Of a stretch of DNA of 64,000 nt, positions 1-64,000 are shown in pieces. The number at the start of each line of letters is the position of its first letter. The first letter of the stretch is position 1. The position numbers and the translations under genes are program-made. Source of the stretch: Acidithiobacillus sp. AMEEHan (GTDB taxonomy: Bacteria > Pseudomonadota > Gammaproteobacteria > Acidithiobacillales > Acidithiobacillaceae); contig NZ_CP118747.1 of NCBI RefSeq assembly GCF_030996345.1, forward strand, positions 1,920,001 to 1,984,000, written 5' to 3'. Below the pieces are notes generated by a model. It worked only from the letters and a program-made list of their open reading frames with translations, did not search any database and was not told the origin of the DNA.

Positions 1-291
1 TATCGGCGCACCAATCGTGGTGGAAAAGGGGTCATCGCCATCCAGAGCAATGCCCGCAATGGCAAGGTCGTGGGCGCCCTGGCAGTGCAGGACAGCGATG
101 AGCTGATGCTGGTTTCCGATGGCGGCACCCTGATCCGCATGGCAGTGCGCGAAATTCGCCGCACCGGTCGCAATGCCCAGGGCGTGCGTCTGATCAATCT
201 GGGTGAAGGTGAACATCTGGCGGGCCTGGCATTGATCGCCGATAGCGAAGACGACGAGGAGGGGCAGGGAGAACTGCCCGTAGACCTTTGA
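1..291 (+). CDS. gyrA: DNA gyrase subunit A, C-terminal end (5' partial)
   Basis: Only the last 96 codons are present; the reading frame is open from base 1. The protein belongs to the C-terminal beta-pinwheel of GyrA, which wraps DNA during supercoiling. Visible blade repeats include RGGKGVIAIQ, VSDGGTLIRM and GRNAQGVRLINL, followed by the acidic tail typical of GyrA (SEDDEEGQGE). The GyrA-box itself lies upstream of the window. ParC could look similar in a short piece, but the acidic tail and the gyrA-serC order favour GyrA. The stop codon shares one base with the serC start (TGATG), so serC is probably translationally coupled to gyrA. Confidence 0.9.
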   Translation, partial: YRRTNRGGKGVIAIQSNARNGKVVGALAVQDSDELMLVSDGGTLIRMAVREIRRTGRNAQGVRLINLGEGEHLAGLALIADSEDDEEGQGELPVDL

Positions 292-1376
292 TGCACCAAG
301 AGATCTACAATTTCAGCGCCGGCCCGGCGGTATTGCCCAAGCCGGTTCTGGCGCAGGTCCAAGAAGAACTTCCGGACTGGCACGGTAGCGGGATGTCGGT
401 GATGGAGATGAGTCATCGCGGCCCAGAGTATATGGGCATCATTGCCCAGGCTGAGGCCGATCTGCGCGCACTGCTCGCCATTCCTGAAAATTATCGTGTC
501 CTGTTTTTGCAGGGTGGAGCCAGTCAGCAGTTTGCCATGGTGCCAATGAATCTGCTCGCGGGTGGTCGTGCCGCCTATGTCGAGACCGGCATCTGGTCGC
601 GCAAGGCGAGCAGCGAGGCCAAGCGCTTCGGCGAGATCGATGTCATCGCCAGCAACGCGGGGGTAGCGGGCCATGCCGTACCGCGGCAGGAGAGCTGGCA
701 ACTACGTCCAGAGCATCGCTACTGCCACATTGCCGATAACGAGACGGTCGATGGCATAGAATTTGATTTTGTCCCTGAGCTGGGCGAGGTGCCGCTGGTC
801 AGCGATGCCTCTTCCAATATCCTGTCCAAGCCCCTGGATGTTAGTCGTTTTGCTCTGATTTACGCTGGTGCGCAGAAGAATGTCGGACCGGCGGGTCTGA
901 CCCTGGTTATCATCCGCGACGATCTCCTTGGACAGGCGGGAGCAGACGTGCCGACCATGCTCAATTACGCCGTGCATGCGGAACACGATTCGATGTACAA
1001 CACCCCGCCCACCTTCGCCATCTACGTTGCGGGTCTGGTGTTTCGCTGGCTCCTGCAGCAGGGTGGCCTGCCGGCCATGGCCGAAATCAATGCCCGCAAG
1101 GCGGCGGCATTGTATGCTGCCATCGATGGTTCTGGTGGTTTCTACCGCAATGACGTCGCAGTCGCCAATCGCTCGCGGATGAATGTTCCCTTCTTTCTTC
1201 ATGACCCGGCCCTCGATGCCGTCTTCTTGCGGGAAGCGGGGGAGAGGGGTCTGCTGCAGCTCAAGGGGCATCGACTACTCGGCGGGATGCGCGCCTCGAT
1301 CTATAACGCCATGCCCGAGGCCGGGGTATGGGCTCTGGTCGACTTCCTCCACGATTTTGCCCGCCGCCATGGCTAA
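291..1376 (+). CDS. serC: Phosphoserine aminotransferase
   Basis: Converts 3-phosphohydroxypyruvate and glutamate to phosphoserine in serine synthesis, and acts in pyridoxal phosphate synthesis in many proteobacteria. The 361-residue length is normal. The N-terminus IYNFSAGPAVLP and the PLP-lysine segment YAGAQKNVGPAGL are SerC hallmarks, as are the GGASQQFAM phosphate-site loop and the ending GGMRASIYNA. ATG at 291 was chosen because it overlaps the gyrA stop (TGATG); a TTG one codon earlier is possible but unlikely. The end overlaps pheA by eight bases. It is the first gene of the aromatic amino acid supra-operon. Confidence 0.96.
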   Translation: MHQEIYNFSAGPAVLPKPVLAQVQEELPDWHGSGMSVMEMSHRGPEYMGIIAQAEADLRALLAIPENYRVLFLQGGASQQFAMVPMNLLAGGRAAYVETGIWSRKASSEAKRFGEIDVIASNAGVAGHAVPRQESWQLRPEHRYCHIADNETVDGIEFDFVPELGEVPLVSDASSNILSKPLDVSRFALIYAGAQKNVGPAGLTLVIIRDDLLGQAGADVPTMLNYAVHAEHDSMYNTPPTFAIYVAGLVFRWLLQQGGLPAMAEINARKAAALYAAIDGSGGFYRNDVAVANRSRMNVPFFLHDPALDAVFLREAGERGLLQLKGHRLLGGMRASIYNAMPEAGVWALVDFLHDFARRHG

Positions 1377-2454
1377 AACGGGGGAGGCAGAACTCCTGCA
1401 GTTGCGCCGGGAGATCGACCGCATCGATGCCGAGATCCTGCGCTTACTTGGCGAACGTGGGCGCCTGACGCAGGAAGTCGGCGCGTGCAAACAGGCAGCG
1501 GGAAGCACACAGTTTTATCATCCCGACCGTGAGGCCGAAATTCTGCGTCGGGTGGTGGAGCAGAATCCCGGTCCCTACAGCGCCGAGCAAATCGGCACTA
1601 TCTTTCGCGAAATCATCTCCGCGGGCCTGGCTCTGGAGCAGCCGCTGCAGGTGGCCTACCTCGGCCCCGTAGGAACGTTTTCGCAACTTGCCGCCGAAAA
1701 ACAGTTTGGCCATGCGGCGGCTTTCGTGCCGGTCGGTAACATCGCCGAGATCTTTCGCCTGACCGACAGTGGTGCCGCCCAATTCGGGGTGGTACCTGTC
1801 GAGAACAGCACCGAGGGAGCGGTCAATCAGACCCTCGACCTCATGCTCGATTATCCCTTGCAGATCTGCGGTGAGGTGGAATTGCGCATCGTCCACAATC
1901 TTGTCGCTGCCATTCCCCGAGAAGCTATCCGCCGCGTACATGTGCATTACCAGACCCGGGCGCAATGTCGCCAGTGGTTGGCGCAGAACCTCCCGGGTGT
2001 TGAACTCTGCGATGCGCCGAGTAACGCCGAGGCCGCCCAGCGCGCCGCCAGCGATCCTGAGGGGGCCGCCGTCTCCACTCGAGCGGCGGCACAGCATGCC
2101 GGCTTGCAGATCCTTGCCGAAGGGATCGAAGACAATCCCGAAAACAGCACCCGCTTTTGGGTCATCGGCAAGATTCCCACCCGCAGTACCGGTGCCGACA
2201 AGACCAGCATCGTAGTGGGTGGTGCCCACCGTGCCGGCAGCCTCTATACCCTTCTGGCGCCTTTTGCGGCGGCCGAAATCAGCCTCACCCGCATCGAGTC
2301 CCGGCCCTCGCGCAGTGCGCGCTGGCAGTATGTGTTTTACCTCGATTTCCTTGGCCATCAACAGGATGCCAGGGTGCAGGAGGTCCTCGCCAGCCTACAG
2401 GAGACGGCGGCCTTCCTGCGCATTTTGGGCAGCTATCCACGGGCGGTGTACTGA
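1369..2454 (+). CDS. pheA: Bifunctional chorismate mutase / prephenate dehydratase (P-protein)
   Basis: Converts chorismate to prephenate and then to phenylpyruvate for phenylalanine synthesis. The 361 residues divide into an AroQ-type chorismate mutase helix bundle (about 1-95, with LRREIDRIDAEIL and YHPDREAEILRR), a prephenate dehydratase domain (about 100-280, beginning VAYLGPVGTFSQLAA and with the catalytic-threonine segment NSTRFWVIG), and a C-terminal ACT domain (about 285-360). The ACT domain keeps the ESRP motif (RIESRPSR), so phenylalanine feedback inhibition is expected. ATG at 1369 lies inside the serC end. The stop overlaps the hisC start as ATGA. Confidence 0.96.
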   Translation: MAKTGEAELLQLRREIDRIDAEILRLLGERGRLTQEVGACKQAAGSTQFYHPDREAEILRRVVEQNPGPYSAEQIGTIFREIISAGLALEQPLQVAYLGPVGTFSQLAAEKQFGHAAAFVPVGNIAEIFRLTDSGAAQFGVVPVENSTEGAVNQTLDLMLDYPLQICGEVELRIVHNLVAAIPREAIRRVHVHYQTRAQCRQWLAQNLPGVELCDAPSNAEAAQRAASDPEGAAVSTRAAAQHAGLQILAEGIEDNPENSTRFWVIGKIPTRSTGADKTSIVVGGAHRAGSLYTLLAPFAAAEISLTRIESRPSRSARWQYVFYLDFLGHQQDARVQEVLASLQETAAFLRILGSYPRAVY

Positions 2455-3545
2455 TGACTTCGCAATGGCAAACGATGCCCTGGATTCAGGGCCTGCAACC
2501 CTATCAGCCGGGCAAACCTTTGGCGGAACTGAAACGCGAGCTGGGGATTGATGACGCCATCAAGCTCGCCTCCAACGAAAATCCCCTTGGTACCAGCGCC
2601 AAGGTGCAGGCAGCCATTACTGCGGCACTTCCTGAACTTGGGCGTTATCCCGAAGGGTCAGCACCCGAATTGCGCCGTGCCCTAGGCCAGCGCCTGCAGG
2701 TGGCGCCGGAGCAGATCCTCCTCGGCAATGGTTCCGACGAGATCTTCACCATGCTCTGCCGCTGCTTTGCCGGTCCTGGGGTCGAGGTGCTCGTCTCCCA
2801 GTATGCCTTCTCTGCCTATGCCATTGCGGCGCGCTCCGTGGGAGCAGAACTGATCCAGGTTCCGGCGCGGGACTACGGTCACGATCTCGACGCCATGGCA
2901 GCGCGCGTGGGGCCTGCCACGCGTCTGGTCTTCCTGGCCAATCCCAATAATCCCACCGGCACTTATTTTCCTGCCGCTGCCCTCGACGCCTTCCTGGCGC
3001 GGATTCCGGAGCAGGTGTTGGTGGTCCTCGATGAGGCCTATGCCGAGTTGATGACTGCCCTCGATTATCCCAACGGGATCGAGCGCTTGGGCGAGCATCC
3101 CAATCTGCTGGTCACCCGTACCTTCAGCAAGGCCTACGGCCTGGCGGGTCTGCGCTGTGGTTACGCCATTGGTGCGGCCCCGCTGATCAGCCTCCTCGAG
3201 CGTGTACGCCTGCCTTTCAACAGCAACAGCCTGGCGCAGGTGGCGGCCCTCGCCGCCCTCGACGACGAGGAACATCTGGCCGCCTCTTTGGCCAACAATC
3301 GCGCCGGCCTCACTCTTCTCGAGCAAGGCTTGCACGGACTCGGATTGACAACGCTGCCGGCTGCAGGCAACTTTGTCACCTTTTTCACTCCCCGCCCGGC
3401 GCAAGAGCTCTACCAGGCCTTGCTGCAACGGGGAGTCATCGTGCGGCCGCTGGGGCCTTACGGCATGTCTTCCCACTTGCGGGTGAGCGTCGGCATGCCG
3501 GAGGAAAACCAGCGTTTTATACAAACTTTGGGCGAGGTACTCTGA
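2454..3545 (+). CDS. hisC: Histidinol-phosphate aminotransferase
   Basis: A PLP-dependent class I/II aminotransferase of 363 residues that makes histidinol phosphate. Within an aromatic operon it may also transaminate phenylpyruvate and hydroxyphenylpyruvate, as HisC paralogues do elsewhere; that second role is inferred from the neighbours. Seen: SNENPLGTS near the N-terminus, FLANPNNPTGT, VVLDEAYAEL, and the PLP-lysine motif TFSKAYGLAGLRCGY. ATG at 2454 overlaps the pheA stop (ATGA), so translation is probably coupled. The next gene follows after three bases. Confidence 0.93.
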   Translation: MTSQWQTMPWIQGLQPYQPGKPLAELKRELGIDDAIKLASNENPLGTSAKVQAAITAALPELGRYPEGSAPELRRALGQRLQVAPEQILLGNGSDEIFTMLCRCFAGPGVEVLVSQYAFSAYAIAARSVGAELIQVPARDYGHDLDAMAARVGPATRLVFLANPNNPTGTYFPAAALDAFLARIPEQVLVVLDEAYAELMTALDYPNGIERLGEHPNLLVTRTFSKAYGLAGLRCGYAIGAAPLISLLERVRLPFNSNSLAQVAALAALDDEEHLAASLANNRAGLTLLEQGLHGLGLTTLPAAGNFVTFFTPRPAQELYQALLQRGVIVRPLGPYGMSSHLRVSVGMPEENQRFIQTLGEVL

Positions 3546-3548
3546 ATC

Positions 3549-4565
3549 ATGATCGTCATCGTCAAGCCCCAGGCAACTGAGGAACAACGGGAACAGTTGT
3601 TGCGGCGCATCCGCGAATTGGGTTTGCAGCCCATGGTGAGCAATGGTTCGGAGCGCACCGTGGTCGGCCTCATCGGCGATGAACGACTGATTGCCGAGGG
3701 AATGCTCGAGTCCTTGCCCGCTGTGGAACAGGTCATGCCCATACTTAAACCCTACAAGCTCGTCAGCCGCGAATTCAAGGCCTCCGACAGCATTGTCGAA
3801 GTGCGCGGTATTCCCTTTGGTGGTTCGCAAATCCAGGTGATCGCCGGGCCTTGCTCGGTGGAGACGCCGGAGCAGATGCGTCAGGCCGCAGCGGCGGTAC
3901 AGGCCGCCGGTTGTCGCTTGATGCGCGGTGGCGCCTTCAAGCCGCGCACCAGTCCCTACACCTTTCAGGGGGTGGGGGACGAAGGCCTCGACTACTTCCG
4001 TGATGCCGCTGACGCCTACGATTTGCCCATCGTTACCGAGCTCATGGATGTGCGCAAGATCGATCTGTTCCTCGAAAAGCGCGTCGATGTCATCCAGATT
4101 GGCACCCGCAACATGCAGAATTTTGATCTGCTGAAAGAAGTCGGGCGCCTGCAGGTGCCGGTCATCCTCAAGCGTGGCATGGCGGCCACGGTCAAGGAGT
4201 GGCTGATGGCAGCGGAGTACATCGCCGCCCATGGTAACCATCGCATCATCTTTGCCGAGCGCGGCATCCGCAGCTTCGAGACCAGTTACCGCAACATTCT
4301 CGACGTGACGGCCATCCCTTTCCTCAAAAAGGAAACCCATCTGCCGGTCATCGTCGATCCCAGTCATGCCGGCGGCAAGGCCTGGTTGGTGCCTGCCCTG
4401 GCCAAGGCGGCCATTGCTGCCGGGGCCGATGGTCTGCTCATCGAATCCCATCCTTGTCCCGAAGAGGCTTGGTGCGATGCCGATCAGGCCCTGAGCCCCG
4501 AACAGTTGGCGACGTTGATGGCGGATTTGCGCAAACTCGCCGAGGCCATCGGTCGCAGCCTCTGA
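3549..4565 (+). CDS. aroF: 3-deoxy-7-phosphoheptulonate synthase, AroF/class I-beta type
   Basis: First enzyme of the shikimate pathway (phosphoenolpyruvate plus erythrose 4-phosphate to DAHP). The 338-residue protein has an N-terminal ferredoxin-like regulatory region (about 1-70, starting MIVIVKPQATEEQ) followed by a KDO8P-synthase-like barrel. Diagnostic segments are VIAGPCSVETPEQM, GAFKPRTSPYTFQG, IQIGTRNMQN, and VIVDPSHAGGK for metal and substrate binding. The N-terminal domain is the usual place for feedback control in this subclass. It sits three bases after hisC and one base before tyrA. Confidence 0.95.
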   Translation: MIVIVKPQATEEQREQLLRRIRELGLQPMVSNGSERTVVGLIGDERLIAEGMLESLPAVEQVMPILKPYKLVSREFKASDSIVEVRGIPFGGSQIQVIAGPCSVETPEQMRQAAAAVQAAGCRLMRGGAFKPRTSPYTFQGVGDEGLDYFRDAADAYDLPIVTELMDVRKIDLFLEKRVDVIQIGTRNMQNFDLLKEVGRLQVPVILKRGMAATVKEWLMAAEYIAAHGNHRIIFAERGIRSFETSYRNILDVTAIPFLKKETHLPVIVDPSHAGGKAWLVPALAKAAIAAGADGLLIESHPCPEEAWCDADQALSPEQLATLMADLRKLAEAIGRSL

Positions 4566-4566
4566 A

Positions 4567-5445
4567 ATGACGGCTTTCCCCTTCCAGCGCATCGCCATCG
4601 TCGGCTTGGGGCTGATGGGGGGAAGCTTGGCCCTGGCGCTGCGGGCGCTTGGATATACCGGGGTCTTGCAGGGTGCAGGCGGTTCGGCAGCGGACCTCGA
4701 ACTCGCCCAGGCCGCGCAAGGCCCCTATGGCGCGGTTTTCGACGCGCTTTGCGAAAGTCCCGCGCAGCTCCCCCTCGGCACGGTCGATCTCCTGATTCTG
4801 GCGGTGCCACCAGCGGCTTTGCCAGCGTATTTCGCCCTTGCGGCCGAGAAATTGCCATCCACTGCCACCGTCACGGACCTGGCGAGTGTCAAAGCGAATC
4901 TTGTTGCTCAAGGAGAGGCGCTGCTCGGGGCCCGTTATCTGTCTTCGCATCCCCTCATCGGCGCCGAGCAGCATGGTTTTGCCGCGGCGCACGCGGAGCT
5001 CTACCGCGATTACCGCTGCGTTCTCTGCCAGGGTTCCGTGACCGATCTAGAAGTTGATGAGCGTCTGACGCAGTTCTGGACAGCCCTCGGCGCCGAAGTC
5101 TTGCACCTGGATGTCGCGACCCATGACAGCGCTCTGGCAGCCACCAGCCATCTGCCACATCTTCTCGCCTTTGCCTATCTCGATCTTCTCGGTGACGAAC
5201 CCGATCTGGCGCTTTTGGCGGGCGGTGGCTTGCGGGACTTCAGTCGTATCGCCGCTAGTGATCCCCATCTGTGGACGGATATCCTCTGGCAGAATCGCGC
5301 CGCGGTACGAGCTCGACTTCTGCGTCTGCAAGAACGCCTAGCGCAGCTCGACGAAGCCTTGGCAGGGGAAGATCCCGCCCCGGTGCTCACCAGCCTGAGT
5401 CGCGGAAAAGAGGCCCGCTCCCGTTTTCGCTTTCCTTCGTCATGA
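4567..5445 (+). CDS. tyrA: Prephenate dehydrogenase
   Basis: NAD(P)-dependent oxidative decarboxylation of prephenate (or arogenate) on the tyrosine branch. The protein is 292 residues, the usual length for stand-alone TyrA without an ACT domain. The dinucleotide-binding motif GLGLMGGSLA lies at the N-terminus. The catalytic-histidine region SSHPLIGAEQHGF and the helix segment ATSHLPHLLAFA are clear. Whether prephenate or arogenate is preferred cannot be read from the sequence. The gene starts one base after the aroF stop, and its own stop overlaps the aroA start. Confidence 0.93.
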   Translation: MTAFPFQRIAIVGLGLMGGSLALALRALGYTGVLQGAGGSAADLELAQAAQGPYGAVFDALCESPAQLPLGTVDLLILAVPPAALPAYFALAAEKLPSTATVTDLASVKANLVAQGEALLGARYLSSHPLIGAEQHGFAAAHAELYRDYRCVLCQGSVTDLEVDERLTQFWTALGAEVLHLDVATHDSALAATSHLPHLLAFAYLDLLGDEPDLALLAGGGLRDFSRIAASDPHLWTDILWQNRAAVRARLLRLQERLAQLDEALAGEDPAPVLTSLSRGKEARSRFRFPSS

Positions 5446-6752
5446 GGCAGACCATGCAGTATCTCGTCCAGCCCGGTGGTGCCCTGCGTGGCCGCCTGCG
5501 TGTCCCGGGGGATAAATCCATTTCCCATCGTGCCGTCATTCTCGGCGCCCTGGCCGAAGGGGTCACGGAAGTCCGCGGCTTGCTCGAGGGCGCCGATGTC
5601 CTCGCCACCATTGCTGCTTTTCGCGCCATGGGGGTAGAGATCGAGGGCCCGCGCGAGGGCTGGCTACGCATCCACGGGGTTGGCTTGCGCGGTCTGCAGG
5701 CGCCGCAGGCTCCCCTCGATTGCGGCAATTCCGGAACCGCCATGCGCCTGCTTGCCGGAGTCCTCGCCGGGCAGCCTTTTGCCAGCTCCCTGACGGGGGA
5801 TGAAAGCCTGCAGCGTCGTCCCATGGGGCGGGTGATTGATCCATTACAGGCCATGGGGGCACGGATCACGTCCAAGGAGGGCAGGGCGCCGCTGCAGATC
5901 GAGGGCGCCACTCTGCACGGCATCGATTACGTTCTGCCCATGGCCAGTGCCCAGGTAAAATCCGCCATACTTCTCGCCGGACTCTATGCCGAGGGTCGCA
6001 CCTGCGTACAGGAACCGGCGCCGACCCGGGATCACAGCGAACGTATGCTACGCGGCTTTGGCTATACACTGGAGCAGGAACCCCTACGTGCGTGTCTGCA
6101 AGGTGGGGGCGCACTGCAGGGGCAGGCCATCGACGTGCCGGCAGACATCTCCTCCGCGACCTTTTTTCTGCTCGGCGCTACCATTGCCCCGGATTCTGAT
6201 CTCTTGCTCGAGAATGTCGGTATCAACCCCACGCGTACCGGAGTGATCGAGATCCTTACGCGGATGGGTGCGCGCATCGATCTCACCCAGTTGCGCGAAG
6301 TAGGCGGCGAGCCGGTGGCAGACATCCGGGTGCGCTCGGCCAAGCTGCAGGGCATCGATATTCCGCCGCGTCTGGTGCCCTTGGCCATCGACGAATTCCC
6401 GGCGATTTTCGTGGCTGCTGCCTGTGCCGAAGGCCAGACGCGGGTGCGGGAAGCCGCAGAGCTGCGCGTGAAGGAAAGCGATCGCATCGCAGTGATGGCA
6501 GCGGGGCTGCGTAGTCTGGGAATCAAGGTGGAGGAGAGCGCCGATGGCGCGCTGATCCACGGTGGCAGTCTTACTGGCGGAACCGTCGACAGCCATGGTG
6601 ATCATCGCATTGCCATGTCCTTTGCCATGGCCGCCCTGCGTTCACAGGAACCGATCCAGATTCTGGACTGCGAGAATGTCGCTACCTCCTTCCCCACGTT
6701 TCCCGAGCTTGCCCGGCAGGCCGGTTTGGATCTGGCGCAGGTGAACCCATGA
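5442..6752 (+). CDS. aroA: 3-phosphoshikimate 1-carboxyvinyltransferase (EPSP synthase)
   Basis: Transfers enolpyruvate from PEP to shikimate 3-phosphate. The 436-residue protein shows the substrate-binding motifs VPGDKSISHRA, LDCGNSGTAMRLL, SAQVKSAILLAG and LRVKESDRIAVMA, all expected of the family. ATG 5442 overlaps the tyrA stop as ATGA and was preferred; ATG 5454 (four codons later) is an alternative start giving 432 residues. The end overlaps cmk by four bases (ATGA). Confidence 0.96.
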   Translation: MRQTMQYLVQPGGALRGRLRVPGDKSISHRAVILGALAEGVTEVRGLLEGADVLATIAAFRAMGVEIEGPREGWLRIHGVGLRGLQAPQAPLDCGNSGTAMRLLAGVLAGQPFASSLTGDESLQRRPMGRVIDPLQAMGARITSKEGRAPLQIEGATLHGIDYVLPMASAQVKSAILLAGLYAEGRTCVQEPAPTRDHSERMLRGFGYTLEQEPLRACLQGGGALQGQAIDVPADISSATFFLLGATIAPDSDLLLENVGINPTRTGVIEILTRMGARIDLTQLREVGGEPVADIRVRSAKLQGIDIPPRLVPLAIDEFPAIFVAAACAEGQTRVREAAELRVKESDRIAVMAAGLRSLGIKVEESADGALIHGGSLTGGTVDSHGDHRIAMSFAMAALRSQEPIQILDCENVATSFPTFPELARQAGLDLAQVNP

Positions 6753-7450
6753 GCGACGTTCCGGTCATTACCATCGATGGCCCCGGGGGCGTCGGCAAGG
6801 GTACCCTCAGCCGACTGCTCGCGGCGCGCCTCGGTTGGCATCTGCTCGACAGTGGCATGATCTATCGCGCCATGGGCTTGGCGGCGGCGCGAGCCGGCCT
6901 GCTGCAAGCGCAGCCTCTGGATGAAGCGGCACTGATTGCTCTGGCGCGGGATTTGCCGCTGCATTTTGCGGAGCAGGACGGTGAGACCCATGCCTTCCTG
7001 GATAGCGAGGATGTCACTCAGGAAATACGTAGTGCCGAGGCGGGACAGCGCGCCTCGCAACTGGCCGTGATTCCGGAACTGCGTCGTGCGCTGCTGCAGC
7101 GGCAGCGGGATTTTCGCCGCCCGCCCGGACTGGTAGCTGATGGCCGCGATATGGGGACGGTGGTGTTTGCTGATGCGCCCCTCAAGGTATTTATCACTGC
7201 AAGTGTCGAAGAGCGTTCCAAGAGGAGGCTAAAACAGTTGCTAGAACAGGGCGCTAGTGCTACTCTCGCGCAGGTTGAAATGGAGATCGCCGAGCGCGAT
7301 CGACGTGATCGCGAGCGCAGTGTAGCGCCTCTGGTGCCCGCACCGGAGGCGCGTATTCTGGACAACAGCGGTCAGACCATTGAACAGACTTACCGGGTCC
7401 TCGAAGGGTGGGCGCGTGACACCCTCGGGGAGTTTTTTTGTTGCCAATGA
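6749..7450 (+). CDS. cmk: Cytidylate kinase
   Basis: Phosphorylates CMP/dCMP. The protein has 233 residues. The P-loop is GPGGVGKGT, with valine where many homologues have serine. The segments WHLLDSGMIYRAM and VADGRDMGTVVF, and the arginine-rich lid ERDRRDRERSVAPL, are typical of Cmk. The aroA-cmk-rpsA order is conserved widely in proteobacteria. The start overlaps aroA (ATGA). A 60-base gap separates it from rpsA. Confidence 0.95.
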   Translation: MSDVPVITIDGPGGVGKGTLSRLLAARLGWHLLDSGMIYRAMGLAAARAGLLQAQPLDEAALIALARDLPLHFAEQDGETHAFLDSEDVTQEIRSAEAGQRASQLAVIPELRRALLQRQRDFRRPPGLVADGRDMGTVVFADAPLKVFITASVEERSKRRLKQLLEQGASATLAQVEMEIAERDRRDRERSVAPLVPAPEARILDNSGQTIEQTYRVLEGWARDTLGEFFCCQ

Positions 7451-7510
7451 TGGCAGTTACAGAATGTATCGGGGCAGAGCAGCGCTCCATCACGAGGTTT
7501 AGCGAATTTT

Positions 7511-9223
7511 ATGACCACCCTACACAGTGAAGTGCAGTCCGAACCGAGTTTTGCCGAACTCTTTGCCGAAAGTGAAAGCTCTCAGGGCCTCAAGCCTGGA
7601 GACCTGCTCGTCGGTACCGTGACCCGGGTCGATAACGACATCGTCATGGTTGATGTCGGCCTCAAATCCGAAGGTCCCATCCCTGCCGAACAGTTCCGCA
7701 ACACCGAGGGTGTCTTGGAAGTCCAGGTTGGTGACCAGGTAGAGGTTTGTCTGGAGTCCGTCGAAGATGGCATGGGCGAAACCCGCTTGTCGCGCGAAAA
7801 AGCGCGTCGTGCCAAGACCTGGGAAGAGCTCGAGACGGCCTTCGCCGACAATGCTGTGGTCAAGGGCTTCCTCACCGGCAAGGTGAAGGGCGGCTTCACG
7901 GTCAGTATCGACGGTGTGCGCGCCTTCCTGCCCGGCTCTTTGGTGGATGTGCGCCCGGTGCGGGACGTTGCCTATCTGGAAGGCAAAGAGCTGGAGATGA
8001 AGATCATCAAGCTCGACCGCAAGCGCAACAACGTCGTCGTTTCGCGGCGTGCGGTGGTCGAGCAGGAGCAGAGTGCCGAGCGTGGCCAGCTGCTGGAAAG
8101 CATCCAGGAGGGCGCGATTCTGCAGGGTGTGGTCAAGAACCTCACCGACTACGGTGCATTCATCGATTTGGGCGGCATTGATGGCCTGCTGCACATCACC
8201 GACATGGGCTGGCGTCGGGTGAAGCATCCCAGTGAAGTGGTCAATGCTGGTGACGAAGTCAAGGTGGTCGTCCTCAAGTTTGATCGGGAACGGGGCCGTA
8301 TTTCCCTCGGCATGAAGCAGTTGGGTGCCGATCCCTGGCAGGACATTGCCCGTCGTTACCCCGAGCACACCCGTATCTTTGGTAAGGTCACCAACATCAC
8401 CGACTATGGCGCGTTTGTCGAAATCGAGGATGGAGTCGAAGGCCTCGTGCATGTCTCCGAGATCGATTGGACCAACAAGAATGTCAATCCTGCCAAGGCC
8501 TTGCACCTGGGTCAGGAAGTGGAAGTAATGGTTCTTGACATCGATGAAGAGCGTCGCCGTATCTCTCTTGGTATCAAGCAATGCCTGCCAAATCCCTGGG
8601 AAGAATTCTCCGACAACTTCCAGAAGGGCGACCGGGTATCCGGGCAGATCAAGAGCATTACCGATTTTGGCGTGTTCATCGGTCTGGACGGTGGCATCGA
8701 CGGTCTCATCCATCTCTCCGACCTTTCCTGGGATCGCCCTGGAGAAGAGGCTGTTCGCGACTTCAAGAAAGGCGATTCGGTGGATGCCGTCGTGCTCAGC
8801 ATCGATCCCGAGCGGGAGCGCATCAGTCTGGGTATCAAGCAGCTCGAAAACGATCCGTTCCTTCAGTTTGTGGCAGCAAATGACAAGGGCGAGTTGCTCG
8901 ACGGTGAAGTCATCAGCGTCGACGGTAAAGGTGCCCTGGTTCGTCTGGCCGAAGGGGTCGAAGGATTCCTGCCCACGCGCGAGATCGCCAAAGGTACGCA
9001 GCTGCAGGAGGGTAGCCCGGTGCGCGTCGCGATTGCCGTGGTCGATCGGAAAAACCGCAGCTTGACCCTGGGCAGCAAGGCGCGCGAAGCGGTGCACAGC
9101 CAGTCGTCGGAAGATCAGGCAGCCCTGGTGCAGCAGTATGCGCGCAGCGCCGCAACCGGCACTACGAGCCTTGGCGACCTGATCAAGGAGCAGCTCAAGC
9201 GTAAGCAGGAAGAAGAGGGCTGA
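7511..9223 (+). CDS. rpsA: 30S ribosomal protein S1
   Basis: A 570-residue RNA-binding protein that brings mRNA to the 30S subunit. Six tandem S1 (OB-fold) repeats are visible. The recurring blocks are [38 protein letters not shown] and [19 protein letters not shown], each ending near a ERxRISLGxKQ segment. Repeats 1-2, which bind the ribosome, are more divergent, and the last is degenerate. No strong Shine-Dalgarno sits close to the ATG (GAGG lies about 14 bases upstream), which recalls the weak, autoregulated rpsA sites known in other proteobacteria. A terminator follows at 9239. Confidence 0.97.
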
Positions 9224-9238
9224 GTTCGCCTTTTGTTG

Positions 9239-9276
9239 GGCCATCGATGAGTTGCGTCCGATGGCCTGCTTCTTTT
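9239..9276 (+). terminator. Rho-independent terminator after rpsA
   Basis: An eight-base stem GGCCATCG/CGATGGCC (9239-9246 and 9259-9266) is followed by TGCTTCTTTT. It sits 16 bases after the rpsA stop and ends about 20 bases before ihfB, so ihfB probably depends on its own promoter or on read-through. Confidence 0.8.
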
Positions 9277-9298
9277 CTGTGGACTGGGAGGATTGCCA

Positions 9299-9595
9299 AT
9301 GACAAAGTCGGAATTGATCAAATATATCAGTGCGAAACACCCACTGTTACCGCCACGGGACATTGAAAATGCCACCCGCCATATTCTCGAATATTTGAGT
9401 GACGCGTTACAACAGGATGAACGGATCGAGATCCGTGGCTTCGGGAGCTTTTCCCTGCATATTCGTCCGGAAAAGGTGGGGCGCAATCCGCGTACTGGCG
9501 AATCGGTGCGAGTGCCGGAAAAACGGGTACCGCATTTCAAGGCCGGCAAGGAGTTGCGGGAGCAGGTCGACTACGCCCCTGCGTCCGTAAGTTAG
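9299..9595 (+). CDS. ihfB: Integration host factor subunit beta
   Basis: A DNA-bending protein of 98 residues that pairs with IhfA. It has the HU/IHF fold, with the beta-arm region RNPRTGESVRVPEK and the end VPHFKAGKELRE; the N-terminal MTKSELIKYI helix is typical of IhfB. ATG 9299 is preceded by GGGAGG (9286-9291) at good spacing; a TTG two codons earlier is less likely. The position directly after rpsA is conserved in gammaproteobacteria. lapB follows after 14 bases. Confidence 0.92.
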   Translation: MTKSELIKYISAKHPLLPPRDIENATRHILEYLSDALQQDERIEIRGFGSFSLHIRPEKVGRNPRTGESVRVPEKRVPHFKAGKELREQVDYAPASVS

Positions 9596-9609
9596 TTGCA
9601 GCCTCCGCC

Positions 9610-10755
9610 ATGGGTACGCTGACCCTGGCCCTGATCCTGCTGCTTCCACTCGCCTTTCTGGCAGGTTGGTGGGTTTCCGCCCGTCGTGTCCGCCGTCCGT
9701 CGCCCGTTCCTTTGCCTCGTGCCTATGTGCAAGGCTTGGGGCACCTTCTCGGTGAGCGCAACGACGAGGCGGTAAAAACCTTCCTCGATGCGCTGCGCCG
9801 CTACCCCGAGAGCTCCGAACTTCTGCTGGCCCTGGGGCGTATGTTCCGACGTCGCGGTGAGCTGGAGCGGGCGCTCAGCGTGCATCAACATCTACTCGAT
9901 CAGCAAGAGCTGGATGTGCTGGGCAAGCAGGAAGTTCTGCTGGAAATGGCCCGTGACTATCTCAAGGCAGGGATCCTCAACCGTGCCGAGGTGATTCTGG
10001 TGGAATTGTTGCACAAGGATGGTGACTCCTTGCCGGCACGCCAACTCCTCGCGGAGGTCTATGAGCTGGGGGGCGACTGGGAGCAGGCCATACGAACCCG
10101 GCGAGCATTGCGGGACCATGGTCAGATGGGCCAAAACCGAATCATCGCCCTGCTCTATTGCGAGCTTGCGGAGGAGAGCCTGCGTCGCGAGGAAGCCGTC
10201 GAGGCGTACTTGAGTGAAGCGGAGCGGGCAGACCCGCAATGCCCCCGGCTTGCACTGCTGCGTGGCCGGATTGCCCATGGGCAGTGCGATTTTGAAGCTG
10301 CGGCGCGTCAATGGTCGACACTGCTGCGAGCTGATCGATTCGCGGTGCTGGCGCAAATACTGGTGCCGTATCTGGAGAGCCTGCACAATTGCGAAGCGTC
10401 GATCGATTGTCGCGCCTGGCGCGCGCAGTTGCTGGCGCTGGCAGACAGTGCCTCGCTCCTGCTGCCACGGCTCATAGATGCCGTGCGTGAAGTCGAGGGG
10501 GATGCTGCGGTCATCGCGTTGCTGCAGGACAAGCTGCAGGAAGGGGATGATCGCGTCGTACTGCAGCTCTATCTGCGGGCCGGCGGCGATGTCACCGCAG
10601 TCGTACCGCGGATGCAGCGAACGATTGTAGAGTTACCCCTTGCCGACGGCCTCTTTCATTGTCAGCACTGTGGCTATCAGACTGGAGAATTTTATTGGCG
10701 CTGCCCTAGCTGCCGCCATTGGGACACCTTTCGCAGCGGAGGACTTGCGGCATGA
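9610..10755 (+). CDS. lapB: Lipopolysaccharide assembly protein LapB (YciM)
   Basis: An inner-membrane-anchored TPR protein that adjusts LPS synthesis through FtsH and LpxC in enterobacteria. The 381-residue protein has an N-terminal membrane helix (about 3-20), then a series of TPR-like helix pairs (for example [20 protein letters not shown]), and ends in a rubredoxin-type zinc ribbon with two CxxC pairs ([18 protein letters not shown]). All parts match LapB. The small lapA gene often found between ihfB and lapB is absent: the gap is only 14 bases. The stop overlaps the pyrF start (ATGA). Confidence 0.92.
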
Positions 10756-11450
10756 CCCCACTCATCGTAGCCCTTGATTTTCCTGATGCACGAACGGCCC
10801 TGAGCACGGCCGATCGCCTCGACCCACAACAATGCCGGGTAAAGGTTGGCAAAGAGCTGTTTACCCGTGCCGGCCCGACAGTGGTGGAAAAACTCCAAGC
10901 ACGCGGTTTCCAGGTATTTCTCGATCTGAAATTCCACGACATCCCGGCAACCGTCGCAGGAGCCTGTCGGGCGGCAGCCGAGCTGGGGGTATGGATGCTC
11001 AATGTGCATGCCAGCGGCGGGCGGGCGATGCTCGAAGCCGCGCGGGACGCCGTGTCCGTCAGCGCGGCACCGCCGCTGCTGATTGCTGTCACTGTCCTCA
11101 CCAGTCTGGGCGCTGCCGATCTGGAAGAGATTGGCTGCCACAGCAAGCCCGCCGAGCAGGTGCGACGGCTCGCAGCGCTGGCGGCGGATGCCGGGCTTGC
11201 CGGCGTCGTCTGCTCTGCCCAGGAGGCCGGGCAATTGCGGCAGGAACTGCCAGCATTGCTACGCGTCACACCGGGAATTCGTCCGGCGGGCTCTGCCCGG
11301 GATGACCAGCGGCGTGTCCTCACACCCGCCGAGGCTCTGGCGCAAGGCTCCGATTTCCTGGTGATCGGAAGACCGATCACGGCTGCCCCCGATCCTGCTG
11401 CCGTCGTCGCCTCGATCATTGCTGATATAGCCGCGGCAGGTGTCGCGTAA
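10752..11450 (+). CDS. pyrF: Orotidine 5'-phosphate decarboxylase
   Basis: Last step of UMP synthesis. The protein has 232 residues. The catalytic Lys/Asp array is seen as [24 protein letters not shown], the LTSLG loop and VTPGIRPAG also fit group I PyrF. ATG 10752 overlaps the lapB stop. The lapB-pyrF arrangement is common in gammaproteobacteria. Unusually convenient here, pyrE follows only 27 bases downstream, so two successive pyrimidine enzymes are co-located. Confidence 0.95.
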
Positions 11451-11477
11451 TTCGCCCCTATTTTGGAGAATCGAAAA

Positions 11478-12083
11478 ATGTCGAAGCCAATGTTCAGTGC
11501 CGATCAGCTCGTCGCCCTCTACGAGCAGGACGGCGCACTCCTGCACGGTCACTTTTTGCTTTCCTCGGGTTTGCACAGCGATACCTATCTGCAATCGGCT
11601 CGGGTGTTGCAGTATCCCGAGCATGCGGCGCAGGTTGCCGAGGCAATGGTCGCCGGTATCCCCGCGGCACTGCGCACGCAGATCACCGCGGTTGTCGGTC
11701 CGGCCATGGGCGCGGTCATCGTTGCCCATGAGTGTGGACGGGCCTTGGGGGTGCGCGCCTTCTTCACTGAGCGGGAAGGCGGACAGATGACCTTGCGTCG
11801 CGGCTTTGCCCTCGATCCCGGGGAAGGAGTGCTGGTGGTCGAAGACATTACCACCACTGGCGGCTCCACTAGAGAGTGCATCGCCGTCGTGCAGGCCAGC
11901 GGCGCAAAAGTGGTGACGGTATCGGCAATCATCGACCGTAGCAGTGGGGGCATTTCGGATTTCGACGGAGTACCGTATTATCCGCTGCTTCGTTTGCCCG
12001 TGCAGACCTGGGAGGCGGCCAACTGCCCTCTCTGTGCCACGGCTTCACCGGCGGTCAAGCCCGGTAGTCGCGGCTTACGTTGA
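11478..12083 (+). CDS. pyrE: Orotate phosphoribosyltransferase
   Basis: Joins orotate to PRPP to make OMP, the substrate of the preceding pyrF product. The protein has 201 residues. The PRPP-binding signature VLVVEDITTTGGSTRE is clear, and LLSSGLHSDTYLQ is the orotate-binding loop. ATG 11478 is preceded by GGAG at 11465-11468. It is probably in one transcript with lapB-pyrF. No obvious terminator is seen in the 73 bases before tig. Confidence 0.95.
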   Translation: MSKPMFSADQLVALYEQDGALLHGHFLLSSGLHSDTYLQSARVLQYPEHAAQVAEAMVAGIPAALRTQITAVVGPAMGAVIVAHECGRALGVRAFFTEREGGQMTLRRGFALDPGEGVLVVEDITTTGGSTRECIAVVQASGAKVVTVSAIIDRSSGGISDFDGVPYYPLLRLPVQTWEAANCPLCATASPAVKPGSRGLR

Positions 12084-12156
12084 AGTTGAGCAAATTCGGT
12101 CAAGGTCTTAGGATGGACCCGTGGCCATGGAAACATTGCAGAGAAAGGATCAAGTC

Positions 12157-13437
12157 ATGGAGTTGAATACCCCCGCCGATGCGCCATTGCAGCGGCATAT
12201 GCGTTTTACGGTGCCCGCCGCCGACGTCGAAGCACATTACAAAGAATCCCTGCGCCACAAGGCGAAGCATGCCCGCCTGCCGGGTTTCCGTCCGGGCAAG
12301 GTACCGATGCCGGTCGTCGAGCGCCAGTTCGGACGTGATGCCCTGCTTGAGGCCTTTGACGAATTGATCAACGAACATTACGCCAACGCCCTGCGCAGCC
12401 ACGAACTGCGTCCCGTGGCGCGGCCCGAGGTCAACGTTGAACAGGGAGCGCCGGGGCAGGACCTGATCTTTACCGCCGTGGTCGAAGTCTACCCGGAGTT
12501 TACCCCGCAGACGCCCAGCGCCTTACTGACGCGCAAAGTGGTGGAAATCACCGACGAAGACGTCGAGCGCACGCTCACGGTCATGCGCCAGCAGCGCCAA
12601 GACTACGTCTCGGTAGCGCGGGCGGCGCAGTCACAAGATCGCGTATTGATCGATTTCGTGGGCAAGATCGATGGCGAACCCTTTGCCGGCGGGAGCATGG
12701 ATGATTATCCGGTCCTCATCGGCGCGGGACGTTTGCTGCCGGAGATGGAGAATGCCTTGGTGGGGATGTCTGCAGGAGAGGAAAAGCGGATTGCCGTCCC
12801 CTTCCCGGTGGACTATCCGGTGGCTGAATTGGTTGGCAAGACAGCGGATTTTCTGGTGCGGATGAAGGACGTTGCCGAGCCGCGACTGCCCGAGCTGGAC
12901 AGTGAGTTTGCGCGCTCCCTGGGGATCGAGGACGGCGACGTGGCGACCCTGCGGGAGGAGGTGCGTGCCAATCTGCAGCGCGAAGCCGAGCGACTCAGCC
13001 GTCAGCAGCTCAAGGCAGCGCTGCTGCAGGAAGTGCTGGTTGTCAATTCATTCGAAGTGCCCAAGGCGCTGCTCGCGCAGGAGGCAGAACGGCAAAAGCA
13101 GGGTCGGGAGGGTGAACTCAGTGCGGAGCAGTATGCCGAAGTCGAAAAGCGCGTGCGCCTGGGTCTGATCCTCTCCGAGCTGGCGCGGCAACAGCAACTG
13201 CGTGCAGCAAGCGCAAAAATGGAGCAGGCCCTGGCGGAAATGGCCGAGCAGTACGAAGACCCACGCGAGTTCATGGCCTGGTACCGCAAGGATCGGGAAC
13301 GGATGGAAAACCTCGAATCGATGGTCCTCGAGGATGCGGTAGTGGACTGGCTGCTGGAGCGTGTTACAGTGGAGGAACAGAAAATCGGGTTTCAGGACCT
13401 GATTGGTGCTCGCGCTGCCACGGGCAGCGAGGGCTGA
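12157..13437 (+). CDS. tig: Trigger factor (ribosome-associated chaperone and peptidyl-prolyl isomerase)
   Basis: Binds nascent chains at the ribosome exit tunnel. The 426-residue protein shows the ribosome-binding signature LPGFRPGKVPMPVVE (about residues 39-54), an FKBP-type isomerase domain (about 148-235, with DRVLIDFVGKIDG), and the helical C-terminal arms. ATG 12157 is preceded by AAAGGA (12144-12149); an in-frame GTG at 12121 would add 12 residues without a better ribosome site. The tig-clpP-clpX-lon-hupB order is the classical proteobacterial proteostasis cluster. Confidence 0.95.
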   Translation: MELNTPADAPLQRHMRFTVPAADVEAHYKESLRHKAKHARLPGFRPGKVPMPVVERQFGRDALLEAFDELINEHYANALRSHELRPVARPEVNVEQGAPGQDLIFTAVVEVYPEFTPQTPSALLTRKVVEITDEDVERTLTVMRQQRQDYVSVARAAQSQDRVLIDFVGKIDGEPFAGGSMDDYPVLIGAGRLLPEMENALVGMSAGEEKRIAVPFPVDYPVAELVGKTADFLVRMKDVAEPRLPELDSEFARSLGIEDGDVATLREEVRANLQREAERLSRQQLKAALLQEVLVVNSFEVPKALLAQEAERQKQGREGELSAEQYAEVEKRVRLGLILSELARQQQLRAASAKMEQALAEMAEQYEDPREFMAWYRKDRERMENLESMVLEDAVVDWLLERVTVEEQKIGFQDLIGARAATGSEG

Positions 13438-13464
13438 AGCAGGATAACCTGGAGGGCAGTGGTG

Positions 13465-14109
13465 ATGAAGCGGGTATTGCAGGACGAAAATATGCTGGAA
13501 ACGCGGGCGCTAGGTTATGTTCCCATGGTCATCGAGCAGACCGGACGTGGCGAGCGCGCCTTTGATATCTACTCGCGCCTGCTCAAAGAACGGGTCATTT
13601 TTCTGGTTGGCCCGGTCGAAGACATGATGGCCAATCTGGTGGTGGCCCAGCTCCTGTTTCTGGAAGCGGAAAATCCGGAAAAGGATATTGCCCTCTATAT
13701 CAACAGCCCGGGTGGTTCGGTGACCGCAGGGTTGGCCATTTACGATACCATGCAGTTCATCCGCCCCGCGGTCAGCACGGTTTGCGTGGGGCAGGCGGCC
13801 AGTATGGGGGCAGTGCTTCTCGCTGCGGGTGCCGAGGGTAAGCGTTACGCCCTTCCCAATGCGCGGATCATGTTACATCAGCCCTCGGGAGGTTTTCAGG
13901 GGGTAGCGCATGACATCGACATCCACGCCAAAGAGATCCTGCGGATTCGCGAGCGCCTGAACGAGATCCTGGTGCATCACACCGGTCAGAAAAAAGAGCG
14001 TATCGAGCGGGATCTCGATCGGGATTTCTTCATGTCTGCCAATGAAGCGAAAGAATATTCCTTGGTTGATGCCGTCATTACCCACCGGGGCGATGACGAG
14101 AGTGCCTGA
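13465..14109 (+). CDS. clpP: ATP-dependent Clp protease proteolytic subunit
   Basis: Self-assembling serine protease chamber that works with ClpX. The 214 residues include the catalytic serine ([11 protein letters not shown]), catalytic histidine ([10 protein letters not shown]) and aspartate ([11 protein letters not shown]), with the N-terminal [17 protein letters not shown] block typical of ClpP1. ATG 13465 has GGAGGG eight bases upstream (13451-13456); two GTG codons just before it are alternative starts. clpX begins 20 bases after the stop. Confidence 0.96.
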
Positions 14110-14129
14110 AGACAGGCAGGAGTGTAGCG

Positions 14130-15404
14130 ATGTCTGGAAAAAATGAGAGCAGTGGTGACAAGAACCTCTGTTGTTCCTTTTGTGGCAAAACGCAACACGA
14201 AGTACGCAAGCTGATTGCCGGACCCAACGTCTTTATCTGCGACGAGTGTATTGAGCTATGTAATGACATCGTCAAGGATGAATCCATGGACGAAACCGCC
14301 AGCGGCAAGGAGCAGAAGCTGCCCAAGCCGATGGAGATTCGCCAGACCCTGGATGATTACGTTATTGGTCAGGATGTTGCCAAAAAGGTCCTGTCGGTGG
14401 CGGTGTATAACCATTACAAACGTCTCGAGCATGGCGGCTCCGGTGCCGATGTGGAGCTCGACAAGAGCAATATCCTGCTCATCGGCCCTACCGGTTCGGG
14501 TAAGACCTTGCTGGCGCAGACCCTCGCGCGCCTGCTCAACGTGCCGTTCGCCATGGCGGACGCGACGACGCTGACCGAGGCTGGCTATGTCGGCGAAGAT
14601 GTCGAGAACATCATCCAGAAGCTCCTGCAAAAATGCGATTATGACGTCGAGAAGGCGCAGACGGGCATTGTCTATATCGATGAGATCGACAAGATTTCCC
14701 GCAAGTCCGAAAACCCTTCCATCACCCGCGACGTGTCAGGGGAAGGAGTGCAGCAGGCTCTGCTCAAGCTGATCGAGGGCACGGTGGCCTCGGTGCCGCC
14801 GCAGGGTGGCCGCAAGCATCCGCAGCAGGAATTTTTGCAGGTCGATACGCGCAATATCCTTTTCATCTGCGGCGGTGCCTTTGCCGGTCTGGAAAAGGCC
14901 GTAGCCAGCCGTCTGGAGAAGGGCGGTATCGGTTTTGGTGCCAAGATCAAGAAAGGTAAGGAAAATCTGGCTACCGCCACGATGATGGAGAATCTCGAGC
15001 CTGAGGATCTGGTGCGCTATGGCTTGATCCCGGAGTTTGTCGGCCGCCTGCCCATCCTCGCCCTGCTCGAAGAACTGGACGAAGACGCCCTGGTGACGAT
15101 CCTCACCGAGCCCAAGAATGCCCTCGTCAAGCAGTACCAAAAGCTTTTCGCCTTGGAAGGCATCCAACTCGAGATTCGTCCCGAGGCCCTGCGCGCCATT
15201 GCCAAGAAGGCGCTCACGCGCAAGACCGGCGCACGTGGGTTGCGCTCTATTCTCGAGCATATCCTGCTCGACACCATGTACGAGCTACCCTCCATGACCG
15301 GCATTCGCAAGGTCGTGATCGATGCCGGAGTGGTGGAGAGTGGCAACCAGCCCTTGCTCGTGTATGACGAGGCGACCAAGGTGGATGCTTCTCACCCTGC
15401 CTGA
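14130..15404 (+). CDS. clpX: ATP-dependent Clp protease ATP-binding subunit ClpX
   Basis: Hexameric AAA+ unfoldase that feeds substrates to ClpP. The 424 residues start with a four-cysteine zinc-binding domain ([11 protein letters not shown] and ICDECIELC), then Walker [13 protein letters not shown], Walker [10 protein letters not shown], and the pore-loop GYVGEDV. The IGF-type loop that docks on ClpP is expected near residue 270. Adjacent hairpins end the transcript before lon. Confidence 0.97.
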
Positions 15405-15415
15405 GTCGTGCCGAT

Positions 15416-15478
15416 CCGACGCTGTTGAAAATGGCGGCGTCGGTCCCCATCTCCTCCACCCATGGGGAGAGTTTTTCT
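15416..15478 (+). terminator. Two adjacent hairpins ending clpX transcription
   Basis: First hairpin: seven-base stem CCGACGC (15416-15422) with GCGTCGG (15437-15443) and a 14-base loop. Second hairpin: TCCCCAT (15444-15450) with ATGGGGA (15462-15468), followed by GTTTTTCTT, a usual intrinsic terminator. The two stems are directly adjacent with no spacer. They lie 11 bases after the clpX stop and 23 bases before lon. Confidence 0.75.
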
Positions 15479-15501
15479 TCCCCGCTACCCTGGAGTGAAG
15501 C

Positions 15502-17937
15502 GTGGCTGAATCCAAAACAAGTTCTCTACTGAGCGAAGAATCCCTCATCGTCCCCGTCCTGCCGCTGCGCGACGTGGTGGTATTTCCGTTCATGGTCATC
15601 CCTCTTTTTGTTGGGCGCCCAAAATCCATCCGCGCCTTGGAAGACGCCATGGCCGGTGACAAGCAGATTCTGCTCGTTGCCCAACGCAACGCTGCCGATG
15701 ACGATCCCGAGCCCGAACGGATCTTCCGCATGGGCACGGTCGCTACCATCCTGCAATTGCTGAAGCTCCCCGATGGTACCGTGAAGGTCTTGGTGGAAGG
15801 TACCGACCGGGCCCGTATCCAGGCCTTTCTCCCCGCGGAAGAAACGCTGCGGGCGCAGATTGCGGTGGTACGCTCCGGTACGGCCAACGACCGTGAACTG
15901 GAGGCGTTGTTGCGTTCGGTGCAGGCGCAGTTCGAGGCCTACGTCAAACTCAACAAGAAGATCCCGCCGGAGATCCTGCAAACCCTCGCCAGCATCGATG
16001 ACCCAGCGCGTCTGGCCGATACTGTGGCCGCCCATCTCAACCTCAAGCTCGAGGAAAAGCAGGAAATCCTGGAAAAGGCAGAGACCCGCGCGCGGCTCGA
16101 ACACCTGCTCGGCATGATGGAGTCTGAGATCGATCTCTTGCAGGTGGAAAAGCGGATTCGCGGTCGCGTCAAGCGGCAAATGGAAAAGAGTCAGCGCGAG
16201 TACTATCTCAACGAGCAGATGAAAGCCATCCAGAAGGAACTGGGCGACCTGTCGGAGGAGGGCGGCAACGAGGCCGACGAACTGGCACGCAAGATCCAGA
16301 AGGCGGGTATGCCGAAGGACGTGCGCGCCAAGGCCGAGGCAGAGCTCAAAAAACTGCGCATGATGAGTCCGATGTCGGCGGAAGCCACCGTCGTGCGCAA
16401 CTACATCGACTGGCTGGTTGCCGTGCCGTGGAAGAAACGTAGCAAGATCACCCGGGATCTGGCCCACGCCAAGGAGATCCTGGATGCTGATCACTACGGC
16501 CTGGAAGACGTGAAAGAGCGGATCCTGGAATACCTCGCGGTGCAGCAGCGGGTCGGCAATAGTCATGGTCCGATTCTCTGTCTGGTGGGCCCACCAGGAG
16601 TGGGTAAGACCAGTCTGGGCCGTTCCATCGCGCAGGCGACGGGGCGCAAGTTCGTGCGTATGTCCTTGGGCGGTGTCCGCGATGAAGCGGAAATCCGTGG
16701 GCATCGGCGCACCTACATCGGCGCCTTGCCCGGCAAGATCGTGCAGAGTCTGTCCAAGGTAGGTACTCGCAACCCGCTGATGTTGCTCGACGAAGTCGAC
16801 AAGATGGCCATGGATTTTCGCGGCGATCCAGCTTCGGCCTTGCTCGAGGTTCTCGATCCGGAGCAGAACAACACCTTCAACGATCATTACCTGGAGGTGG
16901 ATTTCAATCTGTCCGAGGTCATGTTCGTCACCACTGCCAACACCCTCAATATCCCGGCACCGCTGATGGATCGCATGGAGGTGATTCGCATCTCGGGTTA
17001 TACCGAAGACGAGAAGATCCACATTGCCAATCAGTATTTGCTGCCCAAGCAGATCGAGAAGGCAGGGTTGCGTCAGGACGAAATCCACATCTCGACGGCC
17101 GTGATCCGGGACATCATTCGTCATTACACCCGTGAAGCCGGGGTGCGGAATCTCGAACGGGAACTGGCGCGCCTCTGCCGCAAAGTGGTCAAGGAGCTGC
17201 TTCTTGACAAAAAACGTCGAAAGATACAGATCAGCGAGCGCAATCTCGACAAGTATCTTGGCGTACAACGCTTTGATTTCGGCAAGGCCGAGAAGGAAAA
17301 TCGCATCGGCGAAGTCACTGGCTTGGCCTGGACGGAGGTGGGCGGCGAACTGCTCAGCATTGAAGCGGTGGTTGTCCCGGGACGGGGCAAGCTGCTGATC
17401 ACCGGCAAGCTGGGCGATGTCATGCAGGAGTCGATCCAGGCAGCGATGAGTGTGGTGCGCGCACGTTCCGGTATTCTCGGCATCGCCCCGGATTTCTATC
17501 AGAATCGGGATGTGCACATTCACGTGCCGGAAGGTGCCACGCCCAAGGATGGTCCGAGTGCCGGCATCGGTATGGTGACGGCCTTGGTTTCGGCGCTGAC
17601 CGGTATCCCGGTGCACGCCAGTGTGGCTATGACCGGTGAAATTACCCTGCGTGGCGAGGTGCTGCCAATCGGTGGGCTGAAAGAAAAGCTGCTGGCAGCG
17701 CATCGTGGTGGTATCAGTACTGTTTTGATCCCGGCGGAAAATGAAAAGGATCTGCAGGATATTCCGAAAAACGTACGCGATGCTCTGACCATCAAACCAG
17801 TGCGTTGGATAGACGAGGTTTTTGCTATTGCCCTGGAGCGCATGCCAGAGCCGTTGCCAGCCAACGAGGAGGGTGCCGTGGCAGCGACCGCGGTTCCGGC
17901 CGAGGAAGGCTCCGGCAAACGCGGTGCGGCGCACTGA
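15502..17937 (+). CDS. lon: ATP-dependent protease La
   Basis: Cytoplasmic AAA+ serine protease for misfolded and regulatory proteins. The 811-residue protein has an N-terminal substrate domain (about 15-210, starting [11 protein letters not shown]), a central AAA+ module with Walker [13 protein letters not shown] and Walker [10 protein letters not shown], and a C-terminal protease domain with the catalytic serine in [10 protein letters not shown] and the lysine in [14 protein letters not shown]. The GTG start at 15502 is preceded by TGGAG at 15491. A strong terminator follows the stop. Confidence 0.97.
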
Positions 17938-17946
17938 ATCTCGCTA

Positions 17947-17982
17947 CCGCCCCAGAAACAAATCTGGGGCGGTTTATTTTTG
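17947..17982 (+). terminator. Rho-independent terminator after lon
   Basis: A ten-base perfect stem CCGCCCCAGA/TCTGGGGCGG (17947-17956 and 17963-17972) with a six-base loop, followed by TTTATTTTTG. It begins nine bases after the lon stop. Confidence 0.93.
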
Positions 17983-17991
17983 CAGGTGTTC

Positions 17992-18021
17992 TTGACAGTA
18001 CTTTTTTTGTCCTGCTATAAA
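17992..18021 (+). promoter_or_regulatory. Sigma-70-type promoter for hupB
   Basis: A perfect -35 box TTGACA (17992-17997) and -10 box TATAAA (18016-18021) are separated by 18 bases. The hupB start lies about 50 bases further on, giving a short leader with AGGAGACAAGGA before the ATG. It follows directly after the lon terminator, so hupB is likely an independent transcript. Confidence 0.8.
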
Positions 18022-18073
18022 ACTCGAGCCTTAATCGTAAAGCCTCACAGTTCACACTCAGGAGACAAGGAAT

Positions 18074-18346
18074 ATGAACAAATCCGAATTGGTCGAAAAA
18101 ATTGCGGAAGAAGCCGACGTATCCCGCGCTGCAGCCAGCCGCACCCTCGATGCGGCGATCAAGGTCGTTACCGAGGCCCTGCAAGCCGGTGACCAGGTGA
18201 CCCTGGTCGGGTTTGGTTCCTTTATGGTCGCTGAGCGTGAGGCACGTAAGGGTCGTAACCCTGCCACGGGAGCGGAGATCATGATCCCTGCCAGCCGCTC
18301 GCCCAAGTTCAAGGCTGGAAAAGCGCTCCGGGATGCAGTAAACTAG
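18074..18346 (+). CDS. hupB: Nucleoid protein HU, beta type
   Basis: A histone-like DNA-binding protein of 90 residues. The beginning [17 protein letters not shown] and the signature [18 protein letters not shown] are typical of HU; the beta-arm ends in [18 protein letters not shown]. It is preceded by a strong promoter at 17992-18021 and an AGGAG ribosome site. The lon-hupB-ppiD order with tRNA genes in between is conserved in many proteobacteria. Confidence 0.96.
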
Positions 18347-18357
18347 GTCTTCTGGTC

Positions 18358-18433
18358 GGGCGGTTAGCTCAGTTGGTAGAGCGTCGGCTTTACACGCCGA
18401 ATGTCGGGGGTTCGAGCCCCTCACCGCCCACCA
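18358..18433 (+). tRNA. tRNA-Val (anticodon TAC)
   Basis: Cloverleaf of 76 bases with encoded CCA. The acceptor stem GGGCGGT pairs with ACCGCCC, the anticodon arm TCGGC-TTTACAC-GCCGA has anticodon TAC, and the T-arm contains GTTCGAGC. It starts 12 bases after hupB and ten bases before tRNA-Asp, so the two tRNAs share a transcript, perhaps with hupB. Confidence 0.95.
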
Positions 18434-18443
18434 AAGCCCTCGT

Positions 18444-18520
18444 GGGGTGGTAGTTCAGTTGGTCAGAATGCCGGCCTGTCACGCCGGAGGTCGCGGGTTC
18501 GAGCCCCGTCCACCCCGCCA
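18444..18520 (+). tRNA. tRNA-Asp (anticodon GTC)
   Basis: Cloverleaf of 77 bases with encoded CCA. Acceptor stem GGGGTGG/CCACCCC, anticodon arm CCGGC-CTGTCAC-GCCGG, and T-loop GGTTCGAGCC. An intrinsic terminator follows within ten bases. Confidence 0.96.
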
Positions 18521-18527
18521 CAACGCA

Positions 18528-18555
18528 GGCGATCCCGATGGGGTCGCCTTTTTTT
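18528..18555 (+). terminator. Rho-independent terminator after tRNA-Val/tRNA-Asp
   Basis: Stem GGCGATCCC (18528-18536) with GGGGTCGCC (18540-18548), containing one G-T pair, followed by seven T residues. Confidence 0.88.
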
Positions 18556-18599
18556 ATGTCTCGGTGGTTACGGATAGTCCATACCTTTGAGGTTTTTCT

Positions 18600-20078
18600 A
18601 TGCTTGATGTCTTTCGCGGTCTGGCACAATCCTGGCTGGCAAAAATTGGGATGCTCGTCATCGGTTTGTCTTTCATCCTCTGGGGGGTCAGTGGCTACCT
18701 ATTCAACCAAGGCGTTTCCGCCCAGGTGGTCGCCAAAGTCGACGGCGAAAAGATCAGCAGCAGCCTCTTTCAGCACCGTCTGCAACAGGCGAAAGAGCAG
18801 TACGCCCATGTTTTTGGTAGTGAGACCGCCGGCAAAGTGACCAAGACCCCAGCCTTCGCGCAGCAGGTTCTTGACAGTATGATCGACGATCTTCTCCTGG
18901 CGCATGAGGCAAGTGCGCTGCATCTGCAGGTTCCGGACAGTGCCTTGCGCGCCAAAATCGTCGCCATGCCGGTTTTTGCGGAAAACGGCAAGTTTTCCCG
19001 GACCCGTTATGATCAGCTGCTCAAGGAAAATGGCCTGACCCCGGCGCAGTTCGAGGCGCAGTTGCGCCAAGGGATGCTGCTGGAGCAATTACAGGCCCTA
19101 CCCCAAATCCTCGCCACTGCCTCGCCCCAGGAAGCGCAACAGGTGTGGCAGTGGTCACAAGAGTACCGTGATGTTTCCGTCTTGACCTTGCACAACGAGC
19201 AATTCGTTGCCCAAGTGCACCCCACTGCAACAGAGGTCGACCAGTATTACCAGGCCCACAAGGCGGAATTCCAGCAGCCTGCGCAAATCCAGGTGCAGTA
19301 CGTTGTACTTGGGAAGAAGGATTTTGCCGACGAGCTGCAGTTTGAAGCGCAGATCGACAACTTCAAAAACCTCTTGTTCAGCAGTCCGAATCTCCAAGCG
19401 GTGGCAAAGCAATATCATCTGACGTTAGAACAGAGTGGTGTTCTGGAAGAAGGAAAGGCGGGAGCCGGGGTATTCGCGGATCTGGCAGCCGTCCATCTGG
19501 CCTTCAGCGCGGCGGTGCGCGCTGGCAAGAACAGTAGCGCCTTGCGCCTCGCCAATGGCGATCTGTTGGCACTGCATCTAGTGCATTATCAGCCTGCCCA
19601 TGCACAGAATTTGCAGGTAGTAGAAAAGCAGGTCCGCAGTGCCGTGCTTCAGCAGCAGGCGGCCGAATTGCGCCTGGCAAAGGCCAAGCAATTGCTGGCA
19701 GCGGCACGCAAGGAACAGAGTATCGCTTCCTGGAAAAAGGAATATTCTGCAGAATTCGTGCATTATCCCGAGCTCTCCCGCCGGGAGGCGCATGCCGTAT
19801 CATCGATGTTGCTTCAGAAAATATTCCTGACAGCAGCCCCCGAAAATGGCAAGATCAGCGTGGGGTCGGTGGAAAATTCCTCCGTGAGCACCCTGTACGC
19901 CGTTGCCAGGGTGATCCTGCCCAGTCCCGATTTGCTCAATCCCTCGGTGCGTGATGAAATTCAGAAGTCCCTGGCCGAGCAACGGCTGCGACTATTGAGT
20001 AGCGCTTATCTGCGGGCTTTGCGCGATCAGGGCAAGGTTAAGATCTATCAAGGTAATCTGCGACAGGCGATTGGATGA
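18600..20078 (+). CDS. ppiD: PpiD/SurA-family periplasmic chaperone lacking a recognisable parvulin domain
   Basis: Membrane-anchored periplasmic folding factor. The 492-residue protein begins MLDVFRGLAQSW with a membrane helix at about 16-36, as in PpiD, then a SurA_N-like chaperone region (KVDGEKISSSLFQHRL, MIDDLLLAHEA, YYQAHKAEFQQPAQIQVQYV). In PpiD the parvulin domain should follow about here, with GG-LG and G-H-I-I blocks. None is visible, and the sequence passes directly into the C-terminal PpiD-like region. The length is about 130 residues short of E. coli PpiD. The site after hupB is the normal ppiD locus. A chaperone-only role is inferred. Confidence 0.8.
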   Translation: MLDVFRGLAQSWLAKIGMLVIGLSFILWGVSGYLFNQGVSAQVVAKVDGEKISSSLFQHRLQQAKEQYAHVFGSETAGKVTKTPAFAQQVLDSMIDDLLLAHEASALHLQVPDSALRAKIVAMPVFAENGKFSRTRYDQLLKENGLTPAQFEAQLRQGMLLEQLQALPQILATASPQEAQQVWQWSQEYRDVSVLTLHNEQFVAQVHPTATEVDQYYQAHKAEFQQPAQIQVQYVVLGKKDFADELQFEAQIDNFKNLLFSSPNLQAVAKQYHLTLEQSGVLEEGKAGAGVFADLAAVHLAFSAAVRAGKNSSALRLANGDLLALHLVHYQPAHAQNLQVVEKQVRSAVLQQQAAELRLAKAKQLLAAARKEQSIASWKKEYSAEFVHYPELSRREAHAVSSMLLQKIFLTAAPENGKISVGSVENSSVSTLYAVARVILPSPDLLNPSVRDEIQKSLAEQRLRLLSSAYLRALRDQGKVKIYQGNLRQAIG

Positions 20079-20133
20079 TCGTTACGGAAATTTGCAGAAG
20101 GTAGCCGTTCATCCGTAGAGGGAGGGGAGCTGG

Positions 20134-20943
20134 GTGTCGGAAGGTCTTGAGAATCTGCAGCACAAGCTGTTCAGTGAAGAATTCCGGATTGGGGCGGGAA
20201 GCAAGGCGCTGCAGATCATTGAGCGCATTACCTGCGATCACCTCTTCTGTACCCTGTTCTTTGCGGAGCGAGATCGCAGCTACACCTCCATGCTGCTCCC
20301 CAATGCCAAGCCGGGCACCTTGGTATTGGACCTTCCTCTCGACCTGCCGGCGCAAATCCAGTCGGGGACCTCGGTAGTGCTGCTCGCGCGTATCAATGGC
20401 GTGATCACCGGCTTTCGTTCGAACCTGCGTGAACGAAGCCCAGAGGGTCTGGTCCTGGATTTTCCCGAGGCCCTCTATCAGATGCAGCGGCGGCAGGTCT
20501 TTCGAGTGCCGCCGGCCGTCGGCGATCCCGATCAGGTAATGATCGCCCGCCAGGGGGCCGAAACGTTGCTGGGTGCGATGCAGGACATCAGTGTGGGGGG
20601 TATGCGTGCCCTTTTCCGGCCAGCGCCGCGAGATTTTCCAGTTCAGGCAGGAGAGCACTTTCCTGATGTCCGCTTTCGGCTGCGAGACGGCAATGAACTA
20701 TCGCTGTCCGCGATCGCCCGCTTTTCTGATCTGCACAGTCAACGTGGCGATGCCCTGGTGGTTGGTCTGGAGTTCCAGGACGTGTCCGCTGCGATCCGGG
20801 AAGGCATCGCACAATATGTCCAAAGCCGTGACCGCGAAATTCTCAAAGCCCTCGGGATTGGTCTCGGCGGAGGGAGACCCGGCGGTACCGCCGGGCAAGC
20901 AGAGGGGCTGGGGCGGAAGCTGCGTCGTTGGTGGCGAGGTTGA
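20134..20943 (+). CDS. ycgR: YcgR-like flagellar brake protein with PilZ domain
   Basis: A c-di-GMP receptor expected to slow the flagellar motor. The 269-residue protein has an N-terminal YcgR domain (about 15-115) and a C-terminal PilZ domain (about 118-235). The PilZ ligand motifs are intact: RQVFR (RxxxR) and DISVGG (DxSxxG). The end is a glycine- and arginine-rich tail. The GTG start at 20134 was chosen because AGGGAGGGGAG (20119-20129) sits at good spacing. It precedes fliK and an flhB-C-like gene, so it belongs to a small flagellar cluster. Confidence 0.85.
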   Translation: MSEGLENLQHKLFSEEFRIGAGSKALQIIERITCDHLFCTLFFAERDRSYTSMLLPNAKPGTLVLDLPLDLPAQIQSGTSVVLLARINGVITGFRSNLRERSPEGLVLDFPEALYQMQRRQVFRVPPAVGDPDQVMIARQGAETLLGAMQDISVGGMRALFRPAPRDFPVQAGEHFPDVRFRLRDGNELSLSAIARFSDLHSQRGDALVVGLEFQDVSAAIREGIAQYVQSRDREILKALGIGLGGGRPGGTAGQAEGLGRKLRRWWRG

Positions 20944-20969
20944 GCGGGTGGCCATGATGATGGTTGCCA

Positions 20970-22030
20970 ATGCCCACTGATCTGCCCCGTGTTCTGGATG
21001 CCCTACGTCCCGTGCAGGGACGCGCTCTGCCGGACAGCGGTAGCGCGCAACGAAGTTTTTCGGCGCATACTATGGCCGGTGCCCTGTTGACCGGGCAAAT
21101 CGTTGGTCAATCCGGTGAGCTGAGTCTGGTTCGCATTCGTGGTCAGGATTTTTTGATGCAGCTCCCGCAACGCTGGCCCGCGGAACTACGGGAGCTTTCC
21201 CTGGTGTACCTGGGCGGCCAAGAGGAAGCCAAGTTTCTCTTGCTGCAGTCACAGGGAGCGTCTCTCTCCGCGGCAACCAGTCTATCGCCTCCTCTCAGAA
21301 CGCTGTTCGCGGCGGCGCCGGCATCCGCTCCCGCAACGCTTGCCCTGGTTGGGGTCGATTCCGGCGGTCAAATCCTGGGTTCTTCCCTCGCCACTTCTCT
21401 GCAGAGCGGGGTGGAAAACAGCGGGATGTTTTATGAGAGTCATCTGCAGGCTTGGGCCCAGGGAAATTATCCTTTGCAACGTTTACTCCAGGAGCCGCAG
21501 GGAAAATGGAGCCCGTTGCTCCGTAGCGACGCGGCGAAGGGTGGGGCAGAGGCCGTTTCCTCGCCCAGTTCTGCCCCGTTTCGGTCCGCACAGGCGCAAC
21601 AGGCGCTGGGGTCTACGCGCAAGTAGCGGCCCAGGGTTCTGCTGCCTTTACCGTACCAGCAGCGCTGCATACGGTGTTGCAGCAGCAGGGGCAGGTACTG
21701 ATGCAGCAGCAATTGCTCTGGAATGTGGCGGTGTGGCCAGGGCAAAGCGCTACCTGGACGGTACGCCGTCGCCAGGAGGATGGCCAGGGTGGTGGCAAAG
21801 CGCTTGCCGTGGAAGAGCTGAGCTCTTGGGAGAGCCGGCTGGAAATGGATCTGCCCTTCTTGGGGCATCTCGACGCACGCATATGCCTGCGCGGTGATAC
21901 TCTGAGTTTGCGGATGCAAGCGTCGTTACAGGCCCGGAAGAGTCTACAGGCCAAAATCGAAGAATTGCGCTCGGCGCTGGAGCTGCTGGGATTGCAGGCA
22001 AATATCCGCCTCGAACCGGAAAATGCCTGA
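20970..22030 (+). pseudogene. fliK: Flagellar hook-length control protein FliK, interrupted by a frameshift
   Basis: The first frame (from ATG 20970) stops at 21626; the C-terminal half continues in the -1 frame to 22030. Adding one G to the GGGG run at 21608-21611 joins them into about 353 residues, passing from QQAL through GVYAQVAAQGS. The N-terminal half contains FYESHLQAWAQG and PLQRLLQEPQ, and the C-terminal half has the FliK-C-like LPFLGHLDARICLRGDTL. Unbroken, it would set hook length through FlhB. The frameshift may be a sequencing error (other genes in the window show the same fault), true decay, or slippage. The start is uncertain because no strong ribosome site is seen. Confidence 0.72.
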
Positions 22031-22310
22031 AACGGTCGATCCGAAGCGCAAAAAGGTTGCCGCAGCGCTCCGCTATCAGCCGGGTGACGCGGCGCCGACC
22101 CTGGTGGCCAAAGGGCAAGGGCTGATTGCCGAGCAGATCATCGCCGTCGCTGAATCCGCAGGAATCTATGTGCACCACTCGCAGGAGCTGGTGAGCTTGC
22201 TGATGCAGTTGGACCTGGATCAGCAAATTCCCCCAAAGTTATATCAGGCGGTGGCCGAATTATTGGCGTGGGTGTATCGCTTGGAGCAGGATCAGTCCGC
22301 TCGCTCTTGA
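22023..22310 (+). CDS. FlhB C-terminal-domain-like protein (FlhX type)
   Basis: A 95-residue cytoplasmic protein that resembles only the C-terminal part of the flagellar export switch FlhB. Seen: VAAALRYQPGD, PTLVAKGQGLIAEQI and LYQAVAELLAWVYRLEQ, which match the FlhB segment after the NPTH cleavage site. NPTH itself and all membrane helices are missing. Such stand-alone proteins (FlhX) can replace the cleaved FlhB C-terminus in some bacteria. The ATG overlaps the end of fliK by eight bases; that pairing makes sense, because FliK acts on FlhB-C. Confidence 0.82.
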   Translation: MPETVDPKRKKVAAALRYQPGDAAPTLVAKGQGLIAEQIIAVAESAGIYVHHSQELVSLLMQLDLDQQIPPKLYQAVAELLAWVYRLEQDQSARS

Positions 22311-22327
22311 TGAAAGCAGCGTGTTCA

Positions 22328-22881
22328 TCAGCCGTTTCCTTTCAGGAGCCGACTGAGTAGCAGCAAGGCAATACCATCGAAGATCAGGTTGATGCCGACA
22401 AAAATGCCTACTAAAACCAGCGAGCCCCGAGGCCAAGTGAGCAGAAACAAGAGGGCGATCAAGACATCGACGATGCCGCTAAAGATGAACCAAGGGCGGC
22501 CCAGACCACCCGAGCGTTGATGAGCGGTAAAATTCCGGTAGGCATCCAACAGAAAATAGAGGATGAACAACAGGCCGAGGCTGGCAATCCCGGCGGCCGG
22601 TTCCCAGACGATGATGAGACCGGTGATGAGTAAGAGCAGTGGCCGTAGCCAGTCGGAGAAATGCCGTTGACTATCGCCATAGAGGTGCACGGACCAAAAA
22701 ACCCGCCCAGAATCAAGATAGCGGCAACGATTCCAACGGTAAGGGTGGAGAGAAATACCGGGCTGATGAGGCCGATGATGCCTACCACAATCAGAAGGAC
22801 GGCGACTGGGCGGGCAAATTTTCCCAATCGTTTCTGTTCTGCCTCGATGATCGTGGAGAGATCTGGCGGTCTGAGGTTCAT
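22328..22881 (-). pseudogene. HdeD-family membrane protein, interrupted by a frameshift
   Basis: An inner-membrane protein related to the acid-resistance protein HdeD. The N-terminal half (start ATG at 22881) carries two hydrophobic helices up to ILILGGFF; the rest (LYGDSQRHFSDWL through about four more helices, including LLFILYFLLDAYRNF) is in another frame. Adding one base to the A6 run at 22696-22701 gives a continuous 184-residue protein, close to HdeD length. Its ATG overlaps the stop of the upstream kinase-like gene (ATGA), so the two are coupled. A role in acid stress is inferred from the family only. Confidence 0.7.
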
Positions 22882-23417
22882 GCTGGGACTCCGCTGGCGA
22901 CGATTTCTGTCTTCAGCTTAGCACAGCTGGCTGCCGCGGCCTCCAAAGCTTGCCAGTAGGCATCCTCAGGCTGTAGCCGCTGGATCTGCTCACGCAACAC
23001 CGCAGCCCCCACGGGATAAGCCCGCCCCTGATCTTTGCGAATCAGCTCGACCAAAGGCTGAGCGGGAAAATATTGCACTGCCATTTCGCGCACTCCCATC
23101 TCGCACAAGAGGGCCGCCTCGCGTGCCAACTGTTCGGGATCGATGTGGGTATCGGCGAGAATCAGCACATCTGCACTCAGCAGATCGCGAACCCGCTCTA
23201 GCCATTGCGTCTGGATTTCGCTTTCCTGCGCAACATCCCAGTCGCTCCACGAGAATGGCGTGCCACGACTTTTGCTATGTTGTTCGCGGCGCAATTGATC
23301 CCGTTCTAGGATTTCCATCTGCAGGTGGGGAAAGCGCGTGCCCAGATCCTGGGCCCAGGTCGATTTGCCCGAGGCGCTGGTTCCTACCGTAAAAAGTACT
23401 AAAATCTCCGGATTCAT
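22878..23417 (-). CDS. P-loop kinase of the polynucleotide-kinase-like AAA family
   Basis: A 179-residue protein with an N-terminal Walker A motif TVGTSASGKSTWAQDL, followed by ILERDQLRRE and LILADTHIDPEQLARE, the pattern of small AAA/zeta-toxin or T4 polynucleotide-kinase-type kinases that phosphorylate nucleic acid ends or small molecules. The substrate cannot be read from the sequence. ATG 23417 gives a sensible N-terminus (MNPEILVLF); an upstream in-frame ATG would add 39 unlikely residues. It is translationally coupled to the hdeD-like gene. Confidence 0.7.
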   Translation of the reverse strand: MNPEILVLFTVGTSASGKSTWAQDLGTRFPHLQMEILERDQLRREQHSKSRGTPFSWSDWDVAQESEIQTQWLERVRDLLSADVLILADTHIDPEQLAREAALLCEMGVREMAVQYFPAQPLVELIRKDQGRAYPVGAAVLREQIQRLQPEDAYWQALEAAAASCAKLKTEIVASGVPA

Positions 23418-23551
23418 CGATGATTTCTTTGTGGGTGATTGCCCGGCACAGCAACCTGCAGACACGTGGACAAAAGTCTCGCCTTCAGGGATAGTAAGGC
23501 AAGTCAGCTTGCAAACATTGAATGAAATGACCAAAAAAAATTCTAGGAGAG

Positions 23552-23638
23552 TGGTACCGAGGACTGGATTCGAACCAGCACAAGCTTTCGCTCACTAGGA
23601 CCTGAACCTAGCGCGTCTACCAATTCCGCCACCTCGGC
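23552..23638 (-). tRNA. tRNA-Leu (anticodon CAG)
   Basis: Class II tRNA of 87 bases with encoded CCA, read on the minus strand. Acceptor GCCGAGG, D-arm GTGGCGGAATTGG, anticodon arm CTAGG-TTCAGGT-CCTAG, long variable arm, and T-loop GGTTCGAATCC. It is divergent from rnr, and a run of eight T residues lies on the minus strand just past the 3' end. Confidence 0.95.
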
Positions 23639-23676
23639 AATAGCGCGCATCATCTATCAACAAGGAGTTTTTGTCA

Positions 23677-25911
23677 ATGCCGGAGCAAGAGTTGCCCAGC
23701 CTGTCCCTGCCAGAGCGGGATCCCATGTATGAGCGGGAAAAAGAAAAATATGAGCGCCCCATCGTCAGTCGCGAGTTTATTTTGAGCTACCTGGAGGGAT
23801 TGGGGCATCCCGCACGATTGGAAGACCTCATCGAAGACCTGGAGGTTGCGGAGGAGGATCAGGAGGCGCTGCGGCGGCGCCTGCGCGCCATGGAGCGCGA
23901 TGGCCAGGTATTGCGTAATCGTCGTGGGGCTTATGGGCTCGCGGAAGCGATGGAGCTGATCCGCGGGTCCGTGATCGCCCACCCCGATGGCTTCGGTTTT
24001 CTCTCCCGTGACGATGGCGGCAAGGACCTGTTTCTCTCCCCCCGGGAGATGCGCAAGGTGTTCCACGGTGATCTCATTCTCGGTCGGGTGATTGGCGAGG
24101 ACCGGCGCGGGCGCCTTGAGGGTTCCGTCGTGCGCGTGCTCGAACATGCCCTGACCCAGGTGGTGGGACGCTACCATGCGGAGGGTGAAAGCCGTTATGT
24201 GGTGCCGGAGGATCGCCGCCTGAGCCAGGAGTTCGCGGTGACCGGTGCTGGGGAGCTGGCGCCGGTGCACGGCCAGATTGTCGTGTTGCAAATCGAAACC
24301 TATCCCGACGGACGCAATCTTCCCGAGGGGCGCATCGTCGAAATCCTTGGCGAACACATGGCCCCGGGAATGGAGGTCGAAATTGCCGTGCGCAGTTATG
24401 GTCTCCCCTACCAATGGCCTGCAGCGGTGGAGCAGGAAGCCGCCACCATTGCGCCGGAGGTCCCGGAAGAGAAGAAGCAGGGGCGCTACGATGTGCGCGA
24501 CCTGCCGCTGGTGACGATCGATGGTGCCGACGCCAAGGACTTTGACGACGCGGTGTATGCGGAGCGGCTCGGGGAGGAGGGATTTCGCCTTTTTGTGGCC
24601 ATTGCCGATGTGGCGAGCTACGTCCAACCGGGGTCGGCCCTTGACGAGGAGGCACGGCGGCGGGGTAACTCGGTCTATTTCCCGCGCCGCGTCATTCCCA
24701 TGCTTCCCGAGGTGCTTTCCAATGGCCTGTGCTCCCTCAACCCGCAGGTAGATCGCCTGTGCATGCTCTGTGAGATGGAAATCGACGACCATGGGGAAGT
24801 ACAGCGTTTTCGCTTTGCGCGTGCGGTGATGCGCTCCCAGCGGCGCTTTACCTATGATGAAGTGGCGCAGCTTCTAGCAGGCGAGATGCCAGCCGAAGGA
24901 GCAGACGCTGCCTTGCTTCCTCATCTGCAGACCTTGCACGCGCTCTATTCCGCGCTGGCCAAGGCACGGGAAGCACGCGGTACCATCGAGTTCGACAGTC
25001 AGGAAAGCCGCATCCTCTACAACGAGCAGGGGCGGATCGAGGCCATCGTGCCATTGCAGCGCAATGTCGCCCATCGCATGATTGAAGAATGCATGCTGGC
25101 CGCCAACGTCTGCGCGGCGCAGTATTTCCGCATCCATCAATTTCCCATGCTGTATCGGGTACATCCGGAACCGAATGCCGACAAGATCGAAGACCTGCGC
25201 CGTTTTCTTGGCGAATTGGGGGTTCCTGTGCGCCTCCCGGCACGCCCACGCAGTGCCGATCTGGCGCAGATCATCGAAGCTACCCGCGAGCGCGCCGATG
25301 CCAATCTGATCCAAACCATCATTCTGCGCAGTCTGTCGCAGGCGTTCTATACCGTCGATACCAGCCTGCATTTTGGCCTGGCCTATCCGGCCTATACCCA
25401 CTTTACTTCTCCCATTCGTCGCTATCCTGACCTGCTGATCCATCGCGGCATCCAGGAAATGCTGGATGCCGCGGCGGCAGGACGCCCGGTGCGGACGCCT
25501 GCGCTCGCCGAGCTGAAGGATCTGGGACAGCATTGTTCGATGACCGAGCGTCGTGCCGACGAGGCCTCCCGCGAGGCCGTGCAATGGCTCAAGTGCGAAT
25601 TCATGCTGGACCAAGTTGGCAATGAATATTCCGCCATCATCACCGGCGTGACGGGCTTCGGTCTCTTTGTCGCGCTGCGCGAGGCCTACGTGGAGGGACT
25701 GGTACACATCAGCACCCTGGGTGCGGACTACTACCATTTCGATGCCAAACATTACCGTATCGTTGGCGAGCGCAGCGGTGAGGTCTTCCAGCTGGGTGAG
25801 GAGCTGCGCGTGCGCTTGGTGCAGGTGAATCTGGACGAGCGCAAGATCGAGTTCGAGCGCGTGCTGGCGGAGGGCGAGGAAGGCGGCGGGCACCGACGTC
25901 GGCGTGCTTGA
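23677..25911 (+). CDS. rnr: Ribonuclease R
   Basis: 3'-to-5' exoribonuclease that degrades structured RNA and acts in rRNA and tmRNA quality control. The 744 residues comprise an N-terminal helix-turn-helix (about 30-95), cold-shock domains (about 100-230, with HPDGFGFLSRDDGGKDLFLS), the RNB catalytic domain with the metal-binding motif DGADAKDFDDAVYAE, and an S1 domain (about 640-725, ITGVTGFGLFVAL, GLVHIS). The C-terminal basic tail is short (HRRRRA). ATG 23677 has AAGGAG nine bases upstream; a TTG at 23671 is an alternative start. Confidence 0.95.
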   Translation: MPEQELPSLSLPERDPMYEREKEKYERPIVSREFILSYLEGLGHPARLEDLIEDLEVAEEDQEALRRRLRAMERDGQVLRNRRGAYGLAEAMELIRGSVIAHPDGFGFLSRDDGGKDLFLSPREMRKVFHGDLILGRVIGEDRRGRLEGSVVRVLEHALTQVVGRYHAEGESRYVVPEDRRLSQEFAVTGAGELAPVHGQIVVLQIETYPDGRNLPEGRIVEILGEHMAPGMEVEIAVRSYGLPYQWPAAVEQEAATIAPEVPEEKKQGRYDVRDLPLVTIDGADAKDFDDAVYAERLGEEGFRLFVAIADVASYVQPGSALDEEARRRGNSVYFPRRVIPMLPEVLSNGLCSLNPQVDRLCMLCEMEIDDHGEVQRFRFARAVMRSQRRFTYDEVAQLLAGEMPAEGADAALLPHLQTLHALYSALAKAREARGTIEFDSQESRILYNEQGRIEAIVPLQRNVAHRMIEECMLAANVCAAQYFRIHQFPMLYRVHPEPNADKIEDLRRFLGELGVPVRLPARPRSADLAQIIEATRERADANLIQTIILRSLSQAFYTVDTSLHFGLAYPAYTHFTSPIRRYPDLLIHRGIQEMLDAAAAGRPVRTPALAELKDLGQHCSMTERRADEASREAVQWLKCEFMLDQVGNEYSAIITGVTGFGLFVALREAYVEGLVHISTLGADYYHFDAKHYRIVGERSGEVFQLGEELRVRLVQVNLDERKIEFERVLAEGEEGGGHRRRRA

Positions 25912-25940
25912 CGCCGACCGCGAAGCTGTTTCTCCCCAGG

Positions 25941-26714
25941 CTATGGGGCGATGCTGCCGTCTTCCAGATAGTTCGGGTCGTAGTCGAAAATGACGTTGCG
26001 ATCCGGACTGACCAAATCCACGTCCTTGCCATCGTAGTCCAGACGCAACAAGATTTCCTTGATGATCTGTAGCCGTGCCACTTTCTTATTGTCGGCGCGA
26101 ACGATGGTCCAGGGGCAGAGAGTGCTGTGGCTGCGCGCAAACATCTCGTTGCGAGCCTTGGAATAGTCTTTCCAATGTTTGACCGCCTGTTGATCGATGG
26201 GGCTGGTTTTCCACTGTTTCAGCGGATCGTCTTCCCGGGCTGCCAGGCGGGCCTTCTGTTCTTTACGTGTGATGTCCAGATAAAACTTGCGCAGGTGAAT
26301 GCCGGAGCGCATCAGCATACCCTCCAGTACTCCAACTTCCTGAAAAAATTCTTCTAGCTGTTTTTCCGTACAAAATCCCATAACCCGCTCGACACCAGCG
26401 CGGTTATACCAACTGCGATTGAAGAGCACGAATTCCGCTGCCGCCGGCAGGTGCGCAACGTAGCGTTGGAAATACCATTCCGTCTGCTCCCGGTCCGACG
26501 GCTTGGGTAACGCGACGACGCGGGTTTCCCGAGGACTCAGGTGCTCGATGATGCGCTTTATGCTTCCATCCTTGCCCGCGCCATCGCGTCCTTCAAGAAG
26601 GATCAGGATCTTGTCACCGCGTTTGATGATGTGCCGTTGCAGCTTGACGAGTTCGATTTGCAGCAGCCGCAGCTCTTCCTTGTACTGGTTGGAATTCTCT
26701 GCCTTCTTGTTCAT
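25941..26714 (-). CDS. ppk2: Polyphosphate kinase 2
   Basis: Uses inorganic polyphosphate to phosphorylate nucleoside diphosphates (class I PPK2). The protein has 257 residues. Walker A is EGRDGAGKDGSIKR, the Walker B region is FNRSWYNRAGVERVMG, and the lid region has FYLDITRKEQKARLAAR. These match PPK2 well. It has its own promoter candidate at 26745-26773 and GAGGAA before the ATG. It is convergent with rnr with only 29 bases between stops. Polyphosphate metabolism is tied to metal and acid stress in acidophiles, but that link is not shown here. Confidence 0.93.
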   Translation of the reverse strand: MNKKAENSNQYKEELRLLQIELVKLQRHIIKRGDKILILLEGRDGAGKDGSIKRIIEHLSPRETRVVALPKPSDREQTEWYFQRYVAHLPAAAEFVLFNRSWYNRAGVERVMGFCTEKQLEEFFQEVGVLEGMLMRSGIHLRKFYLDITRKEQKARLAAREDDPLKQWKTSPIDQQAVKHWKDYSKARNEMFARSHSTLCPWTIVRADNKKVARLQIIKEILLRLDYDGKDVDLVSPDRNVIFDYDPNYLEDGSIAP

Positions 26715-26744
26715 TTTTGTTCCTCGGATGCGCCTGTCTTATTC

Positions 26745-26773
26745 TTTTTAGAGCGCCGGGAGAGTAGCGTCAA
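26745..26773 (-). promoter_or_regulatory. Putative sigma-70 promoter for ppk2
   Basis: On the minus strand a TTGACG -35 box (26773-26768) is followed after 17 bases by TAAAAA (26750-26745). The ppk2 start lies about 30 bases downstream, with GAGGAA as ribosome site. The -10 box is a weak match. Confidence 0.45.
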
Positions 26774-28377
26774 GTGGATCTTGTTCCATCCGCTCCAACA
26801 CTCCCGAAAACAGAGTGGTCCTTGCTGAGATAGATCCTCTGGCGTCCATCCCGCTTTGCCTGATACAGGGCCTGATCAGCGTCAGCAAGAGCGGTTTCCA
26901 GGTTGGTGGCAGGGCTCCATCCCACCACCCCGGCGCTGAAGCTCACGGTAATGGGCTGCTCCCTCTTTGTCCGTAACGGTCGCACCTGCAGAACCTTCTG
27001 CAGACGCCGCAGAATCTGTATTGCAGTATCAGAAGCGGCGCCCGGCATGAGAATGACAAACTCTTCCCCTCCGTAGCGGGCAATGGCATCTTCAGTACGC
27101 AAGCTCTGGCGCAGCATTTGAGAAAAATGGCGCAAAACTTCGTCGCCGATTTCGTGACCATAGTGATCGTTGATTTTTTTGAAATGGTCGAGGTCCAGCA
27201 GGGCAATGCTCAGGACGCCATGCTGCCGTTCCAATCGCGCTGTTTCCCTCTCGAAGGCCAGATGCAGTCCGCGACGATTGAGCAGGCGGGTCAGGGGATC
27301 CTCATGTACCAGCAGATTGAGCTGGGAAATTTCTTCCTCCATGTCCTGCACCCTGCTACGAGCATTTTCCAACTGTACCCGTGCCTCGCGCAGCGAAGTA
27401 AGGGATTCGCGCAGCATGTCCTGCAAACTGCGGCTGCGCTCTACCAGGCGGCCCACGAGCTGGCGAATCTGCGCTGGATCTTCACTCTGCGCGATCTCCG
27501 AGCTCAGACGTACGAATTCTTCATAGGTTTCGCTACTTCCTTCACTCAGGGATTCGATATATTGGAAAACGAGTTGCAGCAACTCTTCCAAGGTCCGGTC
27601 CACATCGTTCACGAGTACCCGGCGTTGCTCCTGCCGATAGAGCAATTCGCTCAAGCCGGAAAGCAGTTCCTGGGCGCGGAGAGCACTTTCGGGAGCCGCT
27701 TCGAATGCCTTGCCCAGGCTTTTGAGTTGTTCGCCAAACCAGGGGGTTTTGGCAAACCATTCGGTGCTGGAGGAAAAGAGTATATGCAATGCGCGGCGAT
27801 AGACATCCTGAATTTGTTCCTTTTCCTTCTCCTTTTCTTCCAGAAGATTCCAAAGATTTCGCAGCAATTCGACAAGGTCTTCGGCAGATGTAGTTGCATC
27901 GGCTACCAGCCTGTCGATGGCCTCGATGATGGCCTGTCCTTTAGCATCGCTTTCCAGCGGGATGGCAAAGCCGGAACGCAGGCCACGTAACCAGATCTGC
28001 TGAAGGCTGGCGAAATGTTTTTGGTTATCTTCGTCGCCAGCGCTGGCGCGAGTCGATAGCGCGCGCCATTGCCCGACCAGCTTGGCCATCATAGCAAAGG
28101 TTTCTGCGGCATTCTGTTGGCCGGTCAACAGCCGGTTACGCTGCTGAATTTTTTGCAAATGGCTGAGGCCGGTCTGGCTGCGGTCCCATTCCTGAAGGAA
28201 ATTGCCAAGGGTTTTCCGCCAATCATCGGGCAAAGCAGTTTTGGGCATGACCTTTTCGTCAGCACCGTATAATTTCTGGTACATATGGCGATAGTTTTCG
28301 GGATCGGCGGACAGATTTTCTTGCAGCAGTGTCCTCAGGACGGAAAGGCCAACCTCCTTCGGATCGAGTTCGGTCAT
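26770..28377 (-). CDS. Diguanylate cyclase with large N-terminal helical region
   Basis: Makes c-di-GMP from two GTP. Of 535 residues, about 1-340 are a mostly helical, charged region with no recognised domain, ending in a coiled-coil-like stretch (VQLENARSRVQDMEEEIS). The GGDEF domain spans about 350-515, with the active motif GGEEF and an inhibitory I-site RTED five residues before it, so the enzyme should be active and product-inhibited. No membrane helix is obvious, so it is probably cytoplasmic. A second cyclase lies 27 bases upstream on the same strand, and the motor genes fliL-motA-motB are divergent from the pair. Confidence 0.88.
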   Translation of the reverse strand: MTELDPKEVGLSVLRTLLQENLSADPENYRHMYQKLYGADEKVMPKTALPDDWRKTLGNFLQEWDRSQTGLSHLQKIQQRNRLLTGQQNAAETFAMMAKLVGQWRALSTRASAGDEDNQKHFASLQQIWLRGLRSGFAIPLESDAKGQAIIEAIDRLVADATTSAEDLVELLRNLWNLLEEKEKEKEQIQDVYRRALHILFSSSTEWFAKTPWFGEQLKSLGKAFEAAPESALRAQELLSGLSELLYRQEQRRVLVNDVDRTLEELLQLVFQYIESLSEGSSETYEEFVRLSSEIAQSEDPAQIRQLVGRLVERSRSLQDMLRESLTSLREARVQLENARSRVQDMEEEISQLNLLVHEDPLTRLLNRRGLHLAFERETARLERQHGVLSIALLDLDHFKKINDHYGHEIGDEVLRHFSQMLRQSLRTEDAIARYGGEEFVILMPGAASDTAIQILRRLQKVLQVRPLRTKREQPITVSFSAGVVGWSPATNLETALADADQALYQAKRDGRQRIYLSKDHSVFGSVGADGTRST

Positions 28378-28404
28378 GTGTCACAAGCCGCGCAGCAGAT
28401 TAGA

Positions 28405-29310
28405 TCAGCGGGATGATACGGCGGGTTGCGGCTTTTCGGAAGCCCTTACGACGCCCAATTTTGCCCTGCCACGCCCTTCCGCTTTGGCCTGATAGAGTGC
28501 TGCATCGGCGGCAGCAAGGGCCGTTTCGTAGGAGCTGTCCGCGGTCAAGGCGGCAATGCCGATAGAGATGCTCAATCCAAAGGACCTTCCGTCGTCAAAA
28601 TATTGGCGACTTGCTAGCAGGTGTTCGCAGAGTCGATTGGCGGTCCGCAGCGCGCAGGACTCTGTCATCCCGGGGAGAATCAGAATGAATTCCTCGCCGC
28701 CGAAGCGATACACGCCATCGTAGGGGCGCAGGGAGCTGCGCAGAAAATCGGCCAGTATCCGCAAGGCCTGATCCCCGGCCAGGTGACCATGCTGGTCGTT
28801 GAAGGCTTTGAAATGGTCGAGGTCGACGATCGCAACGCAGGCGGCTGCGCCCCGCTGCACCATCGAATGCTGGCGCCGGAGATCTTGCGCCAGACGACGG
28901 CGGTTGGCCAGGCCAGTCAACGCATCCGCTTCACTTTGCGCTCGCTGACGTTGCAGCAATGCATTCCAGCAGTCGTTTTGAAAGCGGGACACCCTCTGCA
29001 GAAGGGTTCGGTCACAGAGGTCATGTCGATTTTTTGACGATGCATCGGCGCGCAGCTCATGCAGTAGGGCGTGACATGCTTGTTCGAGCATAGACCATGT
29101 TCTCCGATCTTCTTCCCGGAGGCTTGGCTCAGGATCATGCAAAGCGCGCAAGAGACTCTGCTCCGCCTCCCGCGTGTCCATTTGGTCGAGCCACGCGGAC
29201 CAATAGACATTCCAGGCGTTGATGAGTCGATCCAATGCGGCGAGGACGATGTCCTGACCCTCATCGCGTAGCTGCAGGGACTTCGGTTTTTGCCAAGAAC
29301 GCTTTTCCAT
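28405..29310 (-). CDS. Diguanylate cyclase (second of a tandem pair)
   Basis: A 301-residue cytoplasmic protein. The first 135 residues are helical and of unknown function (contain LDRLINAWNVYWSAWL), and the GGDEF domain occupies about 140-290, beginning DALTGLANRRRLAQDL. The catalytic GGEEF and I-site RPYD are intact. ATG 29310 is preceded by AAGGGAAA; an in-frame upstream ATG at 29409 would add an unlikely N-terminus. It is probably co-transcribed with the longer cyclase downstream. The gene starts opposite a small ORF and fliL-motAB, which suggests shared control of c-di-GMP and motility. Confidence 0.87.
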   Translation of the reverse strand: MEKRSWQKPKSLQLRDEGQDIVLAALDRLINAWNVYWSAWLDQMDTREAEQSLLRALHDPEPSLREEDRRTWSMLEQACHALLHELRADASSKNRHDLCDRTLLQRVSRFQNDCWNALLQRQRAQSEADALTGLANRRRLAQDLRRQHSMVQRGAAACVAIVDLDHFKAFNDQHGHLAGDQALRILADFLRSSLRPYDGVYRFGGEEFILILPGMTESCALRTANRLCEHLLASRQYFDDGRSFGLSISIGIAALTADSSYETALAAADAALYQAKAEGRGRAKLGVVRASEKPQPAVSSR

Positions 29311-29438
29311 GAGATTTCCCTTCACCGTTGGTACGGGTCTACAAGCACAAGTCGTACCACCTTTTGCACCGAGGAATTCAAGAAATTCTCCGAGTGTGTC
29401 GCTATCCACCTCAATGGATAACTTCCGCGAGGTGAGGC

Positions 29439-29846
29439 GTGCTGAACAATTTGCAAGCAGGGGAGCGGTATGAGGGTGCCGGCGAAGCCGACGGCAGGAA
29501 TGACGCCTTACCGCTGTTCATTTTCGGCGTAGAACAGAGTTTGCGACGGGTACGCACGCGTGCGGGTTCTAGAGTAGCTTTGGAGCCTTGGCCAGAGCTC
29601 GCTCATGCCGAGCGGATCGTGCAGCATCAGCTACTGCAATTACCGAAGCACTGGACCAGAGAGCGGCAAAATCTTGCCGATCGACTATGTAGGTTACTGC
29701 TATTGCGTTTTGCCCATACCCGTATCTTTGCCGACACTTCTGCGCTGGAGCAGTGCCCAGCAATTCTTCTGGCACTTTCCCGGGTGTGGTGGGGGGAGGG
29801 TATGGCGCTGCGCGGGCAGGACGCGGAGACGCTTTCGCTGGGTTAG
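29439..29846 (+). CDS. Hypothetical protein upstream of fliL
   Basis: A possible 135-residue protein starting at GTG 29439, with GAGGTGAG just upstream. No domain was recognised. The middle part is arginine- and leucine-rich (ERQNLADRLCRLLLLRF), suggesting amphipathic helices; there is no signal peptide or membrane helix. It ends 50 bases before fliL on the same strand, so it may be the first gene of the fliL-motA-motB transcript. A short open stretch in another frame covers its last codons and runs into fliL, so a base error near the G6 run at 29790-29796 cannot be excluded. Coding status is uncertain. Confidence 0.4.
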   Translation: MLNNLQAGERYEGAGEADGRNDALPLFIFGVEQSLRRVRTRAGSRVALEPWPELAHAERIVQHQLLQLPKHWTRERQNLADRLCRLLLLRFAHTRIFADTSALEQCPAILLALSRVWWGEGMALRGQDAETLSLG

Positions 29847-29896
29847 CGGAAGGGGATTATTGGCAGGCATTTTTACGACAGGGAACGACACAAGAG

Positions 29897-30397
29897 ATGG
29901 CAGGAAAAGAAAAATCGGGCAAGGGAAAGATCATTTTGCTGGCGGTCATTGCCGTCCTGTTGCTGCTGATCGCCGCTGGCGGCGCCTGGTGGTTTCTCTT
30001 GCGTTCGACTGCAGCGCCGAGCAAGGCGCAGTTGCAGGAGCAGCGTGCTCAGCGAACCAAGTTTATCGACCTGGGTGAGCTGGTAACCAACCTACAAAGT
30101 ACGGATGGGGGCACGCATTACATCCAGGTGAAGGTCGAACTCAAGACCTATGACGCCGACCTGGATAAAAAAATTCAGACCTATCTGCCAGAGATCAGAA
30201 ATCAGGTGTTACAACTGCTTGCCGCACAACAGGCCGAAAAGGTCAGTGATCCTGCGGTAAGAACGCAACTATTGGACAAGATCAAAGCCGACGTCAACCA
30301 GATTCTGGAAACCGATGGTGGGGCGCTGTCTGGTCCCGTGAATCGCAAGAATTCTCCCATCGTGGCCGCCTACTTCAGCAGTTTCGTGGTTCAATAG
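29897..30397 (+). CDS. fliL: Flagellar basal body-associated protein FliL
   Basis: Inner-membrane protein that surrounds and supports the MotAB stator. The 166 residues begin with a lysine-rich cytoplasmic stretch (KEKSGKGK), a single membrane helix (about 11-32, IILLAVIAVLLLLIAAGGAWW), then a periplasmic domain with VKVELKTYDADLDKKIQTY and the final TDGGALSGPVN part. ATG 29897 was chosen because the membrane helix follows at once; the frame is open further upstream, but those codons do not look like FliL. motA follows after 12 bases. Confidence 0.85.
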   Translation: MAGKEKSGKGKIILLAVIAVLLLLIAAGGAWWFLLRSTAAPSKAQLQEQRAQRTKFIDLGELVTNLQSTDGGTHYIQVKVELKTYDADLDKKIQTYLPEIRNQVLQLLAAQQAEKVSDPAVRTQLLDKIKADVNQILETDGGALSGPVNRKNSPIVAAYFSSFVVQ

Positions 30398-30409
30398 GCG
30401 GAAAAAGAC

Positions 30410-31270
30410 ATGTTTCTCATCATTGGTTATGTGATTGCGCTGGGGGCCATTTTTGGCGGATTTATGGCCGAGGGCGGCAAACTTGCAGCGCTCATCCAGC
30501 CGTTTGAGGCGCTGATGATCGTTGGTGGTGCCTTCGGTGCCTTTTTTGCCTCTACTTTCCCCAGAAGTTTCAAGGCGGTTCTCAAGATGTTGCCGATGGC
30601 GCTCAAAGGCAGCAAATATACCCGCGCCGCCTACATGGAATTACTGAGCCTGCTCAACGAAATCTTTGGGCGCATTCGTCAGGGCGGACTGATGTCCATC
30701 GAGGCAGATGTCGATGACCCGCAGAACAGCGAATTGTTCAAGAAATATCCGTCGATTTTGGCAGATCATCATGTTTTGGAATTTCTTACCGACTATCTGC
30801 GGCTGATGGTTGGTGGCACCCTCGGTGCCTTCGAGATGGAAAATCTCATGGACGTGGAAATCGATACGCACCATCGGGAGCTGGAGGTCCCCATCCATGC
30901 CCTGACCCGGGCGGCGGACGGTATGCCGGCCTTCGGCATCGTGGCGGCGGTAATGGGAGTGGTCAATGTCATGAGCTCGGTGGATAAACCCCCCGCGGTA
31001 CTGGGCGAGCTGATTGCCGCTGCATTGGTAGGCACGTTTCTCGGCATCCTGCTGGGCTATGCCGTGGTCTCGCCAATCGCGGCGCGTATGGAAGACCGCG
31101 CGGCAGAAAGCAGCAAAATGCTAGAGACCATCAAGGTCTCATTGCTGGCGACCATGAATGCCTATCCGCCGCAGGTCGCCGTGGAATTTGGGCGCAAAGT
31201 CCTGTATTCCACCGAGCGTCCCAGTTTTCAGGAGCTCGATGCGCATCTGCGCGAGATGAAGAGCAAGTAA
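30410..31270 (+). CDS. motA: Flagellar motor stator protein MotA
   Basis: Proton-channel stator subunit. The 286-residue length and four membrane helices (about 1-20, 30-50, 170-190, 205-225) match the E. coli MotA type. Seen: AEGGKLAALIQPFEALMIVG near the N-terminus, the cytoplasmic loop HHVLEFLTDYLRLMVGGT, and PAFGIVAAVMGVVNVM in helix 3 with the conserved proline. The basal operon order fliL-motA-motB supports the call. GGCGGAAAAAG serves as ribosome site. Confidence 0.94.
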   Translation: MFLIIGYVIALGAIFGGFMAEGGKLAALIQPFEALMIVGGAFGAFFASTFPRSFKAVLKMLPMALKGSKYTRAAYMELLSLLNEIFGRIRQGGLMSIEADVDDPQNSELFKKYPSILADHHVLEFLTDYLRLMVGGTLGAFEMENLMDVEIDTHHRELEVPIHALTRAADGMPAFGIVAAVMGVVNVMSSVDKPPAVLGELIAAALVGTFLGILLGYAVVSPIAARMEDRAAESSKMLETIKVSLLATMNAYPPQVAVEFGRKVLYSTERPSFQELDAHLREMKSK

Positions 31271-31273
31271 GCG

Positions 31274-32209
31274 ATGGCAGAAGGAAAAAAAGACCAGCCG
31301 ATTGTCATCAAGCGCATCAAAAAAAGTGGCGGCAGCCACGGCGGCGCGTGGAAAATTGCCTACGCAGATTTTATCACCGCGCTCATGGCCTTTTTCTTGT
31401 TGATGTGGTTGCTGGGGTCCACCACCAAAGCGACACTACAGGGGATTGCGAACTGGTTCAAAAACCCGGAACGTGTCTCCCTCATGGGTGGACCTGGGAC
31501 TGGTTCGTCCAATTCCATACTGAATGGCGGTGGTAGCAACCTGAACAAAACGGTTGGACAGGTACAGCGGGGACAGGACAAGCAAGTGATACCCAGCCCC
31601 CAGCCGCCAGGGGCCGAGGCACAGGAGATCGACCGGCGGAATCTGGCGCACCTGCAGCAGGAACTGGAGGCTCAGATCCGTGAGAATCCGGCTCTGGCCG
31701 CGTTTCGCAAACAACTGCTGATCAATATCACTCCCGAAGGGCTGCGCATCCAGGTGGTGGATAGCGCCAAGAGACCTATGTTCCCCAATGGCAGTACCGA
31801 CCTGGAACCCTATGCGCGAGCGATTTTTGAGGCCATCGCACCCACTCTCAACACCCTGCCGAATCGGATCAGCATCACGGGGCACACCGATGCCTTGCAG
31901 TATCTCAACGGTGGCAGGGGGTATAGCAATTTTAATCTATCCGCAGGGCGGGCCAACGCAGTACGACAAGTCATGGTGCAGCATGGCTTGGCCGAGGCCA
32001 AAATTCTGCGGGTGATGGGGATGGGATCGGCAGTGCTCTTCGACCGTCAGAATCCCGACTCGCCGCTCAATCGTCGCGTGACCATCGTGGTGTTGAGCAA
32101 CGCGGCGGCCGATCGAATCATCAAAAATCAGCAGGCAGTGATGAATGTGAGTGCGCCTTCCTCGGCGAACGATGCGCTGCACAGTGTCGCCATCACTGGT
32201 TCGTCCTGA
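31274..32209 (+). CDS. motB: Flagellar motor stator protein MotB
   Basis: Anchors the stator to peptidoglycan. The 311-residue protein has one N-terminal membrane helix containing the essential proton-binding aspartate (Asp32 in YADFITALMAFFLLMWLL) and a C-terminal OmpA-like domain (about 170-280) with ISITGHTDALQY and NLSAGRANAVRQVM. The gene starts three bases after motA. The charged N-terminus KKDQPIVIKRIKK is typical of proton-driven MotB. Confidence 0.95.
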   Translation: MAEGKKDQPIVIKRIKKSGGSHGGAWKIAYADFITALMAFFLLMWLLGSTTKATLQGIANWFKNPERVSLMGGPGTGSSNSILNGGGSNLNKTVGQVQRGQDKQVIPSPQPPGAEAQEIDRRNLAHLQQELEAQIRENPALAAFRKQLLINITPEGLRIQVVDSAKRPMFPNGSTDLEPYARAIFEAIAPTLNTLPNRISITGHTDALQYLNGGRGYSNFNLSAGRANAVRQVMVQHGLAEAKILRVMGMGSAVLFDRQNPDSPLNRRVTIVVLSNAAADRIIKNQQAVMNVSAPSSANDALHSVAITGSS

Positions 32210-32308
32210 AACCTCGCGAGACGCCACGGACGCCGACCTGATTTTCCGATTTGCTTTCCTGTGTTACTGTCCCGATAAATCATCGGCAGTGGTCAGGAAG
32301 AAATTCGG

Positions 32309-33048
32309 ATGGCAGAGCCAGCGCAAGGGAGAATATCGATGACAGGTGAGCCTGATTCTCAGGAAGGTGTCCTGGTCGATGATGCAATATTCGAATATCT
32401 GCTGTATTTGCGCGAGAGTGGCGGCGCGATCGCGCTAAGCGACCCGCATCAAGGAACGCACGGGATCGGTCGGGTGCTGCGACTGTCCTCCCGGGGGTAA
32501 CGATTTCCTGCGAAAATTTCTGGGGCGAGCATGCCAGGGTTCTGGTCGCCCACTATGAGCCCCGACGCTCGGTCCATTTTCTTCTGCAGGAGGGCAAGGA
32601 AGAGGAACCGGGCCTGTGGCTCTTCCCCTACCCAAACCGCATTCAGATCCGTCAGGAGCGCAAGAATCTGCGCTATACCGTCAACAGTCCTGTACTCGCG
32701 ACCTGGTACGACCTCCAGGGGAAGGAGCTGGTTTCTGGGGATGTCGTTGACATTGGTCTTGGTGGGTTTCTGGCGAGCATTTATGTATCGAGTGAACAGG
32801 CCTTGGATGCCGGGACTTGTAGAGAAGGCGATCAGGGTCTGATCGTTCTGCGTCGCAGTGATACGCAGGAATGGAAAGGGCAAGCGGCTTTACGGCGGCG
32901 GGTTCCTCTCGATCCTCCCACAGAGGCGAAGCGGGTCGCAGGCGCCGCCGAGTTTGTCTTGCTCGGATTTGCCTTTCAATTTGCCAATTCGCAAGCCATA
33001 AATGAGCTGACGGATTTTTTTCAGGGGATTCTGGGCCCAGTTGCTTGA
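32309..33048 (+). pseudogene. Second YcgR-like PilZ protein, interrupted by a frameshift
   Basis: The first frame (ATG 32309, or ATG 32339) stops at 32500 after RLSSRG; the rest continues in the -1 frame to 33048. One extra G in the G5 run at 32493-32497 restores about 246 residues, the length of YcgR (GVTISCENFWGEHARVLVAH follows). The PilZ RxxxR region is RQERKNLR, but the second motif reads DIGLGG instead of DxSxxG, so c-di-GMP binding may be weakened. It lies directly after fliL-motA-motB, a natural place for a flagellar brake. Sequence error, decay and slippage are all possible. Confidence 0.68.
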
Positions 33049-33069
33049 TGCATCTTCCGTTCGTGGCAA

Positions 33070-33906
33070 TCAGTGCTGCAAATGGGCAACTGCGTGCGTC
33101 TTGGCAACGCGCCGACGTTGGACCTGGCGCTGCTTGGGCAACCCAAAGCTTTCCTTGGCAAAACACCAGCCGAAGAGTCCTACCCAGAGTAGCAGCATGA
33201 CCGATAGAGCAGCGACGAGGGCCGCTGCCGCGGCCTCCTGGAGAATATGGGCGAGATAGCTGATTCCTGCCTGCAGGAGCAGGCTGGCGAGCAGAAATAC
33301 CAGCCAGATACGTACGTTCCGCAACACCGCCAGAAAGCCGGCAAGAAGGGCGAGATAGCCCTGCCGCACCAGCCCCAGCACGACTGCACCCACTGAGAGC
33401 ATCAAAAATACATTGCCAAGTAGGGTTTGCGCATTCCCCAGACTGTTGCTGAGGAGATTTTTCAGCCACAAAGGCAGGTTTGCCCAGCCGCCCGTGTGTA
33501 AGGTTTTCAGCGTGGCCGCCGAGGAAATATGGTCATGTTCCAGAATTCCCCGCAGGTAATGGTGTAGCGACCAGAGTACCAGCAGAATGCTGAAGACCAG
33601 CAACGCCAGGACTATTCCCAGACGGAGCAGCGGCAGCCAGGGCAGATCGCGAAAGGCAAGAAGCAAGTCCTGTATTTGCCAGCCTCCCAATTCTACCGTC
33701 ATGGCAGTGGCAAAGATGAGGGCGGTTTCCAGACCGGCAAAGGGAATGGTCAAGATCAGGGGCTGGTGACTGACGTTGATCAGCATCAGCAAGCCCGAAA
33801 GAAAAATGAAAGCGACCGGCGCCTCCTTCTGCAACGCCCAGGACTCCCGGGTCCAGCGCCGGAACCATCCCGGTGGCACGGAATGCGGCTGCAGGGTCGA
33901 GGCCAA
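33070..33906 (-). CDS. Polytopic membrane protein of unknown function
   Basis: A 278-residue hydrophobic protein with about six membrane helices, for example FIFLSGLLMLINV, LLRLGIVLALLVFSILLVLW, VFLMLSVGAVVLGLV and ALVAALSVMLLLWVGLF, ending in a basic tail with several histidines. I do not recognise the family. The TTG start at 33906 was chosen because it lies one base after the xseA stop and has GGAGG at good spacing; it is probably translationally coupled to xseA. Confidence 0.6.
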   Translation of the reverse strand: MASTLQPHSVPPGWFRRWTRESWALQKEAPVAFIFLSGLLMLINVSHQPLILTIPFAGLETALIFATAMTVELGGWQIQDLLLAFRDLPWLPLLRLGIVLALLVFSILLVLWSLHHYLRGILEHDHISSAATLKTLHTGGWANLPLWLKNLLSNSLGNAQTLLGNVFLMLSVGAVVLGLVRQGYLALLAGFLAVLRNVRIWLVFLLASLLLQAGISYLAHILQEAAAAALVAALSVMLLLWVGLFGWCFAKESFGLPKQRQVQRRRVAKTHAVAHLQH

Positions 33907-33907
33907 T

Positions 33908-35248
33908 CTATTCCTCCCGCTCCAGCACTTGGCTGTACAGACGCCCGCGCCAGAGCTGCACATCGATACACGCACCCACTGCCACACCGGCGCTGCTGCG
34001 CAGCACGACACCTTGGCTGTCACGGACGATGGCGTAGCCCCGTTCCAGAACCGCCGTTGGATTCAGGGCCAGCAGCCGCAAGCGGTGCCGATCCAGCTCT
34101 TGTTCCCGCTGTTCCAGCTGGCGCTGAATAGCCAGACGCAGACGATCCCGCGACCGCGCGGTATGGTCCAGGTAGTAGTCGATAGCTTGGCGGGGATCAA
34201 GGCGACGCAGGCGAGCACGGAGGGCGCCCTGGCGTTGTTCTGAACGCATCAGATGCACCCGCATCTCCCGGCGCAGGCGGCTGCGCAGCAGCGTTAGCTC
34301 TCGCTCCTGCTGCTGCAGGGACGAGAGGGGATTGCGCAGGCGGGCGCGCAGGTAGTCGAGGCTCAATGTCGCTTCGCGCAAGTGGCGTTCGATGCTGTGT
34401 CGCAGCCGCTGGCGTTGGTTGCGAATTCGCTGCGCCCATTCCTCGCGATCCGGGCTGATCTGTTCGGCGGCAGCGGTGGGTGTTGCGGCGCGCCAGTCGG
34501 CCACGAAGTCGGCAATGGTAAAGTCGATTTCATGGCCAATGCCGGTTACCACCGGTAGGGTGCTGGCATGGATGGCGCGGGCGATGCGTTCGTCATTGAA
34601 GCACCATAGGTCTTCGGCACTACCGCCACCGCGGGCCAGAATGATGAGGTCCTCCGTTGCTCGTCGATTGGCACTCTCCAACGCAGCCACGATCTGCGCT
34701 GCCGCCGCGTCCCCCTGCACCTGCACTGGATAGAGCAGAAGTTCCAGCAGGGGCCAGCGCTTGGCCAGAGTGACGCGGATGTCGTGCCAAGCGGCTCCCG
34801 TCGCCGAGGTGATCACCGCCACCCGCCGCGGATGTTGCGGCAGCGGCTGTTTGTGTTCGTTGGCGAAGAGCCCCTCGGCGGCGAGCTTGTCCTTGATGCG
34901 CTGAAATTCGGCAGCCAGATTGCCGGCGCCCAATTCTTCCATCTGCTCGACGATGAGCTGAAATTCGCCGCGTCCCTCATACAGGGTCGGCTGGGCGATG
35001 ACCTGCACCTGCTGCCCATCGCGCGGGCGCCAGGATTGCAGCCCATTGCGGTTGCGAAACATGGCGCAACGCACCTGCGCCTGGGCATCCTTGAGGGAAA
35101 AATACCAGTGCCCGGAACTGGGGCAGGCAAAATTGGAAATCTCGCCCTCCACCCGCAGCGGTGGAAAATTTCCCTCGATGATCTCCCGCACGGCACTGTT
35201 GAGGTCGCTCACGCGGAGAACCGGCAGCGACGTGGCGAACTCGCTCAT
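33908..35248 (-). CDS. xseA: Exodeoxyribonuclease VII large subunit
   Basis: Degrades single-stranded DNA with the small subunit XseB. The 446-residue protein has an N-terminal OB-fold (about 10-110, LRVEGEISNFACPSSGHWYF and VRCAMFRNR) and a catalytic region with VITSATGAAWHDI, DLIILARGGGSAEDLWCFNDE and PVVTGIGHEIDFTIADF. The C-terminal coiled coil is long and arginine-rich. ATG 35248 has GAGGA upstream. The partner xseB is not in this window. Confidence 0.95.
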   Translation of the reverse strand: MSEFATSLPVLRVSDLNSAVREIIEGNFPPLRVEGEISNFACPSSGHWYFSLKDAQAQVRCAMFRNRNGLQSWRPRDGQQVQVIAQPTLYEGRGEFQLIVEQMEELGAGNLAAEFQRIKDKLAAEGLFANEHKQPLPQHPRRVAVITSATGAAWHDIRVTLAKRWPLLELLLYPVQVQGDAAAAQIVAALESANRRATEDLIILARGGGSAEDLWCFNDERIARAIHASTLPVVTGIGHEIDFTIADFVADWRAATPTAAAEQISPDREEWAQRIRNQRQRLRHSIERHLREATLSLDYLRARLRNPLSSLQQQERELTLLRSRLRREMRVHLMRSEQRQGALRARLRRLDPRQAIDYYLDHTARSRDRLRLAIQRQLEQREQELDRHRLRLLALNPTAVLERGYAIVRDSQGVVLRSSAGVAVGACIDVQLWRGRLYSQVLEREE

Positions 35249-35332
35249 TCGTCCTCGGCTATCAGGATTTTCCTTGACCTTACGGGGAGCGGGACTTAAG
35301 GTCAACCTACACTCGCTAGACAAGGAGGCCGT

Positions 35333-35713
35333 ATGGCCGTGGTAGAATTGACGCAGGAAAACTTCGAACAGCTCATTACCGGCAATGAATTGGTGCTGGT
35401 GGACTTCTGGGCGCCCTGGTGTGCCCCGTGCCGGGCTTTCGCGCCCATCTTCGAGGCCGCTGCCGAGAAGTATCCCGATGTCGTCTTTGGCAAGGTCAAT
35501 ACCGATGAAGAACAGGAATTGGCGAGTGCCTTTCAGATCCGTTCCATTCCCACTTTGACGATTTTCCGCCAACAGATCGGTATTTTTTCGCAGGCGGGCT
35601 CCTTACCGGCCAGCGCCCTCGATCAGGTCATCGAACAGGCCAAGGCCCTTGATATGGATCAGGTGCGGGCGGAGATTGCCGCGCAGCAGCAGGAAGGCGG
35701 CGCACCGCACTAA
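35333..35713 (+). CDS. Thioredoxin-like protein
   Basis: A 126-residue thioredoxin-fold protein with active site WCAPC (residues 29-33) in the context VLVDFWAPWCAPCRAF, and the cis-proline segment SIPTLTIF. The redox motif differs from the classical WCGPC by Ala for Gly, so its redox potential may differ from TrxA; it may be a secondary thioredoxin. No signal peptide is seen, so it should be cytoplasmic. Its end overlaps by four bases a small gene on the opposite strand. Confidence 0.88.
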   Translation: MAVVELTQENFEQLITGNELVLVDFWAPWCAPCRAFAPIFEAAAEKYPDVVFGKVNTDEEQELASAFQIRSIPTLTIFRQQIGIFSQAGSLPASALDQVIEQAKALDMDQVRAEIAAQQQEGGAPH

Positions 35714-35883
35714 GATGCGCCGTGGGGCTGGGAGGCCGCGCTCTGCTGCGTGGTTACCCCCGCCTTGCCGATGCCGGCGGGCTGGATACTGGTGAAGCCA
35801 ATGATCACCAGGCCCACCATCGCCGCGGCCCAGAGTACTAAAAACAAGAACATCAGCAGGGTGGATCGCTTCGGTTTTTTCAT
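35710..35883 (-). CDS. Small membrane protein (57 residues) in the tonB operon
   Basis: A short protein starting MKKPKRSTLLMFLFLVLW with a basic N-terminus, one membrane helix and a polar tail ending TTQQSAASQPHGAS. ATG 35883 has a strong GAGGAGAG ribosome site. It starts 15 bases after the tonB-like stop on the same strand, and its stop overlaps the convergent thioredoxin stop by four bases. No family was recognised. The good start signal and the tight placement support a real gene. Confidence 0.6.
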   Translation of the reverse strand: MKKPKRSTLLMFLFLVLWAAAMVGLVIIGFTSIQPAGIGKAGVTTQQSAASQPHGAS

Positions 35884-35898
35884 GGGCTCTCCTCGTTG

Positions 35899-36822
35899 CT
35901 ACCAGACGTTCACTTGACGCACGCCCAGAAAATGCATGTTCAATGGGATCTCGATGCGCCGCGTCTCTTTTTTGAGTTGCTCGGAAAACGCGGTGTAGGG
36001 GAAGGACAGGCGGATGATCTGCTCGGCCGCGGCGTCGAGTTTAGGGTTGCCGGAAGAATGGACCATGATGATGCGCTGCAAGCCTCCCTCGGGATTGAGC
36101 ACCACCTTTACCTTCAAGTTGCCCACCATCTGACCGGGGTAGTTCAGGTCACCAATTCGCTCCAGTTTCTGAATCCAGCCGGCAATGTAAAAATCGGCGG
36201 CGGGAGTTTCCGGATTGTGAAATTTGGGTAGAGCGGGGGCTGCGGTTGCGCTGCGCGCGGCGTTGTCCATCTGCTCTTGCAGACGTCCCAGATTGATATG
36301 CGGGATGGAGTGGCTTGGCGATGCCGTGCTCGGCGCTGCTGCAGGCTGGCTCGGTGCCGCTGGTACCAGCGGGGCAACTTGGGACCTGGGTGGTCTCGGT
36401 ACGGGGCGAGCCGGATGGGGACGCGGCCGTGCTGGCGCTTGCGGCCGTGCTGTGGGCCGGGGCAGGGGACGCGCTTGCACATGCGGTATCGGCACGGCAG
36501 ACTGCGCTCTGGCTGGCCGACTGGGGGCAGCAGGACGGGTCGGCTCGGGCATGATCTGGAAGGTCTTGTAGCGCTCCTGTTTGCCCTGGAGCGCGAGGTG
36601 TTTGGGCGGATGTTGGTAGAGCAGAAGAAAGAGCAGCAGCGCAATCAGCAGCGTGGCGGGCACGATCCAAGGCAGCAGGCTGTCGCTCCAGTGCGGCTTG
36701 CCCTCAGGCACCAAAAAATAAAACGGACTGCTGACGCTCACCCCACCACCCACAAAGTCTCTTGCAATCTGCACAGAACGCAAGATTGAAGCATCCACTA
36801 CGCAGAGTAAAGCGGGAGTCAT
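35899..36822 (-). CDS. TonB-family energy transducer
   Basis: Couples the inner-membrane proton motive force to outer-membrane receptors. The 307-residue reading frame has a short N-terminal stretch, one membrane helix (about 48-70, LPWIVPATLLIALLLFLLLY), a Pro/Ala/Arg-rich periplasmic linker (about 90-170), and a C-terminal TonB domain (YIAGWIQKLERIGDL, LKVKVVLNPEGGLQRI). The start is uncertain: GTG at 36741 would give a more usual N-terminus (SVSSPFYFLVPEG). No exbB/exbD lies nearby. The linker is unusually poor in Glu and rich in Arg compared with E. coli TonB. Confidence 0.82.
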   Translation of the reverse strand: MTPALLCVVDASILRSVQIARDFVGGGVSVSSPFYFLVPEGKPHWSDSLLPWIVPATLLIALLLFLLLYQHPPKHLALQGKQERYKTFQIMPEPTRPAAPSRPARAQSAVPIPHVQARPLPRPTARPQAPARPRPHPARPVPRPPRSQVAPLVPAAPSQPAAAPSTASPSHSIPHINLGRLQEQMDNAARSATAAPALPKFHNPETPAADFYIAGWIQKLERIGDLNYPGQMVGNLKVKVVLNPEGGLQRIIMVHSSGNPKLDAAAEQIIRLSFPYTAFSEQLKKETRRIEIPLNMHFLGVRQVNVW

Positions 36823-36889
36823 CTTTGTTCACATTTCTCCAAATGCGGAGCGGGTTATCTCCTTGCGGTCAGACCTCGGGTGGTAAAGA

Positions 36890-37411
36890 ATGGCAAGCAT
36901 GAGCGAAACCAGAAACGCTTTTCCGTTGCAGGTAGCCGACGTCCATGGGTTGGTTTTTTCTGGGCAATGTGTCTTTCTGGTCTTGCCGGGGGAACTCGGG
37001 GAGTTGGGCATCCTCGCCCATCACGCGCCTCTGCTGACCATCTTGCAGGCGGGAGAAATGCGCATGCATCTGCCGGATGGCAGCGTGGAGGTCTTGTTTC
37101 TGGAGGGAGGATTTGCGGAAATCCTGCCGAACGAGGTGATGGTTCTCGCCGATCTGAGCCTGCGGATTCCCGACCTGAATCCTGACACGATCCAGGGGAG
37201 GGTCGCGGAAGCGAAGGCCGCCGTTGCGAGCAGCAAGCCGGGCGAGTTGGATTACCTGCGGGCAGAGCAGGAACTGCGCCGCGAACTGGCCAAATATCGT
37301 GCCCTGCAGAAATATACCAGCATGCCCCCTACCGAGAAGGGCGAATATGACTGGCAGCGGCCGCCGGTGGCAGAGCCACCCAAAATCAATCCATCGGCGT
37401 TGGAGGATTGA
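36890..37411 (+). CDS. atpC: ATP synthase epsilon-subunit-like protein, outside an atp operon
   Basis: The 173-residue protein resembles the F1 epsilon subunit. Residues about 10-90 form the beta-sandwich (GQCVFLVLPGELGELGIL, HHAPLLTILQAGEM, VLADLSLRI) and about 100-140 the helical hairpin (LDYLRAEQELRRELAKYRAL). After that it has a proline-rich tail of about 30 residues (PPTEKGEYDWQRPP) not found in the usual AtpC. No other atp genes lie nearby: it is between a minus-strand tonB and a minus-strand galE. It may be a paralogue of an epsilon subunit in the main operon, or the only copy. ATG 36899 is an alternative start. Confidence 0.75.
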   Translation: MASMSETRNAFPLQVADVHGLVFSGQCVFLVLPGELGELGILAHHAPLLTILQAGEMRMHLPDGSVEVLFLEGGFAEILPNEVMVLADLSLRIPDLNPDTIQGRVAEAKAAVASSKPGELDYLRAEQELRRELAKYRALQKYTSMPPTEKGEYDWQRPPVAEPPKINPSALED

Positions 37412-37502
37412 TCCTCCCCGGCATCCTTAGAAATCGTTGTGCCGCAACGCCGCATCGGAGAGGTCATCTCTGGGATACGGGGCTGCGTCTGCCGGCTGCC
37501 GG

Positions 37503-38489
37503 CTACCAGCGTCGGCCTTTCTGCTGCTCCCAGGCCCAGGCGTGGGCGATGATGGTGTCGAGGTCGGCATATTTCGGTTGCCAGCCCAGGAACTGACGTG
37601 CCCGGGCGCTGTCGGCCACTAGGATCGCGGGGTCGCCCGGACGGCGTACCTGTTCTTGGACGCGGATTTCTTGGCCGGTTACCCGCCGTGCGCTGTCGAT
37701 CACTTCCTGCACAGAGAAGCCCTGCCCGTTGCCCAGGTTGAGGGCGATGCTCTCGCCATCCTGCAGTAGATGCTCCAATGCTAGGAGATGGGCACTGCAC
37801 AGATCCCAGACGTGGATGTAATCGCGAATGCAGGTGCCATCGGGGGTTGGATAGTCGCTGCCGAAGACGGAAATCTGCGGTCGTCGTCCACTGGCAGCCT
37901 GCAGTACCAGGGGGATCAGATGGCTTTCAGGATCGTGGCGCTCGCCCAACTCGCCATGGGGATCGGCGCCAGCGGCGTTGAAGTAGCGCAGGCAAACCGA
38001 GCGGAGTCCGTAGCTCTGCCCTAGATCGGCAAGCATCTCTTCGACCATGCGCTTGGAGCGCCCATAGGGGTTGATGGGCTGGGTGGGATGCAGCTCGTCG
38101 ACGGGTGTGTATTGCGGTTCGCCAAAAATGGCTGCCGTGGAGGAGAAAATGAAGCGATCCACGCCGTAGCGACGCATGGCATCAAGCAGGTTGAGGGTGT
38201 TGGCGACGTTATTGCGATAGTAGCGTTCGGGGATCTGTACCGACTCGCCGACCTGGCTGAGTGCGGCAAAATGGAATACCGCGGCGAAGGAATGCTCGGC
38301 AAAGAGGCGTTCGAGTAGAACGGTATCCGCCAGATCGCCGGTGACCAGCTCGCCGTGGCGGGCGGCATCGGCAAAGCCGGTGCATAGGTTGTCGAGCACC
38401 GTGACGGGATATTGCGCCTGGGCCAGCATCTTGACCATGTGCGAACCGATGTAGCCGGCGCCGCCGACGACGAGGATAGGGGGGTTCAT
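37503..38489 (-). CDS. galE: UDP-glucose 4-epimerase
   Basis: Interconverts UDP-glucose and UDP-galactose for surface polysaccharides. The 328-residue short-chain dehydrogenase has the NAD motif GGAGYIGSH at the N-terminus, the catalytic segments SSTAAIFGEP and NPYGRSKRMVEE (YxxxK), RYFNAAGADP, and DGTCIRDYIHVWDL, all typical of GalE. It is convergent with atpC, with 91 bases between the stops, and downstream of tRNA-Glu on the same strand. Confidence 0.92.
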   Translation of the reverse strand: MNPPILVVGGAGYIGSHMVKMLAQAQYPVTVLDNLCTGFADAARHGELVTGDLADTVLLERLFAEHSFAAVFHFAALSQVGESVQIPERYYRNNVANTLNLLDAMRRYGVDRFIFSSTAAIFGEPQYTPVDELHPTQPINPYGRSKRMVEEMLADLGQSYGLRSVCLRYFNAAGADPHGELGERHDPESHLIPLVLQAASGRRPQISVFGSDYPTPDGTCIRDYIHVWDLCSAHLLALEHLLQDGESIALNLGNGQGFSVQEVIDSARRVTGQEIRVQEQVRRPGDPAILVADSARARQFLGWQPKYADLDTIIAHAWAWEQQKGRRW

Positions 38490-38533
38490 GACGTGACTGA
38501 GCTTTCAGCAGCGCGTGGAACATGCACGCAAAC

Positions 38534-38609
38534 TGGCGTCCCCAGGGGGGTTCGAACCCCCGTTACCGCCGTGAAAGGGCGGTGTCCTAGGCCGCTAGAC
38601 GATGGGGAC
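38534..38609 (-). tRNA. tRNA-Glu (anticodon TTC)
   Basis: Minus-strand cloverleaf of 76 bases with encoded CCA. Acceptor GTCCCCA/TGGGGAC, anticodon arm CCGCC-CTTTCAC-GGCGG (anticodon TTC), T-arm GGGGGTTCGAACCCCC. It lies 44 bases before galE on the same strand. Confidence 0.95.
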
Positions 38610-38706
38610 CTGGAGCGGCGAACTTTACCCGGAAAGGCCGGGTGATGCAATAGCCCGTTTGCATCGTCGGCAGCCATTGGCACCTTTGCCGTTACTGGAC
38701 GCTTGC

Positions 38707-40527
38707 CTAGCTACCAGGGTTGCGGGCCTCGCCGTTGGGTAGGTGGTGTTGGCACTCCGGAAAGATCCGCGCGGTACAACGGCGACAGATTTCGGGGTCC
38801 AGCCGGGGGTAGATCTTTTCGATGGGCCGGGTCCCCGCCGGAAAGAAATTTTCCTCTCCCAATTCCTCCAGGTAGGCGCCCTGGGCCAGGCTCGTTCGCA
38901 CGGCCTCCTTCAGGCGATAGAAATATAGCCCGCCACCCAGTCGCCGTCGTCGCCGCGCCTCCTGCGCGAGGAGTTCTCCGCCAGCGATGTCGACAAAGTT
39001 CATCCCGGTTGCCACCACCAGCAGATGTTTCTGGCTGGGGTTGTGCTCGTCCACCTCGGAGAATTGCTGGCCGACATGATCTACCGCACCAAAGAAGAGG
39101 GAGCCATTGACCCGCAGGATCTTGAGTTGCGGACATTCGGGATGACCCTGGGCACTAATGTAGTGGTAGCTGCCGGGTTTTGGATCGGGTACCTCCGCCT
39201 GCACGCTGGGTCGAGAGGTTCGATACAGGTAAAAGATGAGGGAGAGGAGGATGCCAAAGAAAATGCCCTTTTCGAGATTGATGACGGTGCCGATCAGTGT
39301 CACCCAGAGAATCAGCGATTCGATGCGGCTGGCCCGCCAGATGGCGCCGATGTGGTGGAAGTCGATGAGACCCCAGGCCACCAGAAACAGGATGCCTGCC
39401 ATAGCCGCGGTGGGCAGATACGCCGCCAAAGGGCCGACGAGGAGCAGGATCAGCAGCAGGAAACCCGAGGCGAACACCGTCGCCAGCGGGGTACGGGCGC
39501 CGGCGGCATAATTTACCCCGCTGCGGTTGAAGGAACCGCTGGAGGCATAGGCGGAAAAGAAACTTCCGATGAGATTGGATAGTCCCTGACCGATGAACTC
39601 CTGGTTGCCATCGATGCGCTGGCCGGACTTGGTCGCCACCGAGCGGGCAATGGAGACGGCTTCGGTAAGTGCGAGCATGGTCACTACCAACGCCGGGAAG
39701 AACATATCGTGCAAGGCGGTGAAGGAAAAATCCGGGAGAGACAAGGGGGGCAGATTGGCGGGCAGGGCGCCCACGGTCTTTATGCCGGTCGCCGTCACGC
39801 CGAACTTGGCATTCAGTGCCAGACTCAGCAGCGAGCCGACGACCATGGCGGCGATCATGAACGGGATGCGCGGCAGAAATCGTTTGAACAGGACGCCCGC
39901 CAGCAAGGTGACCAGCGCGACACTGGTGACGTAGGGATTAATCTCGTGCCAATGGACGAAGAGCTGATGGATGGTTTCGTGGAGTGGCAAACCACGCGGC
40001 AGCGGCAAACCAAAGAAATGTCGAACCTGACTCCCGGCAATGAGAATGGCGGCGCCGGCGGTAAAACCGATGATCACCGTATGCGAGATGAAGTTCACCA
40101 GGGTGCCCATGCGCGCCAAGCCCAGCACCAACTGGAAGACGCCCACTAGGAAGGTCAGCGTCAGGGCAAGACTGATGAAGGCTGGACTGCCCGGGGTGGC
40201 GTGGGTAACGATCGATTCGTAGACGGCGATGGAGATAGCGGTTGTCGGACCGGAAACCAGATGCCAGCTCGACCCCCACAGCGCGGCGATAATAGCCGGG
40301 ACGATTGCCGCATAGATACCATAGTGGGGCGGTAGCCCCGCGATTACCGCAAACGCGACGCCCTGCGGCAGGACAATCAGCGCACCGGTCAACCCGGCGA
40401 TGACGTCCGCACGCAGCGAGCTGTTATTTATCTGGGGCCACCAACGAAGAAAGGGCAGCAACCGGTACAGCCAGAGCGGGCATACAACAGCGTGGGAAGC
40501 GGAAGAACTGAGATGTGACTGCGTCAT
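38707..40527 (-). CDS. SulP-family anion transporter with STAS domain
   Basis: Sulfate, bicarbonate or other anion permease. The 606-residue protein has about ten membrane helices beginning RADVIAGLTGALIVLPQGVA, with the SulP signature IYAAIVPAIIAALWGSS, and a C-terminal STAS domain (about 455-560, LRVNGSLFFGAVDHV and LVVATGMNFVDIAGGELL). In an autotroph either sulfate or bicarbonate uptake is possible; the sequence does not decide. The extreme C-terminus carries an unusual cysteine/histidine cluster (CRRCTARIFPECQHH). ATG 40527 was preferred over an upstream in-frame ATG at 40611 because MTQSHL fits the family. Confidence 0.88.
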   Translation of the reverse strand: MTQSHLSSSASHAVVCPLWLYRLLPFLRWWPQINNSSLRADVIAGLTGALIVLPQGVAFAVIAGLPPHYGIYAAIVPAIIAALWGSSWHLVSGPTTAISIAVYESIVTHATPGSPAFISLALTLTFLVGVFQLVLGLARMGTLVNFISHTVIIGFTAGAAILIAGSQVRHFFGLPLPRGLPLHETIHQLFVHWHEINPYVTSVALVTLLAGVLFKRFLPRIPFMIAAMVVGSLLSLALNAKFGVTATGIKTVGALPANLPPLSLPDFSFTALHDMFFPALVVTMLALTEAVSIARSVATKSGQRIDGNQEFIGQGLSNLIGSFFSAYASSGSFNRSGVNYAAGARTPLATVFASGFLLLILLLVGPLAAYLPTAAMAGILFLVAWGLIDFHHIGAIWRASRIESLILWVTLIGTVINLEKGIFFGILLSLIFYLYRTSRPSVQAEVPDPKPGSYHYISAQGHPECPQLKILRVNGSLFFGAVDHVGQQFSEVDEHNPSQKHLLVVATGMNFVDIAGGELLAQEARRRRRLGGGLYFYRLKEAVRTSLAQGAYLEELGEENFFPAGTRPIEKIYPRLDPEICRRCTARIFPECQHHLPNGEARNPGS

Positions 40528-40704
40528 GGTCCAACACCGAGAAGTCGCTACAGAAACCTTTCTGCGGGTTTGCGACCATTTCCCGGCTTGCAGCCGATGT
40601 TGTTGGAACACTTGAGCCAGTCTAGCTACTGGGAGCGCGGCTCAACAGCCGATCAACAGATTGGAAAATACCATGGTCAAGCCTTGTGAGCAATGATCTC
40701 GTTC

Positions 40705-40733
40705 TTGCATACCGACCGATCGGTCAGTAGACT
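40705..40733 (+). promoter_or_regulatory. Promoter with TetR-type operator upstream of the MFS exporter
   Basis: A -35-like TTGCAT (40705-40710) and -10-like TAGACT (40728-40733) are separated by exactly 17 bases, and this spacer is filled by ACCGACCGATCGGTCAG. Its core GACCGATCGGTC (40714-40725) is a perfect palindrome. A TetR-family repressor bound here would block RNA polymerase. A nearly identical motif lies in the RND efflux promoter at 56655-56668. Confidence 0.62.
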
Positions 40734-40755
40734 TGAAAGGATTCGGGGAGGGCCC

Positions 40756-42282
40756 ATGAGCGAATCCGAGAACACTTCCGTAGTTGTCATTACGGTAGCG
40801 GTGATGTTGGCGGTGGTGATGCAGGTACTCGACCTTACCATCGTCAACGTGGCCCTGACCTATATGCGTGGCTCCCTGCAGGCCAATAGCGATCAGATCA
40901 CCTGGGTGCTGACCAGCTACATGATTGCCAATGTGATCCTGTTGCCCCTCACCGGTCTGCTGGTGGAGCGATATGGGCAGCGCACGGTGATTCTGTGGAG
41001 CGTGGCCGGCTTTGTGGTGGCTTCGGCGCTTTGCGGGCAGGCGCACAGCCTGCCGGAAATCGTGCTCTGGCGCTTGTTGCAGGGTACCTTCGGGGCTTCG
41101 CTGGCCCCCGTGGGGCAGACGATCATGTTGCATGCCTATCCGGCACGAAAACGCGGACAGGCCATGGCCATCCTCGGGATGGGAATCATGCTGGGGCCGA
41201 TTCTGGGCCCGACCTTGGGCGGCTGGCTCACCGATACCTTGAGCTGGCGCTGGGTCTTTTACGTTAATATCCCCTTCGGCATTCTCGCGTTTTTGCTACT
41301 TCAGGCGGTGCCCAACATCGGGCGCAGCGATCACCCCCGTCCGGTGGACTGGCTGGGATTTGCGCTCATGGCCTTGGGTTTTGGGGCTCTGCAGGGTGTA
41401 CTCAGCCTGGGTAATGAAGATGACTGGTTCAGTTCGCACACCATCATCATCCTGAGCCTGGTTTCCGTCTTGGGATTGCTGTTTTTCGTGTGGCGCTCTC
41501 TGTCCGTGGAGCATCCGGTGGTGAATCTGCGCCTATTGAAGGACGCCAATCTGTCGCTTGGCAGCGCGGGCATCGGAATCTTCGGCCTGGCCTTGTTTGG
41601 GGCGATGGTCATCCTGCCGATCATGCTCGAAGATTTTCTGCACTATGAGGCCTTCACCACCGGTCTGGTCATGGCACCGCAGGGGATTGGTGCCATGCTC
41701 GCGATGCTGATTGCCGGGCGTCTACTTGCGCACAACGTCAATCCGCGCAACATCGTCCTGCTGGGGATTTTCTTCGGTGCTCTCGGTAGTTGGTATACCA
41801 CCAAGTACAATCTCGACATCAATATGGCCTGGGTGATCTGGCCGTCATTCATTCGTGGCCTGGGCCTGGGCTTGGTCAGCATCCCCCTCTTTACCTTGGC
41901 CTTCTCGACGATCGACAAAAAGGATCAGGCGGAGGGGTCGGGCATCTTCAACCTGATGCGCACCCTAGGCGGCAGCATTGGCATCGCCATCGTTTCGACG
42001 GTAATGACGGAAGGCCGGCAGATGGGTTGGAACCAGATGGGTGGCCATATCAACCCCTTCAATCCGGCATTTCACCGTTTCATTGCGGCGATGGGGATGG
42101 GCGAGAGTCCGCGTGCATGGCAGGTGCTGGGTAACTTGGTGGTGTTGCCGCAGGCGGGGATGCGCGGCGTACTGGATGCACTCATCCTGGCCTTTTACAG
42201 CTTTCTCGTCTTGATTCCGCTGGTGCTGCTTTTACGCCGCCCCCCCGAGCCTGCGGAGGAAGGCGAGGCGTCTGGTCATTGA
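40756..42282 (+). CDS. EmrB/QacA-type MFS multidrug exporter (DHA2 family)
   Basis: A 508-residue protein with about 14 membrane helices and MFS signatures: LDLTIVNVALTYM, WVLTSYMIANVILLPLTGLL, GLLVERYGQR and GIMLGPILGPTLGGWL (antiporter motif C), with LSWRWVFYVNIPFG. It should export hydrophobic drugs or related compounds by proton exchange. ATG 40756 is preceded by GGGGAGG. No EmrA-type fusion protein is adjacent. The TetR-type operator in its promoter suggests induction by a substrate ligand. Confidence 0.92.
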   Translation: MSESENTSVVVITVAVMLAVVMQVLDLTIVNVALTYMRGSLQANSDQITWVLTSYMIANVILLPLTGLLVERYGQRTVILWSVAGFVVASALCGQAHSLPEIVLWRLLQGTFGASLAPVGQTIMLHAYPARKRGQAMAILGMGIMLGPILGPTLGGWLTDTLSWRWVFYVNIPFGILAFLLLQAVPNIGRSDHPRPVDWLGFALMALGFGALQGVLSLGNEDDWFSSHTIIILSLVSVLGLLFFVWRSLSVEHPVVNLRLLKDANLSLGSAGIGIFGLALFGAMVILPIMLEDFLHYEAFTTGLVMAPQGIGAMLAMLIAGRLLAHNVNPRNIVLLGIFFGALGSWYTTKYNLDINMAWVIWPSFIRGLGLGLVSIPLFTLAFSTIDKKDQAEGSGIFNLMRTLGGSIGIAIVSTVMTEGRQMGWNQMGGHINPFNPAFHRFIAAMGMGESPRAWQVLGNLVVLPQAGMRGVLDALILAFYSFLVLIPLVLLLRRPPEPAEEGEASGH

Positions 42283-42283
42283 G

Positions 42284-43198
42284 TCATTGCTCTTCGGCGG
42301 TGCTTTCGAGACCACCGGCCTGCGGCAGCCAGAGGGTGCGGGCGAAGCCCCAATCCAGCAGCTTGAGGCCTGCCCAGGATGCCTTCCAGAAGCCGCGGCT
42401 CTCATTGGTAAAGGAGGGGACGCCAAGGACAACGGCAATCAGGGTCATGTTCCCCTGGGTGCCGGTTACCACCAGGCAATGACCGGCGGCATCGGTGTAG
42501 CCGCTCTTCATGCCGGTGACAAAGGGCACGCGCCCCACCAGCAGGTTGGGATTGGGACTGGTGATGCCGGCGTAGGTGAAGTTTTTATGGCCGAAAAAAG
42601 GCAGATATTGCGGAAAGCGCTGCAGGATGTTGCGGGTGAGGACGGCTTGGTCATAGGCACTGGAGAAATTGTTGGGATGGGGCAGGCCGTCGGGGTTGTT
42701 GTAGGTGGTGGAGAGCATGCCGAGAGCTTGCGCGGTGCGGTTCATTTTTTGCACAAAATGGGGGACATTTCCGCCGACCAGGACGGCAGCCTCTACGGCA
42801 GCGTCGTTACCCGAGGGCACCGTCATGCCCAAGATGAGCTGGGCCAGACTGAAGGGCAGGCCGGCACGGAGGAACATCGACGAGCCACCGGTATGCAACG
42901 CCGCTGGGCAGGGCGTGTATTGCCCGTGCAGTTGCAAATGTCCGGAGTCGATGTCCTGAAACAGCAGGTAGAGGGTCATCAACTTGCTCAGGCTGGCGAT
43001 GGCGTAGGGCTTGTACGCGTTTTTGGCGGCGAGGATCTGCCCCGTTTCGGCATTCATGAGGATGTAGGATCGCGCATCGATGGGCGGCAGGGTGGAGATT
43101 TCCTCGCCCTGTGCCATGTTGCCAAGACCGAGCCAGCAGAGAATGGAAAAAATCAAAAAATACAAGGTGTTGCGAACTTGTTTCTGTACCGGGACCAT
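42284..43198 (-). CDS. D-alanyl-D-alanine carboxypeptidase (penicillin-binding protein, PBP5-like)
   Basis: Trims the terminal D-Ala from peptidoglycan stem peptides in the periplasm. The 304-residue protein has a signal peptide (about 1-31) and the S11 peptidase motifs SLSK (residues 69-72) and SGN (129-131). The third motif is KSG (231-233) instead of the usual KTG. It is shorter than typical PBP5 (about 390-400) and lacks the C-terminal domain and membrane-anchoring helix, so it is probably soluble. It is convergent with the MFS gene, one base between stops. Confidence 0.88.
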   Translation of the reverse strand: MVPVQKQVRNTLYFLIFSILCWLGLGNMAQGEEISTLPPIDARSYILMNAETGQILAAKNAYKPYAIASLSKLMTLYLLFQDIDSGHLQLHGQYTPCPAALHTGGSSMFLRAGLPFSLAQLILGMTVPSGNDAAVEAAVLVGGNVPHFVQKMNRTAQALGMLSTTYNNPDGLPHPNNFSSAYDQAVLTRNILQRFPQYLPFFGHKNFTYAGITSPNPNLLVGRVPFVTGMKSGYTDAAGHCLVVTGTQGNMTLIAVVLGVPSFTNESRGFWKASWAGLKLLDWGFARTLWLPQAGGLESTAEEQ

Positions 43199-43280
43199 GG
43201 TGGCACCGCTCCATGCTAAAGTTATGGTTTAGAGTTTAGGCGCTTTTCTCTATTTTTCAATAGGTTTTTGGAGACATACT

Positions 43281-44060
43281 ATGCATGTTCTGGTCGGCGA
43301 TCCGGCCTCTGTCAGTCTGGCTGCCAGTAGTCTCTGGGTGCACCCGGGGCTATGGGCCATCGCTGGCGCGATTGTCTTCCTTGCGTTTTATGTACGTGCG
43401 GTGATCGGCTTTGGTTCCGGTCTGATTTCCGTGGCGTTGCTGACCCTGTTCTTTCCGATCAAGGAAGTCGTGCCGGTCGTACTGCTGCTCGATCTGTTGG
43501 GTTCGGTGCTGTTGGGTGCCTATGATTTTCGCGAAATTCGCTGGCCGGAACTGGGCTGGCTGGTGCCAGGTAGCTTGTTGGGACTTCTGGTGGGTGCCTT
43601 TATTCTGGCCGACAGCGACGCCCAAGAGCTGACGCGCTTTCTGGGAGTCTTCATCCTGGCCTATGTGGCCTATGCGACGTTGCTCAAGCCGGAACGATTG
43701 CCGCGTCTGTCCTTACCCTGGGGTGTGCCGCTGGGGACCTTCGGCGGAATCATCGGTAGCCTCTATGGCGGCGGTGGGCCGCCCATCGTTGCCTACCTGC
43801 AGATGCGCCACCTCGATAAACGCGCCTTCCGCGCGACTTTTCAAGGGATTGCGCTGACGGACAATATCGTGCGAGGTCTCATGTATATTTTTCTGGCTTT
43901 GCTTACCGGGCCGCTGGCCTTGGGTTTTCTGGCCTTGGCGCCGGCGAGTCTGGTTGGGCTTTGGGCCGGGAATCATCTGCACTTCAGAATCAATCAAAAA
44001 CTGTTTTTGCGGGCGACGCTGGTCGTGCTGGCGATCGTCGGCATCAAGTATCTTGTGTGA
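43281..44060 (+). CDS. TauE/SafE-family (TSUP) membrane transporter, possible sulfite exporter
   Basis: A 259-residue protein with about seven or eight membrane helices. The family signatures VRAVIGFGSGLISVALL and GTFGGIIGSLYGGGGPPIV are present. TSUP members carry sulfite, sulfonates or related anions. In a sulfur oxidiser, sulfite export would be meaningful, but the substrate is inferred. It is divergent from the carboxypeptidase gene and followed by a methyltransferase gene after 19 bases. Confidence 0.82.
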   Translation: MHVLVGDPASVSLAASSLWVHPGLWAIAGAIVFLAFYVRAVIGFGSGLISVALLTLFFPIKEVVPVVLLLDLLGSVLLGAYDFREIRWPELGWLVPGSLLGLLVGAFILADSDAQELTRFLGVFILAYVAYATLLKPERLPRLSLPWGVPLGTFGGIIGSLYGGGGPPIVAYLQMRHLDKRAFRATFQGIALTDNIVRGLMYIFLALLTGPLALGFLALAPASLVGLWAGNHLHFRINQKLFLRATLVVLAIVGIKYLV

Positions 44061-44079
44061 TCGAAAAAAGGAGCGAGCC

Positions 44080-45081
44080 ATGATTTCGGCGGAAGAGTTG
44101 CGGAGCCGGGCGCAGGGAGCGATGTCTCTGCATATTGCCTTCATTGGGGTGGTGAATGGTTTGTTTTCTACCTTGCATCGTTTGCGGACGGCAACGCCGG
44201 CAGAGTTGGCCCAAGCAACGGACATGGATATGGGATACCTGCAGCGCTGGTGCGATGCGGCGTATGCCTTTTCCTGGCTGGAACGGCACGGCGAAGGCTT
44301 TGTTTTGAGCGAGGATGGCGACCGTATGCGTCCGGAGCGGCCGGATAGCCGGATGGCGGCCGCCGTGGGGGCGGTTCTGGGTGCCCACATGGCCGAACGG
44401 GCGGCGGGTCTGATGCGTACTGGAGAGCGGCCAGGCGAGAAGGTGCTCGCCGAGCGCGAGACGATTCTGCCGTGGTTTGGAAGTATGTTGGAGCACAATT
44501 TCCGCAGCACTTTCGAGGAAAAGATCGTGCCCAATGTCCCAGTATTTGCGGAAATGAATGCCCGCCAGGGGCTCGCGGTGGACCTGGGCTGCGGAAACGG
44601 CTGGTACCTGCGCGCCTTACTGGGCAAATGCGCGCAGATGCGGGGTTTGGGGCTCGATGGCTTTGCCGAGAATGTGCGCCAGGCCAGTGCGCTGGCTGCT
44701 GCAGAGGGGCTGGGCGAACGTCTCCACTTTGCGGAAGGTGACATTCATCAGTTTCGACTTCCCGAGCCTGCTGATCTCATCGCCATGAATCGGGCGCTGC
44801 ACCACGTGTGGGAAGAACGGGGAGAGCTGTTCGCGCGTCTGCATGAAGAGTTGCGTCCGGGGGGCGCAGTGGTGATCTGGGAGCCGGCCTGGCCCGATGA
44901 CACCCTGCTCCTGCGCGAACCGGCTTACCGCGGCATGGCCTTCCAGAATCTCACGGAACACGTGCAAGGAAATCATTTCCTGCGGCCGAAAGAGATCTCC
45001 CAAGCCCTTTCTGCTGCCGGTCTTGCCGCCAGCATCCATCCTGTCGGCAGTGATGTTGTCGTCGTGGGGCGGCGCCATTAG
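44080..45081 (+). CDS. Class I SAM-dependent methyltransferase
   Basis: A 333-residue protein with an N-terminal winged-helix-like region (about 1-90, with ATPAELAQATDMDMGYLQRW) as in multi-domain O-/N-methyltransferases, and a Rossmann-type methyltransferase domain starting LAVDLGCGNGWYLRAL (SAM-binding motif I), then FAEGDIHQF and LHEELRPGGAVVIWEP. The substrate is unknown. ATG 44080 has AAAGGAG upstream. It is probably co-transcribed with the TauE/SafE gene. Confidence 0.82.
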   Translation: MISAEELRSRAQGAMSLHIAFIGVVNGLFSTLHRLRTATPAELAQATDMDMGYLQRWCDAAYAFSWLERHGEGFVLSEDGDRMRPERPDSRMAAAVGAVLGAHMAERAAGLMRTGERPGEKVLAERETILPWFGSMLEHNFRSTFEEKIVPNVPVFAEMNARQGLAVDLGCGNGWYLRALLGKCAQMRGLGLDGFAENVRQASALAAAEGLGERLHFAEGDIHQFRLPEPADLIAMNRALHHVWEERGELFARLHEELRPGGAVVIWEPAWPDDTLLLREPAYRGMAFQNLTEHVQGNHFLRPKEISQALSAAGLAASIHPVGSDVVVVGRRH

Positions 45082-45285
45082 CTAGTCTGAGTCGTTTGTA
45101 GTCATCCTTCAGTTAGCTATCGGCATTCTGCGGGCGAGAGGGATCGCGGACCCAGACTCCACGATCTGCCGTCTGGCAGGCGCTGCCAAGACGTTAGTCT
45201 ATGGGGTCCGCTTCGTTGCGCAGGAAAGCATGCCGGATCGCATTGCATTTGCGGAGCGTAGCGGCTATCATCTCGCCTCAATGTT

Positions 45286-45361
<76 letters not shown>

Positions 45362-45367
45362 CTATTT

Positions 45368-45399
45368 AACGCCCAACTGCTCCCAGTTGGGCGTTTTCA
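45368..45399 (+). terminator. Rho-independent terminator after tRNA-Ala
   Basis: A 12-base perfect stem AACGCCCAACTG/CAGTTGGGCGTT (45368-45379 and 45384-45395) with loop CTCC, followed by TTCATT. It lies six bases after the tRNA. Confidence 0.9.
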
Positions 45400-45442
45400 T
45401 TACCAAGCGGTAGGATGGGACCGAAGCATCTCTGCGTTTGAC

Positions 45443-45745
45443 ATGACGATGGACTTCAGCAGTCTCGACCTCCTGCGCGAACACCGTCCTGCTTGGCTGA
45501 TGCAGCTTTCCGAATCGCTCCTGCGATTCACGTCATTGGCGGCATCGCCTGCTCCGACCTGAAGCTTGGCGCCGGCAGCTGCAGCCAGCTGACTACCGAT
45601 CTGCGACGAGGAGTCATCACCGAGAAAGTAATCGCAGACGACCGACGGGATTTGCGGCCGCTCCTGGCGCCTCGTCTACTTGCTGCATGACGATCAAAAG
45701 GCGCAGGCAGCCGCAGCAGTGCTCATTGACCCCACCATCGAGTAG
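45443..45745 (+). other. Non-coding or decayed stretch after tRNA-Ala
   Basis: About 380 bases between the tRNA-Ala terminator and the next gene hold no convincing intact gene. Three partial open segments overlap in different frames on the plus strand: MDFSSLDLLREHRPAWLM from 45443, IGGIACSDLKLGAGSC in a second frame, and WRLVYLLHDDQKAQAAAAVL ending at 45745 in a third. This looks like a gene remnant with several frameshifts, or chance. Position directly after a tRNA would fit leftovers of an inserted element. Confidence 0.3.
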
Positions 45746-45782
45746 GGATTTCGCCCGGAGAAGGGACCGGGCACAGCGCATG

Positions 45783-47018
45783 TTACTGTCTCGATTCCGA
45801 TTCGAGACTTCGCAGGCTTTCCTCCGTTCCCGCCGCAGCGGTAAGGTCGGCGACGTTGTCCTTGGTAAAAAATCCCTGGAAGCCATGAAAGCGCTGCACG
45901 TACTCGATAATGAGCGAGGTATGCGTCGAGGCACGAGAAAAAATCTGCTTCAGTCCCTCCTGCTCGGAGCCAATCACCTGCAGCAGGAATTCCTGCCCGC
46001 ACTCCGCCAGACTGGACACTACATAATCGATGTTGGTTTTGCCCTGCGTGTTGCCATCGCGTACCGCAATGGCAATATGGTGCAAACGCGGGCCAAAATT
46101 GCGAACAAAAGATTCCGTAGGGGAGGGAATTTGCAGTAGATGATTGCAAAAATACGGATGATTGGCCGCCGTGAAAACCTTTGCCGGTGTGTGCAGAACG
46201 TCATCATAGTGCAGGCTTTTGGTGACGTTGGTGGATGAGTTTTGATCGGGGATGTCGTAGGATCCCCAGTAGTAGTAACTGGATAATCCAAGGTACTCGA
46301 GAATGGCAACTTCTCGATTCTGGCTATAGACGCGGGTAGCCAAATGATCGATTGGCAAGAGAAGTTCGCTGATTTTTAGTCGCTCTCGCAGCTCTTGCGC
46401 TTGCTCAAACGCCGCCTGCATTTCTGGGTCGATGCGTGAATTTCCTAGGGCATAGACGCGAATATCGTTATCCGGGCGCTCCCAATACCCGATGATATTG
46501 TGAGTATAGGGTGAGGGCTTTACGATCGCCATGTTTCCCGGGAGCTCCATCTGCCGAATTTGCTCCTGGTTGAAAAAACGGACTTCACGGCTTTTCTGGA
46601 TTTCGACTACCTCGTGCAGATTTTCTACTTGAAAAATCTCTCCCATGTAGCGGGAATTTGGCTTCTTCGCGCCTATCGGATACACCTCGTTCAGGCTGCG
46701 AAAAATGCCGCGCAAATCTGGATTCTTGACCTCCCGTACCAACACATCCGGATAATTCATGTCGATACGCAAGATGTGGGTCAGATGCTGGTCGGTGTCG
46801 AGCGTGACCAGATAGTTGTAGGGAGTCATCAAACAGAGTTCGCGGATGTACGCGGCGGAATGTCCCGGTTCGAGAGTCATCATCAACGCATCGATGCGAC
46901 GGATGTTTTCGGTCAGTCCGAGCCTGTCCCGCTCTTCCAGAAGGCGAGGCAGCCACTCTTCAAAGAAGGGGGAGTTGGCTTTATCGCCCTGGCGAGGATG
47001 CGCGGTATAACTGTTCAC
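45783..47018 (-). CDS. VOC-family protein related to 4-hydroxyphenylpyruvate dioxygenase
   Basis: A 411-residue protein. Its C-terminal half has the pattern of HPPD-type dioxygenases: IDHLATRV (first His), LHHIAIAVRDGN (second His), and IIEYVQRFHGFQGFFTKDN (Glu ligand then F and N), so the Fe(II) triad appears complete. The N-terminal half is divergent. The real substrate is unknown; tyrosine breakdown is unexpected in a presumed autotroph. The GTG start at 47018 was preferred because AAGGAG (47030-47025) lies six bases upstream; an ATG at 47051 would add 11 residues without a ribosome site. Confidence 0.72.
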   Translation of the reverse strand: MNSYTAHPRQGDKANSPFFEEWLPRLLEERDRLGLTENIRRIDALMMTLEPGHSAAYIRELCLMTPYNYLVTLDTDQHLTHILRIDMNYPDVLVREVKNPDLRGIFRSLNEVYPIGAKKPNSRYMGEIFQVENLHEVVEIQKSREVRFFNQEQIRQMELPGNMAIVKPSPYTHNIIGYWERPDNDIRVYALGNSRIDPEMQAAFEQAQELRERLKISELLLPIDHLATRVYSQNREVAILEYLGLSSYYYWGSYDIPDQNSSTNVTKSLHYDDVLHTPAKVFTAANHPYFCNHLLQIPSPTESFVRNFGPRLHHIAIAVRDGNTQGKTNIDYVVSSLAECGQEFLLQVIGSEQEGLKQIFSRASTHTSLIIEYVQRFHGFQGFFTKDNVADLTAAAGTEESLRSLESESRQ

Positions 47019-47089
47019 GATTCGCTCCTTGGATTGGCTCCGCTTCACCATCCTGCGTGCCGCGAGGGTGGGTGTCCGGCAAAAAGATT

Positions 47090-47166
47090 TGGCGCGCCCA
47101 GAGGGAATCGAACCCCCAACCTACGGCTTAGAAGGCCGTTGCTCTATCCGATTGAGCTATGAGCGC
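47090..47166 (-). tRNA. tRNA-Arg (anticodon TCT)
   Basis: Minus-strand cloverleaf of 77 bases with encoded CCA. Acceptor GCGCTCA/TGGGCGC with two wobble-type pairs, anticodon arm ACGGC-CTTCTAA-GCCGT (anticodon TCT, codon AGA), T-arm with GGTTCGATTCC. Confidence 0.93.
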
Positions 47167-47450
47167 TTCGGTTCATTGTAGGACAAGCCGGGTGCATCTC
47201 GCTAGGCATTGCCAAAAGCTGGTTTGTTGGGGCGTGGCGCCTCATTGCGGGCACGCGCGTGGAAGGACTCTGTCGGATTCCCTTTTTGCTATTTCTCTTC
47301 CTTTGCTATTATCCGACCCGAGGAGCAGGGCTCCAAAGGGAGGGCGCCCCAGTTCCGGGTCCGCGCCAGGAAACGGCTGGTAAAAGAGGGCGTCGACGTA
47401 TGGTGGAGGCGGGTAAAGGACAGGGGCTTTCCGGCCCCAAATCAAGTTTC

Positions 47451-48206
47451 ATGAAGCCGTATCGCTGGGCACGCCTGCTAGCCGGTGCCGCAATTCTTTC
47501 GCTGAGCTCCTGTGCGCAATCTCTTCCCCAGACCGCCGCGCCACAGCCCGTGCTACCGACGACCGTCAGGACTCTGGCGCCCAAAAGCACGGCTGCCCCC
47601 GGCGACCGTTATCTGGATCGCATGGCAATCATCGATGCGCGCAAGGATTTCCAGCAGAGCCCCGATCCTGGCTACGTGCTCGACGCCCACTCAGTCATCC
47701 GCTTTCCCAGCTTGGGTCCCACTGGTGTGATCATCATTGGTGATAGCATCCTGACGGGTTGGTCTGGCTATTTTGCCCATGTCTTTCCCAATGCTTTCCT
47801 CGATGGCCGGGTCGGGCGACAGTTTTCTGCCATTATCCCCATCTGGCGAACCCTGCAGGAAGCGGGGATGACCCATAAAGTCGGGTATGTGGTAGTGGAG
47901 TTGGGGACCAACGGTGAGGTTTCGCCCCAGGATCTGCAAACCTTTCTACGCCTGGTCGGCGATCGTCAGGTGCTGCTGGTGATGCCGGAAATGCCGAGAT
48001 CCTGGGAGCACGAGGTGCAAGATCTCTATCTTCAGGCCGCCGCTACCCATCCCAACGTCCATCTGGTGCGCTGGGACTTGCTGAGTCGAAACCATCCCAG
48101 TTATTTCTGGACCGATCGGGTGCACCCGACCTGGATGGGAATCCAGGTCATGGTGCATGCCATTGCCCGTGATCTGGAAAAAGTGATTGCCAACAAGAAC
48201 AACTAA
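47451..48206 (+). CDS. SGNH-hydrolase-like lipoprotein
   Basis: A 251-residue protein with a lipoprotein signal (lipobox LSLSSC, Cys at about 21) and an SGNH/GDSL-type domain from about residue 90. The blocks are IIIGDSILTGW (GDS near residue 97), VVELGTNGEV (block III) and DRVHPTWMG (DxxH). The run VFPNAFLDGRVGRQF recalls the SGNH domain of peptidoglycan O-acetyltransferase OatA. It is a paralogue of the C-terminal domain of the next protein, 23 bases downstream. A likely role is acyl transfer or removal on cell-wall sugars in the periplasm (inferred). ATG 47451 was chosen for its signal peptide, although no ribosome site is evident. Confidence 0.75.
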   Translation: MKPYRWARLLAGAAILSLSSCAQSLPQTAAPQPVLPTTVRTLAPKSTAAPGDRYLDRMAIIDARKDFQQSPDPGYVLDAHSVIRFPSLGPTGVIIIGDSILTGWSGYFAHVFPNAFLDGRVGRQFSAIIPIWRTLQEAGMTHKVGYVVVELGTNGEVSPQDLQTFLRLVGDRQVLLVMPEMPRSWEHEVQDLYLQAAATHPNVHLVRWDLLSRNHPSYFWTDRVHPTWMGIQVMVHAIARDLEKVIANKNN

Positions 48207-48229
48207 TCTTTTCTTTCCGGTAAAAAATC

Positions 48230-50452
48230 GTGCTGCCATATATTGATTATTTGAAGTTCTTGGCTATTTTTGCGGTCATCGCGTTCCATATTCATGACAC
48301 CATCAGTTTTGCCTACCCTTGGTTTTCCGGTGGCTATCTGGGAGTCGATATTTTTCTCCTGTTATCGGGATTTCTGATCGAAAAATCGCTGGAGCGCGGG
48401 CGCCAGAGTACATTGGCGCAGCGTAGCAAGGATTTTTTTGCTCGACGATTTTCTCGTATTCTCGTTCCCATGCTGGCGGTTACCGCGATCCTCGCGATAC
48501 TCCTTTGGTCGACCGACCTACTCACGGGATGGGCACCCGTGTGGTACTCGGCGATCCTGGGCTACAATTTTTATCTGGTCCTCCATCACATCCCCTATTT
48601 CCAGGTATACAGTTACCCGCATCCGTTTTTGGGGATGTGGTTCATTTCCCTTTTGGGTCAGTTATATCTGCTGCACTTCTTACTGCGCACTTCGTTGCCT
48701 AGAAAGTGGCTGTACCGGACGGTGCTGCCGGTGCTCTTTTGCGTAAGTTTGGGGTCTGCCTGGTGGCTGATGCGCCAGGGTAATTTGAATGCCGCCTATG
48801 TGCTTCCCAGCCATGCTTTTCCCTATCTTGCCGGCGCATTACTGACCGAACTGGGCTGGGCCCGGCCTCGGGAGGTAGGACGGAGTAGCTTCGACGGCCT
48901 GGGTATCCTTGCCCTTCTGCTGCTGCTGGCACTTTTTATTTGGGCACCCTACGAGAATTTTGTGTATTTCTCCCTTGCTGCCACCGCCCTTGGCTTGGTC
49001 TTTCTGCTTGCTGCCGCGCGTGCGGCCTGGTTGCCGCGCCTGCGACTGCTGGTTTTGGGTAAGCTAGGGGAGATGTCCTATTCCCTGTATCTCTTGAATG
49101 TTCCGGTCGTTGCCCTGGTTCACTATTACTTCCCACAGACTTCCATTGCCAGCCAGGTGTTGTTTTCGCTCTCTTTACTGCTGTTGTTGTCGGTGCTGAC
49201 CTACCTGCTGCTGGAGCTGCCATTGCAGGCAGCCTTTCAAAAACAGGCGCGACATGGGGTAGGCAGGGGGGCATTCGTGTTGGTGCTGGTCTTGCTGGCG
49301 CTGGCGAGCGGGGGCTGGTGGCAGGCCAATCGCCTGGGACAGGAAGCAGTGCGTCAGCAAGCGCAGGCGCAGCATGATGCGCTCTATCGGCAATATCTGG
49401 AGAAACGGGTGGCCAGCATGGGACGGGATCTGCAAGCACTAACGGGCGCTAAGACCCTTTCAGCTGCCGAGGCAGAGGCACACGCGGATTCCCGGGCCAA
49501 CAAGGCCCTGGAAAGTAATGCCGATCTGATGCAGTGGCAGCCTCATCCCGGTCTGGGCTTTTTGTATAACGGGCAAGAGCTACGCAGTAATCCAGCCTAT
49601 CCTGAAAAACAGGTATTGTTCATTACTGACTCTATTCTGCTGGGTTGGTCGGGGTACGTAATCCACATGATTCCGAATGGGATTCTGGATGGTCAGGTGG
49701 GCCGCTCGTTTTTCCGGGCGCAGGCGGTTCTGCAGAAAATGTTTCAGGATCCGGCCTATGCCAAGGTTGCCTATGTCGTGGTCGAGTTAGGCAGCAATGG
49801 CTATGTTCAGTGGCCTGATCTAGAGAGTTTTGTGCAGGCAGTGGGGGATCGAAAGATACTGTTGATCGTTCCGTCCGTACCGCGCCCGTGGGAAAATGAA
49901 GTGCGCAGTATGTATGATCGTGCGGCAGCCAAGTATCCCAATATCACCTTGCTACACTGGAACCGCATTAGTGACGGTCACCCGAGCTATTTTGTGGCGG
50001 ATCAGGTCCATCTCAATTGGGATGGTGCGCAGGCGCTGATGCAGGCAGTGCTCCGGACCTTGTACCAGATGGGCTATCGGAATCCGCTACCGGTCAAAGC
50101 GGTCTCTGTCAACGCTGCGCCTGCTACCCAGCCATTGCGTAGCGCGAAACCGTCTGCTGCGACCCAGTCCGCTCCGGTTTCCGCTACTGCCAGTTCGGCT
50201 GTGGTAAGAGACAGCTCTGCCAAGGCCCGGTCGGGTGTTGGTGGATTTTCCACGATGATTCCAATCGCCCCGGCCCTACAACAACAACGCACCGGTCAGA
50301 TCAGCAGCCCTGCTGGCGAAACCACAAGCGAGCCAGACGATCTCGAAGAGAGTCAGGCGAGAGAGGGTAACCGAGAGGACGCTGGGACCCTGCAGAGTCC
50401 CAGCGAGACACGAAGTGGTGCTCCTACGCAGCAGCAAAACATGGCTGAGTGA
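48230..50452 (+). CDS. OatA-like acyltransferase: acyltransferase-3 membrane domain plus SGNH domain
   Basis: A 740-residue protein. Residues about 1-370 form the acyltransferase-3 membrane domain with about ten helices, starting PYIDYLKFLAIFAVIAFHIH and with GVDIFLLLSGFLIEKS. Residues about 460-615 form an SGNH domain (LFITDSILLGW, VVELGSNGYV, ADQVHLNWDG). Note TDS where the upstream paralogue has GDS. The last 120 residues are Ala/Ser/Gln-rich and probably disordered. The architecture matches OatA-type peptidoglycan O-acetyltransferases, but the acceptor could be another glycan. The GTG start at 48230 has only a weak ribosome site. Confidence 0.82.
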   Translation: MLPYIDYLKFLAIFAVIAFHIHDTISFAYPWFSGGYLGVDIFLLLSGFLIEKSLERGRQSTLAQRSKDFFARRFSRILVPMLAVTAILAILLWSTDLLTGWAPVWYSAILGYNFYLVLHHIPYFQVYSYPHPFLGMWFISLLGQLYLLHFLLRTSLPRKWLYRTVLPVLFCVSLGSAWWLMRQGNLNAAYVLPSHAFPYLAGALLTELGWARPREVGRSSFDGLGILALLLLLALFIWAPYENFVYFSLAATALGLVFLLAAARAAWLPRLRLLVLGKLGEMSYSLYLLNVPVVALVHYYFPQTSIASQVLFSLSLLLLLSVLTYLLLELPLQAAFQKQARHGVGRGAFVLVLVLLALASGGWWQANRLGQEAVRQQAQAQHDALYRQYLEKRVASMGRDLQALTGAKTLSAAEAEAHADSRANKALESNADLMQWQPHPGLGFLYNGQELRSNPAYPEKQVLFITDSILLGWSGYVIHMIPNGILDGQVGRSFFRAQAVLQKMFQDPAYAKVAYVVVELGSNGYVQWPDLESFVQAVGDRKILLIVPSVPRPWENEVRSMYDRAAAKYPNITLLHWNRISDGHPSYFVADQVHLNWDGAQALMQAVLRTLYQMGYRNPLPVKAVSVNAAPATQPLRSAKPSAATQSAPVSATASSAVVRDSSAKARSGVGGFSTMIPIAPALQQQRTGQISSPAGETTSEPDDLEESQAREGNREDAGTLQSPSETRSGAPTQQQNMAE

Positions 50453-50521
50453 GACCTGCGCGTTGCCTGGTTTCAGGTCCGACGGATTTTCGTGCCCAAT
50501 ACCATCCGCGAGCCCCATTTT

Positions 50522-50551
50522 TTGACGTGCGGTGTGACTACGCGGTACACT
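50522..50551 (+). promoter_or_regulatory. Putative promoter for tRNA-Ser
   Basis: TTGACG (50522-50527) and TACACT (50546-50551) are separated by 18 bases, and the tRNA begins ten bases after the -10 box, the expected place for a tRNA promoter. Confidence 0.5.
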
Positions 50552-50560
50552 CCGCGCGTC

Positions 50561-50653
50561 GGAGAGATGGCCGAGAGGCTGAAGGCGCTCCCCTGCTAAG
50601 GGAGTATGGGGCTAAACACTCCATCGAGGGTTCGAATCCCTCTCTCTCCGCCA
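50561..50653 (+). tRNA. tRNA-Ser (anticodon GCT)
   Basis: Class II tRNA of 93 bases with encoded CCA. Acceptor GGAGAGA/TCTCTCC, anticodon arm CTCCC-CTGCTAA-GGGAG (anticodon GCT), long variable arm, T-arm GAGGGTTCGAATCCCTC. The 199 bases after it hold no gene that I can see, before the terminator of the RND operon. Confidence 0.95.
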
Positions 50654-50852
50654 CTTTCTCGCATCGAATCCAAGCAGATAACTCATAAAAACTTCCGTAA
50701 AATCAGAATATTAGAAGTTCTGCAAGGGGTTACAAATCGCCAAAATCTGCAACTATTTTCGCAGCTTTTCTCGTAACAAACGCTGCGGCTGATTCTGCAA
50801 CTGCACCATTTGCAGCATCCTGTAGGCCATGCTGCAACCTTCCCAGGCGCGC

Positions 50853-50878
50853 AAAAAAGCGCCGCACGAGGCGGCGCT
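50853..50878 (-). terminator. Rho-independent terminator of the RND efflux operon
   Basis: On the minus strand, GCGCCGC and GCGGCGC (plus-strand 50859-50865 and 50871-50877) form a seven-base stem with a five-base loop, followed by TTTTTT (plus-strand A6 at 50853-50858). It lies 25 bases after the stop of the pump gene. Confidence 0.88.
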
Positions 50879-50903
50879 ATCCTGGGTAAGCCTGGTGATT
50901 CTC

Positions 50904-53900
50904 TCAGACCGACTCGCTGGTGCTTCCCCCCAGCAGCTGTGCTCGTTTGTCGCGAATGTCTTTGGCGAGGGCCATGTACATGGCAGGCACTACGAAGAGC
51001 GAGAACAGGGACCCAATGGCCAAGCCGGTACAAATGACCAGACCCATCTGGTAACGCGAGACCGCGCCGGGCCCCGTCGCAAATACCAGGGGCATTACGC
51101 CAAGCACCATCGCCGCCGTCGTCATCAGAATCGGTCGCAGACGGATACTGGATGCCTTTTCGACCGCCGCGCGTTTGTCGAGACCATCGTGCAACTGAAT
51201 GCTGTTGGCAAACTGGACGATGAGGATACCTTGCTTGGCAATCAAACCGATCAGGGTGATCAGACCCACCTCAGTGTAGATGTTGATGGAACCAAAGCCC
51301 AAGCTGATGAAAATGAGCGCGCCACTGATCGACATCGGCACGGTGATCAGAACGATCAGTGGATCGCGGAAGCTCTCGAACTGTGCCGAAAGCAACAGAT
51401 AGATCAACAGAATGGCTAGCAGGAAGGTGACCAGCAGCCCACCTTTCTCCTGCTCGTACTGGCGTGATTGGCTCGCGTAGTTCACCTGGTAGTCACTGGG
51501 CATCACCTTTTCCGCCGCCTGACGCAGGAAGCCAAGCGCCTGTCCCATGCTCACTCCGGGCTTGGGAATGGCCTGGATGGTCGCCGCGTTGAGCTGATCA
51601 AATTGTGGCAGAAATTGTGGTTCAGTACGCGTTTCGATGCTGACCACCGTCGACAGCGGCACCAGCGCGCCGCTGGCCGTACTGATGTAATAGTGCTTCA
51701 ACATACCGGGATCGGCACGAAAGCGGTCGGGAACCTGTGGAATGACCTTGTAACTGCGCCCATCCATATCGAAGCGATTGACGTAGTTGCCACCGAGCAG
51801 CGGCTGCAGATCCTGGGCGATGTCGGCCATGGAGATGCCTAGGTTACCCGCAAGATTGCGGTTGATTTTCAGTACCACTTCGGGATTGTCGATGCGGAGG
51901 TCTTTCATTACATAAAAGAACAATCTGCTCTGGTAGGCGGCGCCGACGACTTGATCCGCCACCTTGTCGAGCTTGGCGTAGCTGCCGGGACTCTGAAGGA
52001 CGAACTGCACCGGCAGACCACCGGACGAGCCCGGCAACGGAGGTGGTAAGAAAGAGGCCGTCTGCAGTCCGGTAACCGACTGCAACGCCTGCTGGATCTT
52101 GGGCTGAAGCTGCATCGCCGTTACGCTGCGCTGATCCCATGGCGTCAAGCGCATGCCAGCGAACATGCTGTTGCTGCCGGCACCACTACCGGTGGATATA
52201 CCGGTTACCATGAAGGTCGCTGCCTTTTCGGGATACTGGTTGAACACGTGCAGTACCTGTTTCCCATATTTCACCAGCTCTTTTGGCGTGATCGTCGGAC
52301 CACCAGTATCGGCGCTGAAGATGATCCCCTGATCTTCCTGCGGTGCCAGTTCCGATTTGGAAGTGGTGAACAAGAAATAGATGCTGGCGAAGACCACTGC
52401 GGCAAAGAGTAGCGTCACCGGTACATAATTCAGGCTGCCATGGAGTAGGCGGTCGTAGAAGCGGGAAAGGCCACTGAACCGCTGGTCGATGAAATGCTCA
52501 AAGCCGTGCTCCTTGGTGCGCCGGAGCACTTTGCTTGCGAGCATCGGTGAAAGGGTGAGGGCAACGATCATCGAAATGAATACCGCTGCCACCAGGGTAA
52601 AGGCGAACTCGCCAAAGAGACTCCCGGTAAGCCCGCCCATGAAGGCGATGGGTGCGAATACCGCAATCAGGGTCGTGGACATGACGACGATGGGAGAGCC
52701 GAGCTCGCGCCCGGTGAGCATCGCTGCCTCGAAAGGAGATTTTCCCTCGTCGATGTGTCGGTGGACATTCTCGACGACGATGATGGCGTCATCCACCACC
52801 AGACCAATGGCCAGAACGAAGGCGAGCAGGGTGATGAGGTTGATGGAGTAGCCGAGACCCCACATGATCAAACCTGCACCGATGATCGACAGTGGAATGG
52901 CCACGGCGGGAATAACCGCTGCGCGCCAAGAACCCAGGGTAAAGAAGATCACCAGCAGGACGACCGCCAGGGTAATGCCGATGGTCAGCATTACCTCATC
53001 CAATGAGGCCTTGATGAAGACGCTGGCATCGTAGGGGATGGCCTCGTGCAGGCCTGGTGGCAGGCCCTTGTCGATGTTCTTCAGCGCTGCCTTGACGCCA
53101 CTGGCAACATCCAGGGAGTTGGCCGATGGCGATTCCTGAATGCCGATGAAGGCCGCTGGGCGCCCGTCGAAGAAGGCGTAGGAGGTATAGTTTTGCGCAC
53201 CCAGTTCGACCTTGGCGACATCTTTGAGACGGATCAGCGTGTTACTGGACTGTTTGATGACGAGGTTCTTAAATTCCTGCACATTGTGCAGATTGGTGGT
53301 GGCAACGATGGTGTTCTGCACCGTCTTGCCGCGTGTCTGACCGACTGCAGAAATGAAGTCATTTGCCTGTAGGGCGGTCGACACCTGTGCCGCGCTGATC
53401 CCCAGGGCCGCCATCTTCTGCGGATTCAGCCAGATGCGCATGGCATAGGTGTTGCCGTTCCCAGCACCGGGCGGCAGGATCTGCGCCTCACCGACCCCCG
53501 GTACGGTTGCTAGCTGGGGCTGTGCCACGCGCAGCAAGTAGTCCGTAATCTGCTGCTGATTCAGGGTGTTGCTATAGAATGCGATGTACATCAGGTCGGT
53601 GGTGCTGCCCACCGTGACGTTGATGACGGGCAACTGGCTGCCCGTCGGTAGTTGGTCCGTAACTTGCTGCACCTTGGCCTGGATGTTGGCCAGGGCAGAA
53701 CTCGGCGGGGTGCCCAGCTGCATGTATACGGTAATGGTCGACGTGCCTTCGGAGCTGTTCGATGTGAGATAGTCGATGTGCGGCGCGCTGGCGATCACCT
53801 TTTCCAGACGCGTGGTCACGAAGCCCTGCACGGTAGCTGGGCTCGCCCCAGGATAGGCGGTGGTGATGGTGACTACGGTGTTGGTCAAGGCTGGATACTG

Positions 53901-54005
53901 GCGTACCGTCATCATCAGGAAGGCGTGCAGGCCCAGCAGAAAAATCACCAGATTTAGTGCCGTGGCCATTACTGGCCGGCGAACGAAAATTTCCGTAAAT
54001 CGCAT
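50904..54005 (-). CDS. RND-family multidrug efflux pump (HAE1, AcrB/MexB-like)
   Basis: Inner-membrane proton-driven drug exporter of the tripartite system. The 1033-residue length and 12 membrane helices are normal. The start MRFTEIFVRRPVMATALN and the proton-relay Asp pair in GLVVDDAIIVVENVHRHI (helix 4) are family marks, as are YPGASPATVQGFVTT and GLITLIGLIAKQGILIVQFA. It is the last gene of the operon, nine bases after the adaptor gene, with GAGG before its ATG. Substrates cannot be deduced. Confidence 0.95.
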   Translation of the reverse strand: MRFTEIFVRRPVMATALNLVIFLLGLHAFLMMTVRQYPALTNTVVTITTAYPGASPATVQGFVTTRLEKVIASAPHIDYLTSNSSEGTSTITVYMQLGTPPSSALANIQAKVQQVTDQLPTGSQLPVINVTVGSTTDLMYIAFYSNTLNQQQITDYLLRVAQPQLATVPGVGEAQILPPGAGNGNTYAMRIWLNPQKMAALGISAAQVSTALQANDFISAVGQTRGKTVQNTIVATTNLHNVQEFKNLVIKQSSNTLIRLKDVAKVELGAQNYTSYAFFDGRPAAFIGIQESPSANSLDVASGVKAALKNIDKGLPPGLHEAIPYDASVFIKASLDEVMLTIGITLAVVLLVIFFTLGSWRAAVIPAVAIPLSIIGAGLIMWGLGYSINLITLLAFVLAIGLVVDDAIIVVENVHRHIDEGKSPFEAAMLTGRELGSPIVVMSTTLIAVFAPIAFMGGLTGSLFGEFAFTLVAAVFISMIVALTLSPMLASKVLRRTKEHGFEHFIDQRFSGLSRFYDRLLHGSLNYVPVTLLFAAVVFASIYFLFTTSKSELAPQEDQGIIFSADTGGPTITPKELVKYGKQVLHVFNQYPEKAATFMVTGISTGSGAGSNSMFAGMRLTPWDQRSVTAMQLQPKIQQALQSVTGLQTASFLPPPLPGSSGGLPVQFVLQSPGSYAKLDKVADQVVGAAYQSRLFFYVMKDLRIDNPEVVLKINRNLAGNLGISMADIAQDLQPLLGGNYVNRFDMDGRSYKVIPQVPDRFRADPGMLKHYYISTASGALVPLSTVVSIETRTEPQFLPQFDQLNAATIQAIPKPGVSMGQALGFLRQAAEKVMPSDYQVNYASQSRQYEQEKGGLLVTFLLAILLIYLLLSAQFESFRDPLIVLITVPMSISGALIFISLGFGSINIYTEVGLITLIGLIAKQGILIVQFANSIQLHDGLDKRAAVEKASSIRLRPILMTTAAMVLGVMPLVFATGPGAVSRYQMGLVICTGLAIGSLFSLFVVPAMYMALAKDIRDKRAQLLGGSTSESV

Positions 54006-54014
54006 AAGATGGCC

Positions 54015-55100
54015 TCAGTGTGCCGCGGCGACGCTGACCGGCGCGTCGTTGGTCAATTTGACCTGTCCAGCGGTGACGACGAGCTCGCCGGCCTTCAGGC
54101 CCTTGATGATAGCGATCTGACCATCGCGCTCTTCGCCTGTTTGCACCACGCGCTGCACGGCAATCTGGCTCTTTTTGCCATCCACCGTTTTATTTTCGAC
54201 GACATAGACGAAGTTGCCATAGGTGTTGTAGGTGATGGCTGCGATGGGCACCGTCAATACCTTCTGGGTTACGGCACGGACCACCGTGACGTTGCCAAAC
54301 ATTCCCGGACGCAGGACCTGCTTGGGATTGTTCAGGGTTGCCTGAACCTCGACCTGCCGCGTCTGTGCATTGATGGCGGAGCCCAGCGCCGTAATCTTGC
54401 CGGTGAATATCTGGCTGCCAGTGGCGTCCGAGCGAAATTGTACTGGAGTTCCGACCTGCAGTTCCGGGAGATTACTCTGCGGCAGGGTAAAATCGACGTA
54501 CAGCGGATCCCAGCTCTGCAAATCGGCAATGGCGGTACCCGGCGTCACATACTGCCCCACATTCACCTTGCGAATCCCGATATGACCGCTGAAAGGTGCG
54601 GTGATGGCAAGCTTGTGCAAGGTCGCCTCATCATTTTGCAGGGTGGCCTGGTCAACGGCGTAGGTGGCCTGTGCCTGATCGAGCTGTGCCTGGCTCGCTG
54701 CCTTGTCGGCAATCAAGGTTTGCGTGCGCTTGAGGTTGACCTCGGCGAGATGCAGATTGGCGCGGTCCACCGCCAGTTGCGCCAGCTGGTTGCTGTTGTC
54801 GATCTGCACCAGAAGCTGCCCGGCCTGTACGACAGAGCCCGAGTGAAAATGGATGGCAGTGACGTTACCGGCGATCTGCGTGCTCAGTTCTGTGCCCTGA
54901 ACGGCGCTGAGGGAGGCGACCGCCTGCAGCTCAGGATGCCACTCCTGTTCCCGCACCTTTTCTGCAGAAACGGAGTACACCGGTTTGGGCGCGTTGGCGA
55001 TGGCCTTGGCAATCATCTGGTTGACGAAGGCCTTGAAGCCAAAGATGCCGCCAAAGAGGATGACCAAACCAAGAATGACGATAGCGTAGGCTTTTTTCAT
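54015..55100 (-). CDS. RND efflux membrane fusion protein (periplasmic adaptor)
   Basis: Bridges the pump and the outer-membrane channel. The 361 residues begin with an N-terminal membrane anchor (about 5-25, IVILGLVILFGGIFGF), then a lipoyl/hairpin region (VQIDNSNQLAQLAVDRANLH and a coiled coil), beta-barrel (APFSGHIGIRKVNVGQYVT) and C-terminal membrane-proximal domain. No lipobox is seen, so it is anchored by the helix. The ATG overlaps the stop of the outer-membrane factor gene (ATGA). Confidence 0.93.
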   Translation of the reverse strand: MKKAYAIVILGLVILFGGIFGFKAFVNQMIAKAIANAPKPVYSVSAEKVREQEWHPELQAVASLSAVQGTELSTQIAGNVTAIHFHSGSVVQAGQLLVQIDNSNQLAQLAVDRANLHLAEVNLKRTQTLIADKAASQAQLDQAQATYAVDQATLQNDEATLHKLAITAPFSGHIGIRKVNVGQYVTPGTAIADLQSWDPLYVDFTLPQSNLPELQVGTPVQFRSDATGSQIFTGKITALGSAINAQTRQVEVQATLNNPKQVLRPGMFGNVTVVRAVTQKVLTVPIAAITYNTYGNFVYVVENKTVDGKKSQIAVQRVVQTGEERDGQIAIIKGLKAGELVVTAGQVKLTNDAPVSVAAAH

Positions 55101-56632
55101 TGTGGATCTCCGGAGCGTTTGACCGGGGGATGGGAAACTTCCTGCAGCTTGGGTGCCCCTTTGCCGGGCTCATGCCACCAACCGCCGCCAATGGCGACGA
55201 GCAGGGCGGCCGTATCCTGATACCGCTGGGATTCCGCCTGCACTACGGCAATCCTGGCACTGTTGTACTGAATCTCGCTGGTCAGCAGGGTGAGATAGTC
55301 ACTGGCACCGCTGCGATAGCTCACCTCGCTCAGGTGCAAGGCTTTCCGCGCCGCCTCGAGCGCTGCCTGCTGTGCGCGCAGGGTTTCGGCATCGCGCTGC
55401 AAGGCGCGCAAGGCGTTGGCCACTTGACCGAAGGCACCGAGCACGGTGGTTCGGTATTCCTGAAAGGTCACCTCATAGGCGGCCTTGGCCTCGGACTCCT
55501 GTGCGCGCAGCTTGCCACCCTCAAAAATGGGTTGCGATAGGCTGCCCACCAGGCTCCAGATACTGCTGACCGGATCGAAAAACAGTCCCGGATGGGCCGC
55601 TGTGGAGCCAATAGCGGCGCTGAGCTGAACGGTCGGGAAGAACTGCGCCTTCGCTTCGCCGACGGTGGCATTGGCGGCCTTCATTTGTGCCAGTGCTGCC
55701 TGTATGTCCGGTCTTTGCTTGAGCAAAGTGGAGGGCAGGCTCACCGGAATCTGCTCCGGCAGGGTAATCTGATCCAGGTGCAGTTCGGGAATCCTGGCCT
55801 GTCCGGGAAATTCGCCCAGTAGCGTTGCCAATTGATGATCGTAGACGGTAAGTTGCTGTTGCAGGGGCGGCAGTTTCGCCTCCTGGCTGGCCAGTTGACT
55901 GGCCTGGGTGACGACCGTGTTGTCGTCGATTGCGCCGGCTTGATATTGCAACTGGGTCAAATGTAGTAGTTTTTTCTCGCGTACGACGATTTCCTGCGTC
56001 GCGGCAATCTGCGCCCGCGTGGAAGCCGCGTCGATGGCGGTGGTGACGATGTTGCCGCTCAGTGTCAAGCGCGCAGCCTCCAGTTCCCAGCGCTGGTAGT
56101 CGACCAGGGCTTCACTGTTTTTGTAGACCAGACGATTCACACCAAAGATATCGGGATAATACGAGACCCCCAGGCTGCCAGTGACGAGAGAATAGCGGAA
56201 ACCGCCCTTGCCACCACCGAAGGCCGCCGAAGATGCCTTGGCGCGGGTGGCTTGCAGGCTGCCGGTGACCTGAGGATAGAAAATGCTGGCGTTCACTCGT
56301 TCTTCCGCTTGCGCCTGTCGCAACTGGGCCTGTGCCTGCGCTACCGTTGGGCTGTTTTTCAGGCCGGTTTGCACCAGCTCGTTGATTTCCCGGGAGTGAA
56401 AGAGCTTCCACCATTCCTCGTCCAGCGCCTTGCCATAGACGAATTTCTGCGCAGTCCCCGCAACCCCTGCGGCCGATACCGTACCTTTGGGGTTGCCCGA
56501 GGCGGCATAGGGGATGTGATCGCCGGGGGTACTCGGCACGCGGAGCTTCGGCTCGAAGCTGCAGGCGGAAAGCCCCAGAGCCAAAGGCACAAGCAGTGCC
56601 AGGAACCGATAAGAGGGCAGGGAAGAGGACAT
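55097..56632 (-). CDS. Outer-membrane efflux lipoprotein (NodT/OprM family)
   Basis: Forms the outer-membrane channel of the RND system. The 511-residue protein has a lipoprotein signal with lipobox LGLSAC (Cys24) and repeated TolC-type helical segments (PTVAQAQAQLRQAQAEERV, SLPSTLLKQRPDIQAALAQM, SYRSGASDYLTLLTSE). It is the first gene of the operon, an uncommon order because the adaptor gene usually comes first. Its promoter region carries a TetR-type operator. Confidence 0.92.
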   Translation of the reverse strand: MSSSLPSYRFLALLVPLALGLSACSFEPKLRVPSTPGDHIPYAASGNPKGTVSAAGVAGTAQKFVYGKALDEEWWKLFHSREINELVQTGLKNSPTVAQAQAQLRQAQAEERVNASIFYPQVTGSLQATRAKASSAAFGGGKGGFRYSLVTGSLGVSYYPDIFGVNRLVYKNSEALVDYQRWELEAARLTLSGNIVTTAIDAASTRAQIAATQEIVVREKKLLHLTQLQYQAGAIDDNTVVTQASQLASQEAKLPPLQQQLTVYDHQLATLLGEFPGQARIPELHLDQITLPEQIPVSLPSTLLKQRPDIQAALAQMKAANATVGEAKAQFFPTVQLSAAIGSTAAHPGLFFDPVSSIWSLVGSLSQPIFEGGKLRAQESEAKAAYEVTFQEYRTTVLGAFGQVANALRALQRDAETLRAQQAALEAARKALHLSEVSYRSGASDYLTLLTSEIQYNSARIAVVQAESQRYQDTAALLVAIGGGWWHEPGKGAPKLQEVSHPPVKRSGDPQ

Positions 56633-56654
56633 GGGCGGGGACTCCAGGGGTTTA

Positions 56655-56697
56655 ACCGACCGTTCGGTATAATGCGTACTGCCTCTGCTCTTGTCAA
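56655..56697 (-). promoter_or_regulatory. RND operon promoter with TetR-type operator
   Basis: On the minus strand a perfect TTGACA (56697-56692) is followed after 17 bases by CATTAT (56674-56669). Immediately downstream is the inverted repeat ACCGAACGGTCGGT (56668-56655), which would lie at or near the transcription start. On the plus strand the motif reads ACCGACCGTTCGGT and differs at one base from the operator before the MFS exporter (40711-40724). No TetR-type gene is adjacent. Confidence 0.65.
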
Positions 56698-56798
56698 TCC
56701 AAGGCGAATGATTTCAGAATGTAAAGGAGCTTGATTTTGCAGCGCAAGCAACGCATATTCCCGTACACCAAACTTGATGGTTTTTCGGAGCGTTCACT

Positions 56799-57611
56799 AT
56801 GATTCGTCGTACCTTTCTCATCGGCCTTGCGGCCTCCAGTCTTGTGTTGCTTTCTCCCATGGCGATGGCGGAGCCGTCGGTGCCGCAGGTCATCCAGTCC
56901 ATCCAGAGTGGTCAGTACGCAAAGGCGCAGCAGCAGCTTTCCGAGGTCCTTTCGGCGCACCCGAATTCCGCGCAGGCGCAGTATCTGGAGTCGCGGCTTC
57001 TGGCAAAGGAGGGCAAATGGCAGGAAGCGGCTGCCGCCCTGCAGCGGGCGAAGAGCCTCGACCCCAGCCTGTCTTTTGTGCAGCCCAAGGTGTTGGCCGG
57101 CTTTGAAAAGCAGTTGCAGCAAAAGGTCGGGAAAGCATCCTCCTCCACTGCAGCGGTCGGCGAGAAGACACATTCCCGACTGGGCGCAGCCATTGCCTGG
57201 TTTCTGGGCCTGATTGCCATCATCGCCGGGATTTCCTGGTTCCTGCGCCGCCGTCGGCAACAGCAGGCCATGGCCTACCGCCAGATGCAGCCCGGCTTTG
57301 GCAATATGGGCGGATTTCCGGGGCAGGGGACCTATGGTCCGCAGGGGCCTTACGGTCCTGCCGGGGCGCCACAAGGGGGCGGCATCGGTTCCGGTCTGGC
57401 CTCGGGTATTGCCACCGGAGTAGGTATCGGCGCGGGTATGGCAGCTGGTAATGCCTTGGCCGGTAGTCTCTTTGGTCACCACGATGCTGATACTGGCAGC
57501 AACGAGGCTGGCCAGAACGACCAGTTTGGTATGACCGACGCTTCCTGGGGTGGAGACGATTCTGCTGCGGGGGATTTCGGTATGGGTGGTGACGACGACA
57601 GCTGGGTGTAA
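56799..57611 (+). CDS. TPR-containing membrane protein with glycine-rich C-terminus
   Basis: A 270-residue protein with a signal peptide (about 1-25, ending PMAMAEP), two TPR-like helix pairs (QYAKAQQQLSEVLSAHP and QYLESRLLAKEGKWQEAAAA), one membrane helix (about 131-148, AIAWFLGLIAIIAGISWFL), an arginine-rich stop-transfer, then a Gly/Pro/Gln-rich stretch with a possible second hydrophobic hairpin, and an acidic end (GGDDDSWV). No function is known to me. It is divergent from the RND operon; the shared upstream region holds the TetR-type operator, but this gene need not be regulated by it. Confidence 0.7.
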   Translation: MIRRTFLIGLAASSLVLLSPMAMAEPSVPQVIQSIQSGQYAKAQQQLSEVLSAHPNSAQAQYLESRLLAKEGKWQEAAAALQRAKSLDPSLSFVQPKVLAGFEKQLQQKVGKASSSTAAVGEKTHSRLGAAIAWFLGLIAIIAGISWFLRRRRQQQAMAYRQMQPGFGNMGGFPGQGTYGPQGPYGPAGAPQGGGIGSGLASGIATGVGIGAGMAAGNALAGSLFGHHDADTGSNEAGQNDQFGMTDASWGGDDSAAGDFGMGGDDDSWV

Positions 57612-57709
57612 TGGCTGAGTGCTTGGCGGGCTTCGTCTTGCCAAGCATCATCCTCGACCAGTACCATTCAGCCTTTGCCGGTCTGCGCTGATATGGCTGG
57701 AGAGCAGTG

Positions 57710-58612
57710 ATGTTTCACGGAAGTATGGTGGCGTTGATCACGCCAATGGATTCCAGCGGGGCCGTCGATGACCGCGCCCTGCGAGATCTGGTCGAATGGC
57801 ACATTGCCGAAGGCACGCACGCGATCGTTGCCGTAGGTACGACCGGCGAGTCGGCAACGCTGACGGTCAAGGAGCATGTTGCCGTCATTCGCAGTGTGGT
57901 CGAGCAGGTGCACGGACGGATTCCCGTCATTGCCGGCACCGGTGCCAATGCTACGGCAGAGGCTATCGAACTCACTCGTGCGGCCATGGAAGTGCAGGCG
58001 GATGCCGCACTGCTGGTCAGCCCCTACTACAACAAACCGACGCAAGAAGGCCTCTTTCAGCATTACAGCGCCATTGCCGACGCCTGTCACTTCCCCATCA
58101 TCCTCTACAATGTGCCCGGAAGGACTTCCGGCGACATCTTGCCGGAGACCGTGGCGCGGCTTGCTGAACGCCCCTGCATCGTCGGCGTCAAGGAGGCCAG
58201 TGGCAAGGTCGATCGCGTCGCGGAAATTCTGCATCTCTGTGCCGCCCGTGATGCCAGCATCGAGGTTTACAGCGGTGACGACGGCGCAGCTCTCGCAGCC
58301 ATGGCAATTGGCGCACGCGGCGTGATTTCGGTCACCGCCAATATCGTCCCCAGAGCCATGGCGCAAATGATGGGTGCCGCCCTGGACGGAGATTTTGCCC
58401 GGGCGCGACGAATCAATGATGCACTGGTGCCGCTCCACCGCGATCTCTTCCTGGAATCCAACCCGATTCCGGCGAAATGGCTGCTTGCCGACATGCAGCG
58501 CGTAGGCCCCACCATCCGCCTGCCGCTCACCCCGCTCAGCGAGCCCCTGCACGCCCGTTTGCGTGCCGCTCTGGAGCATGCCAGCAACGCCCCTCTTTCT
58601 CCCGCCTCATGA
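57710..58612 (+). CDS. dapA: 4-hydroxy-tetrahydrodipicolinate synthase
   Basis: Condenses pyruvate with aspartate semialdehyde in lysine and diaminopimelate synthesis. The 300-residue barrel shows GTTGESATLT, the catalytic tyrosine in ILYNVPGRTSGD, and the Schiff-base lysine in CIVGVKEASGKV. ATG 57710 is preceded by GGAGAG; a GTG directly before it is an alternative. The stop overlaps the bamC start (ATGA); dapA-bamC is a conserved gammaproteobacterial pair. Confidence 0.95.
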   Translation: MFHGSMVALITPMDSSGAVDDRALRDLVEWHIAEGTHAIVAVGTTGESATLTVKEHVAVIRSVVEQVHGRIPVIAGTGANATAEAIELTRAAMEVQADAALLVSPYYNKPTQEGLFQHYSAIADACHFPIILYNVPGRTSGDILPETVARLAERPCIVGVKEASGKVDRVAEILHLCAARDASIEVYSGDDGAALAAMAIGARGVISVTANIVPRAMAQMMGAALDGDFARARRINDALVPLHRDLFLESNPIPAKWLLADMQRVGPTIRLPLTPLSEPLHARLRAALEHASNAPLSPAS

Positions 58613-59784
58613 GTACGCTTGCACCCATGCGTAAACCGATTGCTCGAAGCCTCGTTGCCGCCACCTTGCTCAGCCTGGGTCTGAGTGGCTGCTCCTACAT
58701 TCCCTTTTTGAAGACCAATACTGGTCCAGAGTATACCGATGCGAAATTGTTGAAGCCCCTGGCGGTGCCGCCGGATCTGCTGGCCTCGGCGCCAGAGCCG
58801 GGAGTCACCGTGCCCGGCGGCGGACTGACGGCGGCGGAGGCCGTGCAGCAGGCCGGTATGCAAAGCGCGACCACCAGTAACGGCTACGAAGTCTTTCAGC
58901 CGCGTCTGGCGCCCGGTGAGAGTGCAGTTGCCGAGCCCACGGTACCCGGCGTGCAGGCCACTCTGGTGGGACAGGGCAAGGATCTGGCCCTGCGTACGCA
59001 GGCCAAGCCAGCACAGATCTGGTCAGCCGTCCGTGCCGAGCTGGAAAAGCGCAAGATCGGCATCAAGGATTTCTCCTCCGAGCGCAACGAACTGGTCACG
59101 GACTGGGAGTATCAACGCGGCGGCCTCACCTCGATCTTTGGCAATAGCCTCGGTGCTAACCGGCGGATGCAATACACCTTCCGGCTGCGAGCGCAGGGAG
59201 ATGGTGCGCAGCTTTTGACTCTCGCGCAGCAGCGACAGTGGATCAGTCCCACTTCCGAGTCTGTCGACTGGCAGCCCCACGATCCGGATCTGGGTGCCAA
59301 TCGGCATCTGCTGGAGGCCGTGCAAAAGCGCCTCGCGCAATCGGTAGTGATGGCGGAGATGCCTGCGATCAAGGTGACCCGCTATCGTGACGACCTCGGT
59401 CCGTATCTGGTTTTGAATCAGCCGCCGGCCAAGGCGCAGCCTGCCGTCCAGTTAGCACTGAACAGTTTGGGTCACCCCGTACATGCCGAGGCTCTTGGCG
59501 TCTGGTCGGTGCAAGTTCGCGGCGGCTCTGAACAGAAGAAATCGCAAGGCATTTTGGGTGGAATGTTCAGCAATGCCTGGCATAGCATCGAGGGCATCTG
59601 GGGCGGCGGCAAGCCCAGCAAGCCACTGAATGTGCAGGTCAAGTTGCTGGCCATGAAGGATGACAGCGGCAGCGTGTTGGAGACGTCTTCCAGCGCCCAG
59701 AGCGAAGAAGAGAGCAAGGCTGCCGTCGATATCCTCGACAAGTTGCAGACGGCGTTGGCGCCAGAGAAAGGGAATGCCTCATGA
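58609..59784 (+). CDS. bamC: Outer-membrane protein assembly factor BamC
   Basis: Lipoprotein of the BAM complex that inserts outer-membrane beta-barrels. The 391-residue protein has a lipobox LGLSGC (Cys28), an unstructured N-terminal region, and two helix-grip domains (WSAVRAELEKRKIGIKDF in the first). ATG 58609 overlaps dapA, and ATG 58627 is an alternative start that gives a shorter signal peptide. It is slightly longer than the E. coli protein. The stop overlaps the purB start (ATGA). Confidence 0.85.
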   Translation: MSTLAPMRKPIARSLVAATLLSLGLSGCSYIPFLKTNTGPEYTDAKLLKPLAVPPDLLASAPEPGVTVPGGGLTAAEAVQQAGMQSATTSNGYEVFQPRLAPGESAVAEPTVPGVQATLVGQGKDLALRTQAKPAQIWSAVRAELEKRKIGIKDFSSERNELVTDWEYQRGGLTSIFGNSLGANRRMQYTFRLRAQGDGAQLLTLAQQRQWISPTSESVDWQPHDPDLGANRHLLEAVQKRLAQSVVMAEMPAIKVTRYRDDLGPYLVLNQPPAKAQPAVQLALNSLGHPVHAEALGVWSVQVRGGSEQKKSQGILGGMFSNAWHSIEGIWGGGKPSKPLNVQVKLLAMKDDSGSVLETSSSAQSEEESKAAVDILDKLQTALAPEKGNAS

Positions 59785-61088
59785 TCGAGCGTTACACCCG
59801 CCCGGAAATGGGCGTTCTCTGGACGCAGGAGGCCAAATATGACGCCTGGCTGAAGGTTGAGCTCGCCGCCTGTCGCGCTTTGGCGGCAAAAGGCGAGATT
59901 CCCGCAGAGGATCTTGCGGAAATCGAAGGTAAGGCGAAGTTCGATGTCGCGCGCATCGACACCATCGAAAAAGAGGTCAAGCACGATGTGATCGCGTTTC
60001 TGACCTCGGTCGCAGAGTTTGTCGGTCCTTCCAGCCGCTTCATCCACAAGGGGCTTACCTCTTCCGACGTGGTGGACACCGGCTTCGCCCTGCAGTTGCG
60101 GGCTGCCGGCAAGCTGCTGTTGACCGGCCTGCAGCGTCTCGATCAGGCACTGGTGCGGCTGGCATGGAAGTATAAAGATACGGTGATGATTGGCCGCTCC
60201 CATGGAATTCACGCCGAGCCAGTCACCTTTGGACTCAAGGTGGCAGTGTGGCGAGCGGAGGCACAACGCAATCTGCAGCGCCTGAAAAACGCCATTGCTG
60301 CGGTGTCGGTAGGGATGTTGTCAGGGGCGGTGGGTACCTTTGCCAACATCTCCCCAGATATCGAAGAAGCAGTCTGCAAAGAGCTGGGGCTACAGCCCGA
60401 GGCGGCCAGCACGCAGGTGATTTCCCGCGATCGTCACGCCGAATTTTTCAATACCTTGGCGCTGATTGGCGGCTCTGTCGAGAAGATTGCCATAGAGATT
60501 AGGCATCTCCAGCGCACCGAGGTTTTGGAAGCGGAGGAGCCTTTTACTGCGGGGCAGAAAGGCAGTTCGGCGATGCCGCACAAGCGCAACCCAATCCTGT
60601 CCGAAAACCTTACCGGCTTGGCACGCCTGCTGCGTGGTTATGCCGGGATGGCATTGGAAGACATCGCTCTGTGGCACGAGCGGGACATTTCTCACTCCAG
60701 TGTCGAGCGCGTCATTGGTCCGGATGCCTGCATCGTTCTTGATTTCATGCTGCATCGCGCCAGCGGCCTGCTCGAGGGGCTGGTGGTCTACCCCGAACGG
60801 ATGCGCGAGAATCTCGAAAAAACGCACGGTCTGATTTTTTCCCAGCGCGTTCTGTTGGCGCTGACAGAGAAGGGGATGCTGCGGGAGGATGCCTACCGCG
60901 TAGTACAGCGCAACGCCATGCGGGTCTGGCAGGAAGGATTGGATTTTCAGACCCTGCTGCTGGCGGACGGTGACGTACAGCGCTATCTCAGCGCCGCCGA
61001 GCTTGGCGAGCTTTTTGATCTTGCCTACCACCGCAAGGAGATTGACAAGATCTTCGCACGGGTGTTCCCGGAAGGCCGACCCACATGA
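59781..61088 (+). CDS. purB: Adenylosuccinate lyase
   Basis: Splits SAICAR and adenylosuccinate in purine synthesis. The 435-residue fumarase-superfamily protein has the signature [16 protein letters not shown], the catalytic-histidine region [12 protein letters not shown], and [15 protein letters not shown]. The short-form start [16 protein letters not shown] is usual for bacteria of this type. Its end overlaps purC by four bases (ATGA). Confidence 0.96.
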
Positions 61089-61798
61089 GCGATCGCAAAA
61101 AGTTATACGAGGGTAAGGCCAAAATCGTCTACGCGGGCGAGAATCCCGACGAGTTGATCCTGTATTTCAAGGACGACACCTCCGCCTTCGACGGGGAAAA
61201 ACTCGAGCAGTTGGCGCAAAAGGGCGAGGTGAACAACGCCTTCAATGCGTTCATCATGGAATATTTGCAGCAGGCGGGCGTACCTACGCACTTTTTGCGT
61301 CGCACTGGGGCGCGTGAGTCGGTGGTGCAGCGTCTGGAAATGATCCCGGTGGAATGTGTGATCCGCAATCGCGCCGCTGGTTCGCTTTGTCGGCGCCTGG
61401 GGATCGAGGAGGGACGAGTTCTGGAGCCGCCGGTACAGGAATTTTTCCTCAAGAACGACAGCCTGCACGACCCCATGATCAATCGTTCGCATATCCGCAG
61501 CTTTGGCTGGGCGACTGAGGACGAAGTGGCGGCGATGACGCGCTGGACGGAGCGGGTGAATGTCCTGCTGGTTGAACTCTTCGCTCGTGCTGGCCTGATT
61601 CTGGTGGATTTCAAGCTCGAATTCGGGCGTTATCACGGAGAGCTGCGTTTGGGCGACGAGTTCAGCCCGGATGGTTGCCGCCTTTGGGATGCCCAGAACC
61701 TGGAGAAAATGGACAAGGACCGCTTCCGTCGGGGTCTCGGTGGAGTGGTCGAGGCCTATGTCGAAGTGGCACGTCGCCTTGGTGTCCCCCTCGCCTAA
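61085..61798 (+). CDS. purC: Phosphoribosylaminoimidazole-succinocarboxamide synthase
   Basis: Adds aspartate to CAIR. The 237-residue protein has the N-terminal [13 protein letters not shown], the ribose-phosphate-binding part [17 protein letters not shown], and the signature [13 protein letters not shown]. Its product is a substrate of PurB, encoded directly upstream. purL follows after 45 bases. Confidence 0.96.
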
Positions 61799-61843
61799 CG
61801 ATTTCAGAATATCCCCATTTCTCAGGTCTGCCGGGAGATTGCC

Positions 61844-64000
61844 GTGACCTTCGCCATCCATCGCGGGGCTCGGGCCCTGTCTGTTTTTCGTGCGCAACGC
61901 ATCCTGCAACAGCTTCACGCCGAAGGGCTTGGCGTTTGTGGCCTCGCCGCGCGCTATGTGCATCTCCTCGATTGGGAGCAAGCGCCCGGTAACGAAGAGC
62001 AAGCACGTGCCGAGGCTTTGTTGAGTTATGGAGAGCCCTGGATAGGCGCGGGCGGCGCGATGGAGATTGCGGTGGTGCCCCGCCTGGGGACGGTTTCTCC
62101 CTGGTCGAGCAAGGCTACGGAAATCGCCCAGGTTTGTGGTCTGCGCAACCTGCGGCGTATCGAACGCGGCATCGCTTATTATGTGGACCATGAAAAAAGC
62201 CTGCTGCCGCCAGAACGGGAGAGTTTACTGGCGGTTCTGCACGACCCCCTGACGGAAACGGTACTGGAGGACTGGCAGGCCGCCGATGCCGTCTTTGCGC
62301 ATCCGCAACCCCGCCCTTTGCGCCGCATTCCCTTCCTGCGGGAGGGTCTGCCGGCGCTTCTCGCCATCAACGAGGAGCTGGGGCTTGCCCTTTCCGAGGC
62401 GGAAATCGCTTATTTGGCGCAGCTCTTTCACGACTTGCAACGCGATCCCAGCGATGCCGAACTGATGATGTTTGCCCAGGCGAACTCGGAGCACTGCCGC
62501 CACAAGGTTTTCAACGCCCAATTTCGGCTGGATGGTCAGGAACAAAGCCAGACCCTGTTTGGCATGATTCGTTCTACGCATCGAGCCCACCCACATGGCA
62601 CGCTCTCTGCGTATCATGACAATGCCGCCGTCATCGAGGCCTATGCCCCGAGCTACTATTTTTGCGCAGGAAGTGACGGGAACTATCTGAGTCACAAAGA
62701 AAATCTGGGCATTCTGATTAAGGTCGAAACGCATAACCATCCGACCGCCATCTCTCCCTTTCCCGGTGCAGCGACGGGCAGTGGTGGGGAGATTCGGGAC
62801 GAAGGAGCGACGGGCCGCGGTGGCAAGGCGAAGATGGGGCTCTGCGGTTTTTCCGTATCACACCTGCGCATCCCGGGCTACGAGCAGCGTTGGGAGCGAG
62901 AGTTTTACGGGCGTCCGCAGCGCATTCGCTCCGCCCTCGAAATCATGCTCGAAGGACCGATCGGCGCTGCAGCGTTCAACAATGAATTCGGCCGCGCCAG
63001 CGTGGCGGGCTATTTTCGCGTTTTTGAAGGCGAGCACAACGGACGCCACTGGGGCTATCACAAGCCGATCATGCTCGCCGGTGGGGTCGGTCAGATTCGA
63101 CTGACTCTGATTCAGAAACTGCCCTTACCCGTAGGCGCCAAGGTGCTGGTGCTTGGCGGTCCGGCCATGCTCATCGGCCTGGGAGGTGGCGCGGCTTCCA
63201 GTGTGGCGAGTGGTAAGGGCGAAGCGAACTTGGACTTTGCCTCGGTACAGCGCGGCAACCCAGAGATGCAGCGGCGCGCCCAAGAGGTGATCGAGCGCTG
63301 TATTGCCCTGGGAGAAAAATCACCCATTCTTTCCATTCATGATGTTGGCGCTGGCGGTTTATCCAATGCCCTGCCCGAACTCCTACATGATGGGGGCGGG
63401 GCGGTACCTTGCAGCTGCGCGCCGTGCCCAATGACGACCCGGCCATGTCACCCATGGAGATCTGGTGCAACGAGGCGCAGGAGCGCTACGTTTTGGCGGT
63501 GGCAGCCGATCGTCTGGAGGAGTTTCTCGCCCTCTGCCAGCGCGAGCGTTGCCCGGTGGCCGTGCTTGGCACAGTGGAAGAGGGCGATCGCCTGCGCGTG
63601 CAGGATGCGTTGTTGAAAGATCTGCCCGTGGATATGTCTCTCAATGCCCTGCTGGGTTGCCCGCCGCGCATGCTGCGGGATGCGCATAGCGTGCCGCTGC
63701 GTGCGCAAGCCTTGACGGTGACAGACTGGGAGCTGCGCGATCTCGCCTATGCCGTGCTCCGCCACCCCTCGGTCGCCAGTAAGGAATTTCTCGTCACCAT
63801 TGGCGATCGCAGTGTCGGTGGTCTCATCGCCCGCGACCAGATGGTCGGTCCCTGGCAGGTGCCGGTAGCCGATTGCGCCGTCTCTGCCGCCGACTTTTGG
63901 CAATTGCACGGCGAGGCAATGGCCTTGGGCGAGCGCGGGCCGGTGGCGGTGCTCGACGCGCCGGCAAGCGGCCGTCTGGCTCTGGCGGAAGCGTTGACGA
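61844..64000 (+). pseudogene. purL: Phosphoribosylformylglycinamidine synthase PurL, frameshifted and 3' partial
   Basis: Large single-chain FGAM synthase (normally about 1,290 residues) that makes FGAM from FGAR, ATP and glutamine. From GTG 61844 the frame is normal to about residue 517, with ANSEHCRHKVF, HNHPTAISPFPGAATGSGGE and LSNALPELLHDGG. After the G5 run at 63392-63396 the coding continues in the -1 frame (LRAVPNDDPAMSPMEIWCN and QERYVLAVA) and stays open to base 64000. One extra G gives DGGRGGTLQLRAVP, a normal PurL junction. Because purL is needed in a purine-prototroph and purB and purC are intact, a sequencing error is likely. The ATPase end and glutaminase domain are outside the window. 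Confidence 0.85.

Follow-up and report, generated by a model that had tools for sequence, protein, structure and literature searches.

The window analysed here, 64,000 nucleotides of DNA from the acid-loving bacterium Acidithiobacillus sp. AMEEHan, carries a conserved gene pair encoding an SGNH-domain lipoprotein (LIP) and an AT3-SGNH fusion protein (FUS), whose SGNH domains are homologous to one another and are both nearest to that of the Gram-positive peptidoglycan O-acetyltransferase OatA. We put at about even (roughly 0.5) the probability that the pair is a Gram-negative version of the OatA system of peptidoglycan O-acetylation, in which the SGNH domain has been doubled and the LIP copy edits the same ester. 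FUS would sit in the inner membrane and draw on acetyl-CoA: its AT3 domain would move the acetyl group across, and its stalk-borne SGNH domain would transfer it to peptidoglycan, probably at C6 of MurNAc. LIP, a lipid-anchored copy of the SGNH domain, would reach this O-acetyl ester from the opposite face of the wall. It may remove the acetyl group, the job performed by Ape1 in other Gram-negatives, although removal appears only slightly likelier than addition.

In the available passages of two accounts (PMC12148441; PMC6174289), peptidoglycan O-acetylation is described in terms of two machineries: OatA in Gram-positive and PatA/PatB/Ape1 in Gram-negative bacteria. The LIP/FUS pair places an OatA-type enzyme in a Gram-negative lineage, where the need for acetyl removal may be met by SGNH doubling and not by borrowing Ape1. 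The features on which this reading draws are collected below.

Features of the LIP/FUS locus and of the motAB genes (positions within the window)
Feature	Position	Strand	Basis or remark
motA	30410-31270	+	tblastn; Pfam of relatives' genes
motB	31274-32209	+	tblastn; Pfam of relatives' genes
tRNA-Arg flanking the pair	47090..47166	-	
LIP, SGNH-domain lipoprotein, 251 aa	47451..48206	+	ATG start, open frame
LIP lipobox L-S-S-C (Cys21, then Ala)	47502..47513	+	residues 18-21, pattern match
LIP block I GDS (Ser99 nucleophile)	47739..47747	+	
LIP block III ELGTN (oxyanion Asn154)	47898..47912	+	
LIP block V D-R-V-H (Asp222, His225), then Pro	48114..48125	+	
FUS, AT3-SGNH fusion protein, 740 aa	48230..50452	+	GTG start, open frame
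FUS AT3 acyltransferase domain; K-x10-H (K9, H20), RxxR (R73, R76)	48236..49234	+	Pfam PF01757, 2.5e-25
FUS residues 346-430: final membrane helix plus a long helical stalk (predicted)	49265..49519	+	model
FUS SGNH domain	49580..50068	+	
FUS block I TDS (Ser468 nucleophile)	49625..49633	+	
FUS block V D-Q-V-H (Asp591, His594)	50000..50011	+	
FUS C-terminal tail, low-confidence, probably disordered	50102..50449	+	model; absent from OatA-like comparison rows (alignment)
tRNA-Ser flanking the pair	50561..50653	+	

Two OatA-type SGNH domains with a fixed residue difference

Both genes are open over the interval originally assigned to them (47451-50452), with FUS 23 bp downstream of LIP. Their SGNH domains share 40% identity over 204 residues (E 2.5e-48), far beyond chance, and carry the common motifs that the original prediction had listed: GDS-ILTGWSGY, FPN, DGRVGR, VVELGTNG and DRVHPTW in LIP; TDS-ILLGWSGY, IPN, DGQVGR, VVELGSNG and DQVHLNW in FUS, the Ser and DxxH being present in each. 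Alignment shows the triad, the oxyanion Gly and Asn, and the Val of the OatA-type (V/I)GR motif (a block II feature in the available text of PMC5697884) to be retained in both proteins. The proposed likeness to OatA was likewise upheld, with S. aureus OatA the nearest relative of both domains in sequence and predicted fold (6VJP, 6WN9). SaOatA structures are matched by both at about 1e-23 to 1e-24; the LIP model aligns with 6vjp at Z 23.6 and rmsd 1.7 over 154 residues, the FUS model reaches a target TM of 0.91 against the same structure, and PatB structures rank below OatA among the structural matches of the LIP model. PF13472, the GDSL esterase family in which one would look for Ape1-like enzymes (Ape1's own membership being assumed), fell below cut-off for both SGNH domains (16.9 bits against 32.9 for LIP), and an NCBIfam search returned nothing useful for either.

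The predicted split between GDS in LIP and TDS in FUS is real and conserved across relatives. Block I reads TDS in 12 and SDS in one of 13 FUS rows, and GDS in all 16 LIP rows with that stretch (a 17th is truncated before it) and in 66/66 OatA-like comparison rows; the GDS of OatA is kept by LIP and not by FUS. FUS further differs from OatA in block III, where GSN replaces the GTN found in LIP (12/13), and at Ser+4, where Gly stands in place of what we take to be the water-holding Asp of OatA. The residue after the triad His is Pro throughout the LIP clade (19/19), and Leu in 13/13 FUS and 63/66 OatA-like rows; an HPN comparable to this His-Pro occurs in one GDSL-fold chain. The varied Gly of block I lies two residues before the catalytic Ser and is neither a triad nor an oxyanion residue, so TDS is no sign of a dead FUS enzyme. 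We reject an inactive TDS domain, given that all triad and oxyanion residues are retained and dN/dS is about 0.04-0.06. These sister domains, with their fixed active-site difference, offer a good natural test of what determines transferase versus esterase activity.

Architecture and acyltransferase domain of FUS

FUS has the OatA architecture of an AT3 domain, an extra membrane helix and a C-terminal SGNH domain. Its AT3 domain belongs to PF01757 (89.7 bits, cut-off 31) and retains the K-x10-H, RxxR and SxxxY motifs and Glu329. Two departures weigh against the OatA reading: the conserved Glu pair of OatA's EEQFY is missing from FUS, and where OatA has Tyr206, its proposed acetyl carrier, all 12 FUS rows examined hold Ala or Ser, although an invariant Tyr190 lies one column off. 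FUS also differs from OatA in its predicted helical stalk (modelled with low to middling confidence), its long tail and its obligate, unfused SGNH lipoprotein partner.

In AT3 sequence, FUS is about equally similar to OatA and to gammaproteobacterial AT3-SGNH proteins, and the Foldseek list for the whole FUS model contained no strong match to the AT3 part. We set aside a gift of the whole protein from Bacillota OatA, since the SGNH domain alone points there and the AT3 similarity is equivocal. The O-antigen acetyltransferases OafA/OafB resemble FUS as Gram-negative AT3-SGNH fusions with AT3 K/R-x10-H and RxxR motifs, but the FUS SGNH domain is of OatA type and its linker is modelled as a long helix. 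Ten of the 11 pair genomes have no AT3 match besides FUS, and the remaining one has a single weak extra.

Pairing and ancestry

Wherever FUS occurs in the order, LIP is the gene immediately upstream of it: this holds for 11 of 11 genomes and for both of two MAG contigs (L056 and L057, taxon labels as given). The neighbourhood survey thus found FUS never without LIP, neither of the outcomes named beforehand as refuting the original proposal was seen, and the pair keeps this arrangement in each of several genomic settings. A single old duplication of the SGNH domain is given by the tree, which rules out a recent duplication in this strain; the duplication and joint function originally proposed for the pair are both supported. 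Purifying selection acts on both SGNH domains (dN/dS 0.038-0.059 in LIP, 0.035-0.064 in FUS). Among the other Pseudomonadota sampled, SGNH domains of OatA type are all but missing.

The lipobox of LIP (LSSC|A) fits, by pattern, a signal peptide ending at the lipobox Cys, and a lipobox-type Cys is present in all 12 paired LIP proteins whose N-terminus is present. The Ala after Cys21 would, if we take the E. coli Lol +2 rule to apply, direct sorting to the outer membrane. From its sequence, LIP is probably a lipid-anchored, outer-membrane protein.

In its way of working the pair resembles PatA/PatB/Ape1 of Neisseria and Campylobacter: a membrane importer, a separate SGNH protein and the Gram-negative need for removal. 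It differs in that PatA is an MBOAT, whereas the importer FUS has its own SGNH domain, and in that LIP is nearer OatA than PatB. MBOAT proteins (PF03062) were found in 0 of 31 genomes of the order, so no PatA-type importer was seen. Searches of the 11 pair genomes likewise gave nothing above threshold for PF13472 or PF00657, so these families supply no further Ape candidate. Two related SGNH enzymes acting on one polymer are also known from L. plantarum, according to the part of PMC9558356 available; its OatA and OatB are both full AT3-SGNH fusions, unlike the unfused LIP.

Reaction, substrate and flagellar setting

The proposed esterase role of LIP is drawn from context, because the protein keeps every OatA-type catalytic residue checked. 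Replacing the block II Val, a transferase-promoting residue, reportedly lowered transfer by SpOatA; as LIP retains both this Val and GTN, its active site is still transferase-like. Furthermore, LIP is without the appended carbohydrate-binding module described for Ape1 in the accessible part of PMC12148441.

A serious, if less probable, possibility is that LIP is a second, PatB-like O-acetyltransferase, which would receive acetyl from FUS directly or via the FUS SGNH domain and modify peptidoglycan near the outer membrane, or another position or glycan. LIP retains each of the transferase hallmarks of OatA that were tested (GDS, VGR and GTN); it has the unchanged GDS, while FUS is altered near its Ser and in GTN, and the predicted helical stalk could raise the FUS SGNH domain into the periplasm. 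Nonetheless, a lipid-anchored LIP would probably lie distant from the donor, and FUS, with its full triad under strong selection, has no obvious need for a substitute. Additionally, one genome (G022) has a LIP-clade SGNH gene and neither AT3 nor MBOAT, which suits a hydrolase role. That LIP and FUS are instead redundant copies held by operon structure, differing in TDS and GDS through neutral drift, is quite improbable: the changed residue is non-catalytic and Thr and Ser are small substitutions, but the split is clade-wide, dN/dS is low in both copies, and gene order persists across settings.

The substrate may likewise be questioned, as 7 of the 10 genomes that include a left flank show flagellar or PilZ genes beside the pair, and O-antigen is a substrate of AT3-SGNH proteins in other Gram-negatives, according to the available portion of PMC9487903. 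With the FUS AT3 domain about as near to the gammaproteobacterial proteins of this kind as to OatA, the pair might have a surface glycan as its target, flagellar or otherwise (flagellin, LPS or exopolysaccharide), in place of peptidoglycan. We consider this unlikely. Around the pair are genes for the stator, hook length and export, as well as for PilZ proteins; none of the 30 neighbour proteins scanned was a glycosyltransferase, and the LPS or outer-membrane glycan target originally suggested gained no support, both SGNH domains being nearest a peptidoglycan enzyme.

With peptidoglycan as the likelier substrate, the pair, often near motAB/fliK, could set the grip of MotB on the wall and the cut sites of lytic transglycosylases near the flagellar stators. 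A more elaborate version is doubtful: a cross-periplasm, two-enzyme acetyl system for the flagellar motor, in which FUS, retuned by the Gly-to-Thr change, would acetylate and LIP would clear or relay locally, setting stator anchoring and rod openings. C. jejuni that had lost Ape1 showed higher O-acetylation and a swarm halo reduced to 70%, as given in the accessible part of PMC5077204. The pairing could control wall modification, perhaps including the motor's grip on the wall, and may allow the effect of wall acetylation on flagellar motors to be approached genetically. Some relatives carry the pair joined to the motA-motB cluster itself. We rejected the pair as a strict marker of flagellation: by PF00669, all 11 genomes with it are flagellated and so are 15 that lack it, an association that could arise by chance (hypergeometric 0.09). 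It also counts against the proposed reading that 14 of the 26 flagellated genomes show no match to LIP, FUS or a related SGNH protein.

The gene pair and its predicted structures

LIP, the SGNH lipoprotein, and FUS, the AT3-SGNH fusion, are encoded head to tail on the same strand with a gap of 23 bp. The LIP start is an ATG within a longer open frame; its relatives start at the same place or a few codons earlier, and the N-terminal segment closes with the lipobox LSSC followed by Ala. Pfam recognises the AT3 domain of FUS (PF01757, 2.5e-25), and the SGNH domains are nearly invisible to it (PF13472, E 0.02 in FUS and 0.009 in LIP, both below cut-off). A sequence search of solved structures matched FUS 463-611 (5e-23) and LIP 93-244 (1e-24) to the C-terminal domain of OatA from S. 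aureus (SaOatA), a peptidoglycan O-acetyltransferase.

Structure prediction, suggested originally as a check, placed both SGNH domains with OatA. The AlphaFold model of LIP (pLDDT 81) matches the SaOatA structure 6VJP with Z 23.6 and rmsd 1.7 over 154 residues, the best non-OatA structure reaching Z 17.2, and the SGNH domain of the FUS model (pLDDT 74) matches 6VJP with a target TM of 0.91. In FUS the AT3 bundle is followed by a further membrane helix, which continues into a long helix predicted at 346-404 and then 410-429 (mean confidence 46-79 per ten-residue block). This long helix may form a stalk, and residues 625-740 make up a low-confidence tail.

Features of the pair and its surroundings, with two related loci
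Feature	Position	Strand	Remark
LIP	window 47451-48206	+	first gene of pair
FUS	window 48230-50452	+	second gene of pair
Site corresponding to the pair site of G028	window 33045-33109		no pair; compared with L033, L129, L130, L131
PilZ-like gene after motB	window 32210-33048		frame broken
FliK-like gene	window 20964-22030		two frames, ORFs 20964-21626 and 21674-22030
422-aa ORF	window 45783-47051		no Pfam match
Unfused SGNH gene	L046:6245-7324		distinct clade with next
Unfused SGNH gene	L047:6817-7722		distinct clade with previous

Active-site residues and descent

The original prediction held that the two proteins share SGNH motifs and differ in carrying GDS (LIP) or TDS (FUS), and both points are real. 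Residues were counted in a single alignment of 98 rows, comprising LIP, FUS, further unfused copies (SOL) and 66 OatA-like comparison rows (65 from loci L062-L125 and one gammaproteobacterial, L127). Two positions ahead of the catalytic Ser, Gly occurs in 16/16 LIP rows that include the site, in both SOL rows and in 66/66 comparison rows; FUS, in contrast to the OatA-like proteins, has Thr (12/13) or Ser (1/13). Block III reads GTN in 17/17 LIP and GSN in 12/13 FUS rows, and neither group shows a break in the triad, the oxyanion residues (Gly and Asn) or the block II Val-Gly-Arg. Immediately C-terminal to the triad His, LIP (17/17) and SOL (2/2) have Pro, and FUS (13/13) and 63 of the 66 comparison rows have Leu. 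The position four residues beyond the catalytic Ser, which presumably corresponds to the Asp that holds water in SaOatA, is Gly in every LIP (16/16) and FUS (13/13) row, and Asp (53), Gly (9) or Asn (4) in the comparison rows. The water-holding mechanism of SaOatA is described in PMC9487903.

In a maximum-likelihood tree FUS forms one clade (13 rows, support 99/94), and LIP with SOL its sister (19 rows, 98/90); the 66 comparison rows lie beyond a long branch (1.32; 100/99). This tree is midpoint-rooted, carries long-branch warnings and has bootstrap values that had not fully settled. The sister clades bear out the proposed duplication of the SGNH domain and therefore indicate one duplication before the pair spread in this family, with the Gly-to-Thr/Ser change on the FUS stem. 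Over four genome pairs, SGNH dN/dS is 0.038-0.059 for LIP and 0.035-0.064 for FUS.

The AT3 domain of FUS keeps Asp6/Lys9-x10-His20, Arg73-x-x-Arg76, Glu329 and a Ser283-Tyr287 motif (Ser in 10/12 rows), for which roles are given in PMC9833829 and PMC12423673. It lacks the paired Glu of the OatA EEQFY motif, and 12/12 FUS rows have Ala or Ser in the column of SaOatA Tyr206 (proposed to carry the acetyl group), with an invariant Tyr190 adjoining. Best BLAST scores of this domain, 98 bits against gammaproteobacterial AT3-SGNH proteins and 85 bits against OatA-like proteins, are alike. The fusion may have a history of its own.

Candidate roles of LIP and FUS

The original interpretation of the pair finds support in part. 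FUS would act as both importer and transferase, and LIP, presumably anchored at the outer membrane by the +2 rule, as its counterpart beyond the wall. AT3 domains draw acetyl groups from acetyl-CoA and move them across the membrane; SGNH domains fused to them complete the transfer (PMC9558356). Where Gram-negatives use PatA/PatB for peptidoglycan O-acetylation, they have the esterase Ape1 as well, since lytic transglycosylases require the C6 hydroxyl to be free (PMC6174289, PMC7083599). FUS is the sole AT3 match in the window genome and in 10 of 11 pair genomes, G018 having one weak match besides; none of the 31 genomes from the order has an MBOAT protein, the family to which PatA belongs.

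We consider it somewhat probable (about 0.55) that LIP is an esterase. Three observations favour this reading: the pair genomes showed no further GDSL protein of two Pfam families (PF13472 or PF00657 exceeds threshold in 5 of the 31 genomes, none with the pair); LIP has the His-Pro change; and G022, which has an unfused SGNH gene of the L046/L047 type, retains this LIP-clade gene although neither an AT3 nor an MBOAT importer was seen there. That LIP is instead a second transferase has slightly less than even odds, and is favoured by its retention of GTN and the block II Val: a Val or Ile here favours transfer in OatA, and its replacement in SpOatA lowered transferase activity five- to tenfold (PMC5697884). 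Our search found no literature on an Acidithiobacillus acyltransferase with SGNH or on peptidoglycan O-acetylation in the genus, weak evidence of absence as subscription literature lay largely outside it.

Genomic setting and distribution

In the order, 12 of 31 genomes gave an SGNH match, and a neighbourhood survey upheld the pairing: LIP lies immediately upstream of FUS in all 11 genomes with FUS (G000, G001, G009, G010, G011, G016, G017, G018, G023, G026 and G028; in G009 LIP and the AT3 part end one contig and the SGNH part another, and in G016 LIP is cut by the contig start). In G022, the remaining genome, the match is confined to the related unfused gene. Extra, unpaired LIP copies (L036, L040, L043, L034) occur in four genomes that also have the pair; three look soluble and periplasmic, one is truncated, and two of the four genomes have a phospholipase-D-like gene nearby.

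The left flank is present in 10 pair genomes, and in 7 of these, flagellar or PilZ genes stand immediately ahead of LIP: FliK-like and FlhB C-terminal-like genes in G001, G009, G010, G011 and G017, and, after motA-motB, a gene in G028 and G018 that we take to be PilZ-like from a motif, as it has no Pfam hit (in G018 a transposase gene separates it from motAB). Where they share a contig (8 genomes), pair and motB are 2 to 46 kb apart, within 18 kb in seven. The pair lies elsewhere in the window genome, where it sits between two tRNA genes, and in G023 and G026. The G028 site, with the PilZ-like gene on one side and a convergent gene on the other, lacks the pair in G000, G022, G023 and G026, so the pair changed place or entered as one block; where relocated, LIP and FUS relocated together. 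In C. jejuni lacking Ape1, O-acetylation rose from 12.5 to 35.6% and the swarm halo shrank to 70%, and MotB binding to MurNAc is discussed in that work (PMC5077204); by analogy this fits a link between the pair and nearby stator genes, but does not prove it.

The broken frame of the PilZ-like gene in the window genome could be a sequencing error; its homologues in G022, G023 and G026 align unbroken. The FliK-like gene is possibly broken as well. The 422-aa ORF adjoins the pair in two genomes (G000 and G026) and is in its vicinity in G023.

A genome-contig scan gave 210 confirmed matches, of which the best 80 (78 distinct loci) were used. Among these were the Acidithiobacillales lineage of the pair again, complete pairs on L056 and L057, and 64 loci from other organisms (L062-L125; by their record titles Bacillota: Paenibacillus, Bacillus, Staphylococcus and kin) matching within an OatA-like protein. 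No unfused SGNH protein of the LIP/FUS family was seen at any of these 64, some of which are truncated by the end of the contig; only L124 has two full-length OatA-like genes. The pairs on L056 and L057, assigned by label only to an Acidiphilium and a Proteobacteria MAG, reflect either horizontal spread or mis-binning. They are likewise GDS plus TDS, and that on L056 adjoins Nramp, Obg-type GTPase and PUA-domain amino-acid-kinase genes. With matches in 2 of 369 genomes of the class sample (own genome counted) and only the own genome among 398 of the phylum sample, OatA-type SGNH proteins are rare in Pseudomonadota outside the host family. One other gammaproteobacterium (G357, locus L127) has an OatA-like AT3-SGNH protein of GDS type, with no second SGNH gene of the family seen in that short locus. 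The L046/L047 clade is probably mobile, because relaxase-like (MobL/DUF3363) and transposase genes lie close to the L046 gene; a homologue of the relaxase-like gene is present in L047.
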